Below the pieces are notes generated by a model. That model searched no databases. It was given only the letters and a program-made list of their open reading frames with translations, and was not told where the DNA came from. This document shows positions 1-64,000 of a DNA stretch of 64,000 nucleotides, piece after piece; position 1 is the first letter of the stretch, and each line of letters begins with the position of its first letter. Source of the stretch: Gammaproteobacteria bacterium (lineage in GTDB: Bacteria > Pseudomonadota > Gammaproteobacteria > Burkholderiales > Gallionellaceae); the NCBI GenBank assembly GCA_018813765.1, contig JAHJBC010000002.1, positions 124,001 through 188,000 of the forward strand, in the 5' to 3' direction. A program made the position numbers and the translations under genes.

Positions 1-1357
1 GCAGGGTGACCGGTGCGTCCCAGGATGCCGCCCAACTCACCCCGCCGCCGTTATAGGCGTATGAGAGCAACCGGGTACCGTTGCGCAGGATCAGCTGCGA
101 GCCGTCGAAGTACGGTTGCGTATCGCCGTAGCCGGTGGTGTTGAACGGGGGGAAATCGAGCGCGACCGGCGCATTCCATGAAGTGCCATTCCAGCTTGCG
201 ACATGGATGTACTGGTTCGCGGACGCTTGCGTCTCATCGTCGTAGAACAACAACGAAGGCGTGCTGCCGCTGTAGTACACATGCGGATTGCCGCGGTGAC
301 CGTCCGTGCCGGCGATGGTGGCTTTGTTCAGGACGAAATTGCCAATCTGCACCTTGCCCAACGCAACCGAATAGCTGGTCTCGCCCAGTGTCTGGGTAGC
401 CCCGGGAGAGAGGTTGTAATCGTAAATATGGGCAAAGTCGCTCGCCGTGCCGGAATCCCTGGGGTCGTTGAACGCCGTGAACATGCGATAAGTGCCGTCG
501 CCATTGGCCTTGATCGAAGGTCCCCACGGGGCGAAGCAGCCATCATTATTGGTGAACATGAATACGAACGGCTCCGCATAACTGCCATCAGCCTGCCGAT
601 GAAAACCGTACAGCGCAATCGGCGGGACAGGAAACAGTGCCGGATCGTAGTTGAGCGATGGACAGCCGTGGTGAATCGAACTCGCGCTCGTGACCCGGCT
701 GGCGCCCGGCATGTTCGGGCGTTGCGGAGCGCTCACCGGTCCGAGTTGCGTCTGGCAATAGAGATCATTTGGATCATTCGGATCGCTGGGAGCAACAATG
801 TGGGCAAGAATGCAGGAAAGCGTGACTGGATAATATTGCAGGAACAGATACTGCCCGTCGGGTGACACGGCCAGCGAATCCTGTGTACCGCCGGTATTCA
901 CCAGCCCGTCGACCGAGAACGGCTGGCCCCAGCCGCTGGCCACCTGCTCCATGACGATGGCCGTATGCGTCACGCTGACATCGCTGCCGGAAACCGTCGC
1001 CGCCAGGGTCACCTCGTACTCGCCGGTCTTTTGCACATCCGGCGTGACCGTCGCCTCATATTTACCGTCGCCGCGCAGCACAAGCGCAGAGAACGTGCCG
1101 CGAGTGGATGTCACTGCGGGCGCGGATGCAAAGTCAACGATTGTCCCGTTATCATCACTCAGCCAGACGATAGCCTTGAATGAGCCGTCGGCAGGTGCCG
1201 TGTTGCGGGTGAAATCAAGATGGGGTGTGAGGATGATCGGATCACCGGAATCGCCGGAACCGCCACAACTCGACATGACAAGGATCGTCGCTGCTGCCAG
1301 CAACCAGACCTTCAGTGGCACAGCAAATTTTTCGGACAAGAGTTTCATACCGGCCAT
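1..1357 (-). CDS. Exported lipoprotein, possible beta-propeller, C-terminus cut by window edge
   Basis: An open minus-strand frame runs from ATG at 1357 to the window edge, about 452 codons without a stop. The N-terminus has a basic start, a hydrophobic core (VWLLAAATILVM) and a lipobox-like SSC followed by Gly-Gly, so it should be a lipid-anchored envelope protein. A GGAGG ribosome site precedes this ATG; an in-frame ATG three codons on is less well spaced. Residues about 40-140 look like an Ig-like beta-sandwich (KYEATVTPDVQKTGEYEVTL). The rest has repeated Ser/Thr/Asn-rich blades such as SVALGKVQIGNFVL and VSPDGQYLFLQ, recalling TolB/WD40-like propellers. The family is not certain and no catalytic motif was recognised. 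It was read directly from the sequence because it lacks a stop in the window. Confidence 0.75.
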   Translation of the reverse strand, partial: MAGMKLLSEKFAVPLKVWLLAAATILVMSSCGGSGDSGDPIILTPHLDFTRNTAPADGSFKAIVWLSDDNGTIVDFASAPAVTSTRGTFSALVLRGDGKYEATVTPDVQKTGEYEVTLAATVSGSDVSVTHTAIVMEQVASGWGQPFSVDGLVNTGGTQDSLAVSPDGQYLFLQYYPVTLSCILAHIVAPSDPNDPNDLYCQTQLGPVSAPQRPNMPGASRVTSASSIHHGCPSLNYDPALFPVPPIALYGFHRQADGSYAEPFVFMFTNNDGCFAPWGPSIKANGDGTYRMFTAFNDPRDSGTASDFAHIYDYNLSPGATQTLGETSYSVALGKVQIGNFVLNKATIAGTDGHRGNPHVYYSGSTPSLLFYDDETQASANQYIHVASWNGTSWNAPVALDFPPFNTTGYGDTQPYFDGSQLILRNGTRLLSYAYNGGGVSWAASWDAPVTL

Positions 1358-1398
1358 CGCAAATCCTCCAGACCAAATCGCGACCAGTGATGCATTAA

Positions 1399-2151
1399 TT
1401 ATTCGGGGATGCCCATTATCGGGGTTTTCGGCAACGGCTGCTGCCGCAAAACACGCAACTCCCCCAGACAGAGATGGATGAACGCCAGCGCGACGTAAAC
1501 AGGCGCAATCAGGTTCAGCAAAGGCACGAACTGCAACAGGCCGGCCAGCGCACCCAGCAGATACAGCTTCGGCGTGGCGCGCTCGATGACCAGCGCCATC
1601 TCGTCCGCACTCGCATGTTCGGCCAGCGCATCGTAACGGAACAGCCGCTGGTTAAGATAGGCCATCAGGACGATGGGCAGCACCAACGCAAGGGGCGAGA
1701 ACAGCCACAGCGGCAAACTGACGACCCAGCCCGTGCAATACACCACCACGGCAATCAGCGCATTTGCCACATTGCCCGCCACCGTGCCGCCCTGCCTGCG
1801 CTCCAGTTCAGGATAATGTTTCCCGGCGACATGATCGACCATAGACGGCATCGCGAAGATCGCGGCGATCAGCAGCGCGGTCACATAGATCGCCGGCAGC
1901 AACAGCATCACCAGCACGGTGGCGATCAGGTAGTGCGACACGACAGCCCAGAAACCCTGCGCCATCCATTGCTCCAGCCCGGTCTGCTGCACCAGGCCGG
2001 TCAGCCCCTCCATCCAGCTTCCCCAGAAGACGAACGCCGCACCAACCCACAACACCACCGCCAGCAGCATGGGCCACAGCACCAGCGCCAGCATCCTGGG
2101 ATGGAAGAACGATCTGAGTGCGGCGGCAAGCGCGGCGATGACACTGTTCAT
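1399..2151 (-). CDS. EI24 (CysZ-like) domain membrane protein
   Basis: This 250-aa protein has about five or six hydrophobic stretches, for example MLALVLWPMLLAVVLWVGA near the N-terminus, YLIATVLVMLLLPAIYVTAL in the middle and LYLLGALAGLLQFVPLLNL near the end. The pattern and the N-terminal phrase AALRSFFHPRML match the EI24/DUF540 family, related to the sulfate permease CysZ. Inner-membrane location is inferred from the hydrophobicity. Substrate is unknown; no sulfur-assimilation gene is adjacent, so a CysZ function should not be assumed. It is followed downstream on the same strand by the lipoprotein gene at 1357, with about 40 bases between them, and lies 49 bases after the membrane-protein gene that ends at 2201. 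Confidence 0.8.
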   Translation of the reverse strand: MNSVIAALAAALRSFFHPRMLALVLWPMLLAVVLWVGAAFVFWGSWMEGLTGLVQQTGLEQWMAQGFWAVVSHYLIATVLVMLLLPAIYVTALLIAAIFAMPSMVDHVAGKHYPELERRQGGTVAGNVANALIAVVVYCTGWVVSLPLWLFSPLALVLPIVLMAYLNQRLFRYDALAEHASADEMALVIERATPKLYLLGALAGLLQFVPLLNLIAPVYVALAFIHLCLGELRVLRQQPLPKTPIMGIPE

Positions 2152-2200
2152 GTTTGTTCTCCGATAGATTCGAGGCGGGCTCGCCGTACCCGCATGCAGC

Positions 2201-2845
2201 TTATTCCGGTTTCTTGCCCTGCGCTCTTTTGGCTTTCATCCTGGCGATGAATCCCTCGTTGCGCGGCCATGAGCCGGTCTCCAGTCGCGTCATCACCGCC
2301 TCCAATCCACTGCGCGCAAACAAAAAGAGCACAACCGGCAACAGGATAGGCGCCAGCATCAGCAGCAGCAAGTTCTCGGTCCACCTGCGCGGACCCGCGA
2401 GACGGGGCGGCCCGCCCATGGCCTTCTGCAATACGACCACCACCATCAGCAGCAGAATGGCATTGGTGATCAGTGCCCCCATACCGAACGGGATGCGGCA
2501 GCCCAGTCCGGACATATCGCTTTTCCAGAACAGGATGCTTCCAGCGCAGACCCGCTCGCCCGCGCCGAAGGCGATCCAGTTGCCGAGCGCCGCCAGACCC
2601 GCGATCACCAGAATGGCCAGGATACCGTTGAACACAGGCCGTTCTGGTCCGGCCATCACCGCCAGCCCCGCTGCCACAAAAACGCCGCCGGCGGCGAGCC
2701 CAAGCCAGGGCGGTCCGTTGATGTCATCAGTGCCGAGCAGCCCGATATCGAAAGTCGCCAGCATCGGCATGATGCCAAACGCGACAAAGGTCAGGCCGAA
2801 CCAGAAGCGGCCGCGCGGTGTCAGGGGAGTTTCAGATTCGGCCAT
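2201..2845 (-). CDS. Multi-pass membrane protein of unknown function
   Basis: A 214-aa protein beginning MAESETPLTPRGRFWFGL. The ATG at 2845 was chosen because GAGGA lies just upstream; a longer frame reaches 2881 but has no site and would overlap the next gene. Five or so membrane segments are visible (FWFGLTFVAFGIMPML, LGLAAGGVFVAAGLAVM, ILAILVIAGLAALGNW, LITNAILLLMVVVVL, LLLLMLAPILLPVVLFLF), and the C-terminus is basic (MKAKRAQGKKPE). Two cysteines (GERVCAG and GLGCRIP) sit in the loop between segments three and four. I do not recognise a family. It lies in a same-strand run with the EI24 gene and the upstream diguanylate cyclase, which suggests but does not prove cotranscription. Confidence 0.7.
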   Translation of the reverse strand: MAESETPLTPRGRFWFGLTFVAFGIMPMLATFDIGLLGTDDINGPPWLGLAAGGVFVAAGLAVMAGPERPVFNGILAILVIAGLAALGNWIAFGAGERVCAGSILFWKSDMSGLGCRIPFGMGALITNAILLLMVVVVLQKAMGGPPRLAGPRRWTENLLLLMLAPILLPVVLFLFARSGLEAVMTRLETGSWPRNEGFIARMKAKRAQGKKPE

Positions 2846-2877
2846 GTTTCGTCCTCGAATGCAGCCCGCAGCAGTTG

Positions 2878-4050
2878 TCACGCCATTACGCGATTCCGCC
2901 CTTGCTCCTTCGCCCGGTACAGGGCCTGATCCGCACGCAGCAGCCAGTTGCCGGCGTCTTCGCCCGGTTCGATCTGGGCGACACCGAACGAGGCGGTCAC
3001 GGTGATTTCCTCAGGTTGCCGGGTCACGGGGCTGGCAGCCAGGGCGCTGCGGATACGCTCGGCCAGTTGCATCGCCGCATTCCTGTCGGTCATCGGCAGC
3101 AGCAGCACGAACTCTTCCCCGCCATAGCGACCGAGCGTATCACCCTGCCGCAACTGGGCTTCGATGCGGCGACTGAAAGCCGCCAGCACATCATCGCCCA
3201 CCCCATGACCGAATTGATCGTTGATGAGTTTGAAGTGGTCGATATCGAACAGCACGATGCTGCACACGTTGCCGTGGCGCACGAACAGCTCGCGCTGCCG
3301 CTCGATCTGGTCCACCATGAAATGGCGGTTGAACAGCCCGGTGAGCTGGTCATGGATGGCAATGACCCTGAGCATCTGGTTGAGTTCGTCGAGTTCGACG
3401 TTACGCTGTTCCAGTTGTTTGCCGATGCGCTGGTTCTGCACCAGTTGATGCACGCCGCCAGCGAACTGGCGATAGGCATCCCAGCCGAACTGCAACTGGA
3501 TCCCCAGCAGGATGCACAGCCCGACCGCCATCTGCACATGCAAATGATCACCCAGCGACAGGAAATAGAGGATGGGCACGATCAGGATGGAGAAAGAAAA
3601 AAAGGCCAGGGTGCGGAACGAAGGAGCCATGTTGACGACGCTCACCGATGAGATCGAGATCAGCACCAGCAGCACGACCATAGCGTTGAGCTCGCCCTCC
3701 ACGCCATCGACGTGGAAGAGCACGGCGGCCGATCCCCAGCACAAACCCTGCAAGGAACGCAGCAGCATCTGGCGGTTGTGGCAGGAAAGAAGCTGTTCCC
3801 TCGGCGGCGGATTCTTCAGCAGGCGCGAGGTATGCAGGAAGGTGATCGCATCCGGCAAGGAGTTGACGATCATCCAGCCGAGCGCGAGCGCCAGACTGAC
3901 CATATCGTGCACGACCCAGAAGATGAACAGTGTACCCAGCGGCGCAAGCATCGTCGCCTGGCGTGCGCGCGCGAACAAGGTCGTCACACAATGCGCCTCG
4001 ACCTCCGCACGGTTCTCAGGGATGATCTGTTCGAATAATTCCTTGGACAT
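2878..4050 (-). CDS. Membrane-bound diguanylate cyclase (GGDEF)
   Basis: A 390-aa protein that should make cyclic di-GMP from two GTP. The first ~200 residues carry about six hydrophobic segments (for example LGTLFIFWVVHDMVSLALAL and FFSFSILIVPILYFLSL), a membrane sensor domain without a recognised ligand. A short linker leads to a GGDEF domain over about the last 170 residues. The active-site motif is GRYGGEEF, a functional variant, and an inhibitory-site RQGD lies five residues before it, so product feedback is expected. The start at ATG 4050 (MSKELFEQ) is preferred because AGGA lies eight bases upstream; the frame extends to 4113 with no better site. Another GGDEF gene lies immediately upstream on the same strand. 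Confidence 0.9.
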   Translation of the reverse strand: MSKELFEQIIPENRAEVEAHCVTTLFARARQATMLAPLGTLFIFWVVHDMVSLALALGWMIVNSLPDAITFLHTSRLLKNPPPREQLLSCHNRQMLLRSLQGLCWGSAAVLFHVDGVEGELNAMVVLLVLISISSVSVVNMAPSFRTLAFFSFSILIVPILYFLSLGDHLHVQMAVGLCILLGIQLQFGWDAYRQFAGGVHQLVQNQRIGKQLEQRNVELDELNQMLRVIAIHDQLTGLFNRHFMVDQIERQRELFVRHGNVCSIVLFDIDHFKLINDQFGHGVGDDVLAAFSRRIEAQLRQGDTLGRYGGEEFVLLLPMTDRNAAMQLAERIRSALAASPVTRQPEEITVTASFGVAQIEPGEDAGNWLLRADQALYRAKEQGRNRVMA

Positions 4051-4229
4051 CGGTTGATCCTGAAAACAAGTAACAATCCCCCGACCAGAGGGCTTCATTA
4101 TTGAACTTTTCAAAGGGGCGCATCAAACAATGCGCCACCCGAGCAGGCACACACCATCTGCTTCCCACTTTGCCTGCGGAAACTTCCGCGACACTTTCTC
4201 ATACCGCATGAAGCCGCATCGACCAGCAG

Positions 4230-5138
4230 TCAGTCCGCAAACGCAAACCGCCCCTTGCCCGCCTGCTTGGCCCGATACATCGCCGCATCGGCCTTGCGCA
4301 GCAGTTCCTGCGAATTCTGCACATCATCATCCAGAAAAGCGATGCCTACGCTGGCGCCGAGATCGGGGCAAATCCCCTTGATGTCGTAGGCTTGCGCCAG
4401 CCGTTCGATCATCGGCGCCACGATCATGCCGACATCGTCACGCGACGAGATGCCATACAGTATCACCGCAAACTCATCGCCGCCGATGCGACAGACGATA
4501 TCGTTCTGGCGCAGGCCCTTGCGCAGGCGCGCTGCCACCTCGCGCAAGACCGCATCACCCGCCTCATGTCCATGCTGATCGTTGACCGGTTTGAAACAGT
4601 CCAGATCAATGTAGAGCAACGCGAGCCCCACCCCTTCCATCTTCGCGCGCAATACATCCTCCGGCAGGCGCCGCTCGAAAAAAGTGCGGTTGTACAGATC
4701 GGTCAATGCATCCCGATGCGCCAGATTCTCCAGTTGATGCTTCTCCTTGCGCTGCTCGGTCACATCCATTCCCACCGCAACCAGATGCCTGACCTTACCC
4801 TCATCATCGAATGCGGGCACCGATGACCAGTACATCAGCCGTCGCGAACCATCCTTGTGCAGCGCCCAATTCTCGATGCGCTCCGCCACCCCCTGTTCCA
4901 GCACCCGCCTGGTGTGCTCGACCACTCTTTCCATCTCCTCGTCGGGCAGGGTCTTCTCGCGCGGCAACGACATGCCGATCATCGCCGATTGCGGCATGCC
5001 CGCGATTCGCTCGGCCAAATAACGATTAGCGTAGATGACCTCGTAAGCATGGCTGATGACGAGCACCGCAATATCGGCTTCATCAAGCGTTGCACGAAAG
5101 AATTCCGGATCCCAATCGAAATGAACCACTCCGTCCAT
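4230..5138 (-). CDS. PAS-GGDEF diguanylate cyclase
   Basis: A 302-aa cytoplasmic protein. Residues about 10-130 form a PAS sensor (IAVLVISHAYEVIYANRYLA through VAVGMDVTEQRKEKHQ). Residues about 135-300 are a GGDEF domain with intact CRIGGDEFAV and an RQND inhibitory site five residues earlier, so it should be an active, product-inhibited cyclic-di-GMP synthase. No membrane segment is present. The start MDGVVHFDWD at 5138 follows a GGGGAGAG ribosome site; the frame runs on to 5228 without comparable support. The two cyclase genes (this one and the one ending at 2878) are separated by about 180 bases on the same strand, so they may or may not share a promoter. Confidence 0.9.
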   Translation of the reverse strand: MDGVVHFDWDPEFFRATLDEADIAVLVISHAYEVIYANRYLAERIAGMPQSAMIGMSLPREKTLPDEEMERVVEHTRRVLEQGVAERIENWALHKDGSRRLMYWSSVPAFDDEGKVRHLVAVGMDVTEQRKEKHQLENLAHRDALTDLYNRTFFERRLPEDVLRAKMEGVGLALLYIDLDCFKPVNDQHGHEAGDAVLREVAARLRKGLRQNDIVCRIGGDEFAVILYGISSRDDVGMIVAPMIERLAQAYDIKGICPDLGASVGIAFLDDDVQNSQELLRKADAAMYRAKQAGKGRFAFAD

Positions 5139-5489
5139 GATGCTCTCCCCGGAGAAAACACAATTTCTATGCAGCGGACCAGGTCGGCCAAAACAGGAAG
5201 CCGCGGCCTTCGCCATTATTTTTATCAACTCCGCCTGCGATTCAAGGCTGCTCCTTTAATACCTTAGCCGGAATCGTTATGCAATGATCCGGCACCGGAG
5301 TAACCACGCGACAAGAACGGCCATATGCAAGCGCATCACGCCATCGATATGGATGGAGCGAAAAATGCAGGCAGACTGAAAACCGGGACTTTGAAAACCG
5401 AAAGAATGGAACATCCCATCCGACTCCGGGTGAAAATCAGGCATCACGAAGGCGGTGCATGTCGATTCCGGAATTATCGGATCGACAGG
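5139..5489. other. Intergenic region, no gene seen
   Basis: About 350 bases between the PAS-GGDEF gene and the ClC gene. Short frames on both strands lack a ribosome site and recognisable protein content. It must hold the promoter for the PAS-GGDEF gene, but I see no convincing -35/-10 pair. Confidence 0.5.
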
Positions 5490-6842
5490 CTACCAGTACG
5501 GATAACCGCCCGTTTTGTCACCGTCATCCTGCCCGGGCGTGCGCGGTTTGGACGGACTCTGTTTGCTGATGAAGTTTTTGGACATGGTGAGGAAGAGCGG
5601 AGTTGGGCAGACCAGGCGTGAGCAGACCTTGGCGATGAAGGCGGCCGCCATCAGCGGCAAGATCATCTCGTGATTGTCCCGCATCTCCATCACGATCACG
5701 AACGCGGTGATCGGCGCCTGGGTGACACCGGAAAAGTACGCGACCATCCCGAGAATGATGGTGGCGCCAACCGGGACGGAAGTGAAAAAGTGCGCGATGT
5801 TGGCACCGAGCCCCGCACCGGCGGAAAGCGTAGGCGCCATGATGCCGCCGGGAATGCCGCTGATATAGGAAATAGTAGTCGCCACCATCTTCAGCAGGCC
5901 GAAGCTTTCCGGCAAAGCGTCATTGCCATCCAGTAACGATCTGGCTTCGTTGTACCCGCTGCCGTAAGTGGAGCCGCCTGAAGCGAGTCCAACGAGCGCC
6001 ACCGCCAGGCCACAGACTGCCGCGAAGGTCACGGGTTTGGCGCGCATCCATGCCCCCAGACGTCCCACCAGTCCTTTGTTGACCTCGATCAGGATGCGGC
6101 TGAATCCGCCTCCCAACAGGCCGCCGAGAATGCCGCAGACGATGACGACATTCCATTCGCTGCCGAAAGCGAGCGTTTCGGAAGTGCGGCCGAAATAGGA
6201 GTAGTTTCCCAGCAGGGCAAGCGAGGTGATACCGGCGATGAGCACCGTCATCAGGATGGTCGTGCTGTTGTGCTCCTCGAACGAGCGGCTCATTTCCTCG
6301 ATCGCAAACACAATGCCGGCCAACGGCGTATTGAAAGCGGCGGCAACACCGGCGGCAGCGCCGGCCAGGATCAGGCCCTTTTCCACATCGTGCTGCGGGA
6401 AGCGTGCCAGCTTACCCATGTTATGCATGATGGAGGCGCCGATCTGCACGGTTGGGCCTTCGCGCCCGACCGATGCGCCAAAGAGAAACCCCATCACGGC
6501 GAGCACGACCTTGCCAAGGGTAACGCGCAGTGACAGCACCTGCTTGCGGATTTCGTCGCTTTCGTTGGGATCCAGCGTAGCGATGGCCTGCGGGATGCCG
6601 CTGCCTTGCGCGCCGGGAAAATACTTGCGGGTCAGGTAGACGATCAGCGCGAGACCAAGCGGTGTGAGTACCAGCGGCAGATAGGGCGAAATGGTCAGCA
6701 TCTTGTGAAACATGCCGTTCGCCCATTCGCACACAATCGCAAACAAAATCGCGGCAAGCCCGACACTCACCGCCCCGATGCCGAAAACAAGCCGACGTTT
6801 CCAGACCAAAATCGATTCTTCATCCAGCAGTGGCAATTTCAT
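5490..6842 (-). CDS. ClC-family chloride channel/transporter
   Basis: A 450-aa inner-membrane protein of the ClC family. The chloride-selectivity motifs are present in order: GSGIPQ at about residue 80, GREGP at about 125 with the gating glutamate, and GGIMAPTLSAGAGLG at about 335. The AIEEMSRSFEEH stretch matches the region of the internal proton glutamate of the E. coli exchanger, so Cl-/H+ antiport is more likely than a simple channel. Near the end, PTPLF has Phe where many members have the chloride-coordinating Tyr (PTPLY). There is no C-terminal CBS pair, unlike many longer members. The ATG at 6842 has only a weak ribosome site. Flanking genes give no clue to a pathway; acid resistance or ion homeostasis is inference. 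Confidence 0.9.
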   Translation of the reverse strand: MKLPLLDEESILVWKRRLVFGIGAVSVGLAAILFAIVCEWANGMFHKMLTISPYLPLVLTPLGLALIVYLTRKYFPGAQGSGIPQAIATLDPNESDEIRKQVLSLRVTLGKVVLAVMGFLFGASVGREGPTVQIGASIMHNMGKLARFPQHDVEKGLILAGAAAGVAAAFNTPLAGIVFAIEEMSRSFEEHNSTTILMTVLIAGITSLALLGNYSYFGRTSETLAFGSEWNVVIVCGILGGLLGGGFSRILIEVNKGLVGRLGAWMRAKPVTFAAVCGLAVALVGLASGGSTYGSGYNEARSLLDGNDALPESFGLLKMVATTISYISGIPGGIMAPTLSAGAGLGANIAHFFTSVPVGATIILGMVAYFSGVTQAPITAFVIVMEMRDNHEMILPLMAAAFIAKVCSRLVCPTPLFLTMSKNFISKQSPSKPRTPGQDDGDKTGGYPYW

Positions 6843-7044
6843 CGCAATAAATTAACGGGACTACGTCAACAATGGATTCGATTCTCGATAGCCGAATCAA
6901 ACAAGCGCATCTGTTTCAGCACGGAATCGCCACTTCGCCGCTGGCAATCTTGCTTGGCACTGCAGAATACACATGGGCTGAAAGCATAAAGCAAAACGAC
7001 GCTTGCCACCATGAGTTTGAACGCCTGAGGGTGGCGCGGAAGCT

Positions 7045-7521
7045 TTAATCGACCTGCGCCAGCAGCACAACGTAATTCTTGCCGTATTTTTTCACGCACT
7101 TCGGGCAGGTGGTGTAATAGAAATACAGTTTGTTGATGTCCTTGCCCTCATTGCCCACCCAGGCCTTCATCTCCTCCACCCAATGCCCGATCTGGCTGAA
7201 CGGCCCCTCGAACACCTTGCTCATGAACGTGCCCGAGATGGTGGCCATCTTCGCGCCGGGAACGTCCTTGCCGGCCTCGACAAACACATCTGCGCCCCAC
7301 AGCGAACACTCGTCACTCAGCATCACCGGCGCTGCCAGTTTCGCTCCTGCAGCACGAAGGGTCGCCTCCATCCGCGTCATCACGGCGCCGTAGTTGAGGG
7401 GGATGTGGAACAGGCAGGTCACACGATCCTGCATGAAGCGCTTGCCCTGCCAAGTGAGGGTCTTGCTATCCCAGGGTTCGGGATCGAAACGGGGGCAGCA
7501 GGTTTCATCATCAGTACTCAT
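7045..7521 (-). CDS. Conserved hypothetical protein with C-terminal CxxC
   Basis: A 158-aa soluble protein starting MSTDDETCCPRFDPEPWD. It resembles a family often labelled 'hydrolase' in genomes, sharing phrases such as FHIPLNYG, LSDECSLWG and YTTCPKCVKKYGKNYVVL, but I see no catalytic triad or metal motif to justify that label. A CC pair near the N-terminus and a CPKC pair near the C-terminus could bind metal or form disulfides. The length appears complete. It lies alone on the minus strand between the ClC gene and rsgA, with about 200 bases of non-coding sequence downstream. Function unknown. Confidence 0.75.
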   Translation of the reverse strand: MSTDDETCCPRFDPEPWDSKTLTWQGKRFMQDRVTCLFHIPLNYGAVMTRMEATLRAAGAKLAAPVMLSDECSLWGADVFVEAGKDVPGAKMATISGTFMSKVFEGPFSQIGHWVEEMKAWVGNEGKDINKLYFYYTTCPKCVKKYGKNYVVLLAQVD

Positions 7522-7564
7522 GATGCACTCCTTTCATTCGCGGAAGGTGCTGTGGATTATCCCA

Positions 7565-8620
7565 CTACCGTTTGCCTTTCAACACCGACTTCACCATCTT
7601 GCCGAACGCCTTGTCCTTCTTGCGCTTGTCCACATACGACATCTCGTTGAAATCGGACTCGGCCTTGAGTTTCAGGTAACTCTGGAAGTGCGCCGGGTTC
7701 AGCACGCCCTCATCGATGGCCTTGCGGATCGCGCAGCCCGGCTCGTTGTTGTGGCTGCAATCGGCGAAGCGGCAGCGCGCGGCAAGCCCGGCGATATCGG
7801 CGAAGCTGTCGTCCAGCCCCTCGCCTGTACTCAACAGCCCCAGCTCGCGCATCCCCGGCATGTCGATCATCAGCCCGCCGTTGTCGAGCATGAACAGGTG
7901 GCGGCGCGTGGTGGTGTGCCGGCCCTCGCCCGTGGCGCTGACTGTCCGCGTCTCCAGCTCGCCTTTGCCCAGCAGCAGATTGATCAGGGTCGTCTTGCCC
8001 ACACCCGACGAGCCGAGCAGGCAATAAGTTTTGCCCGGTGCGACCATACTCTTCACCTCATCGACGCCCTCGCCCGTCTGGTTGCTGAGCGTGACGATCC
8101 GGGCCGTGATGCCGGCCGCGCGGATATTGGCGACCATGCGTGCCAGTTCCTCCTCACTCACCAGATCTGTCTTGGTCAGCAGCAGCACCGGCTCGATATG
8201 TCCTTCGTTGACCATCACCAGATAGCGCTCCAGCCTGCGCACATTGAAATCGAAATGGCAGGCCTGCACGATGAAAGCCACGTCGATGTTCGCCGCGATC
8301 ATCTGGAAATCGATGTTCTTGCCGGGAGACTTGCGCCGCAGGAAGGACCTGCGCGGCACCAATTCATGGATACTCGCGAACGTATCAGCATCGTGATACT
8401 GCACGCACACCCAATCGCCCACACAAGGCATATCCACCGAAGACTCGGCGTGATATAGAAATTTGCCGGTCGTCTCGGCGGGCACCTCGCCCAACTCATC
8501 GCGCACGACATAGCGCCCGCGATCGACCGCAGTCACCCGTGCCAGACGCTGGCCATGGCCGCACAGCTGATTGGCCTGTTCCGCAAACCCGCTATCAAGA
8601 CCGAGTTCGGTCAGCTCCAT
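7565..8620 (-). CDS. rsgA: Ribosome small subunit-dependent GTPase RsgA
   Basis: A 351-aa circularly permuted GTPase that checks late maturation of the 30S ribosomal subunit. An N-terminal OB-fold (about residues 30-105) is followed by the G-motifs in permuted order: LTKTDLV (G4) near 148, the P-loop GSSGVGKT near 204, and DMPG (G3) near 254. A C-terminal zinc-binding region contains CRFADCSHNNEPGC. The tail is lysine-rich (KKDKAFGKMVKSVLKGKR), as usual for rRNA contact. Length and all signature motifs are normal. The gene is the last of a same-strand stretch with a small lysine-rich ORF and a lipoprotein gene upstream, but a hairpin at 8651-8668 may separate them. Confidence 0.96.
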   Translation of the reverse strand: MELTELGLDSGFAEQANQLCGHGQRLARVTAVDRGRYVVRDELGEVPAETTGKFLYHAESSVDMPCVGDWVCVQYHDADTFASIHELVPRRSFLRRKSPGKNIDFQMIAANIDVAFIVQACHFDFNVRRLERYLVMVNEGHIEPVLLLTKTDLVSEEELARMVANIRAAGITARIVTLSNQTGEGVDEVKSMVAPGKTYCLLGSSGVGKTTLINLLLGKGELETRTVSATGEGRHTTTRRHLFMLDNGGLMIDMPGMRELGLLSTGEGLDDSFADIAGLAARCRFADCSHNNEPGCAIRKAIDEGVLNPAHFQSYLKLKAESDFNEMSYVDKRKKDKAFGKMVKSVLKGKR

Positions 8621-8640
8621 GGTGAGTCTGTTCCTTATTC

Positions 8641-8668
8641 AGAAAAGAACATCGCCCTTGCGGGCGAT
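8641..8668 (-). terminator. Candidate terminator hairpin upstream of rsgA
   Basis: ATCGCCC and GGGCGAT form a perfect 7-bp stem around a 4-base loop. On the minus strand the stem is followed by GTTCTTTTCT, a moderate T-rich tract. It would end transcripts of the small ORF at 8766 before rsgA. Confidence 0.5.
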
Positions 8669-8691
8669 GTATCAACAACTGATGCAAAAAC

Positions 8692-8766
8692 TCACTTTCC
8701 CGCCGGTACCGGCTTGGGTTGCGGTTTCTTGCCCTTTGATTCTTTTTTCTTGTCTTTGCTGCCCAT
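8692..8766 (-). CDS. 24-aa lysine/proline-rich microprotein
   Basis: A short frame, ATG at 8766 to TGA at 8692, encodes MGSKDKKKESKGKKPQPKPV followed by PAGK. It is preceded by a well-placed AGGAGAG ribosome site and followed by the hairpin at 8651-8668, so it has the layout of a real small gene. The product is very basic (about nine lysines in 24 residues) with no hydrophobic part, and could bind nucleic acid or ribosomes; that is speculation. Similar Lys/Pro-rich mini-ORFs exist in other proteobacteria, but I cannot name a family. Confidence 0.5.
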   Translation of the reverse strand: MGSKDKKKESKGKKPQPKPVPAGK

Positions 8767-8821
8767 GATGATCTCTCCTGGTTATTGATGATTGTGATTT
8801 ACTTCAAATGCTCCCCGTCGA

Positions 8822-9259
8822 TCAGTTCAACAAGTGCAACTCGTTCATTGCCTGCTCTGCCCTTTCCCGAGTTGCCGGGCTGAATTTGTACAAAGTCGTA
8901 TTCAAGGAAAGCTCGACAAAATAGGTGCTGTCAGCAGTAACTACCAGGTTTACGACAGCATTCCGTGTGGCCGGCCAATTTGTGTTCTCGTCTCCCCGAT
9001 CCACCGGAAAGAGCGCTATCTGCGCAGCACCCGGGGCAAGCTCGATCCGTAGATAACCACGCCTCAGCAGCGAGCCCAGGCTTTTCCCGTTAACCCGGAC
9101 ATTGGGCGCAAGAAAATCGGTATCCGCTGTGACATCCGTCCGGTAAATGTAAATGACAGCCTTGCCTGAATCGGGCTCGGTGATAAGCGATTGCTCGGAA
9201 GCACAACCCGAAAGTATCAAAAGAAAAAACACACAAAAGCCGCGCATCAACTTCGACAT
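8822..9259 (-). CDS. DUF2846-like lipoprotein
   Basis: A 145-aa protein with a short signal peptide and lipobox (FCVFFLLILSGC), so lipid-anchored in the envelope. The mature part contains AVIYIYR and the following beta-rich pattern (VRVNGKSLGSL, LRIELAPGAAQIAL), typical of DUF2846 proteins, which adopt a PEGA-like beta fold. The start at 9259 is chosen because the signal sequence begins there and AGGGAGAAGGA precedes it; the frame continues upstream to 9331 without signal-peptide character. Function unknown. It has the same orientation as the microprotein and rsgA but is 55 bases from the former. Confidence 0.75.
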   Translation of the reverse strand: MSKLMRGFCVFFLLILSGCASEQSLITEPDSGKAVIYIYRTDVTADTDFLAPNVRVNGKSLGSLLRRGYLRIELAPGAAQIALFPVDRGDENTNWPATRNAVVNLVVTADSTYFVELSLNTTLYKFSPATRERAEQAMNELHLLN

Positions 9260-9484
9260 GGATTCCTTCTCCCTGAATTCAAACGTATTCCAACAATTCG
9301 AATGCTTCGGCATTGTTTTCAATTTCTGCACTTCCCGAAAACTATTGCGCTGCCGCCCCCATCAGTCAGATGTGATGGGTTGGCCGCATAGTAGTTAATA
9401 GCACGTACGGACGCAATCAATCATGCGCTCAGGAGCCGCCTCCAGAGGCCCGGAGCACCCGCCCCGTCTGCTATCATCGCGCCC

Positions 9485-11341
9485 ATGCTCAATATCCAGA
9501 ATCTGACCTACCTGCAAGGCGGCACCCCGCTACTCCAGAACGTGAATCTCCAGGCCTTCGCCGACCAGCGCATCGGGTTGGTCGGCAAGAACGGCTGCGG
9601 CAAATCAACCCTGTTCCGCCTGATCCGCGGCGAGATCAAGCCGGACGGCGGCGAAGTCTCGCTACAGTCCGGCAAGACCATCGCCTTCGTCGAACAGGAG
9701 ATCGCCAACTCCGACCTGGCCGCGCTGGAATTCGTGCTCGACGGCGACGTGGAACTGCGCCTGCTGGAAAAGACGCTGGCGAAAGAGAACCACGATGCCG
9801 CATGGTTCGACGCGCAGCACCGCTACGAGGCCATCGACGGCTACGGCGCCAAGGCACGCGCCGCGCAACTGCTCAACGGCCTGGGTTTCTCCAACGACAC
9901 ACTGGAACGAAAAGTAGAGAGTTTCTCCGGCGGCTGGCGCATGCGCCTCAATCTGGCGCGCGCGCTGATGCACCGCGCCGACCTGCTGCTGCTCGACGAA
10001 CCCACCAACCACCTCGACCTCGAAGCCATTCTCTGGCTGGAACAATATCTGGCGCGCTATCCCGGCAGCATCCTGCTGGTCTCGCACGACCGCGAGTTCC
10101 TCAACGCCTGCGTCAACCGCATCGCTCATGTGCACGACTGCACCATCGACAGCTACAGCGGCGACTACGACGACTTCGAGCGCACCCGCGCCGAGCGCAT
10201 CGCGCAGCAGAACCAGGCCTTCGAACGCCAGCAGGAAAAGATCGCGCACATGGAGGACTTCGTGCGCCGCTTCCGCGCCCAGGCCACCAAGGCCAAACAG
10301 GCGCAGAGCCGCATCAAGGCGCTGGATCGCATCCAGCGTATCGCCGCCGTGCACATCACCGACGGCCATTTCGAACTCGAGATCGAAGCGCCCGAGCGCA
10401 GCCCCGACCTGCTGCTGCGCGCGGAAAAGATGGGGTTTTCTTACGGTGAAAAAACACTGTTCAGCAACATCGAACTGGTGCTGCGCGCCGGTGCGCGCAT
10501 CGCCCTGCTCGGTCCCAACGGCGCGGGCAAATCCACGCTGATCAAATTATTGGTGGGCGAGTTGCAACCGACGACGGGCAAGCTCGAATTCACGCCCGAC
10601 ATCCGCATCGGCTACTTCGCCCAGCACCAGTTGGAGAATCTCGACAGCGCCGCCACCCCGCTGCAACACATGGAGCGCCTCGCGCCCAAGGAGACCGCGC
10701 TCACCCTGCGCAGCTTCCTCGGCCGCTTCGGCCTGGCTTCCGACAGCGAAGACCGCCCGGTCGCCACCTTCTCCGGCGGCGAGAAGAGCCGTCTGGCCCT
10801 CGCGCTGCTGGCCTGGCAGAAGCCGCACCTGCTGCTGCTCGACGAACCCACCAACCACCTCGACCTCGACATGCGCGACGCGCTCACCATCGCGCTGGAG
10901 GAATACACCGGCGCCGTGGTGCTGGTGTCGCACGACCGCAGCCTCATCCGCGCCGTAGCCGATGAGTTGTGGCTGGTCGCCGACGGCGAAGCGAAACTGT
11001 TCGACGGCGATCTGGAAGACTACAAGAACTGGATAGAGAACCGCCGCCCGCGCGAGACCGTGGCACAGACTGCGCAAGAGAAACCCAAAGCGCAGGCCGC
11101 CCCCAGACAGAACCGCAAAGCACTGCAATCGAAGCAGAACAAACTGGAGACCGAACTGAACAAGGCGCAAACCGAACTGGCTGCCGTCAACCAGCAGCTC
11201 GCCGATCCAACCACCTACGCAAATCCCGACCGCGCGAAAGTTGCCCAGCTAAATGCCGAACATGCGCGGCTGCAGACGAAAGTTGCGGAACTGGAAGAAG
11301 GCTGGCTGGAACTGGAGATGGCGAAGGAAGCAGCGGGCTGA
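9485..11341 (+). CDS. yheS: ABC-F family ATPase YheS
   Basis: A 618-aa soluble protein with two ATP-binding cassettes and no membrane domain, as in ABC-F proteins that act on the ribosome. Walker A motifs are GKNGCGKS (about residue 34) and GPNGAGKS (about 345). Each is followed by its signature (FSGGWRMRLNLA and FSGGEKSRLALA) and the hallmark LLLLDEPTNHLDL. The linker between cassettes holds the YheS-type phrase RFRAQATKAKQAQSRIKAL, and the C-terminal 90 residues are a coiled coil. This pattern matches YheS rather than EttA, which is encoded separately at 23582. ABC-F factors relieve stalled translation; the exact substrate of YheS is less certain. Confidence 0.92.
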   Translation: MLNIQNLTYLQGGTPLLQNVNLQAFADQRIGLVGKNGCGKSTLFRLIRGEIKPDGGEVSLQSGKTIAFVEQEIANSDLAALEFVLDGDVELRLLEKTLAKENHDAAWFDAQHRYEAIDGYGAKARAAQLLNGLGFSNDTLERKVESFSGGWRMRLNLARALMHRADLLLLDEPTNHLDLEAILWLEQYLARYPGSILLVSHDREFLNACVNRIAHVHDCTIDSYSGDYDDFERTRAERIAQQNQAFERQQEKIAHMEDFVRRFRAQATKAKQAQSRIKALDRIQRIAAVHITDGHFELEIEAPERSPDLLLRAEKMGFSYGEKTLFSNIELVLRAGARIALLGPNGAGKSTLIKLLVGELQPTTGKLEFTPDIRIGYFAQHQLENLDSAATPLQHMERLAPKETALTLRSFLGRFGLASDSEDRPVATFSGGEKSRLALALLAWQKPHLLLLDEPTNHLDLDMRDALTIALEEYTGAVVLVSHDRSLIRAVADELWLVADGEAKLFDGDLEDYKNWIENRRPRETVAQTAQEKPKAQAAPRQNRKALQSKQNKLETELNKAQTELAAVNQQLADPTTYANPDRAKVAQLNAEHARLQTKVAELEEGWLELEMAKEAAG

Positions 11342-11409
11342 AGCGAAAACTGCGCTCTGCCGCCAAGTATTTCCAGCCTCTTGGCAGATATATGTAGCAG
11401 TCAAAGATA

Positions 11410-12582
11410 CTATTGCGGATTAATCCCATTGGCGGCAATCCTTACCGCGTCATTCGGTGCTGCTGCACATTGCTCTTCTGCTTGCTCCCACAGGACCGCC
11501 CAATCAAAATCTTTTATCACGTCCGCCGCCAACGTTTCCTTGATGGCGAAAACGGGCCCGCTGGCAACCCGCTTCGGGAGGGCCTCGTATCGGATGCCGC
11601 GAGGTGACCTCAGGCTGCGCACCATGGGCTGATCCAGATTCAACAAGCGCCTCACCACCACGCCCACTTCCCCGTTGGCGAGCGCCACCAACGTACCGGG
11701 GGGATAACTGCCGACTTCCTTGTGGAATGCAGAAGCCATAACCGGATCGATAGTCGCCGCCTGACGCGTCAACATGTTCTGCGCCACCAGATCCGGCAAT
11801 ATCCCGGGGCGATACTTCCGCTCCGAAACCATGGCGCAGTAGCGATCAGCCATGGATACCGCCTGCGACTCGATGCTCAGCTCACTCTTGGATAAACGCT
11901 TGGGATAGCCGGACCCATCGATCATTTCGTGATGATGTTCAACGACGTTGATCCAGGCGGGATGATCGATGCCCTGCTCGCGCAGCATCTTGACAGCCAC
12001 AAGCGGGTGAGTGACCAAAGCCCTTTTCTGATCCAAGGTGAGTGGCGTGTTCTGCTCGTACAAAACGTCCTGCAACGCCAGCATACCGATGTTCATCGTC
12101 AACGCACCCGCAACAGCATGACAGCGAACCTCTCGGGGATGTCCCAGGGACCGCAAAAGCATCTCCGTCAACACCGCAGCGTGGAAGGAATGGCGCAAAG
12201 CGTAACGACCGCTTTTGTTCAATTGAATATTGGCCAGCGCCGCATCGCCATCCAGTTCGCACAGATCCTGAATCAGCTCGGCGATATTCAATGCTTCTTT
12301 GTAGTGGACGACGTCACTTGCGAACAATCGCCCAAAATCATCAGCCAGCTCGCTCACCCGTAAAAAGACAGATACGCTCCCTCTGGCCTGCACCTGCTTA
12401 CGCTGGGCTTCATCAACAATCTCCTCGAAGAATATCTCGCGCTCGATCAGCCGATCCAACTGCCCCTGGCTTTTGATAAAATAGCCGTATTTGAGCCACA
12501 CTCTCCCTTGCCCATCTACCAGATCAAACGGCAGCGGCTGATTCAATACGACATGCCCATGCTCAAGCCGAACATTAGCCAT
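11410..12582 (-). CDS. HD-GYP-like protein with degenerate HD motif
   Basis: A 390-aa soluble protein. An N-terminal ~110 residues of unknown fold (MANVRLEHGHVVLNQPLPFD) precede an HD-GYP-like domain. HD-GYP domains normally hydrolyse cyclic di-GMP using an HD pair that binds metal, as in LLHDIGK. Here the equivalent stretch reads ALTMNIGMLAL, so His-Asp are replaced by Met-Asn. Other family marks remain: HPLVAVKML, HHHEMIDGSGYPKRL and MADRYCAM. The protein is therefore probably not a normal phosphodiesterase, but may still bind c-di-GMP or partner proteins. ATG 12582 follows GGGGAGG. The C-terminal 80 residues (ALANGEVGVVVRR) resemble the beta extension seen in related proteins. It is convergent with yheS. 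Confidence 0.85.
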   Translation of the reverse strand: MANVRLEHGHVVLNQPLPFDLVDGQGRVWLKYGYFIKSQGQLDRLIEREIFFEEIVDEAQRKQVQARGSVSVFLRVSELADDFGRLFASDVVHYKEALNIAELIQDLCELDGDAALANIQLNKSGRYALRHSFHAAVLTEMLLRSLGHPREVRCHAVAGALTMNIGMLALQDVLYEQNTPLTLDQKRALVTHPLVAVKMLREQGIDHPAWINVVEHHHEMIDGSGYPKRLSKSELSIESQAVSMADRYCAMVSERKYRPGILPDLVAQNMLTRQAATIDPVMASAFHKEVGSYPPGTLVALANGEVGVVVRRLLNLDQPMVRSLRSPRGIRYEALPKRVASGPVFAIKETLAADVIKDFDWAVLWEQAEEQCAAAPNDAVRIAANGINPQ

Positions 12583-12654
12583 AGCACCTCCCCGAATTTT
12601 TGCTAAACAATTCGACTCCCTTTAGCCCATCCAGGACAACTCAAATTTCTATTC

Positions 12655-12764
12655 CGTCATTCCGGCGAAGGCCGGAATCCAGTGGTTTTATAACAATGCC
12701 GTCAGGGCAGCACATTGCACGGCAACTCTATTTTGACTGGACACCGGCCGTCGCCGGTGTGACG
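12655..12764. repeat. Dispersed intergenic repeat with paired hairpins, copy 1
   Basis: Begins CGTCATTCCGGCGAAGGCCG and ends ACACCGGCCGTCGCCGGTGT plus GACG. It contains two perfect 8-bp hairpins (12659-12678 and 12741-12760), and the ends are inverted relative to each other. A second related copy lies at 25318-25433. This is the form of a small non-coding palindromic repeat; no gene is interrupted. Confidence 0.8.
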
Positions 12765-12815
12765 CAATATTGGAACTGTCCTGAAACGATTCTACGCCAG
12801 CAACCGTGAATTACC

Positions 12816-13262
12816 TCAATCCGGAATCTCCGGCTCGACCAGATTCGCCAGTTGCGCCAGCGACTCCTGCCAGCCGAGATAGCACATCTCGGTCGGGATC
12901 ACTTCGGGCACGCCATCCTGCACGATGCCTATCTCGGTGCCGCACGACACCGGCGTCAGCGTCACCGTCGTTTTCATCATCCCGGGCAGATTCGGGTCGT
13001 CGAACTTGTCCGAATAGCTGATCTTTTGCGATGGCACCAGCTCAAGATATTCGCCGCCGAACGAGTGGCCGTTGCCGGTAGTGAAGTTGGTGAACGACAT
13101 TCTGAACGCGCCGCCCACCCTGGCATCCAGATGATGGACGGTACAGGTGAAGCCATAGGGCGGCAGCCACTTCGCCATCGCCTCGGCATTCAGGAAAGCC
13201 TTGTAGATACGCTCCGGCTTGGCGCGGAGCACGCGATGAAGACGGACAGTGCCTGTAGCCAT
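12816..13262 (-). CDS. SRPBCC/AHSA1-family protein
   Basis: A 148-aa protein of the START/Bet v1-like AHSA1 group. The N-terminus (VRLHRVLRAKPERIYKAFLN), the following WLPPYGFTC and the strand pattern VGGAFRMSFTNF, GGEYLELVPSQKISYSDKF and VTLTPVSCGTEIGIVQDG are typical. These proteins form a hydrophobic cavity and may bind lipids or act as chaperone-like or stress factors; no specific ligand can be read from the sequence. The C-terminal helix (CYLGWQESLAQLANLVEP) is complete. A GGAGG ribosome site precedes ATG 13262. It appears to be a single-gene unit with a structured leader upstream. Confidence 0.88.
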   Translation of the reverse strand: MATGTVRLHRVLRAKPERIYKAFLNAEAMAKWLPPYGFTCTVHHLDARVGGAFRMSFTNFTTGNGHSFGGEYLELVPSQKISYSDKFDDPNLPGMMKTTVTLTPVSCGTEIGIVQDGVPEVIPTEMCYLGWQESLAQLANLVEPEIPD

Positions 13263-13290
13263 GATCTGCCTCCTTTCGATTCAACGCTGG

Positions 13291-13353
13291 ATGAGGCGGG
13301 GAGCCTCATGCGGGAAAGACGCGCCGCCACTACTTTTCGTAGTCGTGGCTCCC
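13291..13353 (-). other. Structured leader of the SRPBCC gene
   Basis: The segment holds a perfect hairpin ATGAGGC/GCCTCAT at 13291-13309, a second stem around CCACTAC...GTAGTCGTGG, and an outer pairing of GGGAGCC with GGCTCCC. It lies just upstream of the start at 13262. It could fold in the mRNA leader or end a transcript; no known riboswitch was recognised. Confidence 0.3.
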
Positions 13354-13463
13354 GATTATTCGCCGCATGGCCCTATTGTCAAGGGAGTACCCGGAAGGGT
13401 CTTGCTGGCGGGATCGCTGTTTGAATATTCGCGCGATACAGCCCACAGCCGCAAAGATGAAGA

Positions 13464-14000
13464 CTATCCGTAGAACGTGAAATAGGCCGCATAAAACGCA
13501 ACCCAGGCTATGCCAAATACCGCATAGATGCGTGATGTCGGCCAATATCTGCACAGCAATCTGGCGATCGAATGGACCAGCGCCGTAACCAGCACAAAAC
13601 GGATCAGGCGCGCGGGGATGCTGACCAACATGAAGGCCAGCAACGGCATACCTGCCGCTGAGGCATTAATCGCGAACGTCTTGTAGGGTACGCCGAACAG
13701 CGGCCCCAGCAGAACGGCGAGCAGTCCTTGCTCGGACAAGCTTCGACTGACCTCATCCAGCAACTCGCTGCTGATGGCCGGCACCTTCTCCACAACGGCC
13801 GTTGCCGCTTGATGATCCGCCGCCCCCCACAGATACATCAGCAAACCGCCCAGCAAGGCACCCAGCAAAGCCAACACGCAGGCGAACAAGGCCCGCCGCA
13901 GATCTTTCAGCGCAATCGCACTCAGCAGCACATCGGGCACGATGAAGAACAAAGTCGCCTCGGCGAAACCCCATATTGCAGCGATCAGCTTCAATCCCAT
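13464..14000 (-). CDS. DedA/VTT-like small membrane protein
   Basis: A 178-aa protein with four or five membrane segments (LKLIAAIWGFAEATLFFIVP, ALFACVLALLGALLGGLLMYL, FMLVSIPARLIRFVLVTALV, IYAVFGIAWVAFYAAYFTF). The central GPLFGVPYKTFAINASAAG, placed in a re-entrant position, and the early glutamate in GFAEATLFF recall the VTT/DedA (YqaA-like) families of lipid scramblase-like proteins. The match is by pattern only. The protein is shorter than typical DedA (about 200-220 aa). Its neighbours on the same strand, a rhodanese-like lipoprotein and the ATP-pyrophosphatase gene, do not clarify its role. Confidence 0.6.
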   Translation of the reverse strand: MGLKLIAAIWGFAEATLFFIVPDVLLSAIALKDLRRALFACVLALLGALLGGLLMYLWGAADHQAATAVVEKVPAISSELLDEVSRSLSEQGLLAVLLGPLFGVPYKTFAINASAAGMPLLAFMLVSIPARLIRFVLVTALVHSIARLLCRYWPTSRIYAVFGIAWVAFYAAYFTFYG

Positions 14001-14091
14001 TCAGGAATTCCCCATTCAGTGGCCAGTCCCCGAATATTCGCTTATTCCAGTTCCAAGGACATTCACCTTTCGAGTAAATCGCTCGAAAAGA

Positions 14092-14496
14092 TCATTGCGG
14101 CCGTTGCTTCATATCCAGTTTTTCGAGAGGAAGACCGGCTGCTTTCCATTCGGCTATCCCGCCTTTCACCACGAACACCTGGGTGAATCCTGCTTTTTGC
14201 ATCTGCTCCATTGCCCGCGGAGCCCGCAGGCCGGAATGGTCGATCACCATGACAGGCTTGCCCTTGTGTGGCTCCAACTCCCCCAGGCGCAAGGCAAGGT
14301 GTCCGTACGGAATATTCGTACTGTTCGGTATGTGGAACTCTTTGTAGTCATCGGCTTCACGAACATCCAGCAACAACTCGCCGCCGGCCTGCCGCTCCGC
14401 AGCCGCTTTCACATCCACCAATTGCTCTTCCTTCGGACCACACCCCGCCAGAATCAGCACGGCCAGTGCGACGATGCATCTTTGAATTCCAGTCAT
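14092..14496 (-). CDS. Rhodanese-like lipoprotein lacking the active-site cysteine
   Basis: A 134-aa protein with signal peptide and lipobox (VALAVLILAGC), so anchored in the periplasm. The remainder is one rhodanese domain: LLLDVREADDYKEFHIPNS, INIPYG-like NTNIPYGHLALRLGEL, and a C-terminal GFTQVFVVKGGIAEWKAAG. Rhodaneses normally carry a catalytic Cys starting the loop after the central strand (VYCxSGxRS). Here the loop reads VIDHSGLRAPRA, with Asp in place of Cys, so sulfur transfer is unlikely. The start MTGIQRC at 14496 follows GGAGGGA; an upstream extension to 14550 has no signal-peptide logic. Cysteine-free rhodanese domains often serve in binding or signalling. Confidence 0.85.
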   Translation of the reverse strand: MTGIQRCIVALAVLILAGCGPKEEQLVDVKAAAERQAGGELLLDVREADDYKEFHIPNSTNIPYGHLALRLGELEPHKGKPVMVIDHSGLRAPRAMEQMQKAGFTQVFVVKGGIAEWKAAGLPLEKLDMKQRPQ

Positions 14497-14572
14497 CTCG
14501 ATCCCTCCACGATGAAGTTGTTGCGCAGCGCAGTTGGCTAGATACACCAACCTGATTCAAAACACTACACCG

Positions 14573-15238
14573 TCACCCCGGTTTGCAATCCGCAAACACG
14601 AAGCCATCGCGCGTCACCACCTCGCCCATCTCGATAGCCAGCGGATGCGCAAACATCGGCCCTGCGGACACAAAGGTATGGAATTCCCCATTTTCGCCGC
14701 AGCAGTCGGTACCCGGCGGCATCTGCGCCGCCAATTCCAGCGTCAATTCCTGACCGGCGAATGCAGCGGGCAACACACGCGGATCTACGCACGTCAGGTG
14801 GGCGCGCAAACCGCCGTCCAGCATATCCCGCAACAACTCGCGCGTCGGCCTGCCCCACAAGGGGAACACCGGCGCTATCCCCGTCCCCTGCATGCGCTCC
14901 TCGCGATAGCGGCGCACATCCTCCAGATACAGATCGCCGAAGGCCATGCATTGCACGCCCGCCGCCCGGGCCTGCGCCATGAAGTCATTCATCGCTGCCG
15001 CATATTGCTCGTCGGAGCAAGGATACGGAATCTCGATGACATGCAAAGGCAAACCCGCCGCCTCCGCCTGCATCCGCAACAACTCCACGCGCACAGCATG
15101 CATCGCCACCCGGTCGAAGGCCGCATTGACCGTGGTAAAGAGACCGCTCACCTCATGCTCGCCCGACTGCCGCAACACATGCAGCGCCCAGGCACTATCC
15201 TTGCCGCTGCTCCAGCTTAACCAGGTATTTTTGCGCAT
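14573..15238 (-). CDS. Dph6-related ATP pyrophosphatase
   Basis: A 221-aa protein of the adenine-nucleotide alpha hydrolase fold. The N-terminal LSWSSGKDSAWALHVLR is the PP-loop (SGKDS) that binds ATP. The later GDLYLEDVRRYREE, VFPLWGRPTRELLRDML and CCGENGEFHTFV match the family that includes diphthine-ammonia ligase (Dph6). Bacteria lack diphthamide, so the reaction here is probably another ATP-dependent amidation or thiolation; the substrate is unknown. The length (about 220) matches short bacterial members without the RidA-like fusion. The stop lies just upstream of the rhodanese-like gene on the same strand. Confidence 0.88.
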   Translation of the reverse strand: MRKNTWLSWSSGKDSAWALHVLRQSGEHEVSGLFTTVNAAFDRVAMHAVRVELLRMQAEAAGLPLHVIEIPYPCSDEQYAAAMNDFMAQARAAGVQCMAFGDLYLEDVRRYREERMQGTGIAPVFPLWGRPTRELLRDMLDGGLRAHLTCVDPRVLPAAFAGQELTLELAAQMPPGTDCCGENGEFHTFVSAGPMFAHPLAIEMGEVVTRDGFVFADCKPG

Positions 15239-15369
15239 ATCGATGGGGAGAATTGAATGTCGGAAAGAGATATGAACGGCGAATGGAAATCAGTGAAGGG
15301 GTGAAACCGTGATCCCAGATTATTCCCGAGGGAAATGGTTTGAGAGAAATATTCGGCCCTTCTAATTCA

Positions 15370-15408
15370 GAAACGGCCGGACGGGAACACCCGTGCCGGC
15401 CGGTTTAC
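15370..15408 (-). terminator. Strong GC-rich hairpin after the 130-aa exported protein gene
   Basis: CGGCCGG-CACGGG pairs with CCCGT-CCGGCCG around a short TGTT loop on the minus strand, followed by GTTTCTGAATTAG. The stem is long with one bulge; the T-tract is short, so intrinsic termination is likely but not certain. Confidence 0.6.
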
Positions 15409-15435
15409 CTCCAAACTTAAATACGAAGCGCAGCT

Positions 15436-15828
15436 TTACTTGGGTGCCGCAGGCGCTTCAACTGGTGCCGTCGCAGCAGGTGCGGGTGCCATCTCTGCTG
15501 ATGCCGCCGCTGCCGGTTCCGCTGCGGCCTGCGCGCCTACCGCCTGGCAATCCCATCCCCAGCCGCGCTGCTTCTCTGCGAACTCATCTGCTTTCTGCTC
15601 ACAGTAACCCGCCTCACCTTGGGCATTCCACAAGTCCTGGGTCGTTCCATCCTCTTTTGTGTAGACGACCTGACAAGGCACTGGCGCCCCCTCAGTGGCG
15701 TATGTGATTGCGATCTTTCTTGCCAGATTCGCGTTCTTGCAGTCGTAAACCTCTTTTGCCTGCAACGATGCGGAAACGAACAGGGCCGACAATGCCATCA
15801 ACGATGCTGCTTGCTTGATCGAAATCAT
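15436..15828 (-). CDS. Periplasmic hypothetical protein with Ala/Pro-rich tail
   Basis: A 130-aa protein with a cleavable signal peptide (SIKQAASLMALSALFVSASL then AKEVYDC). The mature domain of about 75 residues has four cysteines (YDCKNANL, PVPCQVVY, GYCEQKAD, WDCQAV), enough for two disulfides, and phrases such as PCQVVYTKEDGTTQDLW common to small uncharacterised proteobacterial secreted proteins. The last 35 residues are low-complexity Ala/Pro/Glu (AEPAAAASAEMAPAPAATAP), probably an extended tether. Function unknown. It is monocistronic, with a hairpin 30 bases downstream. The start at 15828 follows GGAGGTAGC. Confidence 0.7.
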   Translation of the reverse strand: MISIKQAASLMALSALFVSASLQAKEVYDCKNANLARKIAITYATEGAPVPCQVVYTKEDGTTQDLWNAQGEAGYCEQKADEFAEKQRGWGWDCQAVGAQAAAEPAAAASAEMAPAPAATAPVEAPAAPK

Positions 15829-16152
15829 GCTACCTCCGTAAAGTTCAATTCAAAGTGCTGAGAAAATTGCAATGCAGCCGATCCCCGTCAACAGCGCATC
15901 CAGGAATGACAGCAATTGCTCCGATTACCGTACTTCCGTGCAGCCGCCGGACTATATCCCAAAACGTCCAAGCAGATTTGCCCGCCAATCGGGCGCGTGG
16001 CATCAATACAACACCACCAGTAAACCTTGGCCGGAATCAAGCGCAGGATCTATGCAGACCGCGAAGTGGGCATCACAAGCATTTTGTTAACGTCACCAAA
16101 ATGCTCTGCCCCAATCCAATTCCTCTTCCCATCGGGGGGGGGCATAGTTGAT
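15829..16152. other. Intergenic region, no gene seen
   Basis: About 320 bases between the periplasmic protein gene and the toxin-antitoxin operator. A 98-codon plus-strand frame here lacks a ribosome site and natural protein character. A run of eight or nine G residues lies at 16133-16142. Confidence 0.5.
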
Positions 16153-16190
16153 TGACACCCCCAATGTCGGGTGTTACCTTCGTGACACCC
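16153..16190 (+). promoter_or_regulatory. Candidate operator of the CopG/ParE toxin-antitoxin operon
   Basis: Three related octamers precede the antitoxin gene: TGACACCC at 16153-16160, its inverse GGGTGTTA at 16169-16176 and TGACACCC again at 16183-16190. Regular half-sites like these suit binding by the ribbon-helix-helix antitoxin encoded 17 bases downstream, for autorepression. Confidence 0.55.
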
Positions 16191-16207
16191 ACCTCAAGGA
16201 GTAGAAC

Positions 16208-16525
16208 ATGGCCGCAACTACCACCCTCAAACTGCCCGAAGAACTCAAGGCGCGCATCGCGCCCCTCGCAGACTCAACCTCCAAAACGCCGCATGCCTGG
16301 ATGATCGAAGCGCTGGAAGCGCAGGCCAGGCTGGCCGAGATGCGCCAGACCTTTATCGGCGACGCGCTTGCCTCCGCAGCCGAAGTGGATGCGGGCGGCG
16401 CGCTCTACGCCATGCAGGACGTACACGAATACATCATCAACAAAGCAGCGGGCAAAGCCTCCAAACGCCCCAAGCCGGCCAGCGTCGCAAAAAGCAAATC
16501 CGCCACAAAATCCAAAGCTCGCTAA
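16208..16525 (+). CDS. CopG/RHH-type antitoxin
   Basis: A 105-aa protein with an N-terminal ribbon-helix-helix DNA-binding domain: TTTLKLPEELKARIAPLADS gives the beta strand and first helix, and PHAWMIEALEAQARLAE the second. RHH antitoxins dimerise, bind their own promoter and neutralise the partner toxin through the C-terminus. The tail is very basic (KASKRPKPASVAKSKSATKS). AAGGAG lies at good spacing before ATG 16208. The toxin gene starts two bases after the stop, so they form one operon. The upstream half-sites at 16153-16190 are the likely operator. Confidence 0.85.
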   Translation: MAATTTLKLPEELKARIAPLADSTSKTPHAWMIEALEAQARLAEMRQTFIGDALASAAEVDAGGALYAMQDVHEYIINKAAGKASKRPKPASVAKSKSATKSKAR

Positions 16526-16527
16526 AC

Positions 16528-16818
16528 ATGCCTGCGGTCTATTTCAGCCAGCGAGCCCTCTACGATCTTGAGCGCGTGTTCGACTTTCTCGCAAGGGAAA
16601 CGCCGGCCATTGCCACCGAGGCAGCTAACGAGATAGTAGATGCCACCAAAATATTGCAACGCCATCCGCTAATCGGTCGCCCGGTTGGCAATCTGCGTGA
16701 ACTGGTGATTTCCAAAGGGCGGACAGGCTATGTCGCGTTGTATCGCTACCTGCCGGAACAAGAGCGGGTGGACATCCTCGCCATACGGCATCAGCGGGAA
16801 AGCGGTTTGATGGAGTGA
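16528..16818 (+). CDS. RelE/ParE-family toxin
   Basis: A 96-aa small basic-acidic protein of the RelE/ParE superfamily: VYFSQRALYDLERVFDFLA at the start, IVDATKILQRHPLIGRPV in the middle and GYVALYRYLPEQERVDILAIRHQRE at the end, the last containing the family's typical IRHQRE ending. ParE members poison gyrase; RelE members cleave ribosome-bound mRNA. The LREL...YVALY pattern and lack of RelE catalytic Lys/Arg cluster favour ParE, but this is not decisive. It is directly downstream of the RHH antitoxin. Full length for the family. Confidence 0.88.
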   Translation: MPAVYFSQRALYDLERVFDFLARETPAIATEAANEIVDATKILQRHPLIGRPVGNLRELVISKGRTGYVALYRYLPEQERVDILAIRHQRESGLME

Positions 16819-16828
16819 TTCAGATTGA

Positions 16829-16883
16829 AGGTATAGCCGAGCAAAACGGTTTGAAAAAAATTCGAACACGGCCCCTTTAATTT
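16829..16883 (+). repeat. 55-bp direct repeat, copy A
   Basis: Contains GAGCAAAACGGTTTGAAAA then ATTCGAACACGGCCCCTTTA. The core GTTTGAA and TTCGAAC form an imperfect inverted pair seven bases apart. It lies between the ParE-type module and the Phd/RelE module. Related copies in the same orientation start at 17619 and 22020. Confidence 0.8.
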
Positions 16884-16912
16884 AATCCGTCAGACCACAT
16901 GGGGAGCCACAT

Positions 16913-17245
16913 TTACCGCGCAAGTCGGTTAAGCAATACAGCCTGCAGGTCGCGTCGACTATCCAGCACCGCCATGATCAGCACCTGCCGATCAACCACC
17001 CGATAAACGATGCGCCAGGGCGCGCTGATCAACTCCCTGTATTGCGAGATGCCGGTATGTAACAACTCAGGCACGACGCGACCGCGATTGGGCAAGGTGA
17101 TCAATAAAGCGGCTTTGGTTTCCAGCTTTTGCAGATTAGCCAGCGCATCGCCAACACTATCCTGCGCAATGTACTCGATGATCTCCGTCAAATCCTGCTG
17201 CGCCGTATGCGACCACAGCACCTGATAAGACTTTGTATCAGCCAT
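16913..17245 (-). CDS. RelE/ParE-family toxin
   Basis: A 110-aa toxin-like protein: YQVLWSHTAQQDLTEIIEYI, the helical ALANLQKLETKAALLITLP and the strand block YRELISAPWRIVYRVVDRQV followed by IMAVLDSRRDLQAVL, all typical of the RelE/ParE fold. The RHH-free partner at 17519 is a Phd/YefM-type antitoxin, whose stop overlaps this start by eight bases, so the two are translationally coupled. Cleavage of mRNA versus gyrase poisoning cannot be told from sequence alone. Complete length. Confidence 0.88.
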   Translation of the reverse strand: MADTKSYQVLWSHTAQQDLTEIIEYIAQDSVGDALANLQKLETKAALLITLPNRGRVVPELLHTGISQYRELISAPWRIVYRVVDRQVLIMAVLDSRRDLQAVLLNRLAR

Positions 17246-17519
17246 GGCGCTTTTGCTGCTTCAGCAAAGAAGTGCGCAACGAATCGAACACCTTGGATTG
17301 TGGCGTGAGGCGATTCTTCTGCACATCGGCCTCGCCCTGCACCATCAGCTTCAACATCAGAAATGCATCCTGCTGGGCGCGGTAGGTTGCGTAGTCCTGC
17401 ACCACCGCACTCGCCGAACCGTTCTGCGTCAAAATGATATTGGCTCCCCCGCGCGTCTCCTGCAACAAACGGCTGGCAGAAGCTTTAAAGTCGGTCAGAC
17501 TGATGATTTGCTCTTGCAT
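17238..17519 (-). CDS. Phd/YefM-family antitoxin
   Basis: A 93-aa protein whose N-terminal IISLTDFKASASRLLQETRG and IILTQNGSASAVVQDYATY give the Phd/YefM DNA-binding fold: a short first strand, two helices, then the 'ILTQNGxxxAVV' hairpin. The C-terminal helices (AFLMLKLMVQGEADVQKNRL) would wrap the toxin. The gene precedes and overlaps its toxin gene by eight bases. The module, with direct repeats on both sides, may be exchanged as a unit. The start site has only a weak Shine-Dalgarno. Confidence 0.88.
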   Translation of the reverse strand: MQEQIISLTDFKASASRLLQETRGGANIILTQNGSASAVVQDYATYRAQQDAFLMLKLMVQGEADVQKNRLTPQSKVFDSLRTSLLKQQKRHG

Positions 17520-17618
17520 GACAGGTCACCGAATAAGGACTGAATACGGTCATTCTAGCAGGGGGCGAATGATAGGCAAGCGAATCATTGCCGGGCGACA
17601 GGGGGATTTCAGGGGAAC

Positions 17619-17703
17619 GCATAACCGAGCAAAACGGTTTGAAAGAAGTATTCGAGCCAGGCCCCTTTAATTTCTGGTAACTCCAGCCTGGCCCCTTTAA
17701 TCC
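17619..17703 (+). repeat. 55-bp direct repeat, copy B, with an extra partial unit
   Basis: GCATAACCGAGCAAAACGGT through GGCCCCTTTAATTT at 17619-17673 matches copy A closely. A further partial copy, CAGCCTGGCCCCTTTAATCC, follows at 17684-17703, just before the end of the large lipoprotein gene. Confidence 0.8.
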
Positions 17704-17705
17704 AC

Positions 17706-20291
17706 TTATGGAAATACAAGATTTCTTGCCAAGAGATAACTGCCAAAGCGCAAACTATTCGAATCAAGTAGAAACGAAGTTGATCCCTGCCATACGACGA
17801 TAGCATTTCCGTCTGAGCCTACCGCAAATTGGAAACTTGAGTTGGGATCGCCAAAATAACTGTACCCGCTATTGCCAATCTCGGCCCCCCAACCTGTCCC
17901 AGACGTGTAGGTTCTGAGCAAGAAATCTTCTGTGAAACCCGGGCCATGGTATGCGACAGCTATCTCGTTTGGTCGGGGAGTGAAGAGCGCGATTTCTGGG
18001 GCGCTTGCGTAGTAAGCAGTGCTGAACTGCGACGTCAAACTCCAGCCATTCAGGGGATCAAAGATGGCAACCCACATTTGGAGCATTTGTTGGTCGTCGC
18101 GGCTGACACCTATTAATCCGGTGTCAGTCAGCGCGAGTTCCGATTTTCTCGATGCGGAAGGTAAACTATCTGGAGAGATTCCTGGGAAGAGATTCATAAC
18201 TTGCCCCCAACCGGCTCCCGGCACATAGCTAATTTCCATCACTGATCGTGCAGTAATGCCATTGGTTGTGACTCTGCCGTCCAAAACAGCAACTGCCGCA
18301 CTCTTGGAGTTGCACACGATGTCGCCTGTTGCGTAAAAATACTCTGCCAAATTGTTAATTTGTAGGGGCGTATCCCAACTGGATGTGTCGGCATGGTATG
18401 TTGAAATGTAGGCGCTATATGGTGGACTACCGCCACCATTGATCCATAAGAGGTGCCCGTCGCCATTTGGGCAGGTGGCAAAAGCTTCAGTGATAGCGGT
18501 GGTCACACCGCTAATCAACATGGGTTGCCCCCAAACCCCGGTCGCAGCATCATAGTGCTGTGAGTAGGCACCTTGGGGGGAGGTATATACGGCAAATCCG
18601 TTGCCGGCTTGATCGATTCCTGCCTCAAGATTGCTTATAAAGCCAGGTAAAGTAGCGGCAAGCTGAAAATTGCCGAGTCCGGTTGTGGTAGATCCAATCG
18701 AATACATAAGCGGATTGTTCGTCGCTTGGGTATTCTGTGGAGACATAACCAACAGCGCCCCCTCCCTGTTTGATGTCACAATAAACGAAGAAAGGGTGCC
18801 AAACGGCAGAGCCAAACTGGTCACGCCGGACCAGGTACCCTGCGCAGTTCGCGTCGCATAGACGATACTATTGTTCCCTCTTGTCCACCATGCAAACGTC
18901 CTATTTTGACTGTCTGCAATTATTGATGGTGAGCCAAGTAAAGAGGTTTGAACGATAGGAGTGTCTTCATCAAGCATTTTTACATCCGGGACATAAATGA
19001 TTGAATTCCCGACCAGCCCGTTATACTCGGAAATAATCCTGACGATCCCCGGCGATTTCACATGAACAACTCCCGGTTGAGACACTTCCGCAATGGAAGG
19101 ATCCAAGCTTGTCCATCTTGCGAACGATGTGACATCCGCACACGCCGCTGCGCGCGAGCAAAATGAGCTGTAAAGAGGTATATGGCTCCCAGGGGGCGCT
19201 ACTTGCTGCGGCCGGTTTATGGCAAGTAGCTGATCGGAATTTGAAGTGGAAACGATGTTCGTAGTTACAGTCACTCCGGGGACTTGCGCAGAAATAACAA
19301 CATTTCCTGATGCATGCCAAGCCAGATTGCCTTTGCTTCCCGGGCTATTTGAGACTGTTACAACAGATGGATTTGAGGAAGACCAGATAGCCGAATCGGT
19401 GAGATCGGTGATGCTGCTGTCAGCAGCAACCTGGACAAGCAAGAGCGCGTTTTCATAGGTATTGTTTACAGAAGGCCCAATGACGTTTGCGTTATTAAGA
19501 ATATAGTATCCAGGGGAAAGGGGCGGGGTCGTCGCTAACAGGATATCCGAGTAGGCTGTCGTTAGGGATGCATTGAAGCCTGTCACAGGGACTAAGAAGG
19601 TGGGTGAAGCAGCGTAGCCAAGCAATACTGAATAGGTAACGTTATTATTGGCTGCAGCCGTATTCAGCGCAGATAGCATGTTATCAATAACATTGCCGGG
19701 TGTCGGTGTGAATGGCGTCGTAATCGGGTTATGTTCGCTCAGCGCTGTTAAGCCGTACAAGGCCGAAACCAGGTTCCCAAACGAAGCGTCAATTTTCGCC
19801 TGAGTAATAGTACTCAGGGATATCGGATTTGAGGATAATCCTGCGAACCATGTGCTTGGGGTTGCCGAACCTACCAGGTTGGCCACAATCAGGTCGGTCA
19901 ATGGCGTGACGTTGACGGTTCCGCTAGTACTGGCAATGGAATGATATGGCGTCGTATTAGTAACTCCATTGATCGTTCCGCCGCTTACCTCAACCGCACA
20001 AGGGAAGGACTGATCAGTTAGATCAACTTGCCATATACCATTCGTGCTACCTGTAATAGTGGTCAGAGAATTGCCAGAGGCGCATATAACATTAATTGAG
20101 CCATTAACAATTGGTGTGCCAACTGCTGCAACGCCACTCAAAGTACTCACCAGAGGAGAACCACCTCCACCTCCACCTCCACCTCCACCTCCACCTCCAC
20201 TTTCACTTCCACTCCCTCCACCTCCACCTCCACAAGCAGCAAGCGAAAACGCAACAAAGATCAGCGGCAACAACGACCTGACAACGCGCAT
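17706..20291 (-). CDS. Large exported lipoprotein with poly-Gly linker and repeat domains
   Basis: An 861-aa protein from ATG 20291; the same frame opens at a TTG (20357) with a closer GGGGAG site, so the start is uncertain. The ATG gives a compact lipoprotein signal (VVRSLLPLIFVAFSLAAC). After the cysteine comes a glycine-rich linker of about 30 residues interrupted by Ser/Glu. Residues about 45-220 resemble an Ig-like/helical region (VAAVGTPIVNGSINVICASG, TPLTDLIVANLVG). A Big2-like section follows (SSNPSVVTVSNSPG, LDPSIAEVSQPGVVHVKSPG). The last ~430 residues look like beta-propeller blades (FAWWTRGNNSIVYATRTAQG, GNAIVVWQGS). It is probably an exposed surface protein; the function is unknown. 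It lies in the island between repeat copies B and C. Confidence 0.8.
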   Translation of the reverse strand: MRVVRSLLPLIFVAFSLAACGGGGGGSGSESGGGGGGGGGGGGGSPLVSTLSGVAAVGTPIVNGSINVICASGNSLTTITGSTNGIWQVDLTDQSFPCAVEVSGGTINGVTNTTPYHSIASTSGTVNVTPLTDLIVANLVGSATPSTWFAGLSSNPISLSTITQAKIDASFGNLVSALYGLTALSEHNPITTPFTPTPGNVIDNMLSALNTAAANNNVTYSVLLGYAASPTFLVPVTGFNASLTTAYSDILLATTPPLSPGYYILNNANVIGPSVNNTYENALLLVQVAADSSITDLTDSAIWSSSNPSVVTVSNSPGSKGNLAWHASGNVVISAQVPGVTVTTNIVSTSNSDQLLAINRPQQVAPPGSHIPLYSSFCSRAAACADVTSFARWTSLDPSIAEVSQPGVVHVKSPGIVRIISEYNGLVGNSIIYVPDVKMLDEDTPIVQTSLLGSPSIIADSQNRTFAWWTRGNNSIVYATRTAQGTWSGVTSLALPFGTLSSFIVTSNREGALLVMSPQNTQATNNPLMYSIGSTTTGLGNFQLAATLPGFISNLEAGIDQAGNGFAVYTSPQGAYSQHYDAATGVWGQPMLISGVTTAITEAFATCPNGDGHLLWINGGGSPPYSAYISTYHADTSSWDTPLQINNLAEYFYATGDIVCNSKSAAVAVLDGRVTTNGITARSVMEISYVPGAGWGQVMNLFPGISPDSLPSASRKSELALTDTGLIGVSRDDQQMLQMWVAIFDPLNGWSLTSQFSTAYYASAPEIALFTPRPNEIAVAYHGPGFTEDFLLRTYTSGTGWGAEIGNSGYSYFGDPNSSFQFAVGSDGNAIVVWQGSTSFLLDSNSLRFGSYLLARNLVFP
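20161..20233 (-). repeat. Hexanucleotide repeat coding the poly-glycine linker
   Basis: On the plus strand CCACCT repeats about six times in a row, then, after an interruption, about three times more. It encodes Gly-Gly units within the lipoprotein. Because the unit is six bases, slippage changes the linker length without a frameshift. Confidence 0.85.
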
Positions 20292-20566
20292 CGGCTGTTG
20301 GCCGGAGGCAACAGGTATGGAATTACCGGGAAAAAGTACGGCGAAACGCGGATTCAAACGACTCCCCTTTCAAGCAAGTAAACATTGGCGCTATTCCGTC
20401 TTTGCGGGTTCTGCTTATCTTGCGCCAGCCTCACTATCCGGGAAATCCCACCATAAGCCTCGTACCGTACGTGCGGTGCAATGTGCATTAGATGGTTCTG
20501 CAAGTGGCAGAACTTTATGGGAGCAGAGCGAGTGGTGTCAACCACGTTGGCTGACAATTTCTGACT

Positions 20567-20673
20567 CAGTGGCGACGGGGTCACAGTGGCGACGGGGTCA
20601 CACAGGGCGACGGGGTCAGGTCTTGCATTGACGCATCGCAAAAAGAGAATGTTGCATTGCAAGACCTGACCCC
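20567..20673. repeat. Tandem 17-mers joined to a long inverted repeat
   Basis: Two copies of CAGTGGCGACGGGGTCA (20567-20583, 20584-20600) and a third variant (20601-20618) run into an inverted repeat. GGGGTCAGGTCTTGCA (20612-20627) faces TGCAAGACCTGACCCC (20658-20673) across 30 bases. The element has the form of a palindromic mobile repeat. The upstream stretch 20292-20566 has no convincing gene, only an imperfect palindrome at 20464-20477. Confidence 0.8.
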
Positions 20674-20853
20674 GCGATCCTTTTCCACCGCGACCTCCTT
20701 GAATCTGGATGGATCGCTCAGGTGAGAAAAGACACCTTGAAAAAATTCCGGTGGGAAACGTACAACGCCTTCGAGACCATCGGTGAAACACACCCAGATG
20801 GAACTACAGTCATCAAGTGCATGTACTTGGGTGATTCTCCAGGGCGCGGCCAT
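20581..20853 (-). pseudogene. DUF2442-family gene truncated by a repeat element
   Basis: From ATG 20853 the frame reads MAAPWRITQVHALDDCSSIW and continues VRFPPEFFQGVFSHLSDPSR, a clear DUF2442 domain. Homology stops at VAVEKDRG, where the GGGGTCAGG inverted repeat begins (20673). The family's C-terminal motif (WPNGADL) is missing; the remaining 30 codons are translated repeat ending DLTPSPCVTPSPL. It is therefore a broken gene, with an intact relative at 22945. It follows two small genes on the same strand that commonly accompany DUF2442, so the original unit was probably a three-gene cassette. Confidence 0.75.
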
Positions 20854-20884
20854 TACAGTTCAATAGTAAAGAAACCGAAGGTCT

Positions 20885-21040
20885 TTATTTGCCCCGCTTG
20901 TCTGCAGCAGTGGATTTGCGCACAACAAAGGCAGTGCCGGTTTGTTCGGCGAGTTGGCGCGCTTTCTCGGAAGCGCGCATCAATGCCTGCGGGGCTTTTT
21001 GCAGGTCAGGGTCTTTCGAGTGTGAGACTGGTGCTTTCAT
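20885..21040 (-). CDS. 51-aa DUF2442-associated small protein
   Basis: ATG 21040 to TAA 20885 encodes a 51-residue protein, MKAPVSHSKDPDLQKAPQAL onward, with the phrase ARQLAEQTGTAFVVRKS. Short proteins ending in 'ARxLAEQTGTPFYV' are commonly found beside DUF2442 genes in toxin-antitoxin-like cassettes, and this one precedes the truncated DUF2442 gene by 31 bases. It is mainly helical with basic ends. Its role is unproven; a part in an antitoxin or DNA-binding complex is inference. No strong ribosome site is seen, so translation may depend on the gene before it. Confidence 0.6.
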   Translation of the reverse strand: MKAPVSHSKDPDLQKAPQALMRASEKARQLAEQTGTAFVVRKSTAADKRGK

Positions 21041-21049
21041 GGAAGCCAA

Positions 21050-21310
21050 TCAGGCCGCAACTCGCTTGCGCGGAGTACGTTTGACATGAGTAATCGTTTG
21101 CGCCTCCTGAGTAAAGGCCAGCATGCTGGCCAGCGCCTTATTGACAGCCTCGGAAGTCGGAAATGCCTTCTGAATCTCAGGTTGCAAGACAACCACATTA
21201 CTGCCCTGAGTAAATTGCTTGTGATATTTCCCGCGCACCCCGACACCAAGCTGTTCACGCTTCAATTCCGGAATGTCCTGATCAACCTTACTAGTAGATC
21301 GTTTTTTCAT
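21050..21310 (-). CDS. Antitoxin-like small protein of the DUF2442 cassette
   Basis: An 86-aa protein (MKKRSTSKVDQDIPELKREQ) whose middle reads LGVGVRGKYHKQFTQGSNVVVLQPEIQKAFPTSEAVNKAL. The 'GVRGKYxxxxxxGxNVVVLxPxxxxxFP...VNxAL' pattern is a recurring small family found beside DUF2442 genes, resembling a CopG-like antitoxin. The basic C-terminus (KRTPRKRV) fits nucleic-acid binding. The start is uncertain: an ATG at 21322 and a TTG at 21334 are also possible and none has a strong ribosome site. The higA stop (21331) lies just upstream, so it may be cotranscribed with that pair. Confidence 0.65.
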   Translation of the reverse strand: MKKRSTSKVDQDIPELKREQLGVGVRGKYHKQFTQGSNVVVLQPEIQKAFPTSEAVNKALASMLAFTQEAQTITHVKRTPRKRVAA

Positions 21311-21330
21311 ATCGAGTCGCATTCTCGTAC

Positions 21331-21639
21331 TCAAGCAGCCAGTGGCTCGAAGCGATGAATCTGCGCCAGCACGCCGGTCAACTCCTTTGCCGCTTCTTCG
21401 GTATCGTAATCCGCCTGCAAGCCAAGCCAGAAACCGCTCGACGTGCCAAAGAACGCAGCCAGGCGCAACGCCGTATCCGCAGTGATAGCACGCTTGCCGG
21501 AGCAGATAGCCGAGATGCGCACCTCGGTCACGCCGATCTCTTTCGCCAAGCGGTATTGCGAAATGCCGAGCGGAACCAGGAATTCTTCGCGCAGCACTTC
21601 GCCGGGATGGATGTTGCGCAGTTTGGTTGTTTTGCTCAT
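21331..21639 (-). CDS. higA: HigA-family antitoxin, HTH domain
   Basis: A 102-aa protein with a helix-turn-helix: IHPGEVLREEFLVPLGISQY is the family start, and RLAKEIGVTEVRISAICSGK is the HTH itself. The RAITADTALRLAAFFGTSSG continuation and the C-terminal GLQADYDTEEAAKEL match HigA/VapI antitoxins. It binds HigB and represses the operon. Encoded 12 bases after the higB stop (toxin-first order, usual for hig). A strong GAGGAG site precedes ATG 21639. Full length. Confidence 0.92.
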   Translation of the reverse strand: MSKTTKLRNIHPGEVLREEFLVPLGISQYRLAKEIGVTEVRISAICSGKRAITADTALRLAAFFGTSSGFWLGLQADYDTEEAAKELTGVLAQIHRFEPLAA

Positions 21640-21651
21640 AGCCTTTACTCC

Positions 21652-21933
21652 TCAGTGATAGTCACAGATTTCCACGCGACCAGCTTGTCCTTCATTCCAT
21701 TCAAAACACACACGCCATTGGTCGTTTATGCGAATGCTCCACTGTCCAGCGCGGTTGCCCTTCAAAGCCTCCAGCCGATTATTGGGCGGAATACGCAAGT
21801 CCTCGATGCGCTGCGCATTGTGCAACATACGCAACTTGCGTCGCGCGACATCCTGAATCTGGTTAGGCAAACGCCGTGAAAACTCACCGCGCCAGACCTT
21901 CAGCGTCTCTTCATCGTGGAAGTCAGTGATCAT
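21652..21933 (-). CDS. higB: HigB-family toxin
   Basis: A 93-aa RelE-like toxin: MITDFHDEETLKVWRGEFSR, then LPNQIQDVARRKLRMLHNAQ, LRIPPNNRLEALKGNRAGQW and SIRINDQWRVCFEWNEGQAG, with the typical 'DYH' ending. HigB toxins cut mRNA on the ribosome. The ATG at 21933 was chosen as the family start; a TTG at 21942 is possible. Neither has a good ribosome site. It precedes higA, as is usual. Complete and apparently functional. Confidence 0.92.
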   Translation of the reverse strand: MITDFHDEETLKVWRGEFSRRLPNQIQDVARRKLRMLHNAQRIEDLRIPPNNRLEALKGNRAGQWSIRINDQWRVCFEWNEGQAGRVEICDYH

Positions 21934-22019
21934 GGGAAGCAATACTCTCGCTGCGCGACAGTATTGTCAAGGGGCATCAGGAAGCAGGGGTAGCGGGATA
22001 CCGCCATCCCTGACTTGTT

Positions 22020-22074
22020 GAATAACTGAGGAAAATAGTTTGAAAGAAATATTCGAACACGACCCCTTTAATTA
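22020..22074 (+). repeat. 55-bp direct repeat, copy C
   Basis: GAATAACTGAGGAAAATAGT through CGACCCCTTTAATTA. It shares TTTGAAAGAAATATTCGAAC with the other copies and has the same orientation. It marks the far side of the higBA/lipoprotein segment. Confidence 0.8.
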
Positions 22075-22094
22075 AAACTATTGCGATGCTGACC

Positions 22095-22988
22095 CTATTG
22101 ATTTCCTATTGATTTCCCATTTAATTGCATTTGATTCACCAAAGATTTGAGCAATAGTTCAGCCATTGTGCCTGATGCTTGTGGGCCGAACGGGCATGTT
22201 CTCCAATAAAATCCCTGTGGACTGCCCCATTTAAAAGCGACAACTCTTGCAACTAGCCTTCCATCTTTTTTTACATGATTCTCGGATCTGACAACATCAA
22301 AATGCTTCCAAGCATTAGGTGTGTCCCAGCATTTCTTCTTCCCATCTGAGCATTCCCGAAAAGGCCTATCAATGAATTCGTAATGAGATTCAGGTGACTC
22401 CACAATTGATCCAGCTATGCATTTGTTGTTACCTTGTTGAACAATGCAGTTAGACGAACCAGAATTTTCTAGCCAAAGCTGGATATATCGATTGCTCGTG
22501 TCGTCATCACCACGCTTCCACTTCCTTTCAATTTTGAATCCAGGAATACTTCCGAAGTAATCAATGTGTCGCTGACTAAAATATGCCCCAATTTGATACT
22601 GACATGAGCTATTACATAATGAAATTGAGCTACCTATTTCAGGTGCGCCAAAGTAATTGACGTACTCCCTATTATCTTGAAAGCTGGTCAAGTGAATCGC
22701 TTCGCTATCGCTAATGTTAATTCCCGCCCAATTGGAACACGCATAATCAATAAGAAGCCTCCCTGACAGAACATACCATACAGGGGAAAGAAAAATGAGG
22801 AACAGCACAATGATTGTCGCAATGGTTCCAGATGCAGTTTCTATTTTTCCGATCTTAATTACAGATATAAAAATTATGGCGCCAATAATAAATCCGGCGA
22901 ATATGTAGCCCAGCAAAATCACTATAGCGGCTATCCCCATAGCACTAGACGGGGACAGACCACGTTTTATTATTCCCAATCTCTTCAT
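22095..22988 (-). CDS. Membrane protein of unknown function, lower GC
   Basis: A 297-aa protein from ATG 22988 (MKRLGIIKRGLSPSSAMGI). Two N-terminal membrane helices (AAIVILLGYIFAGFIIGAII and IATIIVLFLIFLSPVWYVL) anchor a ~200-residue domain rich in Cys, Asn and aromatic residues (FGAPEIGSSISLCNSSCQYQ, SNCIVQQGNNKCIAGS, ECSDGKKKCWDTPNAW), presumably periplasmic. Six or more cysteines may form disulfides. I recognise no family. The base composition is visibly more AT-rich than the flanking genes, suggesting recent acquisition. The start overlaps the end of the DUF2442 gene by about 44 bases; a later ATG at 22940 without a ribosome site is the alternative. Confidence 0.65.
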   Translation of the reverse strand: MKRLGIIKRGLSPSSAMGIAAIVILLGYIFAGFIIGAIIFISVIKIGKIETASGTIATIIVLFLIFLSPVWYVLSGRLLIDYACSNWAGINISDSEAIHLTSFQDNREYVNYFGAPEIGSSISLCNSSCQYQIGAYFSQRHIDYFGSIPGFKIERKWKRGDDDTSNRYIQLWLENSGSSNCIVQQGNNKCIAGSIVESPESHYEFIDRPFRECSDGKKKCWDTPNAWKHFDVVRSENHVKKDGRLVARVVAFKWGSPQGFYWRTCPFGPQASGTMAELLLKSLVNQMQLNGKSIGNQ

Positions 22989-23265
22989 GCACCCACAGCG
23001 GATCAAGATCAGCCCCATTCGGCCAAGTGAGTGCACCTAGCTCAATGCTGACTTGCTGAAACAACTGCGCATCCTTGAGTGCTGCGAAGATTCCGGCCTG
23101 CGCGCTATTCACCAGCGCAGACATATCAACGACACCGCTCGTGCCGTCGTTGCACGTAATTGAAAGCCGATAGCCCGGCTGCACGTTGACTGCGCTTACA
23201 CGCCAGGGTGCAGCGGCAATCACTCCAGCGGGGCGATGTTCTTGGGTAACTGTTTCGATTGGCAT
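22945..23265 (-). CDS. DUF2442-domain protein
   Basis: A 106-aa protein (MPIETVTQEHRPAGVIAAAP) with a complete DUF2442 domain: WRVSAVNVQPGYRLSITCND, GTSGVVDMSALVNSAQAGIF, ALKDAQLFQQVSIELGALTW and the signature WPNGADLDP. A GGAGGA ribosome site precedes ATG 23265. The gene overlaps the upstream DUF4160 gene by 46 bases, so translation is coupled. DUF4160-DUF2442 neighbours are widespread and often considered toxin-antitoxin-like, though the biochemical activity is not settled. The intact copy shows which C-terminal motif is missing from the truncated copy at 20581. Confidence 0.85.
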   Translation of the reverse strand: MPIETVTQEHRPAGVIAAAPWRVSAVNVQPGYRLSITCNDGTSGVVDMSALVNSAQAGIFAALKDAQLFQQVSIELGALTWPNGADLDPLWVHEEIGNNKTWSVPV

Positions 23266-23480
23266 AAGTTCCAGTCCTCCATCAACTCGGTACGATGTTG
23301 TGCCGCCCATTCGAGTACGAGTGCCTGCGCACGTTTCGGCAGACTGCCCTTGATGACTTCCAGTGTGCGGATGTCGACCAAGGCTTCGTACTCGCCATAC
23401 ATGGCGTGAAAGTGAGGCGGCGCATGCTCGCGCCAGAACATCTGGATGATGATCCCGAAGAACTGGCTGATGGTTGGCAT
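23220..23480 (-). CDS. DUF4160-domain protein
   Basis: An 86-aa protein: MPTISQFFGIIIQMFWREHA and PPHFHAMYGEYEALVDIRTL are diagnostic of DUF4160, including the conserved PPHFHA histidines. The C-terminal half is LPKRAQALVLEWAAQHRTEL. A GGAGG site precedes ATG 23480. It is the first gene of a pair with DUF2442, overlapping it by 46 bases. These pairs behave like toxin-antitoxin or small regulatory modules in genome surveys; which partner would be toxic is unclear. Confidence 0.88.
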   Translation of the reverse strand: MPTISQFFGIIIQMFWREHAPPHFHAMYGEYEALVDIRTLEVIKGSLPKRAQALVLEWAAQHRTELMEDWNLCQSKQLPKNIAPLE

Positions 23481-23506
23481 GCGCTACCTCCGTATTTGCA
23501 AGTTTA

Positions 23507-23569
23507 CCCTTCGACAGGCTCAGGGCGAACGGCTTGCCCTCACCCCAACCCTCTCCCAGCGGGAGAGGG
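23507..23569. repeat. Two short dispersed repeats between ettA and the DUF4160 gene
   Basis: CCCTTCGACAGGCTCAGGGC plus GAACGG (23507-23532) is followed by CCCTCACCCCAACCCTCTCC, which continues into a hairpin CCCTCTCCC/GGGAGAGGG (to 23569). Both motifs are known as abundant intergenic repeats in many proteobacteria. The second occurs again at 55616-55648, inside the start of hpnE. Confidence 0.8.
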
Positions 23570-23581
23570 AGTAAGAGGTGG

Positions 23582-25252
<1,671 letters not shown>

Positions 25253-25317
25253 TTGCTTTCTCTATCCTGAGGGTTGGTTCAAAAGATGGCGTAGCTTACC
25301 GGAAAGTGGGGGCTGCC

Positions 25318-25433
25318 GTCATACCGGCGTAGGCCGGTATCCAGTTGAAACAAAGCACCTCACGCGAAGCGTGAACAAAACCAAAGGCATATTTGGATAG
25401 AACCGCTGGATACCGGCCTGCGCCGGTATGACG
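25318..25433. repeat. Dispersed intergenic repeat with paired hairpins, copy 2
   Basis: Starts CGTCATACCGGCGTAGGCCG and ends GGCCTGCGCCGGTATGACG. Two perfect 8-bp hairpins (25321-25340 and 25410-25429) flank an AT-richer middle. It matches the layout of the 12655-12764 element and lies between smc and ettA. Confidence 0.85.
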
Positions 25434-25477
25434 ATGGTGACGCGGGCTTGGCAGTGGGGAACCGCCGGGAAATCTTC

Positions 25478-28400
25478 TCAGGCCGCGACCGTGGCGTTGC
25501 CGCCGCTGTTCTCGCTGAGTTTCATCGCTTCTTCGATATCCACCGACACCACCTTGGACACGCCGCGTTCCTGCATGGTCACGCCGATGAGTTGCTGCGC
25601 CATTTCCATGGTGATCTTGTTGTGGCTGATGTAGACGAACTGGGTCTTGTCCGACATCTTCTGGATCAGTTTGCACAGGCGCTCGGTGTTGGTGTCGTCC
25701 AGCGGCGCATCCACTTCGTCCAGCACGCAGAACGGCGCGGGATTCAACTGGAATAGCGAGAACACCAGCGCGATGGCGGTGAGCGCCTTTTCGCCGCCGG
25801 AGAGCAGGTGGATGGAGGCGTTCTTCTTGCCGGGCGGATGCGCCATCACCTGCACGCCGCTGTCGAGGATCTCGTCACCGGTCAGCACCAGTTTGGCGTC
25901 GCCGCCGCCGAACAATATCGGGAACAGTTCCGACAGGTGGCGGTTGACCTCGTCGTAGGTGGCCATCAGCAGGTCGCGCGATTCCTTGTCGATGCGGCGG
26001 ATCGCCGCTTCCAGCGTTTCGACCGCTTCGTTCAGGTCTTTCGCCTGCGCGTCGAGGTAGTCCTTGCGTTCCTGCGCCGCCTGCAATTCTTCCAGCGCCG
26101 CCAGGTTCACCGCACCCAGCGCGGTGATCTCGTTGGACAGGCGGGTCAGTTCGTTCTGCAAGCCGCTTGCCTTGGCGCCTTCGATCAGCGGCAGCAGCGG
26201 TTCTTCGTCCACGCCCTGCAACTGCTCGGCCCACTGTTCGTATTGCAGCCGCGCTTCCTGTTCCTTGAGCGTGATCTCGCCCACCTTCTCGCGCAGCGGG
26301 TGCAGCTTCTGCTCGCACGCCATGCGCTCCTGTTCCATGCGGTTCAGGTTCATGGTGGCGTTTTCCATGATGTTGCGCGCTTCGGCCAGCGCCTGCTCGT
26401 GCACTTGGCGCTGTTGCAGTGCGCCCTGCAATTGCTGGTCCGCCACGCCTTCGCTCAGGTTGGCCAGTTCGTTGCGGCTGTGGGCGAGCGCCTCTTCCAG
26501 TTGCGTCAGAGTTTCGCCGTGCTGGTGCAGGTTCTGCTCCAGGTCGGCGAGTTTCTCGGCACAGGTCTTGGCGAAGAAGCGCGCTTCCTGCAATTCGTGC
26601 TGCGCCTTCTGCGCGCGGTCGCGCTGTTCGCGCAGCAGATTGTCCTGCGTGGTGGATTGTTGCCGCGTCTGGTCGCTTTCGATCTGCTGCGTCGACAGCT
26701 TCTCGCGCTGGATCTCCATCTGCTCGGCGATCTCCTGCAACTGGCGCTGCTCGTTCTCCACGCGCTCGGCCAGTTCTTCCAGTTCCTGCGCGATCTGCTG
26801 GTTGCGTTCCTGCGTGCGCTCGTTGGCCTGGGTCAGCTTCAATATCTGCATCTGCGCGCCGTGCTGGCGCTGCTGCAACTCGCTGGTGGAACCGCGCAGC
26901 GGCGCGATGCGCCCTTCGACGGTGTGATAGGCCTCTTCGGCCGCGGCCGACTGCTGCTTGCCCTGCTCCAGCGCCGCGCTGTGCTGTGCCGCTTCCTGCT
27001 GCAGGGCTTCGATCTCGCGCTGGCGCGCCAGCACGCCGTGCAACTGGCTGTCGGGTGCATGGAACAGCACGCTGTGCGCGCCGACCAGATGGCCCTGCGC
27101 CGTCACCAGCCAAGCTCCGCCCGGCAGGTTGTTGCGTTGTGCCAGCGCCTCGTCCAGTGTCGCCACCGCGTACACGCCGGCCAGCCAATCTTCCACCACC
27201 GGTGCGGCCTGCGCATCCTGGCAGCGCACATAGTTCGCCAGCGGGGTCAGGCCGGATTGCACGGCCGCTTTGTTCGAATGACCGCCATCCGCCGCATAGA
27301 CGGCGAGCTTGGCGGGCGGCAGGTCGCTCCAGCTTGCCGCCACTTGCAGGTTGGGCAGCGCCAGCGCGTTGATGCGCTCGCGCAGCACCGCTTCCAGCGC
27401 GTCTTCCCAGCCCTGCTCGATGCGGATGGATTGCCACAGGCGCGGTGCGCTGTCGAGCTGGTGCTGGCTGAGCCAGGCTTTCAGGTTCTTGTCGTTGTCG
27501 AGTTGCGCCTGCAATTGTTGCAGGGCATGCAACCGCGCCTCGGTCTGCGCCGACTGACGCTGCAGTTCCTGCACGGCATCGCGTTTGGCGCGGCGCTCGG
27601 CATCGGCAAGCGGCAGGCGTTCCTGCAATTCGGCCAGTTGCTGCTGCTGCATCTCGTGTTCGGCCTGCATCTCGGCCAATTGCTGGCGCGATTGTTCCAG
27701 CGCTTCCATGTCGGTCTGCGGCAGGTTGTCGCGCTCCAGCATCAGGCGCGAGCGGCGGCTGTCGAGTTGCTGCACATTACCCTGCACATGGCCGCGTTGC
27801 GTCTCGAAGATCTGCAACTGCTGCTGGATCAGCATCTGCTCGCGCTGCATCGAATTGAAACGTTCCAGCGCCAGGCGCGCGGCCTCTTCGACCTGCGGCA
27901 GGCTCTGCGCCTCGGTGTGGGAACGCTCTTCGCAGGTGGCCACGCGCACGGCGGCGTCTTCCTTCTGCTGCTGCCAGTGCGTGCGCAGAGTGCGCAGGCC
28001 CTGCAACTGGGTCTGCTGCTGGGCGATCTGGCGTTCGCCGTTCTGTATCTGTTGCGACAGGCGGTTGCGCTGTTCGGTGATGAAGGCGATCTGTTGTTCC
28101 AGCCGCGCCACTTCGGCGTTGGTGGCATACAGCTCGCCCTGCTTCGCGTGCAGCGCGTCGGACAGGCCGAAGTGGTCGCTGCGCGCGGTCTCCAGTTTGG
28201 CTTCCACTTCGCGCAGTTTGGCGATCTCGCCTTCGAGTTCGGTCTTGGTCTTTTCCACCTGCTGCGCGTAACGCACGCGCCGCGATTCGGCTTCCTGCTT
28301 GTTCACCAGCCACAGCAGTTTCTGCGTGGTGTCGCGCCGGGCTTCGAGTTCGCGATAGGTCTTGGCCACCTCGGCCTGCTCGGCCAGGTGCTTGAGTTGT

Positions 28401-29008
28401 TTTTCCAGTTCCTGCTGGATGTCGTAGACGCGCGACAGGTTGTCGCGGGTGTCGCCCAGGCGCAGTTCGGTCTCGCGGCGGCGGTCGCGGTATTTGGATA
28501 CGCCTGCCGCTTCTTCGAGGAACACGCGCAACTCTTCGGGCTTGGCCTCGATGATGCGCGAGATCATGCCCTGCTCGATGATGGCGTAAGCGCGCGCGCC
28601 TACCCCGGTGCCGAGGAAGATGTCGGTGATGTCCTTGCGCCGGACATGCTGGTTGTTGATGAAATAGCTGGATTCGCCGTCGCGCTGCAGCACGCGCTTG
28701 ATGGAGATCTCGGCATAGGTGGCCCATTGCCCGCCGACCTTGCCCAGCGAGTTGTCGAACACCAGTTCGACGCTGGCGCGCGCTACCGGCTTGCGCGTGC
28801 CGGCGCCGTTGAAGATGACGTCCTGCATGGATTCGCCGCGCAGGGCCGAGGCGCGGGATTCGCCCAGCACCCAGCGCAAAGCGTCGATGACGTTGGACTT
28901 GCCGCAGCCGTTCGGACCGACGATGCCCACCAGCTGCCCGGGCAGCGAGATGTTGGTGGGATCAACGAAGGACTTGAAACCGGCTAACTTGATATGGGCT
29001 AAGCGCAA
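25478..29008 (-). CDS. smc: Chromosome segregation protein SMC
   Basis: An 1176-aa condensin ATPase that organises the chromosome. The N-terminal head has GPNGCGKSN (Walker A, about residue 32). Two long coiled coils flank the hinge (about 510-660, e.g. LTPLANYVRCQDAQAAPVVE). The C-terminal head carries the signature LLSGGEKALTAIALVFSLF and Walker B CVLDEVDAPLDDTN. Coiled-coil regions are rich in Gln, Glu, Leu and Arg. The start is TTG (29008) giving MRLAHIKLAGFKSFVD, the universal SMC opening. Length is normal. In many relatives zipA and ligA follow smc; here a repeat and then ettA follow instead. Confidence 0.97.
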   Translation of the reverse strand: MRLAHIKLAGFKSFVDPTNISLPGQLVGIVGPNGCGKSNVIDALRWVLGESRASALRGESMQDVIFNGAGTRKPVARASVELVFDNSLGKVGGQWATYAEISIKRVLQRDGESSYFINNQHVRRKDITDIFLGTGVGARAYAIIEQGMISRIIEAKPEELRVFLEEAAGVSKYRDRRRETELRLGDTRDNLSRVYDIQQELEKQLKHLAEQAEVAKTYRELEARRDTTQKLLWLVNKQEAESRRVRYAQQVEKTKTELEGEIAKLREVEAKLETARSDHFGLSDALHAKQGELYATNAEVARLEQQIAFITEQRNRLSQQIQNGERQIAQQQTQLQGLRTLRTHWQQQKEDAAVRVATCEERSHTEAQSLPQVEEAARLALERFNSMQREQMLIQQQLQIFETQRGHVQGNVQQLDSRRSRLMLERDNLPQTDMEALEQSRQQLAEMQAEHEMQQQQLAELQERLPLADAERRAKRDAVQELQRQSAQTEARLHALQQLQAQLDNDKNLKAWLSQHQLDSAPRLWQSIRIEQGWEDALEAVLRERINALALPNLQVAASWSDLPPAKLAVYAADGGHSNKAAVQSGLTPLANYVRCQDAQAAPVVEDWLAGVYAVATLDEALAQRNNLPGGAWLVTAQGHLVGAHSVLFHAPDSQLHGVLARQREIEALQQEAAQHSAALEQGKQQSAAAEEAYHTVEGRIAPLRGSTSELQQRQHGAQMQILKLTQANERTQERNQQIAQELEELAERVENEQRQLQEIAEQMEIQREKLSTQQIESDQTRQQSTTQDNLLREQRDRAQKAQHELQEARFFAKTCAEKLADLEQNLHQHGETLTQLEEALAHSRNELANLSEGVADQQLQGALQQRQVHEQALAEARNIMENATMNLNRMEQERMACEQKLHPLREKVGEITLKEQEARLQYEQWAEQLQGVDEEPLLPLIEGAKASGLQNELTRLSNEITALGAVNLAALEELQAAQERKDYLDAQAKDLNEAVETLEAAIRRIDKESRDLLMATYDEVNRHLSELFPILFGGGDAKLVLTGDEILDSGVQVMAHPPGKKNASIHLLSGGEKALTAIALVFSLFQLNPAPFCVLDEVDAPLDDTNTERLCKLIQKMSDKTQFVYISHNKITMEMAQQLIGVTMQERGVSKVVSVDIEEAMKLSENSGGNATVAA

Positions 29009-29026
29009 TTTGACTCAGGCAGGCGA

Positions 29027-29032
29027 TATAAT
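29027..29032 (+). promoter_or_regulatory. Candidate -10 box of queF
   Basis: A perfect TATAAT lies 37 bases before the queF start. A TTGACT at 29010 is only 11 bases upstream, too near for a standard -35, so sigma-70 recognition is plausible but incomplete. Confidence 0.4.
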
Positions 29033-29068
29033 GCGCCGCATTCTAACTGAACCCGGCCCCCCGACCAA

Positions 29069-29488
29069 ATGACCAGCCAAGCCACTAAGACATTGGAGAC
29101 TTTTCCCAACCCGCAGCCTGCTCGCGACTACCATATCCATATGGAGATCCCGGAATTCACCTGCCTGTGCCCCAAGACCGGGCAGCCGGACTTCGCCACG
29201 CTGATCCTGGATTACATCGCCGACGCGCAATGCGTGGAATTGAAGAGCCTGAAGTTGTACATCTGGTCGTTCCGCAACGAGGGACATTTCCACGAGGATG
29301 TGACCAACCGCGTGCTGGACGACCTGGTCGCCGCCACCCAGCCGCGTTTCATGCGCCTGACCGCCAAGTTCTACGTGCGCGGCGGCATCTTCACCAATGT
29401 GGTGGCCGAGCACCGCAAGCCGGGTTGGCAGCCCGCACCGCTGGTTGACCTGACGCAGTTCCAGACCCAGTCGAACACGCGCGGGTAA
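29069..29488 (+). CDS. queF: NADPH-dependent 7-cyano-7-deazaguanine reductase QueF
   Basis: A 139-aa enzyme that reduces preQ0 to preQ1 in queuosine tRNA modification. The short type-I form is expected. [18 protein letters not shown] carries the active-site Cys that forms the thioimide with the nitrile, and the QueF motif [20 protein letters not shown] follows, with substrate-binding Glu and His. The C-terminus [20 protein letters not shown] is complete. It is divergent from smc across a short gap. Its last 66 bases recur as a damaged copy at 30961-31026. Confidence 0.96.
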
Positions 29489-29603
29489 CCAATTCGCGCC
29501 CTTTAGTGCGCCACCGCCACCAAATACAAATGCCGCGCAGTGCGCGGCATTTGCTCGTTTTCTGGATCGATACCCCAATTAACAACTATTCGCGGATTGT
29601 TTA

Positions 29604-29927
29604 TCAGCGAAGCTTGGCTGAACGCGAGCTGAGCGCCTTGTCATCCAATAATCGCTTGCCATGCACTACGGCGATAACCACGATGCGTGTTTCCTCAATC
29701 TGGTAAATCAGGCGGTAACTGTACACAAAGCATTCCCGTACGTCGGTTTGGCCCAACTCGGGAACGATACGTCCGACTCCTGGAAAAGTGCTTAACCCGG
29801 ATGCGGCCGCAAGCATTTTTTCAACGACCGCCGCAGCATAAAAACTTGAATCGCGCGCAATATATGCAGCAATGGCTTCAACATCCTCCAGCGCCTCTGG
29901 CGACCAGACTACGGTTTGGCGAGCCAT
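29604..29927 (-). CDS. RelE/ParE-family toxin
   Basis: A 107-aa RelE/ParE-like protein: TVVWSPEALEDVEAIAAYIA, DSSFYAAAVVEKMLAAASGL, FPGVGRIVPELGQTDVRECF and VYSYRLIYQIEETRIVVIAV with HGKRLL at the end. The GRIVPE-x-VREC-x-YRLIY pattern favours the plasmid-stabilisation (ParE/RelE) subgroup. Its start overlaps the end of the antitoxin-like gene by 19 bases. The pair sits in the patch between two copies of the queF 3' end and is probably an inserted module. Confidence 0.88.
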   Translation of the reverse strand: MARQTVVWSPEALEDVEAIAAYIARDSSFYAAAVVEKMLAAASGLSTFPGVGRIVPELGQTDVRECFVYSYRLIYQIEETRIVVIAVVHGKRLLDDKALSSRSAKLR

Positions 29928-30100
29928 TTTCCCAAACGCTCTTCAACCTGCGCTTGCGACAATACCCCCTCCGTTTGCGCACGTTCCTGCCCGCGCCGAA
30001 TTTTTTCGATTACATACAAATGGTATTGCACATCCTCCAGCGAACTGCTTTCCGGTAGCCGCTGGAGTAATGAAGTCACTTCCTGTTTGACTGTCTGCAT
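29909..30100 (-). CDS. Antitoxin-like small protein
   Basis: A 63-aa protein: MQTVKQEVTSLLQRLPESSS and LEDVQYHLYVIEKIRRGQER, ending in ERLGKWLAKP. The second segment is the standard signature of small antitoxins of the 'addiction module antitoxin' type, found beside RelE/ParE toxins ('TLEDIQYHLYVLEKIRRG'). A GGGAG site precedes ATG 30100; an upstream extension of the frame lacks one. The overlap with the toxin start suggests coupled translation. Neutralisation of the downstream toxin is inferred from context. Confidence 0.82.
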   Translation of the reverse strand: MQTVKQEVTSLLQRLPESSSLEDVQYHLYVIEKIRRGQERAQTEGVLSQAQVEERLGKWLAKP

Positions 30101-30221
30101 GACGACTCCCAAGAAATCAAATTCGTAACGTCTTATGACATAAGACCTGATGCGATGATGATAAACCATTTCTGCAAGCCCATGGTTTCGAAGCGGCCCG
30201 CCCCACACTCAACAGTCAGGA

Positions 30222-30310
30222 CAGTTCGCATGTCTGTTGCGGCAGTTTGAACAGGCTGCCGAGATAGCGCGCCAGATTGGCGACGCCATCGAAATGCTGT
30301 CGGGTGTAGG
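30222..30310 (-). repeat. Stray copy of an internal part of the HD-GYP gene
   Basis: These 89 bases match 31484-31572 inside the HD-GYP gene at the same orientation, with four mismatches by eye. The copy is not part of any open gene. See the matching queF copy at 30961. Confidence 0.9.
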
Positions 30311-30315
30311 TAAAG

Positions 30316-30400
30316 AAAAAATGAGGCAGATTTATTTTCCCCCATTAACACATTCGTCATTATCATTTCGATTGGGGTAAATAAATCTGTCCCCATTTTT
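30316..30400. repeat. Inverted repeat of the GGGGACAGATTTATTT type
   Basis: AAAATGAGGCAGATTTATTT (left) faces GGGGTAAATAAATCTGTCCC (right), giving imperfect arms of about 27 bases (30316-30342 and 30374-30400). Similar termini flank many small mobile repeats in bacteria. The last codons of the 204-aa gene lie inside it. Confidence 0.75.
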
Positions 30401-30946
30401 AGAGGTGATGGTGTTGGTGCCGTTGGAATCCAGGGTGGAGGAGATTTTCCACCTAAGCCCTGTCTCTTTGCACCGGTCTATCCATCCAGTATTGCCAAGC
30501 GGACCTTCAAACTCTTTGAAGAAATAGACTACCTTAACCTTTTCGCCGCCGATATCCACCAGAAATGTGGCACTGTCCTTGAGATAACCTTTCTCGGGAA
30601 GGTAAGCATAGAGTCCGGTAGCAGGATCAACAGCTGTTGCGGAACTATCGAAAAGCGTACCTCTGTCGGCTTCGGTGACCAAACGCAAGATGCCATGCGT
30701 AGGTTGCTGCAATACAGTGATGGTAGCAGGGCCTGTAACTGCTTTATGCTCGTATGTCCGCAAATAACTTTTTGCCGAAACTATTGGACTCAGCGTATTT
30801 TCCCCCAAGGACAGATCACTCGGGACAGGATAACAAACACCAAGTGCTCGTGTTGTCGTCACATCACTTGGCTGCGCCTGATTCGCTTGCGCGATCATCA
30901 CCGGCATAATTTGCGGCGGAACATCGGGCATATCTGGGATAAACAT
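30332..30946 (-). CDS. Hypothetical protein, beta-rich
   Basis: A 204-aa protein starting MFIPDMPDVPPQIMPVMIAQ after a strong AGGAGAGG site (ATG 30946). It has no signal peptide or membrane helix. The middle (AVTGPATITVLQQPTHGILR, VDPATGLYAYLPEKGYLKDS, ATFLVDIGGEKVKVVYFFKE) is a beta-sandwich-like pattern of the kind found in cadherin/Ig-like repeats of secreted proteins; I cannot name the family with confidence. The last ~17 codons lie in the mobile repeat at 30316-30400 (ending NDNDECVNGGK), so the original C-terminus may be altered. It sits in the duplicated patch beside queF. Confidence 0.65.
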   Translation of the reverse strand: MFIPDMPDVPPQIMPVMIAQANQAQPSDVTTTRALGVCYPVPSDLSLGENTLSPIVSAKSYLRTYEHKAVTGPATITVLQQPTHGILRLVTEADRGTLFDSSATAVDPATGLYAYLPEKGYLKDSATFLVDIGGEKVKVVYFFKEFEGPLGNTGWIDRCKETGLRWKISSTLDSNGTNTITSKNGDRFIYPNRNDNDECVNGGK

Positions 30947-30960
30947 ATTTACCTCTCCTT

Positions 30961-31026
30961 GGCTGGTAGCCCGCGCCGCTGGTCGACCTGACGCAGTTCC
31001 AGACCCAGTCCAACACGCGCGGGTAA
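30961..31026 (+). repeat. Copy of the queF 3' end
   Basis: Matches 29423-29488, the last 22 codons of queF including the stop, with five mismatches in 66 bases by eye. It lies 17 bases before the end of the HD-GYP gene, which is where the true queF stop would be if the 1.5-kb patch were absent. Confidence 0.9.
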
Positions 31027-31042
31027 TAGTCAGGACTGTACC

Positions 31043-32272
31043 TTATACCGGGTCGACGGCGACGCGCCAGCATTCCTGCAGGTTCGCTTCCACTACCGCG
31101 ACCACTTCCGCATCCAGCTTGCCCGCCTCGGCTTCCACCTTGAGCAGGGTCATGATGACTTGTTGTTCCAGCGCCCCGCGATAGGGGCGGTCCTGCGCCA
31201 GGGCCTGGAACACGTCGGCCACCGCGACGATGCGCGCTTCGAAAGACAGTTCTGTCCCTTTGGTGTGATTGGGGTAGCCGGTGCCGTCCATGCGTTCGTG
31301 GTGCTGCAAGGCCCACAGGCTGACGCTCTCCAGTCCGCGGATGTTGCGCAGGATGTTGTAGGTGTCGAAACTGTGGCGGCGCATGATGTACACCTCGGCC
31401 TCGTCCAGCTCGCTGGGTTTGTCCAGCAATTCGTCCGGCACGCGCAGTTTGCCGATATCGTGCAGCAGACCCACCAGTTCGAGCAGTTCGCAGGTCTGTT
31501 GCGGCAGTTTGAACAGGCTGCCGAGATAGCGCGCCAGATTGGCGACGCCATCCGAATGCTGTCTGGTGTAGGGACTCTTGGCGTCGACGATGCGCGAGAA
31601 GATATGGACCAGGCTGCGCAGTTCATCGAACTCCATGGTCTGGTCCGGAAAGTGCGATAGCCAGGTCGCCAGGTAGGCGTTGACGTTGTCGCTCTCGAGC
31701 GTGAACCAGAAAGCCTCCGAGCGCGAGATGTCCATGAAGGCATCGACCAGTTGCGGATGGAACCAGTCGCCGCGCCGCTCGTGGATCTTGCGCCTGATCT
31801 CTTCCTTGCCCAGCAGGATGTCCTGTTTGCCCGCCATCCATCCCAGCGACATCACATCCACGCGGTCGGTCAGGTAGATGCAGTTCGCGCGCAGTTTGAC
31901 TTCCAGCGGCAGATCCAGCCCCTCAAGCACGGACCAGTGGGTATGGTGATGCAGGATGGTATCCGACAGGTGCTGCAAAAGCGGGCTGCCGGCCAGCAGT
32001 TCGGCGCCCAGGTGGCAGTGTTCCGCCTCGTTCTCCCACGCCATCTGCGCCAGGTTGGCATGCACCATGGTCCTGGACACGCCGCTGTCGTGCAGGATGG
32101 CCGCCTGGAACAGGTCGTCCAGCCTCGCCCCGTCCCAGCCCAGGTGCTTGCCGCATTCGGTGGCCATGTAGGCGACGCGCTTGCCGTGATGGATATGGGT
32201 GACGCCGACGAGGTCGAGCGCGTCGGACAGGGAGTAGATCGCTTCATGCAGATTGACGTTGTATGTGGACAC
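31043..32272 (-). CDS. Two-HD-domain protein with C-terminal HD-GYP phosphodiesterase
   Basis: A 409-aa cytoplasmic protein starting at GTG 32272 after AAGGTG. An N-terminal HD-like domain has HHGKRVAYMA (about residue 28) and AAILHDSGVSR (about 57). The C-terminal HD-GYP domain (about 215-400) has intact LVGLLHDIGKLRVPDELLDK, the HHERMDGTGYP motif and ALAQDRPYRG, so it should hydrolyse c-di-GMP to pGpG or GMP. This contrasts with the degenerate copy at 11410. It lies downstream of GGDEF-EAL and FIST genes on the same strand with an 80-base gap; together they suggest a coordinated c-di-GMP unit. An 89-base internal segment is duplicated at 30222. Confidence 0.92.
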   Translation of the reverse strand: MSTYNVNLHEAIYSLSDALDLVGVTHIHHGKRVAYMATECGKHLGWDGARLDDLFQAAILHDSGVSRTMVHANLAQMAWENEAEHCHLGAELLAGSPLLQHLSDTILHHHTHWSVLEGLDLPLEVKLRANCIYLTDRVDVMSLGWMAGKQDILLGKEEIRRKIHERRGDWFHPQLVDAFMDISRSEAFWFTLESDNVNAYLATWLSHFPDQTMEFDELRSLVHIFSRIVDAKSPYTRQHSDGVANLARYLGSLFKLPQQTCELLELVGLLHDIGKLRVPDELLDKPSELDEAEVYIMRRHSFDTYNILRNIRGLESVSLWALQHHERMDGTGYPNHTKGTELSFEARIVAVADVFQALAQDRPYRGALEQQVIMTLLKVEAEAGKLDAEVVAVVEANLQECWRVAVDPV

Positions 32273-32352
32273 GCTTCACCTTCAGCCCTGGATTCACATC
32301 CGTTCGTGATGTCTGCATACGGCAGCGAACATCACCGTTACCCTTGCCACAG

Positions 32353-34533
32353 TCACACCTTCAGTTGTGCCTCGAACTCCCGCAGCGGCAACGGCCTGCC
32401 AAACAGGAAGCCCTGGAAGGCGTGACAGCCCCGCCGGTCGAGGAATTCGCGCTGATCTTCGGTCTCCACACCTTCCGCGATCACATTCAGCCCCAGCACT
32501 TCGCTCATGGCGATGATGGTCTGCACGATGGCGGCATCGTTGGGATCGCTGGCGATGTCGCGCACGAAGGACTGGTCGATCTTGATCTGGTCCAGCGGCA
32601 GGCGCTTGAGGTATTGTAGCGAAGAATAGCCGGTGCCGAAGTCGTCCATCGAAAAGCTCAGCCCGAGCAGCTTGAGTTCGCCCATCCTGGCGATGGTGTC
32701 TTCGACGTTCTCCAGCACCGTGCTTTCGGTCAGTTCGAGCTTGAGCATGGACGGCTTGGCGCCGCTTCCGATCAGGTCGCGCTGCACCTGGATGACGAAG
32801 TCCGGCTGGCGGAACTGCCTCGCGCTGACGTTCACCGCCACGGTCAGGTCGCGCAACACGGCATCGTGCTGCCAGCGCTTGAGTTGCTCGCAGGCGGAGC
32901 GGAGCACCCATTGCCCGATGGGGACGATGAGTCCGGTCTCTTCCGCCAGCGGGATGAAACTGGCCGGGGAGATCAGCCCGCGTTCGGGATGCTGCCAGCG
33001 CAGCAGCGCTTCCGCCCCCAGCGGGCGACTGCGGCTGTCCACCTGCACCTGGAAATACAGTTGCAACTGATTCAGCTCCAGCGCATGGCGCAAGTCTTCC
33101 TCGAGATCGGCGCGCGCCTCCATGGCCGCCTGCATCTCCGGGTCGTAGAAGCGGATGGTGTTGCGTCCGGCTTTCTTGGCCTGGTACATCGCCGCGTCGA
33201 CATGTTTGAGCACGTCATCCAGACTCTGCTGGTGGCCCCTGAACAGCACCACGCCGATACTCGGTGTGGTGTGGATGACATGTCCGTCCAGTTGGTAAGG
33301 TCGGCTCAGTTCGACGCGTATCAGCTCCGCCGCCTTGTCGGCCTGCGCGGCCGCTTCTTCGGTTCTCTCGCTCAGCGCATCCAGCACCACCACGAATTCG
33401 TCGCCGCCAAGCCGCGCCACGGTGTCGCCGTCGCTGACGCAGTCCTTCAGGCGTTTCCCGGTTTCGACCAGCAACTGGTCGCCGGTTTCCAGCCCCTTGG
33501 TGTCGTTGATCGCCTTGAAGCCGTCGAGGTCGAGCAACAGCACCGCACCATGCCGCCCGTTGCGCGCGCCCTGGGAAAAGGACTGCAACAGGCGCTCGAC
33601 CAGCAGGCGGCGGTTAGGCAGCCCGGTCAGCGAATCGTAGAACGCCAGTTGGTGTATCTGCGCCTCGGCTTCCTTGCGCTGGCTGATGTCTGAAATCATG
33701 CCCACGTAATTCAGCAGTTCACCGGCCTTGTCCCGCACCTGGTTGATAGTCAGCCAGCATGGATACACCTCCCCCGTCTTGCGGCGGTTCAGGACTTCGC
33801 CTTCCCAATGCCCATCCTTCAGGATGCCATTCCACATCTCGCTGTAAAAGCCATGGTCATGCAGCCCCGACGACAGCATGCGCGGGTCCCTGCCGCGAAC
33901 CTCCTCCGGGGAAAAACCGGTGATGCGCGTGAAGGCCGGATTGGTCTCGACGATGTTGGCCTGTGCGTCTGTGATCATCACGCCCGAATAGCTGCTCTCG
34001 AACACTTCCTCCAGCTTGTAACGCTGCGCGAGCAGCCCGCTGGTATAGGCTTCGTTGTTGCGGCACAGCACGATGGCTTTTGCGAGGTGCTCCAGCACGG
34101 GCTGCAACATCGTCGTCAGCGGCAATGTCGTCTCGGGTATCTCGGCGGCGAGCAGCACGATCACGCCGCCCTGGCCTAAAGGCAGCCGCAGGAACGACTT
34201 GTACTGTGTCAGCGTGCAGCGCAGGGATGACAACAATGCCGCCTGGTCGGTCTCGCGCCCGGCCAAGTGGGAAAGCAGCGCACATGGCAGGACGACAGGA
34301 CGGCCGATCAAGCCAAGCAGGTCGAAATCGCCGACCACGGCATCGAGGCGCACCTCGATTTCGCCGTCGGCATCCGCGCACTCGGGCACGTCCAGACAGA
34401 TGAAACCGGCAGAGAATGAAGTATGGTAGAGCAGGCGCTGCAGGGTGCGCGTCAGCAGCGGTTTGACGCTGATCTCGCTGCCGATGGTGACCGCAAGGTC
34501 ATACAACACCGGCAGGACTTCGTCGCGTTCCAT
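32353..34533 (-). CDS. GAF-PAS-GGDEF-EAL c-di-GMP protein
   Basis: A 726-aa cytoplasmic protein. After a GAF-like N-terminus (VLYDLAVTIGSEISVKPLLT), a PAS domain (about 175-295: EEVFESSYSGVMITDAQANI) precedes GGDEF (about 300-465, ARLGGDEFVVVL intact; no RxxD inhibitory site, SDGD at the position). The EAL domain (about 475-725) keeps GAEALLRWQHPERG, MDDFGTGYSSLQYLKRLPLD, QIKIDQSFVRD and AEGVET, so both synthase and phosphodiesterase activity are possible. The start MERDEVLPVL at 34533 lies one base after the FIST gene's stop, implying coupled translation. PAS or FIST input may set which activity dominates. Confidence 0.93.
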   Translation of the reverse strand: MERDEVLPVLYDLAVTIGSEISVKPLLTRTLQRLLYHTSFSAGFICLDVPECADADGEIEVRLDAVVGDFDLLGLIGRPVVLPCALLSHLAGRETDQAALLSSLRCTLTQYKSFLRLPLGQGGVIVLLAAEIPETTLPLTTMLQPVLEHLAKAIVLCRNNEAYTSGLLAQRYKLEEVFESSYSGVMITDAQANIVETNPAFTRITGFSPEEVRGRDPRMLSSGLHDHGFYSEMWNGILKDGHWEGEVLNRRKTGEVYPCWLTINQVRDKAGELLNYVGMISDISQRKEAEAQIHQLAFYDSLTGLPNRRLLVERLLQSFSQGARNGRHGAVLLLDLDGFKAINDTKGLETGDQLLVETGKRLKDCVSDGDTVARLGGDEFVVVLDALSERTEEAAAQADKAAELIRVELSRPYQLDGHVIHTTPSIGVVLFRGHQQSLDDVLKHVDAAMYQAKKAGRNTIRFYDPEMQAAMEARADLEEDLRHALELNQLQLYFQVQVDSRSRPLGAEALLRWQHPERGLISPASFIPLAEETGLIVPIGQWVLRSACEQLKRWQHDAVLRDLTVAVNVSARQFRQPDFVIQVQRDLIGSGAKPSMLKLELTESTVLENVEDTIARMGELKLLGLSFSMDDFGTGYSSLQYLKRLPLDQIKIDQSFVRDIASDPNDAAIVQTIIAMSEVLGLNVIAEGVETEDQREFLDRRGCHAFQGFLFGRPLPLREFEAQLKV

Positions 34534-34534
34534 G

Positions 34535-35689
34535 CTACCAGCGGGAAGCGACCAGAGTGGCGTTGTGGAACAGCGGATAGCCGTGCAGGGTTGAGCCGCC
34601 GATCTCGCCGAGCGAGAGCGCGCCTGCGATCTGCGCGGCATGGGTCATTGTCGCGAACGCCCCCAGTTCCGCGGTCGCCTTTTCCAGGCCGAGGTGCAAG
34701 CGCCTTCCCGCACAATAGAACAGCAGCAATTCGGAACCGGCGCTATCGCCATTCAGTTTCTTCAGCCCCTCGCTCAGATTTTGCAGCGTCTCTTCCGTGT
34801 GCACGGTCGGCGCCTTGAGCAGCGTCAGCACGGAATTGGGCGGCACCTCGCCCACGCAGAACAACGAACCGTCCTCGGCCAGCATGACCGGGATGCGCAC
34901 CAGCACATGGTGGTTGGCGCGAACGATGCCGAACGGGAAATGCACGCCGTACTGGTAGAAGTTCTCCGCCGTGACTTCCTCGCCGTACTGCTCGCGCACC
35001 AGTTCGCGGTAGACCTCGAATGCGGGACGCCAGTCGATCTGCGAGATACGGTTGCCGCTGGTCGAGGTGGCATAGGAAGTACGCTCGGGTGCGTGATAGC
35101 CGTGCTCCAGAATAGCGCCCTTGTGCTGTTTCAGCAGCATCAGCAATACACCGTGCTGGATCAGACGCGCGCCATCGAACAAACAGAGCATGGGCTGGAA
35201 AGTCTCGCTGCCGGCATTGACGCCCGCATAATGCACGCGGTTTGCCAGTTGCAGATACAGGCTGTCGAGCAGGCTACCGATGTTGGGAACCATCGCATCG
35301 AACAGCATGAACAGGGTGATATCGGAGATGCGGTCGATCTGGTCGCGCATTTCGGCAGCCATTTTCGCCACCACCTGCTCCGCTTCCGCCCCGCCGCCGG
35401 GTAAATTCTCGTACAGCGCATACCATGGCATCTCCTCGAAGCAGAGCAGCCAGGCACCTTCGGTCACAAATTCGCCGTCCTTGATCAGCGCGGGAAAGAT
35501 GCCTCCAACCAGCGGCAGGCCGTGCCGTGCACACGCGGCTTGCAGATCGCCCACTTTGTCCTTGGACGCCTCCGGCAGCAAGGCGCAGATGCCTCCTGCG
35601 GGATGACGCGCCTGCCATGCGGCCAGCACTTCATCCAATGATGTACCGTCCACCTTGGCGATAAAACGCATCCTGCTGTCGTTGTCCAT
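34535..35689 (-). CDS. FIST-domain sensor protein
   Basis: A 384-aa cytoplasmic protein with FIST N and C domains: DEVLAAWQARHPAGGICALL at the start, HGLPLVGGIFPALIKDGEFV, and the C-terminal LLLFYCAGRRLHLGLEKATA and GALSLGEIGGSTLHGYPLFH, including the family-typical GEIGG. FIST domains are predicted sensors of small ligands, often amino acids, that partner with signalling enzymes. AAAGGAGATG precedes ATG 35689; an earlier ATG at 35704 would be inside the ribosome site. It is immediately upstream of GGDEF-EAL, with which it is probably cotranscribed, and likely provides it with a ligand signal. The ligand is unknown. Confidence 0.9.
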   Translation of the reverse strand: MDNDSRMRFIAKVDGTSLDEVLAAWQARHPAGGICALLPEASKDKVGDLQAACARHGLPLVGGIFPALIKDGEFVTEGAWLLCFEEMPWYALYENLPGGGAEAEQVVAKMAAEMRDQIDRISDITLFMLFDAMVPNIGSLLDSLYLQLANRVHYAGVNAGSETFQPMLCLFDGARLIQHGVLLMLLKQHKGAILEHGYHAPERTSYATSTSGNRISQIDWRPAFEVYRELVREQYGEEVTAENFYQYGVHFPFGIVRANHHVLVRIPVMLAEDGSLFCVGEVPPNSVLTLLKAPTVHTEETLQNLSEGLKKLNGDSAGSELLLFYCAGRRLHLGLEKATAELGAFATMTHAAQIAGALSLGEIGGSTLHGYPLFHNATLVASRW

Positions 35690-35770
35690 CTCATCTCCTT
35701 TCAAGCCAGATCGACATCCCTGTCCGGAACTTTACCATTAAAATAGCCGCGAATTCTGCAAGGAGAAAAT

Positions 35771-36805
35771 ATGGAATATCGTCGATTGGGCGCAAGCGAT
35801 CTGCAGGTGTCTGCGCTGGCGCTCGGCACCATGACCTTTGGCGAGCAAAACAGCGAAGCCGATGCGCATGCACAACTGGATTATGCCGTCGCGCGCGGCG
35901 TGAACTTCATCGACACCGCCGAGATGTACCCGGTCGCCCCGCGCGCCGAAACCGTACACCGCACCGAGAGCTACATCGGCAACTGGCTCATGCGCCAGCA
36001 ACGCGACAAGCTTGTCGTCGCCACCAAGATCGCCGGACCGGCGCGCGGCTTCACCTGGATACGCGGCACGCCGCGCATCGACCGCGCGCAGATCAATGCC
36101 GCCATCGACGGCAGCCTGCGCCGCCTGCAGACCGACTATGTCGACCTGTACCAGATCCACTGGCCGGATCGTTATGTGCCGATGTTCGGTGCGACTGCTT
36201 ACGATGTGAAGCAGGAACGCGACAGCACACCGATCGCCGAGCAATTGCAGGCACTGGCAGAACTGGTGAAAGCAGGCAAGGTGCGATACCTCGGCCTCTC
36301 CAATGAAACGCCGTGGGGTGTGGCCGAATTTGTGCGCTGTGCCGAGCAGCTCGGCCTGCCCCGCATCGTCAGCATCCAGAACGCCTATCACCTGATGAAC
36401 CGCACCTTCGAGAGCGGTCTCGCGGAAATCTGTCATCGCGCCGATGTCGGCCTGCTCGCCTACAGCCCGCTGGCCTTCGGCTGGCTCACGGGAAAATATA
36501 TCGACGACCCGCAGGCGCACGGCCGCATCACCCTGTTCCCCAACTTCGGCCAGCGTTATGCCAAGGTCAACGTCCCCCCTGCCGTCAGGGAATACATGAA
36601 GATCGCGCAGGAAGCCGGGCTCTCGCCCGCAACGATGGCGCTGGCCTTTGCCAGGACGCGCTGGTTCACGAGCAGCGTCATCCTCGGCGCGACCACGCTG
36701 GATCAGCTGAAGGAGAACCTGGATAGCATGGACGTAATACTTAAGGATGAGGTGCTGGAAAAGATCGAGGCGGTGCACAGGAAGTACCCGAATCCGGCGC
36801 CGTGA
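35771..36805 (+). CDS. Tas-like NADP(H)-dependent aldo-keto reductase
   Basis: A 344-aa TIM-barrel oxidoreductase. The opening MEYRRLGASDLQVSALALGT and FGEQNSEADAHAQLDYAVAR, then catalytic Asp and Tyr in NFIDTAEMYP, Lys in LVVATKIAG and His in YQIHWPDR, match the E. coli Tas type (344-346 aa). These enzymes reduce aldehydes and ketones; the natural substrate is unclear. The C-terminal SSVILGATTLDQLKENLDSM is family-typical for cofactor phosphate contact. GGAGA lies before ATG 35771. It is divergent from the FIST gene across a short promoter region that includes the -10-like TAAAAT. Confidence 0.93.
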   Translation: MEYRRLGASDLQVSALALGTMTFGEQNSEADAHAQLDYAVARGVNFIDTAEMYPVAPRAETVHRTESYIGNWLMRQQRDKLVVATKIAGPARGFTWIRGTPRIDRAQINAAIDGSLRRLQTDYVDLYQIHWPDRYVPMFGATAYDVKQERDSTPIAEQLQALAELVKAGKVRYLGLSNETPWGVAEFVRCAEQLGLPRIVSIQNAYHLMNRTFESGLAEICHRADVGLLAYSPLAFGWLTGKYIDDPQAHGRITLFPNFGQRYAKVNVPPAVREYMKIAQEAGLSPATMALAFARTRWFTSSVILGATTLDQLKENLDSMDVILKDEVLEKIEAVHRKYPNPAP

Positions 36806-36887
36806 CACCGCCGCCCCTGCACGGCGAATGAAGTTTGGTTTATGATGCGCGCGGGGGAAAAACAAAAAACTTTCGGGAGAGTTTTGC

Positions 36888-37292
36888 ATGGCAAAAAAAA
36901 TCATCGCGCTGGTTCTCATTCTGCTCACCAGCGGAGCATGGCTGTATCTGGATCATCTGAACAAGCAGGAAATACTGGCAGCCGAACAACTGCACAAGGA
37001 ACTTGAAAAAGCACGTGCCGAAGCGAAAGCCAGGGCGGAAGCCGCGGCAAAAGCCATAGCGGAAGCAAAAGCAAAGTTCGAAGCCGATATCCTCGCCGAA
37101 TTGACCGCTTGTCAGGCCGAAGCCGAAAAGGTCAGGGACGCCTTCCTCGAAGCGAACAGGAAACCGATCAAGCGCAAGCCCGGCCAGTTCACCATCAGCA
37201 AGGCCGCCGAAGCAAAAGCCGCGACCCAGTTGGAAACCGACAACGCAGCGTGCAAAGCGACATATGACGCGCGCATGACGAGCGGTTCTTGA
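36888..37292 (+). CDS. Single-pass membrane protein with Ala/Lys/Glu coiled coil
   Basis: A 134-aa protein: an N-terminal membrane helix (KKIIALVLILLTSGAWLYL) and then a charged helix from residue 25 to about 75 with repeats such as EKARAEAKARAEAAAKAIAE. This recalls TolA-like or stalk-like periplasmic coiled coils. The C-terminal 60 residues contain two cysteines (LTACQAEA, AACKATYD). Family not recognised. GGGAGAG precedes ATG 36888. Location between tas and the aldolase suggests an independent gene. Confidence 0.7.
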   Translation: MAKKIIALVLILLTSGAWLYLDHLNKQEILAAEQLHKELEKARAEAKARAEAAAKAIAEAKAKFEADILAELTACQAEAEKVRDAFLEANRKPIKRKPGQFTISKAAEAKAATQLETDNAACKATYDARMTSGS

Positions 37293-37306
37293 TCCTTTCC
37301 GGCATC

Positions 37307-37326
37307 GCTCCCGTTCCGGCGGGAGC
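37307..37326 (+). other. Hairpin after the coiled-coil protein gene
   Basis: GCTCCCG and CGGGAGC pair around TTCCGG. No T-tract follows, so it is a structured site rather than a proven terminator. The rest of the ~300-base gap before the aldolase gene has a TATTAT near 37526 as a possible -10. Confidence 0.4.
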
Positions 37327-37594
37327 AGCCGGGATCCTTCCCCGTCCTCCGACAACGCCGCTTCTCCGCACCACCTTCCCTGCTTCAACCTGAGGCAGGC
37401 TGCCAGCCATCCCGACACTACAACCGTGAACAGCGGGTGCTACAGCGCTTGCCGCATCAGGGAAGATGCGTTCCATACGTATTCGCCAGTATTCGAATGC
37501 AGGCCAAAAGTACACACGGCGGGAGTATTATCGGTGCTCGATCCGGATTTGCTTTCTGAACTTTTCTTCTGAACATTTCATAAGGAGTGCGACC

Positions 37595-38644
37595 ATGACG
37601 AACATTGTGCAATTGCTGGGCGAAGAAGCGGACCATCTGTTGAAACATCGTTGCGCAGGCATCCCCAAAGAGGCGCTGCATCTGCCCGGCCCGGATTATG
37701 TGGACCGCGTGGTGGCGATGAAGGATCGCAAGACCGGCGTGTTGCGCAGCCTGCAGGCGCTGTACGGACATGGCAGACTGGCCAACACCGGCTACCTCTC
37801 GATCCTGCCGGTGGACCAGGGCGTGGAACACTCCGGCGGCGCCTCGTTCGCGCCCAACCCCATCTATTTCGATCCCGAGAACATCACGCGGCTGGCCATC
37901 GAGGCCGGTTGCAACGGTGTGGCTTCCACGCTGGGCGTACTGGGTTCGGTGGCGCGCAAATACGCGCACAAGATCCCGTTCATCGTGAAGATCAACCACA
38001 ACGAGATGCTGACCTACCCCAACATGTTCGACCAGACCCTGTTCGCCAGCGTCGACCAGGCTTTCGACATGGGTGCAGTAGCGGTCGGTGCGACCATCTT
38101 CTACGGCTCCGAGCAATCGCGTCGCCAGATCATGGAGGTCTCCGAGGCGTTCCAGCATGCGCATGAACTCGGCATGGCGACCATCCTGTGGGCCTACCTG
38201 CGCAACCCCGCGTTCAAGACGGCGGACAAGGATTACCACGTATCCGCCGACCTCACCGGCCAGGCCAACCACCTCGCCGCCACCATCAACGCCGACATCG
38301 TGAAGCAGAAGATGGCCGAGAACAACGGTGGCTACAACGCGATCAAATTCGGCAAGACCAGCTCCAAGGTCTACAGCGACCTCACCACCGACCACCCCAT
38401 CGACCTGGTGCGCTACCAGGTGGCCAACTGTTACATGGGCCGTGCCGGACTGATCAATTCCGGCGGCGAGTCGGGCAAGAACGACCTGCAACAGGCGGTG
38501 CGCACGGCCGTCATCAACAAGCGCGCGGGCGGCATGGGGCTCATTCTCGGGCGCAAGGCGTTCCAGAAACCGATGCCGGATGGCGTGGTGCTGATCAACG
38601 CGGTGCAGGATGTCTATCTGGACAACAAGGTGACTGTGGCGTGA
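37595..38644 (+). CDS. fbaB: Class I fructose-bisphosphate aldolase
   Basis: A 349-aa enzyme of the DhnA/FbaB class that splits fructose 1,6-bisphosphate via a Schiff base, without metal. [53 protein letters not shown] and the late VNINAVQD-like [14 protein letters not shown] fit the family; [20 protein letters not shown] and [13 protein letters not shown] are also conserved. AAGGAG precedes ATG 37595; the frame opens earlier but that part is not protein-like. Because this sits apart from other glycolytic genes, its role (gluconeogenesis or Calvin cycle) cannot be read from context. Confidence 0.95.
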
Positions 38645-39003
38645 CAATCCGCAACAGGTCGCAACAAGGCCAATAACCGATCCGCCTCCCGGCAGTCCAG
38701 TTGCTTCGGGAATAACAATAGAACAAGGCGGATCGCCAATAGGAGGAAACATTCCCACTCGTCATGCGTAACGGGTGGCAAGTTACTCTATTGGCGGGAA
38801 ATGACTTATTCACCATGCAACCCGGCTTCGATAATCCGCGACAACGGGTTTGCCATCACCCTGCCCTCTCTGTCATTCCCGGCGGGCGCATCCCCCGCTG
38901 CCACCGTCGAAAGCATCGCTGACGATGTTTCACCCTTCGGACACGAAGGTGACGTTTCAGTGAGGTCATACCGCCCGGTTCCCCATCGCAGAGGCTGCCT
39001 GTC
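38645..39003. other. Intergenic region before the hybrid kinase gene
   Basis: About 360 bases. Holds CGATCCGCC (38678) and the inverse GGCGGATCG (38731) about 45 bases apart, and a possible ribosome-site-like GGAGGAAAC near 38743 not followed by a usable gene. No convincing promoter or coding sequence. Confidence 0.4.
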
Positions 39004-42996
<3,993 letters not shown>

Positions 42997-43012
42997 CCAT
43001 GGGAGCCTCACC

Positions 43013-45589
43013 ATGACCGAGACCAGCGACATCAAGCCCAGGATACTCATCGTCGACGATGTGAACGAGAATCTGCACGTGATGATGGGCATTCTGCGGG
43101 AAAAGTACGCCATCATCGCCGCGACCAGCGGGGAAAAGGCGCTTGAGCTGGCCGCGCGTGCACCTCTGCCCGACCTGATCCTGCTGGATATCAAGATGCC
43201 CGGCATGGACGGCTACCATGTCCTGCACCAGCTCAAGTCCGCCCCTGCCACGGCCGACATCCCGGTCATCTTCGTCACCGCGCTGTCGGAATCGACCGAC
43301 GAGGCCAGGGGGCTGAAGATGGGTGCCGCCGACTACATCACCAAGCCGATCAATCCCGACCTGCTCAGGTTGCGCGTGCTGACCCAGCTCGAATTGCACC
43401 GCTACCGCAGGAAACCCGCCCCGCCGGACCTGCCCCACGGCGAACTGCCGGGTGTCGCTCCCTGCATCCTGGTGGTCGACGATGTACCCGAGAACATCCA
43501 CGAACTCATCAGCGTGCTGACCGACGAGTACCGCATCATCGTCGCCAACAACGGGCCGAAGGCGATCGAACAGGTCATGGGTTCATCTCCGCCAGACCTG
43601 ATCCTGCTCGACATCGTGATGCCCGAGATGGACGGCTACGAGGTCTGCCGCCGCATCAAGGCGAGTCCGGAAGGCAACCGCATCCCGGTCATCTTTGTCA
43701 GCGTGGTCGACAGCACGGTGGACAAGGTCAAGGCATTCTCCATCGGTGCGGCCGATTACATCACCAAGCCGTTCGATATCGACGAGGTGCGCGCACGCGT
43801 GCATACCCATCTCGAACTGAGCATGCTGCACCGCTACTTCGAACAGCAGGTGGCGCAGCGCACCACCTCATTGCGCGAGACGAACATCGAGTTGCGCGAG
43901 AGTCGCGAAAAATACCGCGTGCTGACCGAGAGCATCAACGATGTCATCTGGGCGGTTGATGCCGAAACGTTGCTCTTCCTGTATGTCAGCCCTTCCATCA
44001 CCACCCTGAGCGGCTACACTCCGCAAGAGATCATGAGCAGGCCGTTCGACACTCTGCTGCAAAAAGACAGGGCAGACAGGATCAAACAGGTGATCACACA
44101 GCATCTCGCCGATTTCCGCACCGGCATCAAGAAGCCGGGCCATTTCCGCACCGACGAGATCGAACTGACCTGCAAGGACGGCAGCAAGGTATGGACGGAG
44201 ATCGTGACCAACTTCTACTCCAATACCCAGAACGGCCGCATCGAGATACTCGGCGTCACCCGCAATATCAACGAACGCAAGAAGGCCGAGGAGCGCATCC
44301 GCTTCCTGGCAAACTTCGACCATCTGACCGGACTGCCCAACCGCGCCGAGTTGCAGGTACGCTTCCAGCATGCGCTGGAACAATCGCGCCGCAACGGCAA
44401 ACATCTTGCCCTGATGTATCTCGACATCGACCATTTCAAGAACATCAACGATACGCTGGGGCACACCTTCGGCGACCAGTTGCTGCTGGAAGTCGCCCAG
44501 AGGATAAGGGCGTTCATACGCGAGGATGATACCGTGTCGCGCCAGGGCGGCGACGAGTTCATCCTGGTGTTCCCCGAGATGAACGAGGAAGGCGCCGCGC
44601 GCATGGCCAGCGCGCTGATCGACACCGTCTCGCAACCGTTCGAGATCGAAGGGCAGGAACTCATCATTACCCCGTCGATCGGCATCTCCGTCTATCCGAA
44701 CGACGGCGGGGACTTCGAGGTGCTGCTGAAGAACGCCGATGCCGCCATGTACCGCGTCAAGCAGGACAGTCACAACAATTTCCGCTTCTTCGCACAGGAA
44801 ATGCAGGCCCATTCCGCCCGCACCCTGTTGTTGAGCAACGCCCTGCGCCACGCGCTGTCGCGCAACCAGTTGCAACTGTATTTCCAGCCGCAGATCGCGT
44901 TGCTGGATAACAGCGTCGTCGGTGCGGAAGCGCTGTTGCGCTGGATGCACCCGGAGCTGGGTACGATCTCGCCCGACGAGTTCATCCCCATCGCCGAGGA
45001 AAGCGGGCAGATCGTGCAGATCGGCGAATGGGTGTTGCGCACCGCCGTCAGGCAGCAGAAGGATTGGCTGGACCGCGGCCTGCCGCCCATGGTGATGGCG
45101 GTCAACTTGTCCGCCACTCAATTCCGCCAGGCCAATCTTCCCGAGATGGTCAGCGGCATCCTTGACGAAGCCGGCCTGCCGCATCAATATCTGGAACTGG
45201 AACTGACCGAGGCGGTCGCCATGGATGACCCGCACAGCGCGGTCGCCATGATGGACAAACTGCATGAACGCGGCATTCGCATGTCCATCGACGATTTCGG
45301 CACCGGTTATTCCTCGCTCAGCTATCTGAAGCGCTTCAAGGTCTACAAGCTTAAGATCGACCAGTCTTTCGTGCGCGACATCATCGACGACCCGGAAGAC
45401 AAGGCCATCGTTACCGCCATCATCAACATGGCCAACGGCTTGGGCATGCAGACTATCGCCGAGGGCGTGGAGAACGCGGGCCAGCTCGAGTTTTTGCGCG
45501 CACACGGTTGCGACGAGGTGCAGGGATACTATTTCAGCAAGCCGATACTGGCCGATCAGTTCGAGCGGTATTTGAAGGAAGGGCAATAG
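43013..45589 (+). CDS. REC-REC-PAS-GGDEF-EAL response regulator
   Basis: An 858-aa protein. REC1 has phosphoacceptor Asp59 (LILLDIKMPGMDG) and REC2 Asp200 (LILLDIVMPEMDG); both have the acidic pocket (VDD) and the Lys of ITKP. A coiled linker leads to PAS (about 300-425), GGDEF (about 430-595, RQGGDEFILVF intact with REDD inhibitory site) and EAL (about 605-855, GAEALLRWMHPELG, IDDFGTGYSSLSYLKRFKVY, AEGVEN intact). It can be both c-di-GMP synthase and phosphodiesterase. Tandem receivers fit the upstream kinase's two RECs and HPt, with which it is co-oriented 16 bases away, so the two probably form a relay to c-di-GMP. Confidence 0.95.
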   Translation: MTETSDIKPRILIVDDVNENLHVMMGILREKYAIIAATSGEKALELAARAPLPDLILLDIKMPGMDGYHVLHQLKSAPATADIPVIFVTALSESTDEARGLKMGAADYITKPINPDLLRLRVLTQLELHRYRRKPAPPDLPHGELPGVAPCILVVDDVPENIHELISVLTDEYRIIVANNGPKAIEQVMGSSPPDLILLDIVMPEMDGYEVCRRIKASPEGNRIPVIFVSVVDSTVDKVKAFSIGAADYITKPFDIDEVRARVHTHLELSMLHRYFEQQVAQRTTSLRETNIELRESREKYRVLTESINDVIWAVDAETLLFLYVSPSITTLSGYTPQEIMSRPFDTLLQKDRADRIKQVITQHLADFRTGIKKPGHFRTDEIELTCKDGSKVWTEIVTNFYSNTQNGRIEILGVTRNINERKKAEERIRFLANFDHLTGLPNRAELQVRFQHALEQSRRNGKHLALMYLDIDHFKNINDTLGHTFGDQLLLEVAQRIRAFIREDDTVSRQGGDEFILVFPEMNEEGAARMASALIDTVSQPFEIEGQELIITPSIGISVYPNDGGDFEVLLKNADAAMYRVKQDSHNNFRFFAQEMQAHSARTLLLSNALRHALSRNQLQLYFQPQIALLDNSVVGAEALLRWMHPELGTISPDEFIPIAEESGQIVQIGEWVLRTAVRQQKDWLDRGLPPMVMAVNLSATQFRQANLPEMVSGILDEAGLPHQYLELELTEAVAMDDPHSAVAMMDKLHERGIRMSIDDFGTGYSSLSYLKRFKVYKLKIDQSFVRDIIDDPEDKAIVTAIINMANGLGMQTIAEGVENAGQLEFLRAHGCDEVQGYYFSKPILADQFERYLKEGQ

Positions 45590-45627
45590 TTGTATTGTAG
45601 TGAACGCAGTTTTACGGGAGAAGAACG

Positions 45628-46053
45628 ATGAGTCTGGTATGGCGCGAGCAATTGAGTGTGGGCAACAACGTGATCGATGGCGACCACAAATATCTGATCG
45701 AGATCATCAATGAGGTGGAGCAAAGCCTGATGGCAAAGAACAAGATCGCACTGGCTGCGACATTGGACAAGCTGGCAAAATATTCGCAGGTGCATTTCGA
45801 CCGGGAAGAAAGGATAGCCCAGGCGGCCGGCTATACGCAGGTTCCGAATCTGAGCCAGACCCATCAGGCGCTGGCGCACAAACTGGAGCAAATGACTGGC
45901 GAGATCGATGCGTTGGGCCAGACATGGTCGGCGGAAGCCATCGCACAATTCACCGGCTTCCTGCGCGACTGGCTGCTGGATCACGTCATCAAGGAAGACC
46001 TGCTGATGAAACCGGTGTTGCAGAAGTATTCGCCCAGTTTCGATCCGCGATAA
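45628..46053 (+). CDS. Bacteriohemerythrin
   Basis: A 141-aa four-helix protein that binds dioxygen at a di-iron centre. Iron ligands are visible in the usual order: His in the first helix region (VIDGDHKYLIEIINEVEQ), His and Glu in YSQVHFDREERIAQAAGYTQ, His in LSQTHQALAHKLEQM, and His/Asp in LRDWLLDHVIKED. Oxygen storage, sensing or delivery is possible. AGGAG-like GGGAG lies before ATG 45628. It follows the GGDEF-EAL regulator by about 40 bases on the same strand, so O2 may be part of that signalling circuit. Standalone, no fusion. Confidence 0.95.
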   Translation: MSLVWREQLSVGNNVIDGDHKYLIEIINEVEQSLMAKNKIALAATLDKLAKYSQVHFDREERIAQAAGYTQVPNLSQTHQALAHKLEQMTGEIDALGQTWSAEAIAQFTGFLRDWLLDHVIKEDLLMKPVLQKYSPSFDPR

Positions 46054-46067
46054 TCCGGGCCGGAGGA

Positions 46068-46994
46068 CTACTCCGGCTGTACGAGCAAGCGCGACATCTC
46101 GGCTACACCGTGGCGCTTGAGCAGGGTATAGAGTTCCGCCTCGTCGTGCGCGACGACCTTGGCCAGATAGGCCATGTTCTTTTCGATGGACTCCAGGTAA
46201 TAGTTGTTGCTCACACCCATCGTGTCCCTGAAGTGGTATTCCAGTTTCTTGTAGATGCCGCCCAGCACGCCGTCCAGCTTGGCGCGTATCGTCTCGTAGA
46301 AACGGTTGGTCTGGCACAGCAGGTCGAAGGTGCTCTGGTAGCTGCCGAAGTGGGCTTCCTTGAATTCGAGATACAGGAACAGCAGTTTCTCCAGATAGAT
46401 GCGGTCCGCCATCTGCCCGGTGATGTCGGCGGTGGCGACGATGCAGCCCAGCATGCGCGAGCGTTCGTCGCTGAAGCAGATCTGCGCGAACGGCCGGTTG
46501 TGTTCCGTGCCCAGGATCATCCCGGTCAGCGCGACCGGGATGGTCGCCGGCAGTTTGTGTTCCCGAAAGTATTGCTGCATGAATTCGATGCCGCGCTGCA
46601 CATGGGTCTGGGTGTATTGCGCGCCGGTTCCCCGTTCCTCTTCCTTGCGCTGCGCGTAGCCGACGTCATGCATCATGATGGCGATCACGATCTGGGTGAT
46701 CTCCTCGTCCGACAGACGGTCGCCGGAGACATGCACGCCATGCATCAACCGGACCCCGCATAACAGGACTTCGAGGGTGTGCGGCAGGTCGTGATACAGC
46801 GTACGGATGGGGCTGTAACCGGGATATTCGCCTCGAAACAGGCGCAGCACATCGGCGTACACGGCATCGATCAGGGTAAAGTCATAGCCGGGACTCATGC
46901 GCCGGATGATGTCGGTCGCTTTGGCCCACACGATTTGCGGGTCATCGTTGTTGAACAGCTCGTGGATAACGGCGTCTGCCGGTTTCTTATTCAT
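46068..46994 (-). CDS. HD-domain phosphohydrolase
   Basis: A 308-aa cytoplasmic protein from ATG 46994 (MNKKPADAVIHELFNNDDPQ); a longer frame to 47213 is only the transporter gene read in another frame. LYHDLPHTLEVLLCGVRLMH and AIMMHDVGYAQRKEEERGTG supply the metal-binding His and HD of the HD/PDEase superfamily. Later helices (CIVATADITGQMADRIYLEK, LFLYLEFKEAHFGSYQSTF) resemble those of cyclic-nucleotide phosphodiesterase-like HD proteins, but no GYP motif exists, so c-di-GMP should not be assumed as substrate. Convergent with the hemerythrin gene; stop-to-stop gap is 14 bases. Confidence 0.85.
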   Translation of the reverse strand: MNKKPADAVIHELFNNDDPQIVWAKATDIIRRMSPGYDFTLIDAVYADVLRLFRGEYPGYSPIRTLYHDLPHTLEVLLCGVRLMHGVHVSGDRLSDEEITQIVIAIMMHDVGYAQRKEEERGTGAQYTQTHVQRGIEFMQQYFREHKLPATIPVALTGMILGTEHNRPFAQICFSDERSRMLGCIVATADITGQMADRIYLEKLLFLYLEFKEAHFGSYQSTFDLLCQTNRFYETIRAKLDGVLGGIYKKLEYHFRDTMGVSNNYYLESIEKNMAYLAKVVAHDEAELYTLLKRHGVAEMSRLLVQPE

Positions 46995-47052
46995 GATCAG
47001 TTGTTTATAACGGCGTCCGTTTCGCCGCTGATTGTCACAAAGCGGTCGCAGT

Positions 47053-47940
47053 CTACCCCAGCGACTTGGCAGAGGACAATTTTCCCGACAAAAGGCTGGC
47101 CGAGACGATGAGCACGGCCCCGGCCCATTCCTGCCAGCCCATGGCCTCGGCGGCGAGGAAATAGGACGACACGGCGGCCACCACCAGCTCGAACAGGAAC
47201 AGCACCACCGCACGATTGGCCGGCATGTGGGCGATGCCGTACTGCACCGCGAAGCTGATGGTGCACAGCACGATGCCCATGATCGCGAGCAGCAGCCAGG
47301 AAGACTGCGAAATCGCGGCCAGTTGTCCGGGCAGCCCGCCCTGCCACAACAGGAAGGGCAAGGTCAGCGCGGCCGTGCCCAGCCACAGGCTGAAAGACTT
47401 GGCTTCCACGGAAAGGTGCGCCGCCCGCCGCGAAGTGACATTGGACAGCGCAAAGCCCATGCCTGCGGAAAGCCCCAGCCATTCGGACGGGTTCTGCGGC
47501 CACGGCAGACCGAGTTTCGGTTCCCACAGCATGATCATCGCGCCGCCAAGCGACAGGGCGACCACAAAGTAGCCGTAGCGATTGAGCCGCTCGCCCAATA
47601 TCCAGAACGAGAACAGGATGGTCCACACCGGCGCCAGGTAGAACAGCAGCAACACGCGCATCACTTCGCCGTGCAGCATGCCCAGCACATAGCCGAAGTT
47701 GGCCCAGCCCGCGCTCAGCACCAGCAATAACCCCCACCAGCCGAAGGAAGAGCGTTCGCGCCACACGCGCGGCAGCATGAAAGCACCGCACAGCATGGCC
47801 AGCAGATAGGTGAGCAACGTCGCCAGCGGCCCGGTCACGCCGATCGCCTGCAATTCCCGGTAGGGATACCAGATCAGGCCCCATACCAGCGCGCCAGTCA
47901 GTACGCCCGCGACCGGCAGCACATTTTGTTTTGAAGGCAC
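47053..47940 (-). CDS. EamA/DMT-family transporter
   Basis: A 295-aa inner-membrane protein with ten predicted helices and two EamA repeats: VLTGALVWGLIWYPYRELQA opens repeat one, and LVLSAGWANFGYVLGMLHGE, VLLLFYLAPVWTILFSFWIL follow. Repeat two spans LGLSAGMGFALSNVTSRRAA to MGWQEWAGAVLIVSASLLSG. DMT transporters export metabolites or amino acids; the substrate cannot be read here. It is divergent from dapC across a short gap that holds the dapC promoter, and adjacent to the HD-phosphohydrolase on the same strand. Confidence 0.9.
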   Translation of the reverse strand: MPSKQNVLPVAGVLTGALVWGLIWYPYRELQAIGVTGPLATLLTYLLAMLCGAFMLPRVWRERSSFGWWGLLLVLSAGWANFGYVLGMLHGEVMRVLLLFYLAPVWTILFSFWILGERLNRYGYFVVALSLGGAMIMLWEPKLGLPWPQNPSEWLGLSAGMGFALSNVTSRRAAHLSVEAKSFSLWLGTAALTLPFLLWQGGLPGQLAAISQSSWLLLAIMGIVLCTISFAVQYGIAHMPANRAVVLFLFELVVAAVSSYFLAAEAMGWQEWAGAVLIVSASLLSGKLSSAKSLG

Positions 47941-47958
47941 TCGCCCGACCCTTATAAT
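47931..47958 (+). promoter_or_regulatory. Sigma-70-like promoter of dapC
   Basis: TTGAAG (47931-47936), a 16-base spacer and a perfect TATAAT (47953-47958), 30 bases before the dapC ATG. The -35 overlaps the first codons of the divergent transporter gene. Confidence 0.65.
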
Positions 47959-47987
47959 GCGCGCTGTTTTGCGCCCAGATATTGGAA

Positions 47988-49181
47988 ATGAACCCCGAAC
48001 TCGACCGTCTGCAGCCCTACCCGTTCCAGAAACTTGCCGAACTTTTCGGCGACACCAAACCGAATGCTTCCCTCAAACCGATCAGCCTGCATATCGGCGA
48101 ACCTAAGCATGCAACACCCACTTTCATCAAGGATATGCTGGTCGCCGGACTCGAAGGGCTGGCGAATTATCCCACAACCTCGGGCAGCGACATGTTGCGC
48201 GCCGCCATCGCCCACTGGCTGGAGAAGCGCTATGGCATCCCCGAACCGGATGCGAAGACCCAAGTCCTGCCGGTGAATGGTAGCCGCGAGGCGCTGTTCT
48301 CCTTCGCCCAAGCCGTGATCGACCGCAGCCGCCCTGCCCCGGCGGTGGTCTGCCCCAACCCGTTCTACCAGATCTACGAAGGCGCCGCGCTGCTCGCCGG
48401 TGCCACGCCGCATTTCCTCAATACCCTGCCGGAGGACGGCTACGCGCTGAATTTCGCCCAATTGCCGGAAGAGGTCTGGAAGCGCACGCAGCTCGTCTAT
48501 GTCTGCTCGCCCGGTAACCCTACCGGCCGCGTGATGCCGCTGGCGGAATGGCAAACCCTGTTCGAGATGTCCGACCGTTACGGCTTCGTGATCGCGGCGG
48601 ACGAGTGCTATTCCGAGATCTATTTCGGCGAGGACAAACCGCTCGGGGCATTGCAGGCCGCGCACAAGTTCGGCCGCAGCGACTATCGCAACCTTGTGGT
48701 GTTCTCCAGCCTGTCCAAACGTTCCAACGTGCCGGGCATGCGTTCCGGCTTCGTCGCGGGCGACGCGACGATACTGGAAAGGTTCAAGCTGTATCGCACC
48801 TATCACGGTTGCGCGATGAATCCCGCCATCCAAACGGCCAGCATCGCCGCCTGGAAAGACGAGACCCATGTGGAGGAGAACCGCCACCTGTATGAGCAGA
48901 AGTTCGATGCCGTCATCGACCTGCTCGCCCCAGTGCTGCCGGTCGCCCGACCGGATGCCGGTTTCTATCTCTGGGTCAGGACGCCGGGCTCCGATACTGC
49001 CTTCGCGCAGTCCCTGTATCGCGACTATAATGTGTCGGTGCTGCCCGGCAGCTTCCTCGCGCGCGAGGCTCATGGAGTCAACCCTGGCGCCGGATACGTC
49101 CGCATGGCGCTGGTCGCCAGCCTGGAGGAGACGCTGGAAGCAGCGCGGAGAATCAGGCAGCTTGTTGCCGGTAGCAAGTAG
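47988..49181 (+). CDS. dapC: Succinyldiaminopimelate transaminase DapC
   Basis: A 397-aa PLP aminotransferase (fold type I) of the lysine succinylase pathway, forming N-succinyl-LL-diaminopimelate. [20 protein letters not shown] and [13 protein letters not shown] open the protein; [16 protein letters not shown] and [16 protein letters not shown] are cofactor regions, and [16 protein letters not shown] carries the Schiff-base Lys. ATG 47988 is chosen over a TTG two codons earlier. The following genes are dapD and dapE (with pilU and an ArsC-like gene between), so most of the lysine branch lies here. Confidence 0.93.
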
Positions 49182-49195
49182 CCGGTAGCAAATCA
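49158..49195. repeat. Heptamer-like repeats before dapD
   Basis: CAGGCAGCTTGTTGCCGGTAG continues GCAAGTAGCCGGTAGCAAAT. The units (GCCGGTAGC, GTAGCCGGTAGC) overlap the dapC stop region and resemble the CTGGTAG units after dapD (50079-50150). Confidence 0.6.
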
Positions 49196-49252
49196 GGATT
49201 GGCTGCACGCTGTAAGCCACTTGTAATACCTTTAATTAATTTAGGAACCACC

Positions 49253-50074
<822 letters not shown>

Positions 50075-50078
50075 TCTG

Positions 50079-50150
50079 CTGGTAGCTGGTAGCTGGTAGC
50101 TGGTAGCAAAACCGGCTTGGCTACCCCCTACTGGCTACTGGCTACAAGCT
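50079..50150. repeat. CTGGTAG tandem repeats between dapD and pilU
   Basis: GGTAGCTGGTAGCTGGTAGC and one more unit form four CTGGTAG heptamers at 50080-50107. After a short spacer, TACTGGCTACTGGCTAC lies inverted to them, giving a long imperfect palindrome before the pilU ribosome site. Confidence 0.8.
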
Positions 50151-50161
50151 TAGGAGGTTAC

Positions 50162-51334
50162 ATGATCATCACACCGCTGTTGCAGCTCGCCGCCGAAAAG
50201 AAAGCTTCCGACCTGTTCTTCTCGGTCGGGGCGCCGATCGGCATCAAGATCGACGGTGTGGTCATGCCGGTGAACGCGCAGATCCTGAACGAGGAAACGG
50301 TCAGGAAGATCGCCTACGAGATGATGACCGAGCAGCAGATCAACGAGTTCGAGCTGCACATGGAGATGAACTTCTCCTTCCGCGTCCACACCATCGGCAA
50401 CTTCCGCGTCAACGTGTTCCGCCAGCGCGGCAGCGTGGCCATGGTCGTACGCTATGTGCGCGGCGACGTGCTCAACGTCGAGGAACTCAACCTGCCGCTG
50501 GTTTTGAAGGAACTCATCATGGACCGGCGCGGGCTGGTGCTGATGGTCGGCGCGACCGGCTCCGGCAAATCGACGACGCTGGCTGCAATGATCCAGCACC
50601 GCAACGACACGCAGAGCGGCCACATCCTCACCATTGAAGATCCTCTCGAATACATGTTCCGCCACGGCAAGTCCATCGTGAACCAGCGCGAGATCGGCAC
50701 CGACACCGTCAATTACGAGGCGGCGCTGGTAAGCGCCATGCGCGAAGCGCCCGATGTGCTGATGATCGGCGAGATCCGCGACCGCGAGACGCTCAAGCAC
50801 GCGCTGATCTTTGCCCAGACCGGCCACCTGTGCCTGTCCACCCTGCACGCCAACAACAGCTACCACGCGCTCAATCGCATGGTGAACTTCTTCCCCTACG
50901 ACGCACGCAACAGCATCCTGTCCGACCTGTCGCTGTGCATGCGCGCGGTCATCTCGCAGCGCCTGATCCGCAACACCCAGGGCAAGCTGGTGCCGGCTGT
51001 CGAGGTGCTGATCAACTCGGCGCTCATCGCCGACCTGATCAAGAAGGACCAGATCGACCAGATCCGCGACGCCATCGAGCAGAGCGTGCAACTCGGTTCG
51101 CAGACCTTCGAGCAGGCGCTGTACAAGCTGTTCAAGTCCGGGCAGATCACCAAGGAAGAGGCGTTGCGCAATGCCGACTCCTCCAGCAACCTGTCCTCGC
51201 TCATCGACTTTTCCCAGACCAGCAAGGTCAAGATCTACGACCCCAATGCCACGCAGCCGTCCGCACCGGCCAAGCAGAATGCGAATTTTGACGGGATCAA
51301 GCTCAACATCGACATGTCCGGCTCGCAGACATGA
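50162..51334 (+). CDS. pilU: Type IV pilus ATPase PilU
   Basis: A 390-aa AAA+ ATPase of the PilT/PilU type for type IV pilus retraction. GATGSGKSTTLAAMIQHRND is Walker A, ILTIEDPLEYMFRHGKSIVN the Asp box, DVLMIGEIRDRETLKHALIF Walker B, and HLCLSTLHANNSYHALNRMV the His box. The C-terminus (ALRNADSSSNLSSLIDFSQT then a Pro/Ala/Asn tail) matches PilU, not the shorter PilT, which ends in AIRNLIRE. AGGAGG sits just before ATG 50162. PilU assists PilT in strong retraction; no pilT is in this window. The stop overlaps the ArsC-like start (ATGA). Confidence 0.92.
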   Translation: MIITPLLQLAAEKKASDLFFSVGAPIGIKIDGVVMPVNAQILNEETVRKIAYEMMTEQQINEFELHMEMNFSFRVHTIGNFRVNVFRQRGSVAMVVRYVRGDVLNVEELNLPLVLKELIMDRRGLVLMVGATGSGKSTTLAAMIQHRNDTQSGHILTIEDPLEYMFRHGKSIVNQREIGTDTVNYEAALVSAMREAPDVLMIGEIRDRETLKHALIFAQTGHLCLSTLHANNSYHALNRMVNFFPYDARNSILSDLSLCMRAVISQRLIRNTQGKLVPAVEVLINSALIADLIKKDQIDQIRDAIEQSVQLGSQTFEQALYKLFKSGQITKEEALRNADSSSNLSSLIDFSQTSKVKIYDPNATQPSAPAKQNANFDGIKLNIDMSGSQT

Positions 51335-51678
51335 AGCTGTATGGCATCCCGAACTGCGACACGGTGAAGAAGGCGCGGGTCTGGCTGGACGAACACGGGA
51401 TCGAGTATGAGTTTTGCGATTTCAAAAAACAGGGCGTCACCGAGATGCAACTGGCAAACTGGCTCAAGCAGACCGGCTGGCAAAAGCTGCTGAAGAAAAC
51501 GGGACCGACCTGGGGAAAACTGCCGCAGGAAGTGAAAGACTCGATCAAGGACGACGCCTCGGCCCTGGCGCTGATGCTGGAAAAGCCCAATGTCATCAAA
51601 CGCCCGGTGCTGGAGCACAAAGGAAAAGTGTTGACGACCGGATTCAACCTGGCCGACTACGAGAAAATAAAATACTGA
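51331..51678 (+). CDS. ArsC/Spx-family reductase (YffB-like)
   Basis: A 115-aa thioredoxin-fold protein. MKLYGIPNCDTVKKARVWLD has Cys9 as the family's single N-terminal cysteine without CxxC; IEYEFCDFKKQGVTEMQLAN, NVIKRPVLEHKGKVLTTGFN complete the fold with cis-Pro near RPVL. These YffB-like proteins are called arsenate reductase-like but usually act with glutathione on other substrates; arsenate reduction is not supported by neighbouring genes. Start ATG 51331 overlaps the pilU stop. A hairpin (ATCCGC/GCGGAT) follows at 51682. Confidence 0.9.
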   Translation: MKLYGIPNCDTVKKARVWLDEHGIEYEFCDFKKQGVTEMQLANWLKQTGWQKLLKKTGPTWGKLPQEVKDSIKDDASALALMLEKPNVIKRPVLEHKGKVLTTGFNLADYEKIKY

Positions 51679-52845
<1,167 letters not shown>

Positions 52846-52848
52846 GGA

Positions 52849-53052
52849 ATGGAAATATTTTTCGTATTGCTGCTGATCGCCATCGTGCTCTGGCTTTTCT
52901 CGCTGGCATGGAAATACCGGCGCAATGCGAATGGCGACGGCGGCAGCACTGGGGGCTCGAGCGACACGGACATGGGGTACACTGCGTCGCATTGCAGCAA
53001 TGACAGCAGCAGTTGCGATGGCGGCGGAGACGGTGGAGGCGGAGGGGACTGA
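52849..53052 (+). CDS. Small membrane protein with Gly/Ser/Cys/Asp-rich tail
   Basis: A 67-aa protein: MEIFFVLLLIAIVLWLFSLA is a single membrane helix, followed by KYRRNANGDGGSTGGSSDTD and a tail rich in Gly, Ser, Asp and two Cys (CSNDSSSCDGGGD) ending in Gly. No family is recognised. It starts three bases after dapE and ends just before the prmB ATG; the Gly codons of its last residues double as the prmB ribosome site (GGAGGCGGAGGGG). It is likely translated with the flanking genes, though its role is unknown. Confidence 0.65.
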   Translation: MEIFFVLLLIAIVLWLFSLAWKYRRNANGDGGSTGGSSDTDMGYTASHCSNDSSSCDGGGDGGGGGD

Positions 53053-53958
53053 ATGGACATCAATCATTTTTCCGAGGCGAGCGCCTCGCTCAAAACGGTG
53101 CGCGATTGCCTGCGCTTTGCGGTCAGCCGCTTCAACGAGGCCGAGCTGTTCTTCGGGCACGGCAGCGAGAACGCCTACGACGAGGCGGCCTACCTCATCC
53201 TGCACACGCTGCACCTGCCGCTGGACCGGCTGGAACCTTTCCTGGATGCCCGGCTGACCCATTCCGAGATCTACGACGTGCTGGATATCATCGAACGCCG
53301 CACCGAGCAGCGCATCCCCGCCGCCTACCTGACCAACCAGGCCTGGCTGGGCGACATGTCGTTCTACGTGGACGAGCGGGTCATCGTGCCGCGCTCCTTC
53401 ATCGCGGAACTGTTGCGCGACCAGCTCTACCCCTGGCTGGAGAATCCGGACGATATCCATAACGTGCTGGATCTGTGCACGGGCAGCGCCTGCCTGGCCG
53501 TTCTTGCGGCACATGCTTTCCCCAACAGTCATGTCGACGCGATCGATCTTTCTCCCGATGCGCTGGATGTCGCGCAATATAACGTGACCGATTACGGGCT
53601 GGAAGACCGCATTGCGCTGATCGAGTCCGACATGTTCGAAAAACTCAAGGGCAGGAAATACGACCTCATCATCAGCAACCCGCCCTATGTGGATGCGCCT
53701 TCGGTCGCCGCGCTGCCGCAGGAATTCAAGTACGAGCCCAAACTGGCGCTGGGCAGCGGCACCGACGGCCTCGACGCCACCCGCGCCATCCTGAGCCAGG
53801 CCGCCGAGCACCTGAGCGACAACGGCCTGCTCATCGTCGAGATCGGCCACAACCGCGACGCGCTTGAAGCCGCCTTCCCGGACCTGCCGTTCACCTGGAT
53901 GGATGTCAGTGCGGGCGATGAGTTCGTGTTCATGCTGCACCGCAACGATCTGCTTTAA
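53053..53958 (+). CDS. prmB: 50S ribosomal protein L3 glutamine methyltransferase PrmB
   Basis: A 301-aa SAM-dependent enzyme that N5-methylates a glutamine of ribosomal protein L3. VLDLCTGSACLAVLAAHAFP is the SAM-binding motif I, and IISNPPYVDAPSVAALPQEF the NPPY motif that contacts the glutamine. The N-terminal half includes the family's LILHTLHLPLDRLEPFLDAR. The opening MDINHFSEASASLKTVRDCL, total length and absence of a release-factor-specific pattern favour PrmB over PrmC. It follows the small Gly-rich protein gene directly and precedes hpnC by a stop-start contact. Confidence 0.93.
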   Translation: MDINHFSEASASLKTVRDCLRFAVSRFNEAELFFGHGSENAYDEAAYLILHTLHLPLDRLEPFLDARLTHSEIYDVLDIIERRTEQRIPAAYLTNQAWLGDMSFYVDERVIVPRSFIAELLRDQLYPWLENPDDIHNVLDLCTGSACLAVLAAHAFPNSHVDAIDLSPDALDVAQYNVTDYGLEDRIALIESDMFEKLKGRKYDLIISNPPYVDAPSVAALPQEFKYEPKLALGSGTDGLDATRAILSQAAEHLSDNGLLIVEIGHNRDALEAAFPDLPFTWMDVSAGDEFVFMLHRNDLL

Positions 53959-54771
53959 ATGTCGTCCGTAGATCACTACGAGAACTTCCCTGTCGCCTCC
54001 ATCCTGCTGCCCCGCCGCCTGCGCCAGCCGGTGGCCGCCATCTACCATTTTGCCCGCGCGGCGGACGACATCGCCGACGAAGGCGACCTGCCCGACGCAG
54101 AGCGCCTGCAACGGCTCGACGATTTCCGCGACGAGCTGATACACATCGCCAACGGCGAGACGCCGTTGACGCCGCTATTCCGCAACCTCGCCGCCGAAGT
54201 CGGCAGGCATGGCCTGCCTCTGCAACCCTTCCACGACCTGCTCGATGCGTTCTCGAAGGATGTGGTGAAGAAGCGCTATGCGGATTTCGACGAGGTGCAG
54301 GACTACTGCCGCCGTTCGGCCAACCCGGTCGGCCGCATCCTGTTGCACCTTTATGGCGAGGCGGACGAAGTAAATCTGCGCTACAGCGACGCCATCTGCA
54401 CCTCGCTGCAGCTCATCAACTTCTGGCAGGATGTGGCGAAGGACTGGCGCATCGGACGCGTCTACTTGCCGCAGGACGATCTTGCCCGTTTCGGCGCCAG
54501 TGAAGCGCAGATCGCCGAAGGACGCTGCGATGACAACTGGCGCGCATTGATGCAGTTCGAGGTGTTGCGCGCGCGCGAGATGATGCTGCAAGGCGCACCG
54601 CTCGGCAGCATCCTCACCGGGCGCATCGGCCTGGAGATGCGCATGATCATCGCGGGTGGCCTGCGCATCCTCGATAAACTGGAAGCCGCCGACTACGACA
54701 TGTTCAAGCAGCGCCCGGTTTTGAAGCCGTTTGACTGGGTTATCATGCTGGCGAAAAGTGCCCCGTTCTGA
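53959..54771 (+). CDS. hpnC: Squalene synthase-like HpnC
   Basis: A 270-aa trans-prenyltransferase of the HpnCDE route to squalene. HpnC converts presqualene diphosphate to hydroxysqualene. YHFARAADDIADEGDLPDAE is the first Asp-rich motif and INFWQDVAKDWRIGRVYLPQ the second, both Mg2+-binding. LPRRLRQPVAAIYHFARAAD and CRRSANPVGRILLHLYGEAD match the family. ATG follows directly after the prmB stop. The hpnD start lies two bases after its stop, so hpnC-hpnD-hpnE form one transcriptional unit with prmB. Confidence 0.95.
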   Translation: MSSVDHYENFPVASILLPRRLRQPVAAIYHFARAADDIADEGDLPDAERLQRLDDFRDELIHIANGETPLTPLFRNLAAEVGRHGLPLQPFHDLLDAFSKDVVKKRYADFDEVQDYCRRSANPVGRILLHLYGEADEVNLRYSDAICTSLQLINFWQDVAKDWRIGRVYLPQDDLARFGASEAQIAEGRCDDNWRALMQFEVLRAREMMLQGAPLGSILTGRIGLEMRMIIAGGLRILDKLEAADYDMFKQRPVLKPFDWVIMLAKSAPF

Positions 54772-54773
54772 TC

Positions 54774-55607
54774 ATGACACCCGATCAATACTGCGAAGAA
54801 AAAGCCCGCAGCAGCGGCTCCAGCTTCACCAGCAGCTTCCGCTTCCTGCCCAAGGAAAAGCGCGAAGCGATGACCGTGCTGTATGCCTACTGCCGCGAGA
54901 TCGACGACGTGGTGGACGAATGCTCGGATGCCAATGTGGCGCGCACCACGCTCAACTGGTGGCGCAACGAGGTGGCGGTGGTCTACTCCGGCCGCCCCAC
55001 CCATCCAGTCTGCCAGGCGCTTGTTCCCGTGGTGCAGCGGTTCAAGCTGCCGCAGGAACACCTGCTTGAGATCATCGACGGCATGGAGATGGATCTCGAC
55101 CAGCCACGCTATGCCGATTTCAAATCGCTGCAACTGTATTGCTACCGCGTCGCCTCGGTGGTCGGTCTGCTGTCGGCGGAGATCTTCGGCTACCGCGACC
55201 GCGAGACGCTGAAATACGCGCACGACCTCGGCATCGCCTTCCAGCTCACCAACATCATCCGCGACGTGGGCGAGGATGCGCGGCGCAACCGCATCTACCT
55301 GCCGATGGACGAGATGCAGCAGTTCGGCGTCACTGCAGCGGACATCCTCAATGCGCGCGAGACCGATAACTTCCACAAACTGATGGCGTTCCAGATCGAA
55401 CGCGCCCGCCAGTATTACAAGCAAGCCCTTGCGCACCTGCCCGCCGCCGACCGCAAGGCCCAGCGCGCCGGATTGATCATGGCCGAGATCTACCAGGCGG
55501 TATTGAACGAGGTCGAGCGCAGCGGCTGCCATGTGTTGAAGCAGCGCGTGTCGCTCACGCCGACGTACAAGCTGTGGTTGGTGATCAAGGCATGGCTAAG
55601 GAATTAA
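54774..55607 (+). CDS. hpnD: Presqualene diphosphate synthase HpnD
   Basis: A 277-aa enzyme that condenses two farnesyl diphosphates to presqualene diphosphate. FTSSFRFLPKEKREAMTVLY and YCREIDDVVDECSDANVART carry the first Asp-rich motif; LTNIIRDVGEDARRNRIYLP the second. IFGYRDRETLKYAHDLGIAF and QALAHLPAADRKAQRAGLIM are family-typical. The start overlaps nothing, two bases after hpnC. The stop at 55607 lies inside the start region of hpnE. Normal length. Confidence 0.95.
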   Translation: MTPDQYCEEKARSSGSSFTSSFRFLPKEKREAMTVLYAYCREIDDVVDECSDANVARTTLNWWRNEVAVVYSGRPTHPVCQALVPVVQRFKLPQEHLLEIIDGMEMDLDQPRYADFKSLQLYCYRVASVVGLLSAEIFGYRDRETLKYAHDLGIAFQLTNIIRDVGEDARRNRIYLPMDEMQQFGVTAADILNARETDNFHKLMAFQIERARQYYKQALAHLPAADRKAQRAGLIMAEIYQAVLNEVERSGCHVLKQRVSLTPTYKLWLVIKAWLRN

Positions 55608-56959
55608 GAAGCTTTCCCTCACCCCAACCCTCTCCCAGAGGGAGAGGGGGCAGTCGCGAAGAGCAATCTCTGAACCCTGCGGTAATCGGCGGCGGCTACG
55701 CCGGCATGGCAGCCGCTGTTGAACTGGCCGCGAACGGCATCCCCGTCACTGTCTTTGAAAGCGCCAGGCAGCTCGGCGGCCGCGCCCGCGGCGTACTTTA
55801 CAACGACACGCAGCTTGATAACGGCCAGCACCTGCTGCTCGGCTGTTATCGCGAGACGCTGGGGCTGATCGAACTGGTCGGCGGCAATGTCGAAAGGGAT
55901 TTCCTGCGCCTGCCGCTGCAACTCGACCTGCACGGTCACTTCTCGCTGCGCGCGCCCCGCCTGCCCGCCCCGCTCCATCTGCTGGCCGCTTTGCTCAATG
56001 CACGGGGATTGAGCTGGAGCGAGCGCCTGAAAGCAGCGCGCTTCATGCTGACCCTGCGCGGCATGGATTTCCGCCTGCCGCACGACATGACGGTCACCGA
56101 ACTGCTCCAGCAGCATGGACAGGATGCCGACCTGGCACAGAAGTTATGGGAACCGCTGTGTATCGCCGCGCTGAACACCCCGATGCAAAAAGCTTCCGCG
56201 CAGGTGCTGCTCAACGTGCTGCGCGACGCGCTGAACCGCAAGCGTGCCGACAGCGATATGCTGCTGCCGCGCATCGATTTCACCGCGCTGTTCCCGCAAC
56301 GCGCCGCCGCATATGTGGAGCGGCATGGCGGTAAAGTCCATCTCTCTTGCGGGGCGGAATCCATCGTTCCTAAAGATTCCGGCATCGAGGTCGTCACGGC
56401 ACTGGGCGCGCAGCGATTCAGCCATGTCATCTGCGCCACCTCCCCGACCGTCGCAGCCGGACTGCTGCGACCGCATGCCGCGCTCGCGGAAACCGTCAGC
56501 CGCATCGACGCACTGGAGCAGCAGCCGATCTACACCGTCTACCTGCAATACCCGGCTCAGGTGCGCTTGCCGCATGCCATGATCGGACTGCATCGCAGCT
56601 ACAGCCAATGGTTGTTCGACAAGGGCTGTATCGCCGGGCAACACGGCCTGCTCGCTGCCGTCATCAGCGCCGAGGGCATCCATCAGGAGCTGTCGCAGGA
56701 CGAACTGGCGCAAAAGGTCATCACCGAGTTGGGCCGGGAATTCGGCATCGAAGAGATGCCGCAGTGGTTCAAGGTCATCGCCGAAAAACGCGCCACCTTC
56801 TGCTGTTCGCCCGCACTGCAACGACCTGCACAGCTCACCGCGATCCCCGATCTGCTGCTGGCAGGCGATTACACGGCGGGCGAATATCCGGCCACGCTGG
56901 AGGGGGCGACACAAAGCGGCCTGCGCTGTGCCGGCCTGTTGCTGCGGAATCGGTCCTGA
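55592..56959 (+). CDS. hpnE: Hydroxysqualene dehydroxylase HpnE with repeat-derived N-terminus
   Basis: An FAD-dependent amine-oxidase-like enzyme that reduces hydroxysqualene to squalene. PAVIGGGYAGMAAAVELAAN is the FAD-binding GxGxxG, then LGGRARGVLYNDTQLDNGQH; the C-terminal LLLAGDYTAGEYPATLEGAT is the conserved 'GD' motif. The only in-frame usual start codons upstream of this motif are ATG 55592 and GTG 55574, both before a dispersed repeat at 55616-55648. The repeat is read as SPQPSPRGRGGSREEQSLNP, an added stretch of about 30 residues. The ATG lies inside hpnD. Other options are a CTG at about 55669. The rest is intact. Confidence 0.9.
   Translation: MAKELRSFPSPQPSPRGRGGSREEQSLNPAVIGGGYAGMAAAVELAANGIPVTVFESARQLGGRARGVLYNDTQLDNGQHLLLGCYRETLGLIELVGGNVERDFLRLPLQLDLHGHFSLRAPRLPAPLHLLAALLNARGLSWSERLKAARFMLTLRGMDFRLPHDMTVTELLQQHGQDADLAQKLWEPLCIAALNTPMQKASAQVLLNVLRDALNRKRADSDMLLPRIDFTALFPQRAAAYVERHGGKVHLSCGAESIVPKDSGIEVVTALGAQRFSHVICATSPTVAAGLLRPHAALAETVSRIDALEQQPIYTVYLQYPAQVRLPHAMIGLHRSYSQWLFDKGCIAGQHGLLAAVISAEGIHQELSQDELAQKVITELGREFGIEEMPQWFKVIAEKRATFCCSPALQRPAQLTAIPDLLLAGDYTAGEYPATLEGATQSGLRCAGLLLRNRS
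55616..55648 (+). repeat. Dispersed CCCTCACCCCAACCCTCTCCC repeat within hpnE
   Basis: CCCTCACCCCAACCCTCTCC continues CCAGAGGGAGAGGG, the same motif as 23537-23569. It starts eight bases after the hpnD stop and is in the hpnE reading frame. The hairpin CCCTCTCCC/GGGAGAGGG could affect translation of hpnE. Confidence 0.85.
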
Positions 56960-57202
56960 GCGGCACCTGCGCACAGCAGCAATACTGTCAGCCATTTTCC
57001 CTCCGGCCTTTTCCTGAAATTTACAGCACGATCGAATTTCATCCGTTGCCCAGTTTGCGCGACTGCATATATACGCAGCGGCAAGGTAGGTGCATACCCC
57101 ATTGTCCGGATGCATGCCACGGCTAATATTCGACACATGTCGGCAGGCCCGGCTGCAAGCAGCAGGCGACGCCACGATGACAAACGAACGCAAGGAGATG
57201 CC

Positions 57203-57700
57203 ATGTCAGCCACACATCCGACCGTACTGGCAGTAGACGACGAACCATTCAATCTGAGCTTGATGGACGAGCTGCTGAACCGGGATTACATCGTGCAGAA
57301 AGCCGGCAACGGCCCGGATGCGATCAAGCTGGCTTTCACCACCCCGCCCGACCTGGCCCTGATCGACATCATGATGCCCGATATGGACGGCTTCGAAGTC
57401 TGTCGCTTCCTGAAAAACAATCCCGCGACACGGCACGTGCCGGTCATTTTCATCACGGCCAAGGACGATATCCGCGACGAGGAGCGCGGATTCGCCATGG
57501 GCGCTTCGGATTTCATCCACAAACCCATCAGCGCGCCCATCGTTCTCGCGCGTGTCCGGGCGCATATCAAAATCAAATTCATGCAGGACTACTTGCGCAG
57601 GAAGAATTCCCTGTTGATCAAGAGTGCCGACGAAAAATCGGCCGAATTGCAGCAGTTGAGGGACTTCATGTGGGGATCAGACATGCTGGCCCGGCGTTGA
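57203..57700 (+). CDS. Single-domain response regulator with C-terminal helix
   Basis: A 165-aa protein with one receiver domain: AVDDEPFNLSLMDELLNRDY gives the acidic pocket, Asp55 in LALIDIMMPDMDG is the phosphoacceptor, and SDFIHKPISAP the conserved Lys. After residue 125 a charged helix (VLARVRAHIKIKFMQDYLRR) forms the dimer or partner contact, but no output domain exists. CAAGGAGATG precedes ATG 57203; a frame to 57110 is unneeded. It may dock to another enzyme in a relay; its kinase is not evident, though the hybrid kinase at 39004 is a candidate by function only. Confidence 0.88.
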   Translation: MSATHPTVLAVDDEPFNLSLMDELLNRDYIVQKAGNGPDAIKLAFTTPPDLALIDIMMPDMDGFEVCRFLKNNPATRHVPVIFITAKDDIRDEERGFAMGASDFIHKPISAPIVLARVRAHIKIKFMQDYLRRKNSLLIKSADEKSAELQQLRDFMWGSDMLARR

Positions 57701-57722
57701 GTCAGGTCGCAGCGCGGCACCA

Positions 57723-58610
57723 CTATTCAGCCATGTCATCTGCACCATCCCGCCGGCCGTCGCAGCAGCTCTGTTGCGTCCGGCGCAATCTCCCCGGCCT
57801 GAAGTAATCCGTGTTGTCGTAATAGGCCGCATCTTCGTTGTCCGCGCTCCACCCCGGCACCCCCAGTAGAGGCACCGGCATCAGCTCCCGGGTACTGCGG
57901 CAATGTTCCGGCGCAGTCAGATATTGCGCCACTATGCCGTCCAGATGCGCCAGCCGCCGCACGAGCGACCAGGCAAAGAACTGCTGCTCAACCGGCAGCA
58001 GCAGGCCTTGCCCGGTCATGCCGATATAGGGATGCAATGCCTTTTCATACAGTCCGTGACCGAACAGATAGAACCCCATACTGTCTTGCACTTCTGTCCG
58101 TCTTTGCCAGAACAACTCCTTCCAGCGAAAGTCGCGCAACAGTCCGGCCAAATCTTCTCTTGCATACGGCACGACGACACCGGATTCGTCCAGCAGCGTA
58201 TTGGTGTCGCGCACCGCACCGCGCTGGCTGCATGTCATTTCATCTTGCGGTCCGGTCAGCGCCTGATAATGGCGCACGTTGATTGCGGCCTTGGCCTTGG
58301 GGAAGGCGAACCACACCAGTGCATTGAGCAGGTCGTGCCAGTTGTTCTCTCGCGTCGGCACTTCGCCCTTCAGGTAGCAGCGCGGCTCGTATTGCGACTC
58401 GAACGGCAGCTTGCCGTATTCCTGTGGCACGAATCGCAGGGACAACCCGGAATGCACGGTGATGGCGGGAGATAGTTGCGCGAGCAACCCGTTGCAGTCC
58501 TGCAGGCTCGGAAAGCGCTCCCCCCCGAGCAGGCTGACTGGCAGATGCAGCGGAGCAAAAAATGGATCGCGCAACAGCGCTTCCTTGTTCCAGGCGGGTG
58601 TCGTATTCAT
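57723..58610 (-). CDS. DUF3025-domain protein with foreign C-terminal extension
   Basis: A 295-aa protein (MNTTPAWNKEALLRDPFFAP; start 58610). The body has the DUF3025 phrases FVPQEYGKLPFESQYEPRCY, NNWHDLLNALVWFAFPKAKA, LTGPQDEMTCSQRGAVRDTN and GHGLYEKALHPYIGMTGQGL. The natural end seems to be DNTDYFRPGR; the last ~20 residues (RTQQSCCDGRRDGADDMAE) are the antisense reading of an hpnE remnant at 57725-57783, so the native stop was lost. Function unknown. No clear operon. Confidence 0.85.
   Translation of the reverse strand: MNTTPAWNKEALLRDPFFAPLHLPVSLLGGERFPSLQDCNGLLAQLSPAITVHSGLSLRFVPQEYGKLPFESQYEPRCYLKGEVPTRENNWHDLLNALVWFAFPKAKAAINVRHYQALTGPQDEMTCSQRGAVRDTNTLLDESGVVVPYAREDLAGLLRDFRWKELFWQRRTEVQDSMGFYLFGHGLYEKALHPYIGMTGQGLLLPVEQQFFAWSLVRRLAHLDGIVAQYLTAPEHCRSTRELMPVPLLGVPGWSADNEDAAYYDNTDYFRPGRLRRTQQSCCDGRRDGADDMAE
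57725..57783 (+). pseudogene. Fragment of a second hpnE-like gene
   Basis: ATTCAGCCATGTCATCTGC opens a stretch matching hpnE bases 56416-56474 at about 83% by eye (10 differences in about 58). It reads FSHVICTIPPAVAAALLRP, compared with FSHVICATSPTVAAGLLRP in hpnE. It lies at the end of the DUF3025 gene, antisense to it, with no surrounding open frame. Confidence 0.75.
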
Positions 58611-58720
58611 GGGCGATAGTGTAGCCGATGCGCGCCCCGCAACACATTCACGGCAGCTTGTGGTAATTTGCGCCCTATCAGCCCATAGCGTCATGCGATT
58701 GATCCGCAGAAGGAGGGAAC

Positions 58721-59218
58721 ATGAACGAGTTAGATGCAATCCAGGCAAGTCTCGACAATTTCACCAAACGTCTCGACGAGGTCTCTAACCACCGCTTCAA
58801 CGAGCTGCGCAAATGTTCCTTCTTCGATCCCGTCCCCAGCGAATGGCTGACCCCGATCTCGGAGCAGACCGTGATCAAGACGTTCTCTGCCGGGAACCGC
58901 CTCACCTCGGAGGGTGACGATATGGATGTTTTCTACGTCATCCTGTTCGGCACCGCCACCGCGTACTTCAACAAGAAGATCGTTGGCACGATACGCAGCG
59001 GCGAATGCATTGGCGAGGGCATGTTTTTCGCCAACGAGAACATCTCGCGCTCTGCCACGGTGATCGCGGACGGACAAGTGATCGTCGCCGAGATCAGAAG
59101 GTCGGGGGTCGACCAGTTGCGCGGGGAATCCAAGGCCTATATGGACAAGGCCTTGTTGCTGGCGCTGTTCAAGAAGCTGCAGGGCGCGAACCGAAAGATC
59201 GAGGAGTTGCTGCGCTGA
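58721..59218 (+). CDS. Cyclic-nucleotide-binding-domain protein
   Basis: A 165-aa protein. After an N-terminal helix (IQASLDNFTKRLDEVSNHRF) comes a cNMP-binding beta-barrel: VIKTFSAGNRLTSEGDDMDV, FYVILFGTATAYFNKKIVGT, IRSGECIGEGMFFANENISR (phosphate-binding GEGMFFANE analogue) and SATVIADGQVIVAEI. No HTH follows, so it is not a CRP-type regulator but a standalone binding module. GGAGGG precedes ATG 58721. The ligand could be c-AMP, c-di-GMP or another; it cannot be decided. It precedes the parA gene, possibly related. Confidence 0.88.
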   Translation: MNELDAIQASLDNFTKRLDEVSNHRFNELRKCSFFDPVPSEWLTPISEQTVIKTFSAGNRLTSEGDDMDVFYVILFGTATAYFNKKIVGTIRSGECIGEGMFFANENISRSATVIADGQVIVAEIRRSGVDQLRGESKAYMDKALLLALFKKLQGANRKIEELLR

Positions 59219-59327
59219 ATTTCCGGAGCGCAAGCCCATATCTGGCGGCGTGATTGCGACCGCAAATCATTTCTGTCCCGCCTTATTTTCCGTGCTGCTG
59301 ATCGATTTCGGCTAGAATCCGAGCCGT

Positions 59328-60095
59328 ATGAGCATTATCGCTGTCTTCAATCAGAAAGGCGGGGTCGGCAAGACGACCACCGCCATCAACGTCGCCGCCG
59401 CTCTGACGCGTATCGGGCGCACCACCTACGGCATCGATCTCGATCCGCAGGCGCAGATGAGTTCCATCGCCAATATCACGGCCAAGTCCGGCGCAGACAC
59501 CGTGCTGGGTCTGTTCCAGCAGAACCGTCCGCTGCGCGGACTGGTGCAGCAGGCGGAATGCAACATCAACATCATTCCCAGCCACGCCGAACTTTCCAAG
59601 GTGGATGCCCTGTACGGGAAAGGCTACAACGTGGTGAACAGGCTCAACAGCGCCCTGCAGACCGAACGCTTCGGCGGCAAGGATACGCCGGTGCTGATCG
59701 ATTGCAGCCCGCTGGTCGGGGTGCTTTCCCTGAATGCGATCTTCGCCTGCAGCGGACTGCTGGTGCCGATCTCGGCCGACCACCTTTCCACCAAGGGCGC
59801 GATGCAGATCGAGAAGACGCTGAAAGCGCTGGAGCAGGTGCTGAAGCGCCGCGTCAACCGGCGCTATCTGGTGACCCGTTTCGACAGTCGCAGGCGCATG
59901 GCCTGGGATGTATTGAAATTAGTTGAGGAACATTTCGGCGCAGACGTGTGCAAGACACGCATCGCGGAGAATGTCAGCCTGGCGGAAAGCCCGGCCGTGA
60001 ACAAGACGGTATATGAGTATGCGCCAGAAAGCCGTGGCGCAAAGGATTACGACGACCTGCTGAAGGAACTGATGGCCGACGGCTTCATCGAGTAG
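59328..60095 (+). CDS. ParA-family ATPase
   Basis: A 255-aa deviant Walker A ATPase: IIAVFNQKGGVGKTTTAINV with the signature Lys, VLIDCSPLVGVLSLNAIFAC for switch II and LVPISADHLSTKGAMQIEKT. No parB-like or centromere gene is adjacent, so this is an orphan ParA/MinD-like positioning ATPase, as found for pili, flagella or signalling complexes. A possible extended -10 (GCTAGAAT) lies upstream. It follows the cNMP-binding gene by about 110 bases on the same strand; cooperation with it is inference. Confidence 0.9.
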   Translation: MSIIAVFNQKGGVGKTTTAINVAAALTRIGRTTYGIDLDPQAQMSSIANITAKSGADTVLGLFQQNRPLRGLVQQAECNINIIPSHAELSKVDALYGKGYNVVNRLNSALQTERFGGKDTPVLIDCSPLVGVLSLNAIFACSGLLVPISADHLSTKGAMQIEKTLKALEQVLKRRVNRRYLVTRFDSRRRMAWDVLKLVEEHFGADVCKTRIAENVSLAESPAVNKTVYEYAPESRGAKDYDDLLKELMADGFIE

Positions 60096-60115
60096 GTGCA
60101 AACGATCATTTGCAC

Positions 60116-60328
60116 CTACTTGGAGATCAGCGACAGGATATCTTCGACCGACATCACCTGTTGCGGCTTTCCTTCTTCAGCGGCCTTGGCATTGCAACTC
60201 GTTATCTCGCAGTAGCGGTACATCTGGCGCAGCTTGCGCTCCGCTTCCGTCTCATCGCGCGCAATGATGTTGATGTTGTCCACGCGCTGTCCGTCCCGCG
60301 TCAGAATCGAGAAGTTGAATTTGTCCAT
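60116..60328 (-). CDS. Small hypothetical protein
   Basis: A 70-aa protein (MDKFNFSILTRDGQRVDNIN) with a strand-helix pattern INIIARDETEAERKLRQMYR followed by two cysteines (YRCEITSC-like YCEITSCNAK) and SVEDILSLISK. Family not recognised. GGAGGG precedes ATG 60328. It is downstream of rlmB on the same strand but separated by a long palindrome (60356-60498), so it probably has its own promoter or depends on read-through. Convergent with parA. Confidence 0.65.
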   Translation of the reverse strand: MDKFNFSILTRDGQRVDNINIIARDETEAERKLRQMYRYCEITSCNAKAAEEGKPQQVMSVEDILSLISK

Positions 60329-60355
60329 TCCACACCCTCCTGACTTGCCTGTTAT

Positions 60356-60498
60356 ACATAGCGACAGAAATCGTAGCGAGCGGACCGACATCGGGGGAGC
60401 CCGGAGCGCAGGCACCGGAGTGTACATTCAGTACATGAGGATGCCGAGCACCGCGCGACCCCGATGTCGGTTCGCGCAGTAGATTTATGTCGCTATGT
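60356..60498. repeat. Long palindromic intergenic element
   Basis: ACATAGCGACAGAAATC at the left is the inverse, with one mismatch, of GATTTATGTCGCTATGT at the right; inside, GACCGACATCGGGG faces CCCCGATGTCGGTTCGCG, and the centre is TGTACATTCAGTACA. The arms run about 140 bases in total and overlap the rlmB stop codon. It could form a cruciform or act as a transcription end between rlmB and the 70-aa gene. Confidence 0.85.
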
Positions 60499-61242
60499 GG
60501 TTTTTTTCGCCGCCCTGACCCTTCTCGCCTCATACAGACACACGCCGGTGCTGACCGACACGTTCAGGCTTTCCACGCTGCCCTGCATCGGGATGCGCAC
60601 CAACTGGTCGCAGGTCTCGCGGGTCAAGCGGCGCAAACCCTCGCCTTCCGCCCCCAGCACCCATGCTATCGCGCCCTGATGCTGCACATCATACAGATTT
60701 GTTTCCGCATCGCCATCCATGCCCACCACCCAGATATCGCGCTCCTGCAGTTCGCGCAGGGTGCGCGCCAGGTTGGTGACGGTGATGTAAGGCACGGTCT
60801 GGGCGGCGCCGCAGGCGACCTTTTCCACCGTGGCATTGATGCCCACGGCTCGGTCCTTGGGTGCGATCACCGCATGTACGCCGAAGGCATCGGCGCTGCG
60901 CAGGCAGGCGCCCAGATTGTGCGGATCCTGCACGCCGTCCAGCACCAGCAGCAGGGCCGGCTCGGTCAGCGTGTCCAGCACGTCATCCAGATGCTGCACC
61001 TTCTGCGCCGCATTCACGCGCGCGGCGACGCCCTGATGGCGCGTATTGCCGGCCATGCCGTCGAGACGCTTGCCGTCCACCTGGATGACGCGCACGCCGT
61101 TGCTCTCGGCCAGTTTGAGCAGGTCGCGCGCGCGCGGGTCCTTGCGCTGGGGATCGACATACACCTCCAGCACGCTGTCCGCGTTCTGGCGAATGCGGCC
61201 GGTGACGGCATGGAAACCGTGGATGATGCGCGACTCAGCCAT
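60493..61242 (-). CDS. rlmB: 23S rRNA (guanosine-2'-O-)-methyltransferase RlmB
   Basis: A 249-aa SPOUT-class enzyme methylating G2251 of 23S r[23 protein letters not shown] opens; [20 protein letters not shown] contains the SAM knot's N-x-G-x2-RSA motif; [40 protein letters not shown] and [20 protein letters not shown] complete the three TrmH motifs. Start ATG 61242 overlaps the rnr end by eight bases; earlier in-frame codons belong to rnr. The pair rnr-rlmB is standard in proteobacteria. Confidence 0.96.
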
Positions 61243-63523
61243 GACGTTTTCCCGTCTTTCCGGATTTTGCAGTCTTGGCGGGTTTGGATGCTGCCTTTTT
61301 CGGAGGTGCTGCGCCCCATGCGCCAACATTGATGCCGTCCGGAGCCGCTTTGCTTTCCACACTCTCCAGCACGAAGTCGATCTTGGTACTTTCCATATCC
61401 ACCCGCACCACTTTCACCCGCACGCGGTCACCGAGGCGGTAGCGCTTGCCGGTGCGTTCGCCCAACATCTGGTGTTTGGCCGCATCGAAGTGATAGTAGT
61501 CGGCGCCGAGTTCGGACACGTGCACCAGTCCCTCGACGTATAGATCGTCCAGCGCCACGAACAGGCCGAAGCCGGTGACCGAGGAGATGGTACCGTCGAA
61601 CACGCTGCCAAGATGGTCGCGCATGTAGAAGCACTTGAGCCAGGCCTCGACATCGCGCGTGGCGTCGTCGGCACGGCGCTCGGTCATCGAACAGTGCACG
61701 CCGAGTTCTGCCCACTTGAGTTGCGGCTTGTATTTCTTGCCATCCAGTACCGCCTTGATGGCGCGGTGCACCAGCAGGTCGGGATAGCGGCGGATGGGCG
61801 AGGTGAAGTGCGCATAGGCCTCGTAGCCCAAGCCGAAGTGGCCCAGGTTCTCCGGTGCGTACACCGCCTGACGCAGCGAACGCAGCATCACGGTCTGCAG
61901 CAGTCCGGCATCGGGACGGCCCTTGATCTGCTTGAGCAGCTTGGAATAATCCGCGGCCTGCGGATCGTCGCCGCCACCGAGTTGCAGGCCGAATTCCTTG
62001 AAGAATTCGCGCACTGCTTCCAGTTTTTCGGGCGTCGGACCTTCGTGCACGCGGTACAGCACCGGATGCTCATGCTCTTTCAGGAAGGCCGCCGCACACA
62101 CGTTGGCCGCCAGCATGCATTCCTCGATCAGCTTGTGCGCGTCGTTGCGGATGACCGGCACGATCTTCTCGATCTTGCCCTGGTCGTTGAAGATCATCTG
62201 CGTCTCGACCGTCTCGAAGTCGATGGCGCCGCGCTTTTCGCGTGCGTGCAACAGGGTCTGGAACAGCTTGTACAGGTTGTTGATGTGCGGCAATACGGCA
62301 GCGTATTCGCGCGCATTCTCGCCCTGCGGGTCCGCCAGCATGTCGGCCACCTTGGTATAGGTCAGGCGCGCATGCGAGAACATCACCGAGGGATAGAAAC
62401 GGTGCTTCAAGATGTCGCCTTCTGCGCTGATCTGCATGTCGCATACCATGCACAGGCGTTCGACGTTGGGATTGAGCGAACACAGGCCGTTGGACAGCTC
62501 CTCCGGCAGCATCGGGATCACGCGGCGCGGGAAATACACCGAGTTGCCGCGGTTGATCGCTTCCTTGTCCAGCGCGTCGCCCGCTTTAACATAAGCGCTC
62601 ACGTCGGCGATGGCCACCACCAGGCGGAAGCCCTGGGCGTTCGGTTCGCAATACACGGCGTCGTCGAAGTCGCGCGCGGTCTCTCCGTCAATGGTCACCA
62701 GCGGCAGTTTGGCCACGCTCTCGCGTCCGGCGTAGTCGGCGGGCTTCACTTCGGGCGAGAACGCCTTGGCCTGCTTTTCGGCGTCGTGCGGGAATTGGTT
62801 GGGCAGATCATGCTTGCGCAGGGCGATCTCGATCTCCATGCCGGGATCGGCGTAGTTACCCAGCACCTCGACGATGCGGCCGATGGGTTGCGCATGCTTG
62901 GACGGCTGCTGCATGATCTCCAGCATCACCACCTGTCCGGCTTTGGCCCCGCCGGAGGCGCCCGGCGCGACCAGAAAGTCCTGGCTGATGCGGCGATTCT
63001 CGGCCACCACGAACTGAATGCCGTGTTCCTCGTATAAACGGCCCACCACGCGGGTATTGGCCGGTTCCAGCACTTCGACGATCTTGGCCTCGCGCCGGCC
63101 GCGCCTGTCCTCGCCGCCGACACGCGCCATCACGGTGTCGCCGTGCAGCGCCTTGTGCATCTCCTTCTCGCTCAGCACCAGGTCGGGGCTGCCGTCCTCC
63201 GGGATCAGGAAACCGAAACCGTCCGGATGACCCTGCACCTTGCCCTTGACCAGGTCGAGCTTGTCCACCTGGCAGATGGCGCGCTTGCGGTTGCGCATGA
63301 TCTGGCCGTCGCGCTCCATGGCGCGCAGGCGGCGGTTGAACAGGTCCTCTTCATGGGCTTCAATCTGCAGCAGAGCGCACAACTCGTCCTGTTCCACCGG
63401 CACGCCCCGTTCGGCCAGCAGCTGCAGGACATACTCGCGGCTGGGCAGGGGGTGTTCGTATTGCTCGCGTTCCCGCTCCAGAAAGGGGTCGAGTTCGCGG
63501 ATATTTTTTTTCTTTTTCGTCAT
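61235..63523 (-). CDS. rnr: Ribonuclease R
   Basis: A 762-aa 3'-to-5' exoribonuclease. [20 protein letters not shown] is the N-terminal winged helix; two cold-shock domains follow ([20 protein letters not shown]). The RNB catalytic region has [20 protein letters not shown] with the metal-binding Asp cluster, and [20 protein letters not shown] and [20 protein letters not shown]. An S1 domain ([20 protein letters not shown]) and a Lys-rich tail ([16 protein letters not shown]) end the protein. Start ATG 63523 ([16 protein letters not shown]) is preferred over a TTG at 63544. It degrades structured RNA and helps trans-translation. The gene is divergent from the tRNA-Leu gene. Confidence 0.97.
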
Positions 63524-63551
63524 TGACACAAAATCCTTTAACAATTAAAGT
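63523..63551 (+). promoter_or_regulatory. Promoter of tRNA-Leu
   Basis: A consensus TTGACA (63523-63528), a 17-base spacer and TAAAGT (63546-63551), about 18 bases before the tRNA. The strength of the -35 suits a tRNA gene. It overlaps the first codon of rnr on the other strand. Confidence 0.7.
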
Positions 63552-63568
63552 GCGCACCCTCAAGCAAT

Positions 63569-63653
63569 GCCCAGATGGCGGAATTGGTAGACGCGCACGG
63601 TTCAGGTCCGTGTGCCGCAAGGTGTGGAGGTTCGAGTCCTCTTCTGGGCACCA
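63569..63653 (+). tRNA. tRNA-Leu, anticodon CAG
   Basis: GCCCAGATGGCGGAATTGGT starts the acceptor and D-arm of a class II tRNA, and TTCTGGGCACCA closes the acceptor with encoded CCA. The anticodon loop TTCAGGT (CAG at 63603-63605) is held by CACGG/CCGTG. GGTTCGAGTCC is the T-arm, and the variable arm is long (TGCCGCAAGGTGT), as expected for leucine. 85 nt. Confidence 0.97.
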
Positions 63654-63664
63654 GGTTCAAACAG

Positions 63665-63696
63665 AATGGTTCGCGCAAGCGGGCCATTTTTGTTTT
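63665..63696 (+). terminator. Rho-independent terminator of tRNA-Leu
   Basis: AATGGTTCGC pairs with GCGGGCCATT around GCAA, then TTTGTTTTG. It is 12 bases after the tRNA CCA. Confidence 0.75.
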
Positions 63697-63769
63697 GTGC
63701 CCGGAGCCGGCGAAACAGCTGCGTGCTTCGCAGCAACAGGCCATTCCCGGCGGCACTATTTTCCTGCAA

Positions 63770-63800
63770 ATGAAAACACGCACCGCTTTGGCGATGCGTG
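63770..63800 (-). terminator. Rho-independent terminator of purA
   Basis: On the minus strand CACGCATCGC pairs with GCGGTGCGTG around CAAA, followed by TTTTCATTT, about 25 bases after the purA stop. Confidence 0.7.
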
Positions 63801-63824
63801 TCCGGTCTTTTCTTCAGTTTCACC

Positions 63825-64000
63825 TCAAACCTTGAACGGATGACGCAACACGATGGTTTCGTCACGGTCCGGCCCGGTGGAGACCATGTCCACCGGCACT
63901 TCGCAGATCTCGGCGATGCGTTCCAGGTACTTGCGCGCCTGCGGCGGCAGGTCCTCGTAGCGTTTCACGCCGACCGTGCTGCCGCTCCAGCCCGGCATGT
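63825..64000 (-). CDS. purA: Adenylosuccinate synthetase PurA, C-terminal end only
   Basis: The last 58 codons of an adenylosuccinate synthetase, the GTP-dependent first step from IMP to [23 protein letters not shown] and [20 protein letters not shown] followed by [17 protein letters not shown] are the canonical PurA ending, with the [10 protein letters not shown] motif intact. The stop is at 63825; the 5' part lies beyond the right edge. It is convergent with the tRNA-Leu gene, and a candidate terminator lies between. Confidence 0.95.

Follow-up and report, generated by a model that had tools for sequence, protein, structure and literature searches.

A probable remnant of a second hpnE copy underlies the C-terminal tail of a DUF3025 protein in a Gallionellaceae genome

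The window analysed here, a 64,000-nucleotide stretch of a gammaproteobacterial genome assigned to the Gallionellaceae, carries hpnC, hpnD and hpnE in this order, followed by a stand-alone response regulator (RR), a short hpnE-like stretch and then, on the opposite strand, a gene for a DUF3025 protein (Table 1). The resident hpnE is complete, scoring 455.8 bits against TIGR03467 (cut-off 283.05). A palindromic REP-like repeat (CCCTCACCCCAACCCTCTCCC...) lies at 55615-55660, just after hpnD and within the predicted N-terminus of hpnE, and another copy was found at 23535-23580, near 23549. A homology search with the spacer between hpnE and RR returned three matches, all at E values of 0.26-0.90 and none significant. 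Relatives found to encode the DUF3025 protein include Sideroxydans, Gallionella and Gallionellaceae.

Table 1. Features of the hpnE/DUF3025 locus, given in window positions.
Feature	Start	End	Strand	Basis or remark
hpnC	53959			ORF list and domain/family profiles
hpnD	54774			ORF list and domain/family profiles
Resident complete hpnE (hydroxysqualene dehydroxylase)	55574	56959	+	TIGR03467; start codon uncertain
243-bp spacer, hpnE to RR	56960	57202		no significant homology
Stand-alone response regulator (RR), without a sensor ORF after it	57203	57700	+	
Putative hpnE remnant, equivalent to approximately residues 281-301 of the resident ORF	57723	57782	+	genome search, hpnE profile, shuffles
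DUF3025 tail past FRPGR, 21 residues, mostly antisense hpnE	57726	57788	-	
Probable deletion joint	57774	57784	+	suggestive only
DUF3025 gene (PF11227)	58610	57723	-	stop TAG (57725-57723) inside the hpnE remnant
cNMP-binding protein	58721			
ParA-like ATPase	59328			

When 111 bases around the site were searched against the whole 3.14 Mb genome, 57725-57782 matched 56416-56473 in the window's own hpnE with 83% identity over 58 bases (E 1.7e-10; G000:C8:180416-180473), which was the sole real match besides the query itself, the remaining 12 matches listed having E values of at least 0.566. A DNA profile of hpnE, built from the window gene and its relatives, likewise found the stretch within 1.7 kb (57000-58700), starting at 57722 (E 9.1e-11) with the well-aligned part reaching to about 57782, and the local alignment score of 66 was attained in 0 of 1000 dinucleotide shuffles (maximum 32). 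A chance match is ruled out by the genome-search E value, the profile and the shuffles, and a repetitive element by the copy number, which is only two genome-wide at the search sensitivity used. The original prediction, a match to hpnE of about 58 bases at 57725 with about 83% identity, was thus correct in coordinates and percentage, and it withstood statistical alignment. In the hpnE frame the stretch translates as FSHVICTIPPAVAAALLRP, the corresponding part of the own gene as FSHVICATSPTVAAGLLRP. As is typical of a gene remnant, it has significant similarity to part of hpnE, and an intact hpnE occupies the same place in relatives. These comparisons support the proposal, also made originally, of a lost second hpnE-like gene or a partial duplication: the stretch appears to be part of a second copy of hpnE.

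Of 33 other genomes of the genus, 26 carry hpnE and DUF3025 on one contig and were counted; left out were G002, G012, G019 and G023 (no DUF3025 match), G010 (contig end), and G020 and G025 (genes on different contigs). In 14 of the 26, an intact hpnE runs convergently into DUF3025, and the overlap of the two genes, measured by their stop codons, amounts to 76 nt in 13 genomes and to 91 nt in one; G070, which belongs to another genus, has the 76-nt overlap too. In the 14 relatives, the C-terminal residues of hpnE (LCLPGRK, for instance) lie antisense to the FRPGR of the DUF3025 protein, and the extension past FRPGR that derives from the overlap measures 18 residues in 13 relatives and 23 in one, giving tails of the type QSRAQCDPLSTAPSSVAG that are antisense to the hpnE 3' end. 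Example junctions are 6804-6879 of locus L067 and that of L244; for an overlap between bacterial genes, 76 nt is of unusual length and constancy. The genes lie apart in the other 12 genomes: the distance is 693-778 bp in seven of them, 170 bp in G026 and 7.5-7.9 kb in G021 and G017; in G028 and G008 a phospholipase-D-family ORF separates them (PF13091 checked in the G028 copy). The junction content differs by species (a phospholipase-D-family ORF in L066 and L090; L069, L076 and others), resembling an insertion hot spot. Outside the genus, four genomes had both genes in the stretch read; in three of these (G128, G077, G091) the genes are near each other without overlap, the fourth being G070.

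A tree of 28 genomes, built from the hpnE, DUF3025 core and CAP proteins, placed the window as sister to ((G028,G008),(G014,G007)), with support of 91 for this group, 99 for the group plus the window and 65 for (G014,G007); it rests on three linked genes, and hpnE looks mosaic in places. Since G014 and G007 carry the overlap, the window lineage most likely descends from an overlapping ancestor, and we take the overlap to be probably ancestral in this lineage. Twelve of the 26 genomes of the genus, as well as G128, G077 and G091, do without the overlap, so it may also have been gained repeatedly.

PF11227 ends at residue 274 of the 295-residue DUF3025 protein of the window, which is the last R of FRPGR; the 21 residues beyond are LRRTQQSCCDGRRDGADDMAE. 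Its stop codon, TAG, lies antisense to the hpnE-frame codon CTA at 57723-57725, and this codon, preceding FSHV, is CTA in the remnant and in G028 and CGA in the window's own hpnE. The frame had been thought to be extended by about 20 residues of antisense hpnE past its natural end. The tail and its mostly antisense-hpnE origin stand, but the notion of a natural end does not, as 14 of 26 relatives already run beyond FRPGR. By the same token, a stop-loss extension is not what we find: the DUF3025 proteins of these 14 relatives already extend into antisense hpnE, those of the other 12 do not, and the window would therefore represent a tail swap. For a broader view we considered 80 DUF3025 loci listed (at least 80 exist, and some are from the same genomes as our G-numbered set), two of which, without a stop, were left out. 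As to whether other DUF3025 proteins end at FRPGR, the 78 counted carry tails of 2 to 30 residues past it (median 8; at most 10 residues in 46, 11-20 in 28 and more than 20 in four). Words of the window tail longer than three residues occurred in 0 of these 78 loci; PSSVAG, from the antisense-hpnE tail, was present in 11 of the 78.

The remnant sits where the overlapping hpnE of relatives would be, in the same orientation. Over 57723-57782 the remnant, the own hpnE and the hpnE of G028 are equidistant, with 49 of 60 positions identical in each pair, and at the 11 sites that distinguish the remnant from the own hpnE, the base prevailing among the four nearest relatives is found in the remnant at four, in the own hpnE at four, and is undecided at three. 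The equal distances and the retention of majority bases argue that the remnant is no recent copy of the present hpnE; judged by these comparisons, it is an old, separate copy. A look at coding constraint, resting on few sites, gave 5 of 19 residues differing between remnant and own hpnE, compared with 1 to 3 for G008, G028, G014 and G007, whose DNA is about as distant. Aligning the overlapping hpnE 3' end of relatives with the window in register with FRPGR implied an internal deletion of 461 nt, a length not divisible by three. All 13 of the 13 overlapping relatives examined gave this value, G001 having been left out for want of an internal anchor. The putative joint lies near the short word TGCGNNCG, which 3 of the 13 (G014, G007, G022) have twice, once inside hpnE and once at the 3' end of the gene. 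In G022 and G006 the match of the DUF3025 end continues gapless to 57774, into the former overlap. For the 17 nt before FRPGR, agreement with the ancestral register was 8, 9, 11 and 8 of 17 in four of the 13 relatives (G014, G007, G022 and G003), with 78, 22, 5 and 72 of 1300 placements, respectively, doing as well, so the location of the joint is suggestive only.

Among 158 family genomes, with four candidates considered per genome, no second genome with the remnant was found. In 15 genomes besides that of the window the match was largely confined to the remnant part, and in all 15 it lay inside their hpnE. Three more matches (G180, G022, G006) were DUF3025 ends running into the remnant part, and in G022 and G006 the part matched is the overlapping hpnE end. 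We also considered G180 as a second carrier, its match running from the DUF3025 end to 57756, yet the hpnE profile matched nothing at this locus at E <= 1, and the protein there terminates in FRPGRRG. The full second amine-oxidase gene beside DUF3025 that had been suggested as a thing to look for in relatives was not seen at E <= 1e-40, a cut-off outside which scraps fall. At this cut-off, the only genome of the genus with two hpnE matches was G031, where they are the two parts of a single split gene. In the rest of the family, two matches were obtained in 13 genomes, with the second place given for all but three, and among the matches listed only G171 had two of near-full length, on different contigs. 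No intermediate was found in the genomes searched, and a search for a DUF3025 fossil behind the resident hpnE gave no significant match.

RR offers a hint as to how two hpnE copies could have come to flank it. Its homologues in G090, G080 and G022 are 70-71% identical, and in the five loci read (L177-L181, of 19 fetched) the RR homologue is followed by a sensor-type ORF. In G090 the order is hpnE, about 250 bp, RR and a hybrid sensor ORF with sensor, PAS, HisKA, HATPase, receiver and Hpt domains; the best match of the N-terminal part of this ORF in the window genome is 29% identical. An RR devoid of its sensor, together with the hpnE-RR-sensor order of G090, makes integration of an hpnE-RR(-sensor) piece attractive. 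The G090 hpnE is 72% identical to that of the window. Kinship of the hpnE-RR spacer with the G090 spacer was considered and dropped, 45 of 300 shuffles being as good. Homology-facilitated illegitimate recombination would leave a foreign segment joined by homology on one side and illegitimately on the other; in our scans along the resident hpnE we saw no clear foreign block or donor. For the last 105 nt of the resident hpnE the nearest sequence is that of G082, from another genus (0.80, next 0.76), but the stretch is too short to weigh. We regard integrated hpnE-RR DNA and a tandem duplication with later insertion of RR as about equally probable sources of the second copy.

Taken together, we consider it rather probable that the scrap is an old overlapping hpnE copy cut down by deletions, whereby one antisense-hpnE tail was exchanged for another. 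The ancestor would have had a single hpnE, tail to tail with DUF3025 in a 76-nt overlap. A second hpnE with RR would then have arrived upstream, either as DNA comprising an hpnE end and RR that integrated via homology at one anchor, or through a tandem duplication into which RR was inserted later. The downstream copy, in the old overlapping place, would have become redundant and worn away: its 5' part was presumably lost, and a deletion of about 461 nt may have taken most of its 3' part, leaving some 60 bp. The same deletion would have exchanged the DUF3025 antisense-hpnE tail, the CTA codon providing the new stop. This course of events is favoured by the overlap in relatives, the orientation and place of the remnant, the place of the window on the tree, the equal distances, the residue differences, the constancy of 461 nt in 13 of 13 relatives, the gapless matches of the G022 and G006 DUF3025 ends and the RR without a sensor. 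It is weakened by the weak match at the joint, the occurrence of the joint word in 3 of 13 relatives, the four-to-four split of majority-base sites, the lack of overlap in 12 of 26 genomes of the genus and in three of other genera, the tree from three linked genes, the want of a clear donor, the dissimilar G090 spacer and the lack of an intermediate.

A longer second hpnE might never have existed if repair or rearrangement in the vicinity of RR had copied some 60 bp from hpnE as a templated insertion. The shortness of the recognizable stretch, only about 60 bp, would be in line with this, as would the failure to find a longer second copy at the site in any genome searched. However, chance would have had to give such an insertion both the position and the orientation of the ancestral hpnE, and it must be old, since bases absent from the own hpnE are kept; we therefore consider it possible but unlikely relative to decay of an overlapping copy.

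Two further readings ascribe a use to the stretch, both of which we consider very improbable. The 76-nt overlap might constitute a regulatory antisense pair, the window lineage keeping the complementarity in trans in that about 58 nt at the 3' end of the DUF3025 mRNA pair with hpnE mRNA, regulate hpnE and tune hopanoid/squalene synthesis, for which reason the antisense stretch would be kept. The predicted duplex (-121.4, versus a shuffle mean of -81.3 and a minimum of -98.8 in 100 shuffles) is consistent with such pairing, and complementary 3' ends also exist in relatives with the overlap; yet 12 of 26 genus genomes do without the overlap, the residues of the remnant diverge more than those of intact hpnE genes, and pairing is predicted simply because the two stretches are 83% identical. 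Hardly more credible is a selected function of the new tail for the DUF3025 protein: the frame is open over 21 residues and the tail comes close in length to the 18-residue tail of 13 overlapping relatives, but it lies outside PF11227, and tail lengths of 2 to 30 residues among 78 relatives show how variable this end is. No tail function is indicated by its position outside the Pfam domain or by the varying lengths, and the tail is most likely neutral. The remnant most likely does nothing beyond encoding it. Overall, this is ordinary genome decay.

Among the matches listed in our literature search, no paper title dealt with the hpnE/DUF3025 pair. According to the available extracts of PMC4161906, gene overlaps in bacteria are often lost and convergent overlaps require moved stop codons; extracts of PMC2478687 report that 54 of 178 convergent overlaps longer than 60 bp might be real, and both sources, to this extent, portray long convergent overlaps as often doubtful and sometimes real. 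Our locus resembles the overlap turnover described in these extracts (PMC4161906, PMC2478687) in the loss of overlap and the moved stops, and differs in that the separated pair still holds a fossil of the partner gene. A related model, homology-facilitated illegitimate recombination as outlined in extracts of PMC5361080, has homology-anchored incoming DNA push the old end of a gene downstream, where part of it remains. A displaced 3' remnant downstream would be the common feature, whereas the latter model concerns effector ends and immunity genes in Vibrio and the window a biosynthesis gene with no donor identified. The remnant would thus be a small example of a long convergent overlap that was broken up and left a fossil behind. 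It also cautions that an odd C-terminus in a predicted protein can stem from antisense leftovers of a neighbouring gene. The 76-nt overlap, with overlapping genes in 14 of the 26 genomes of the genus and also outside it, in one other genus, is useful for asking how real long bacterial overlaps are.
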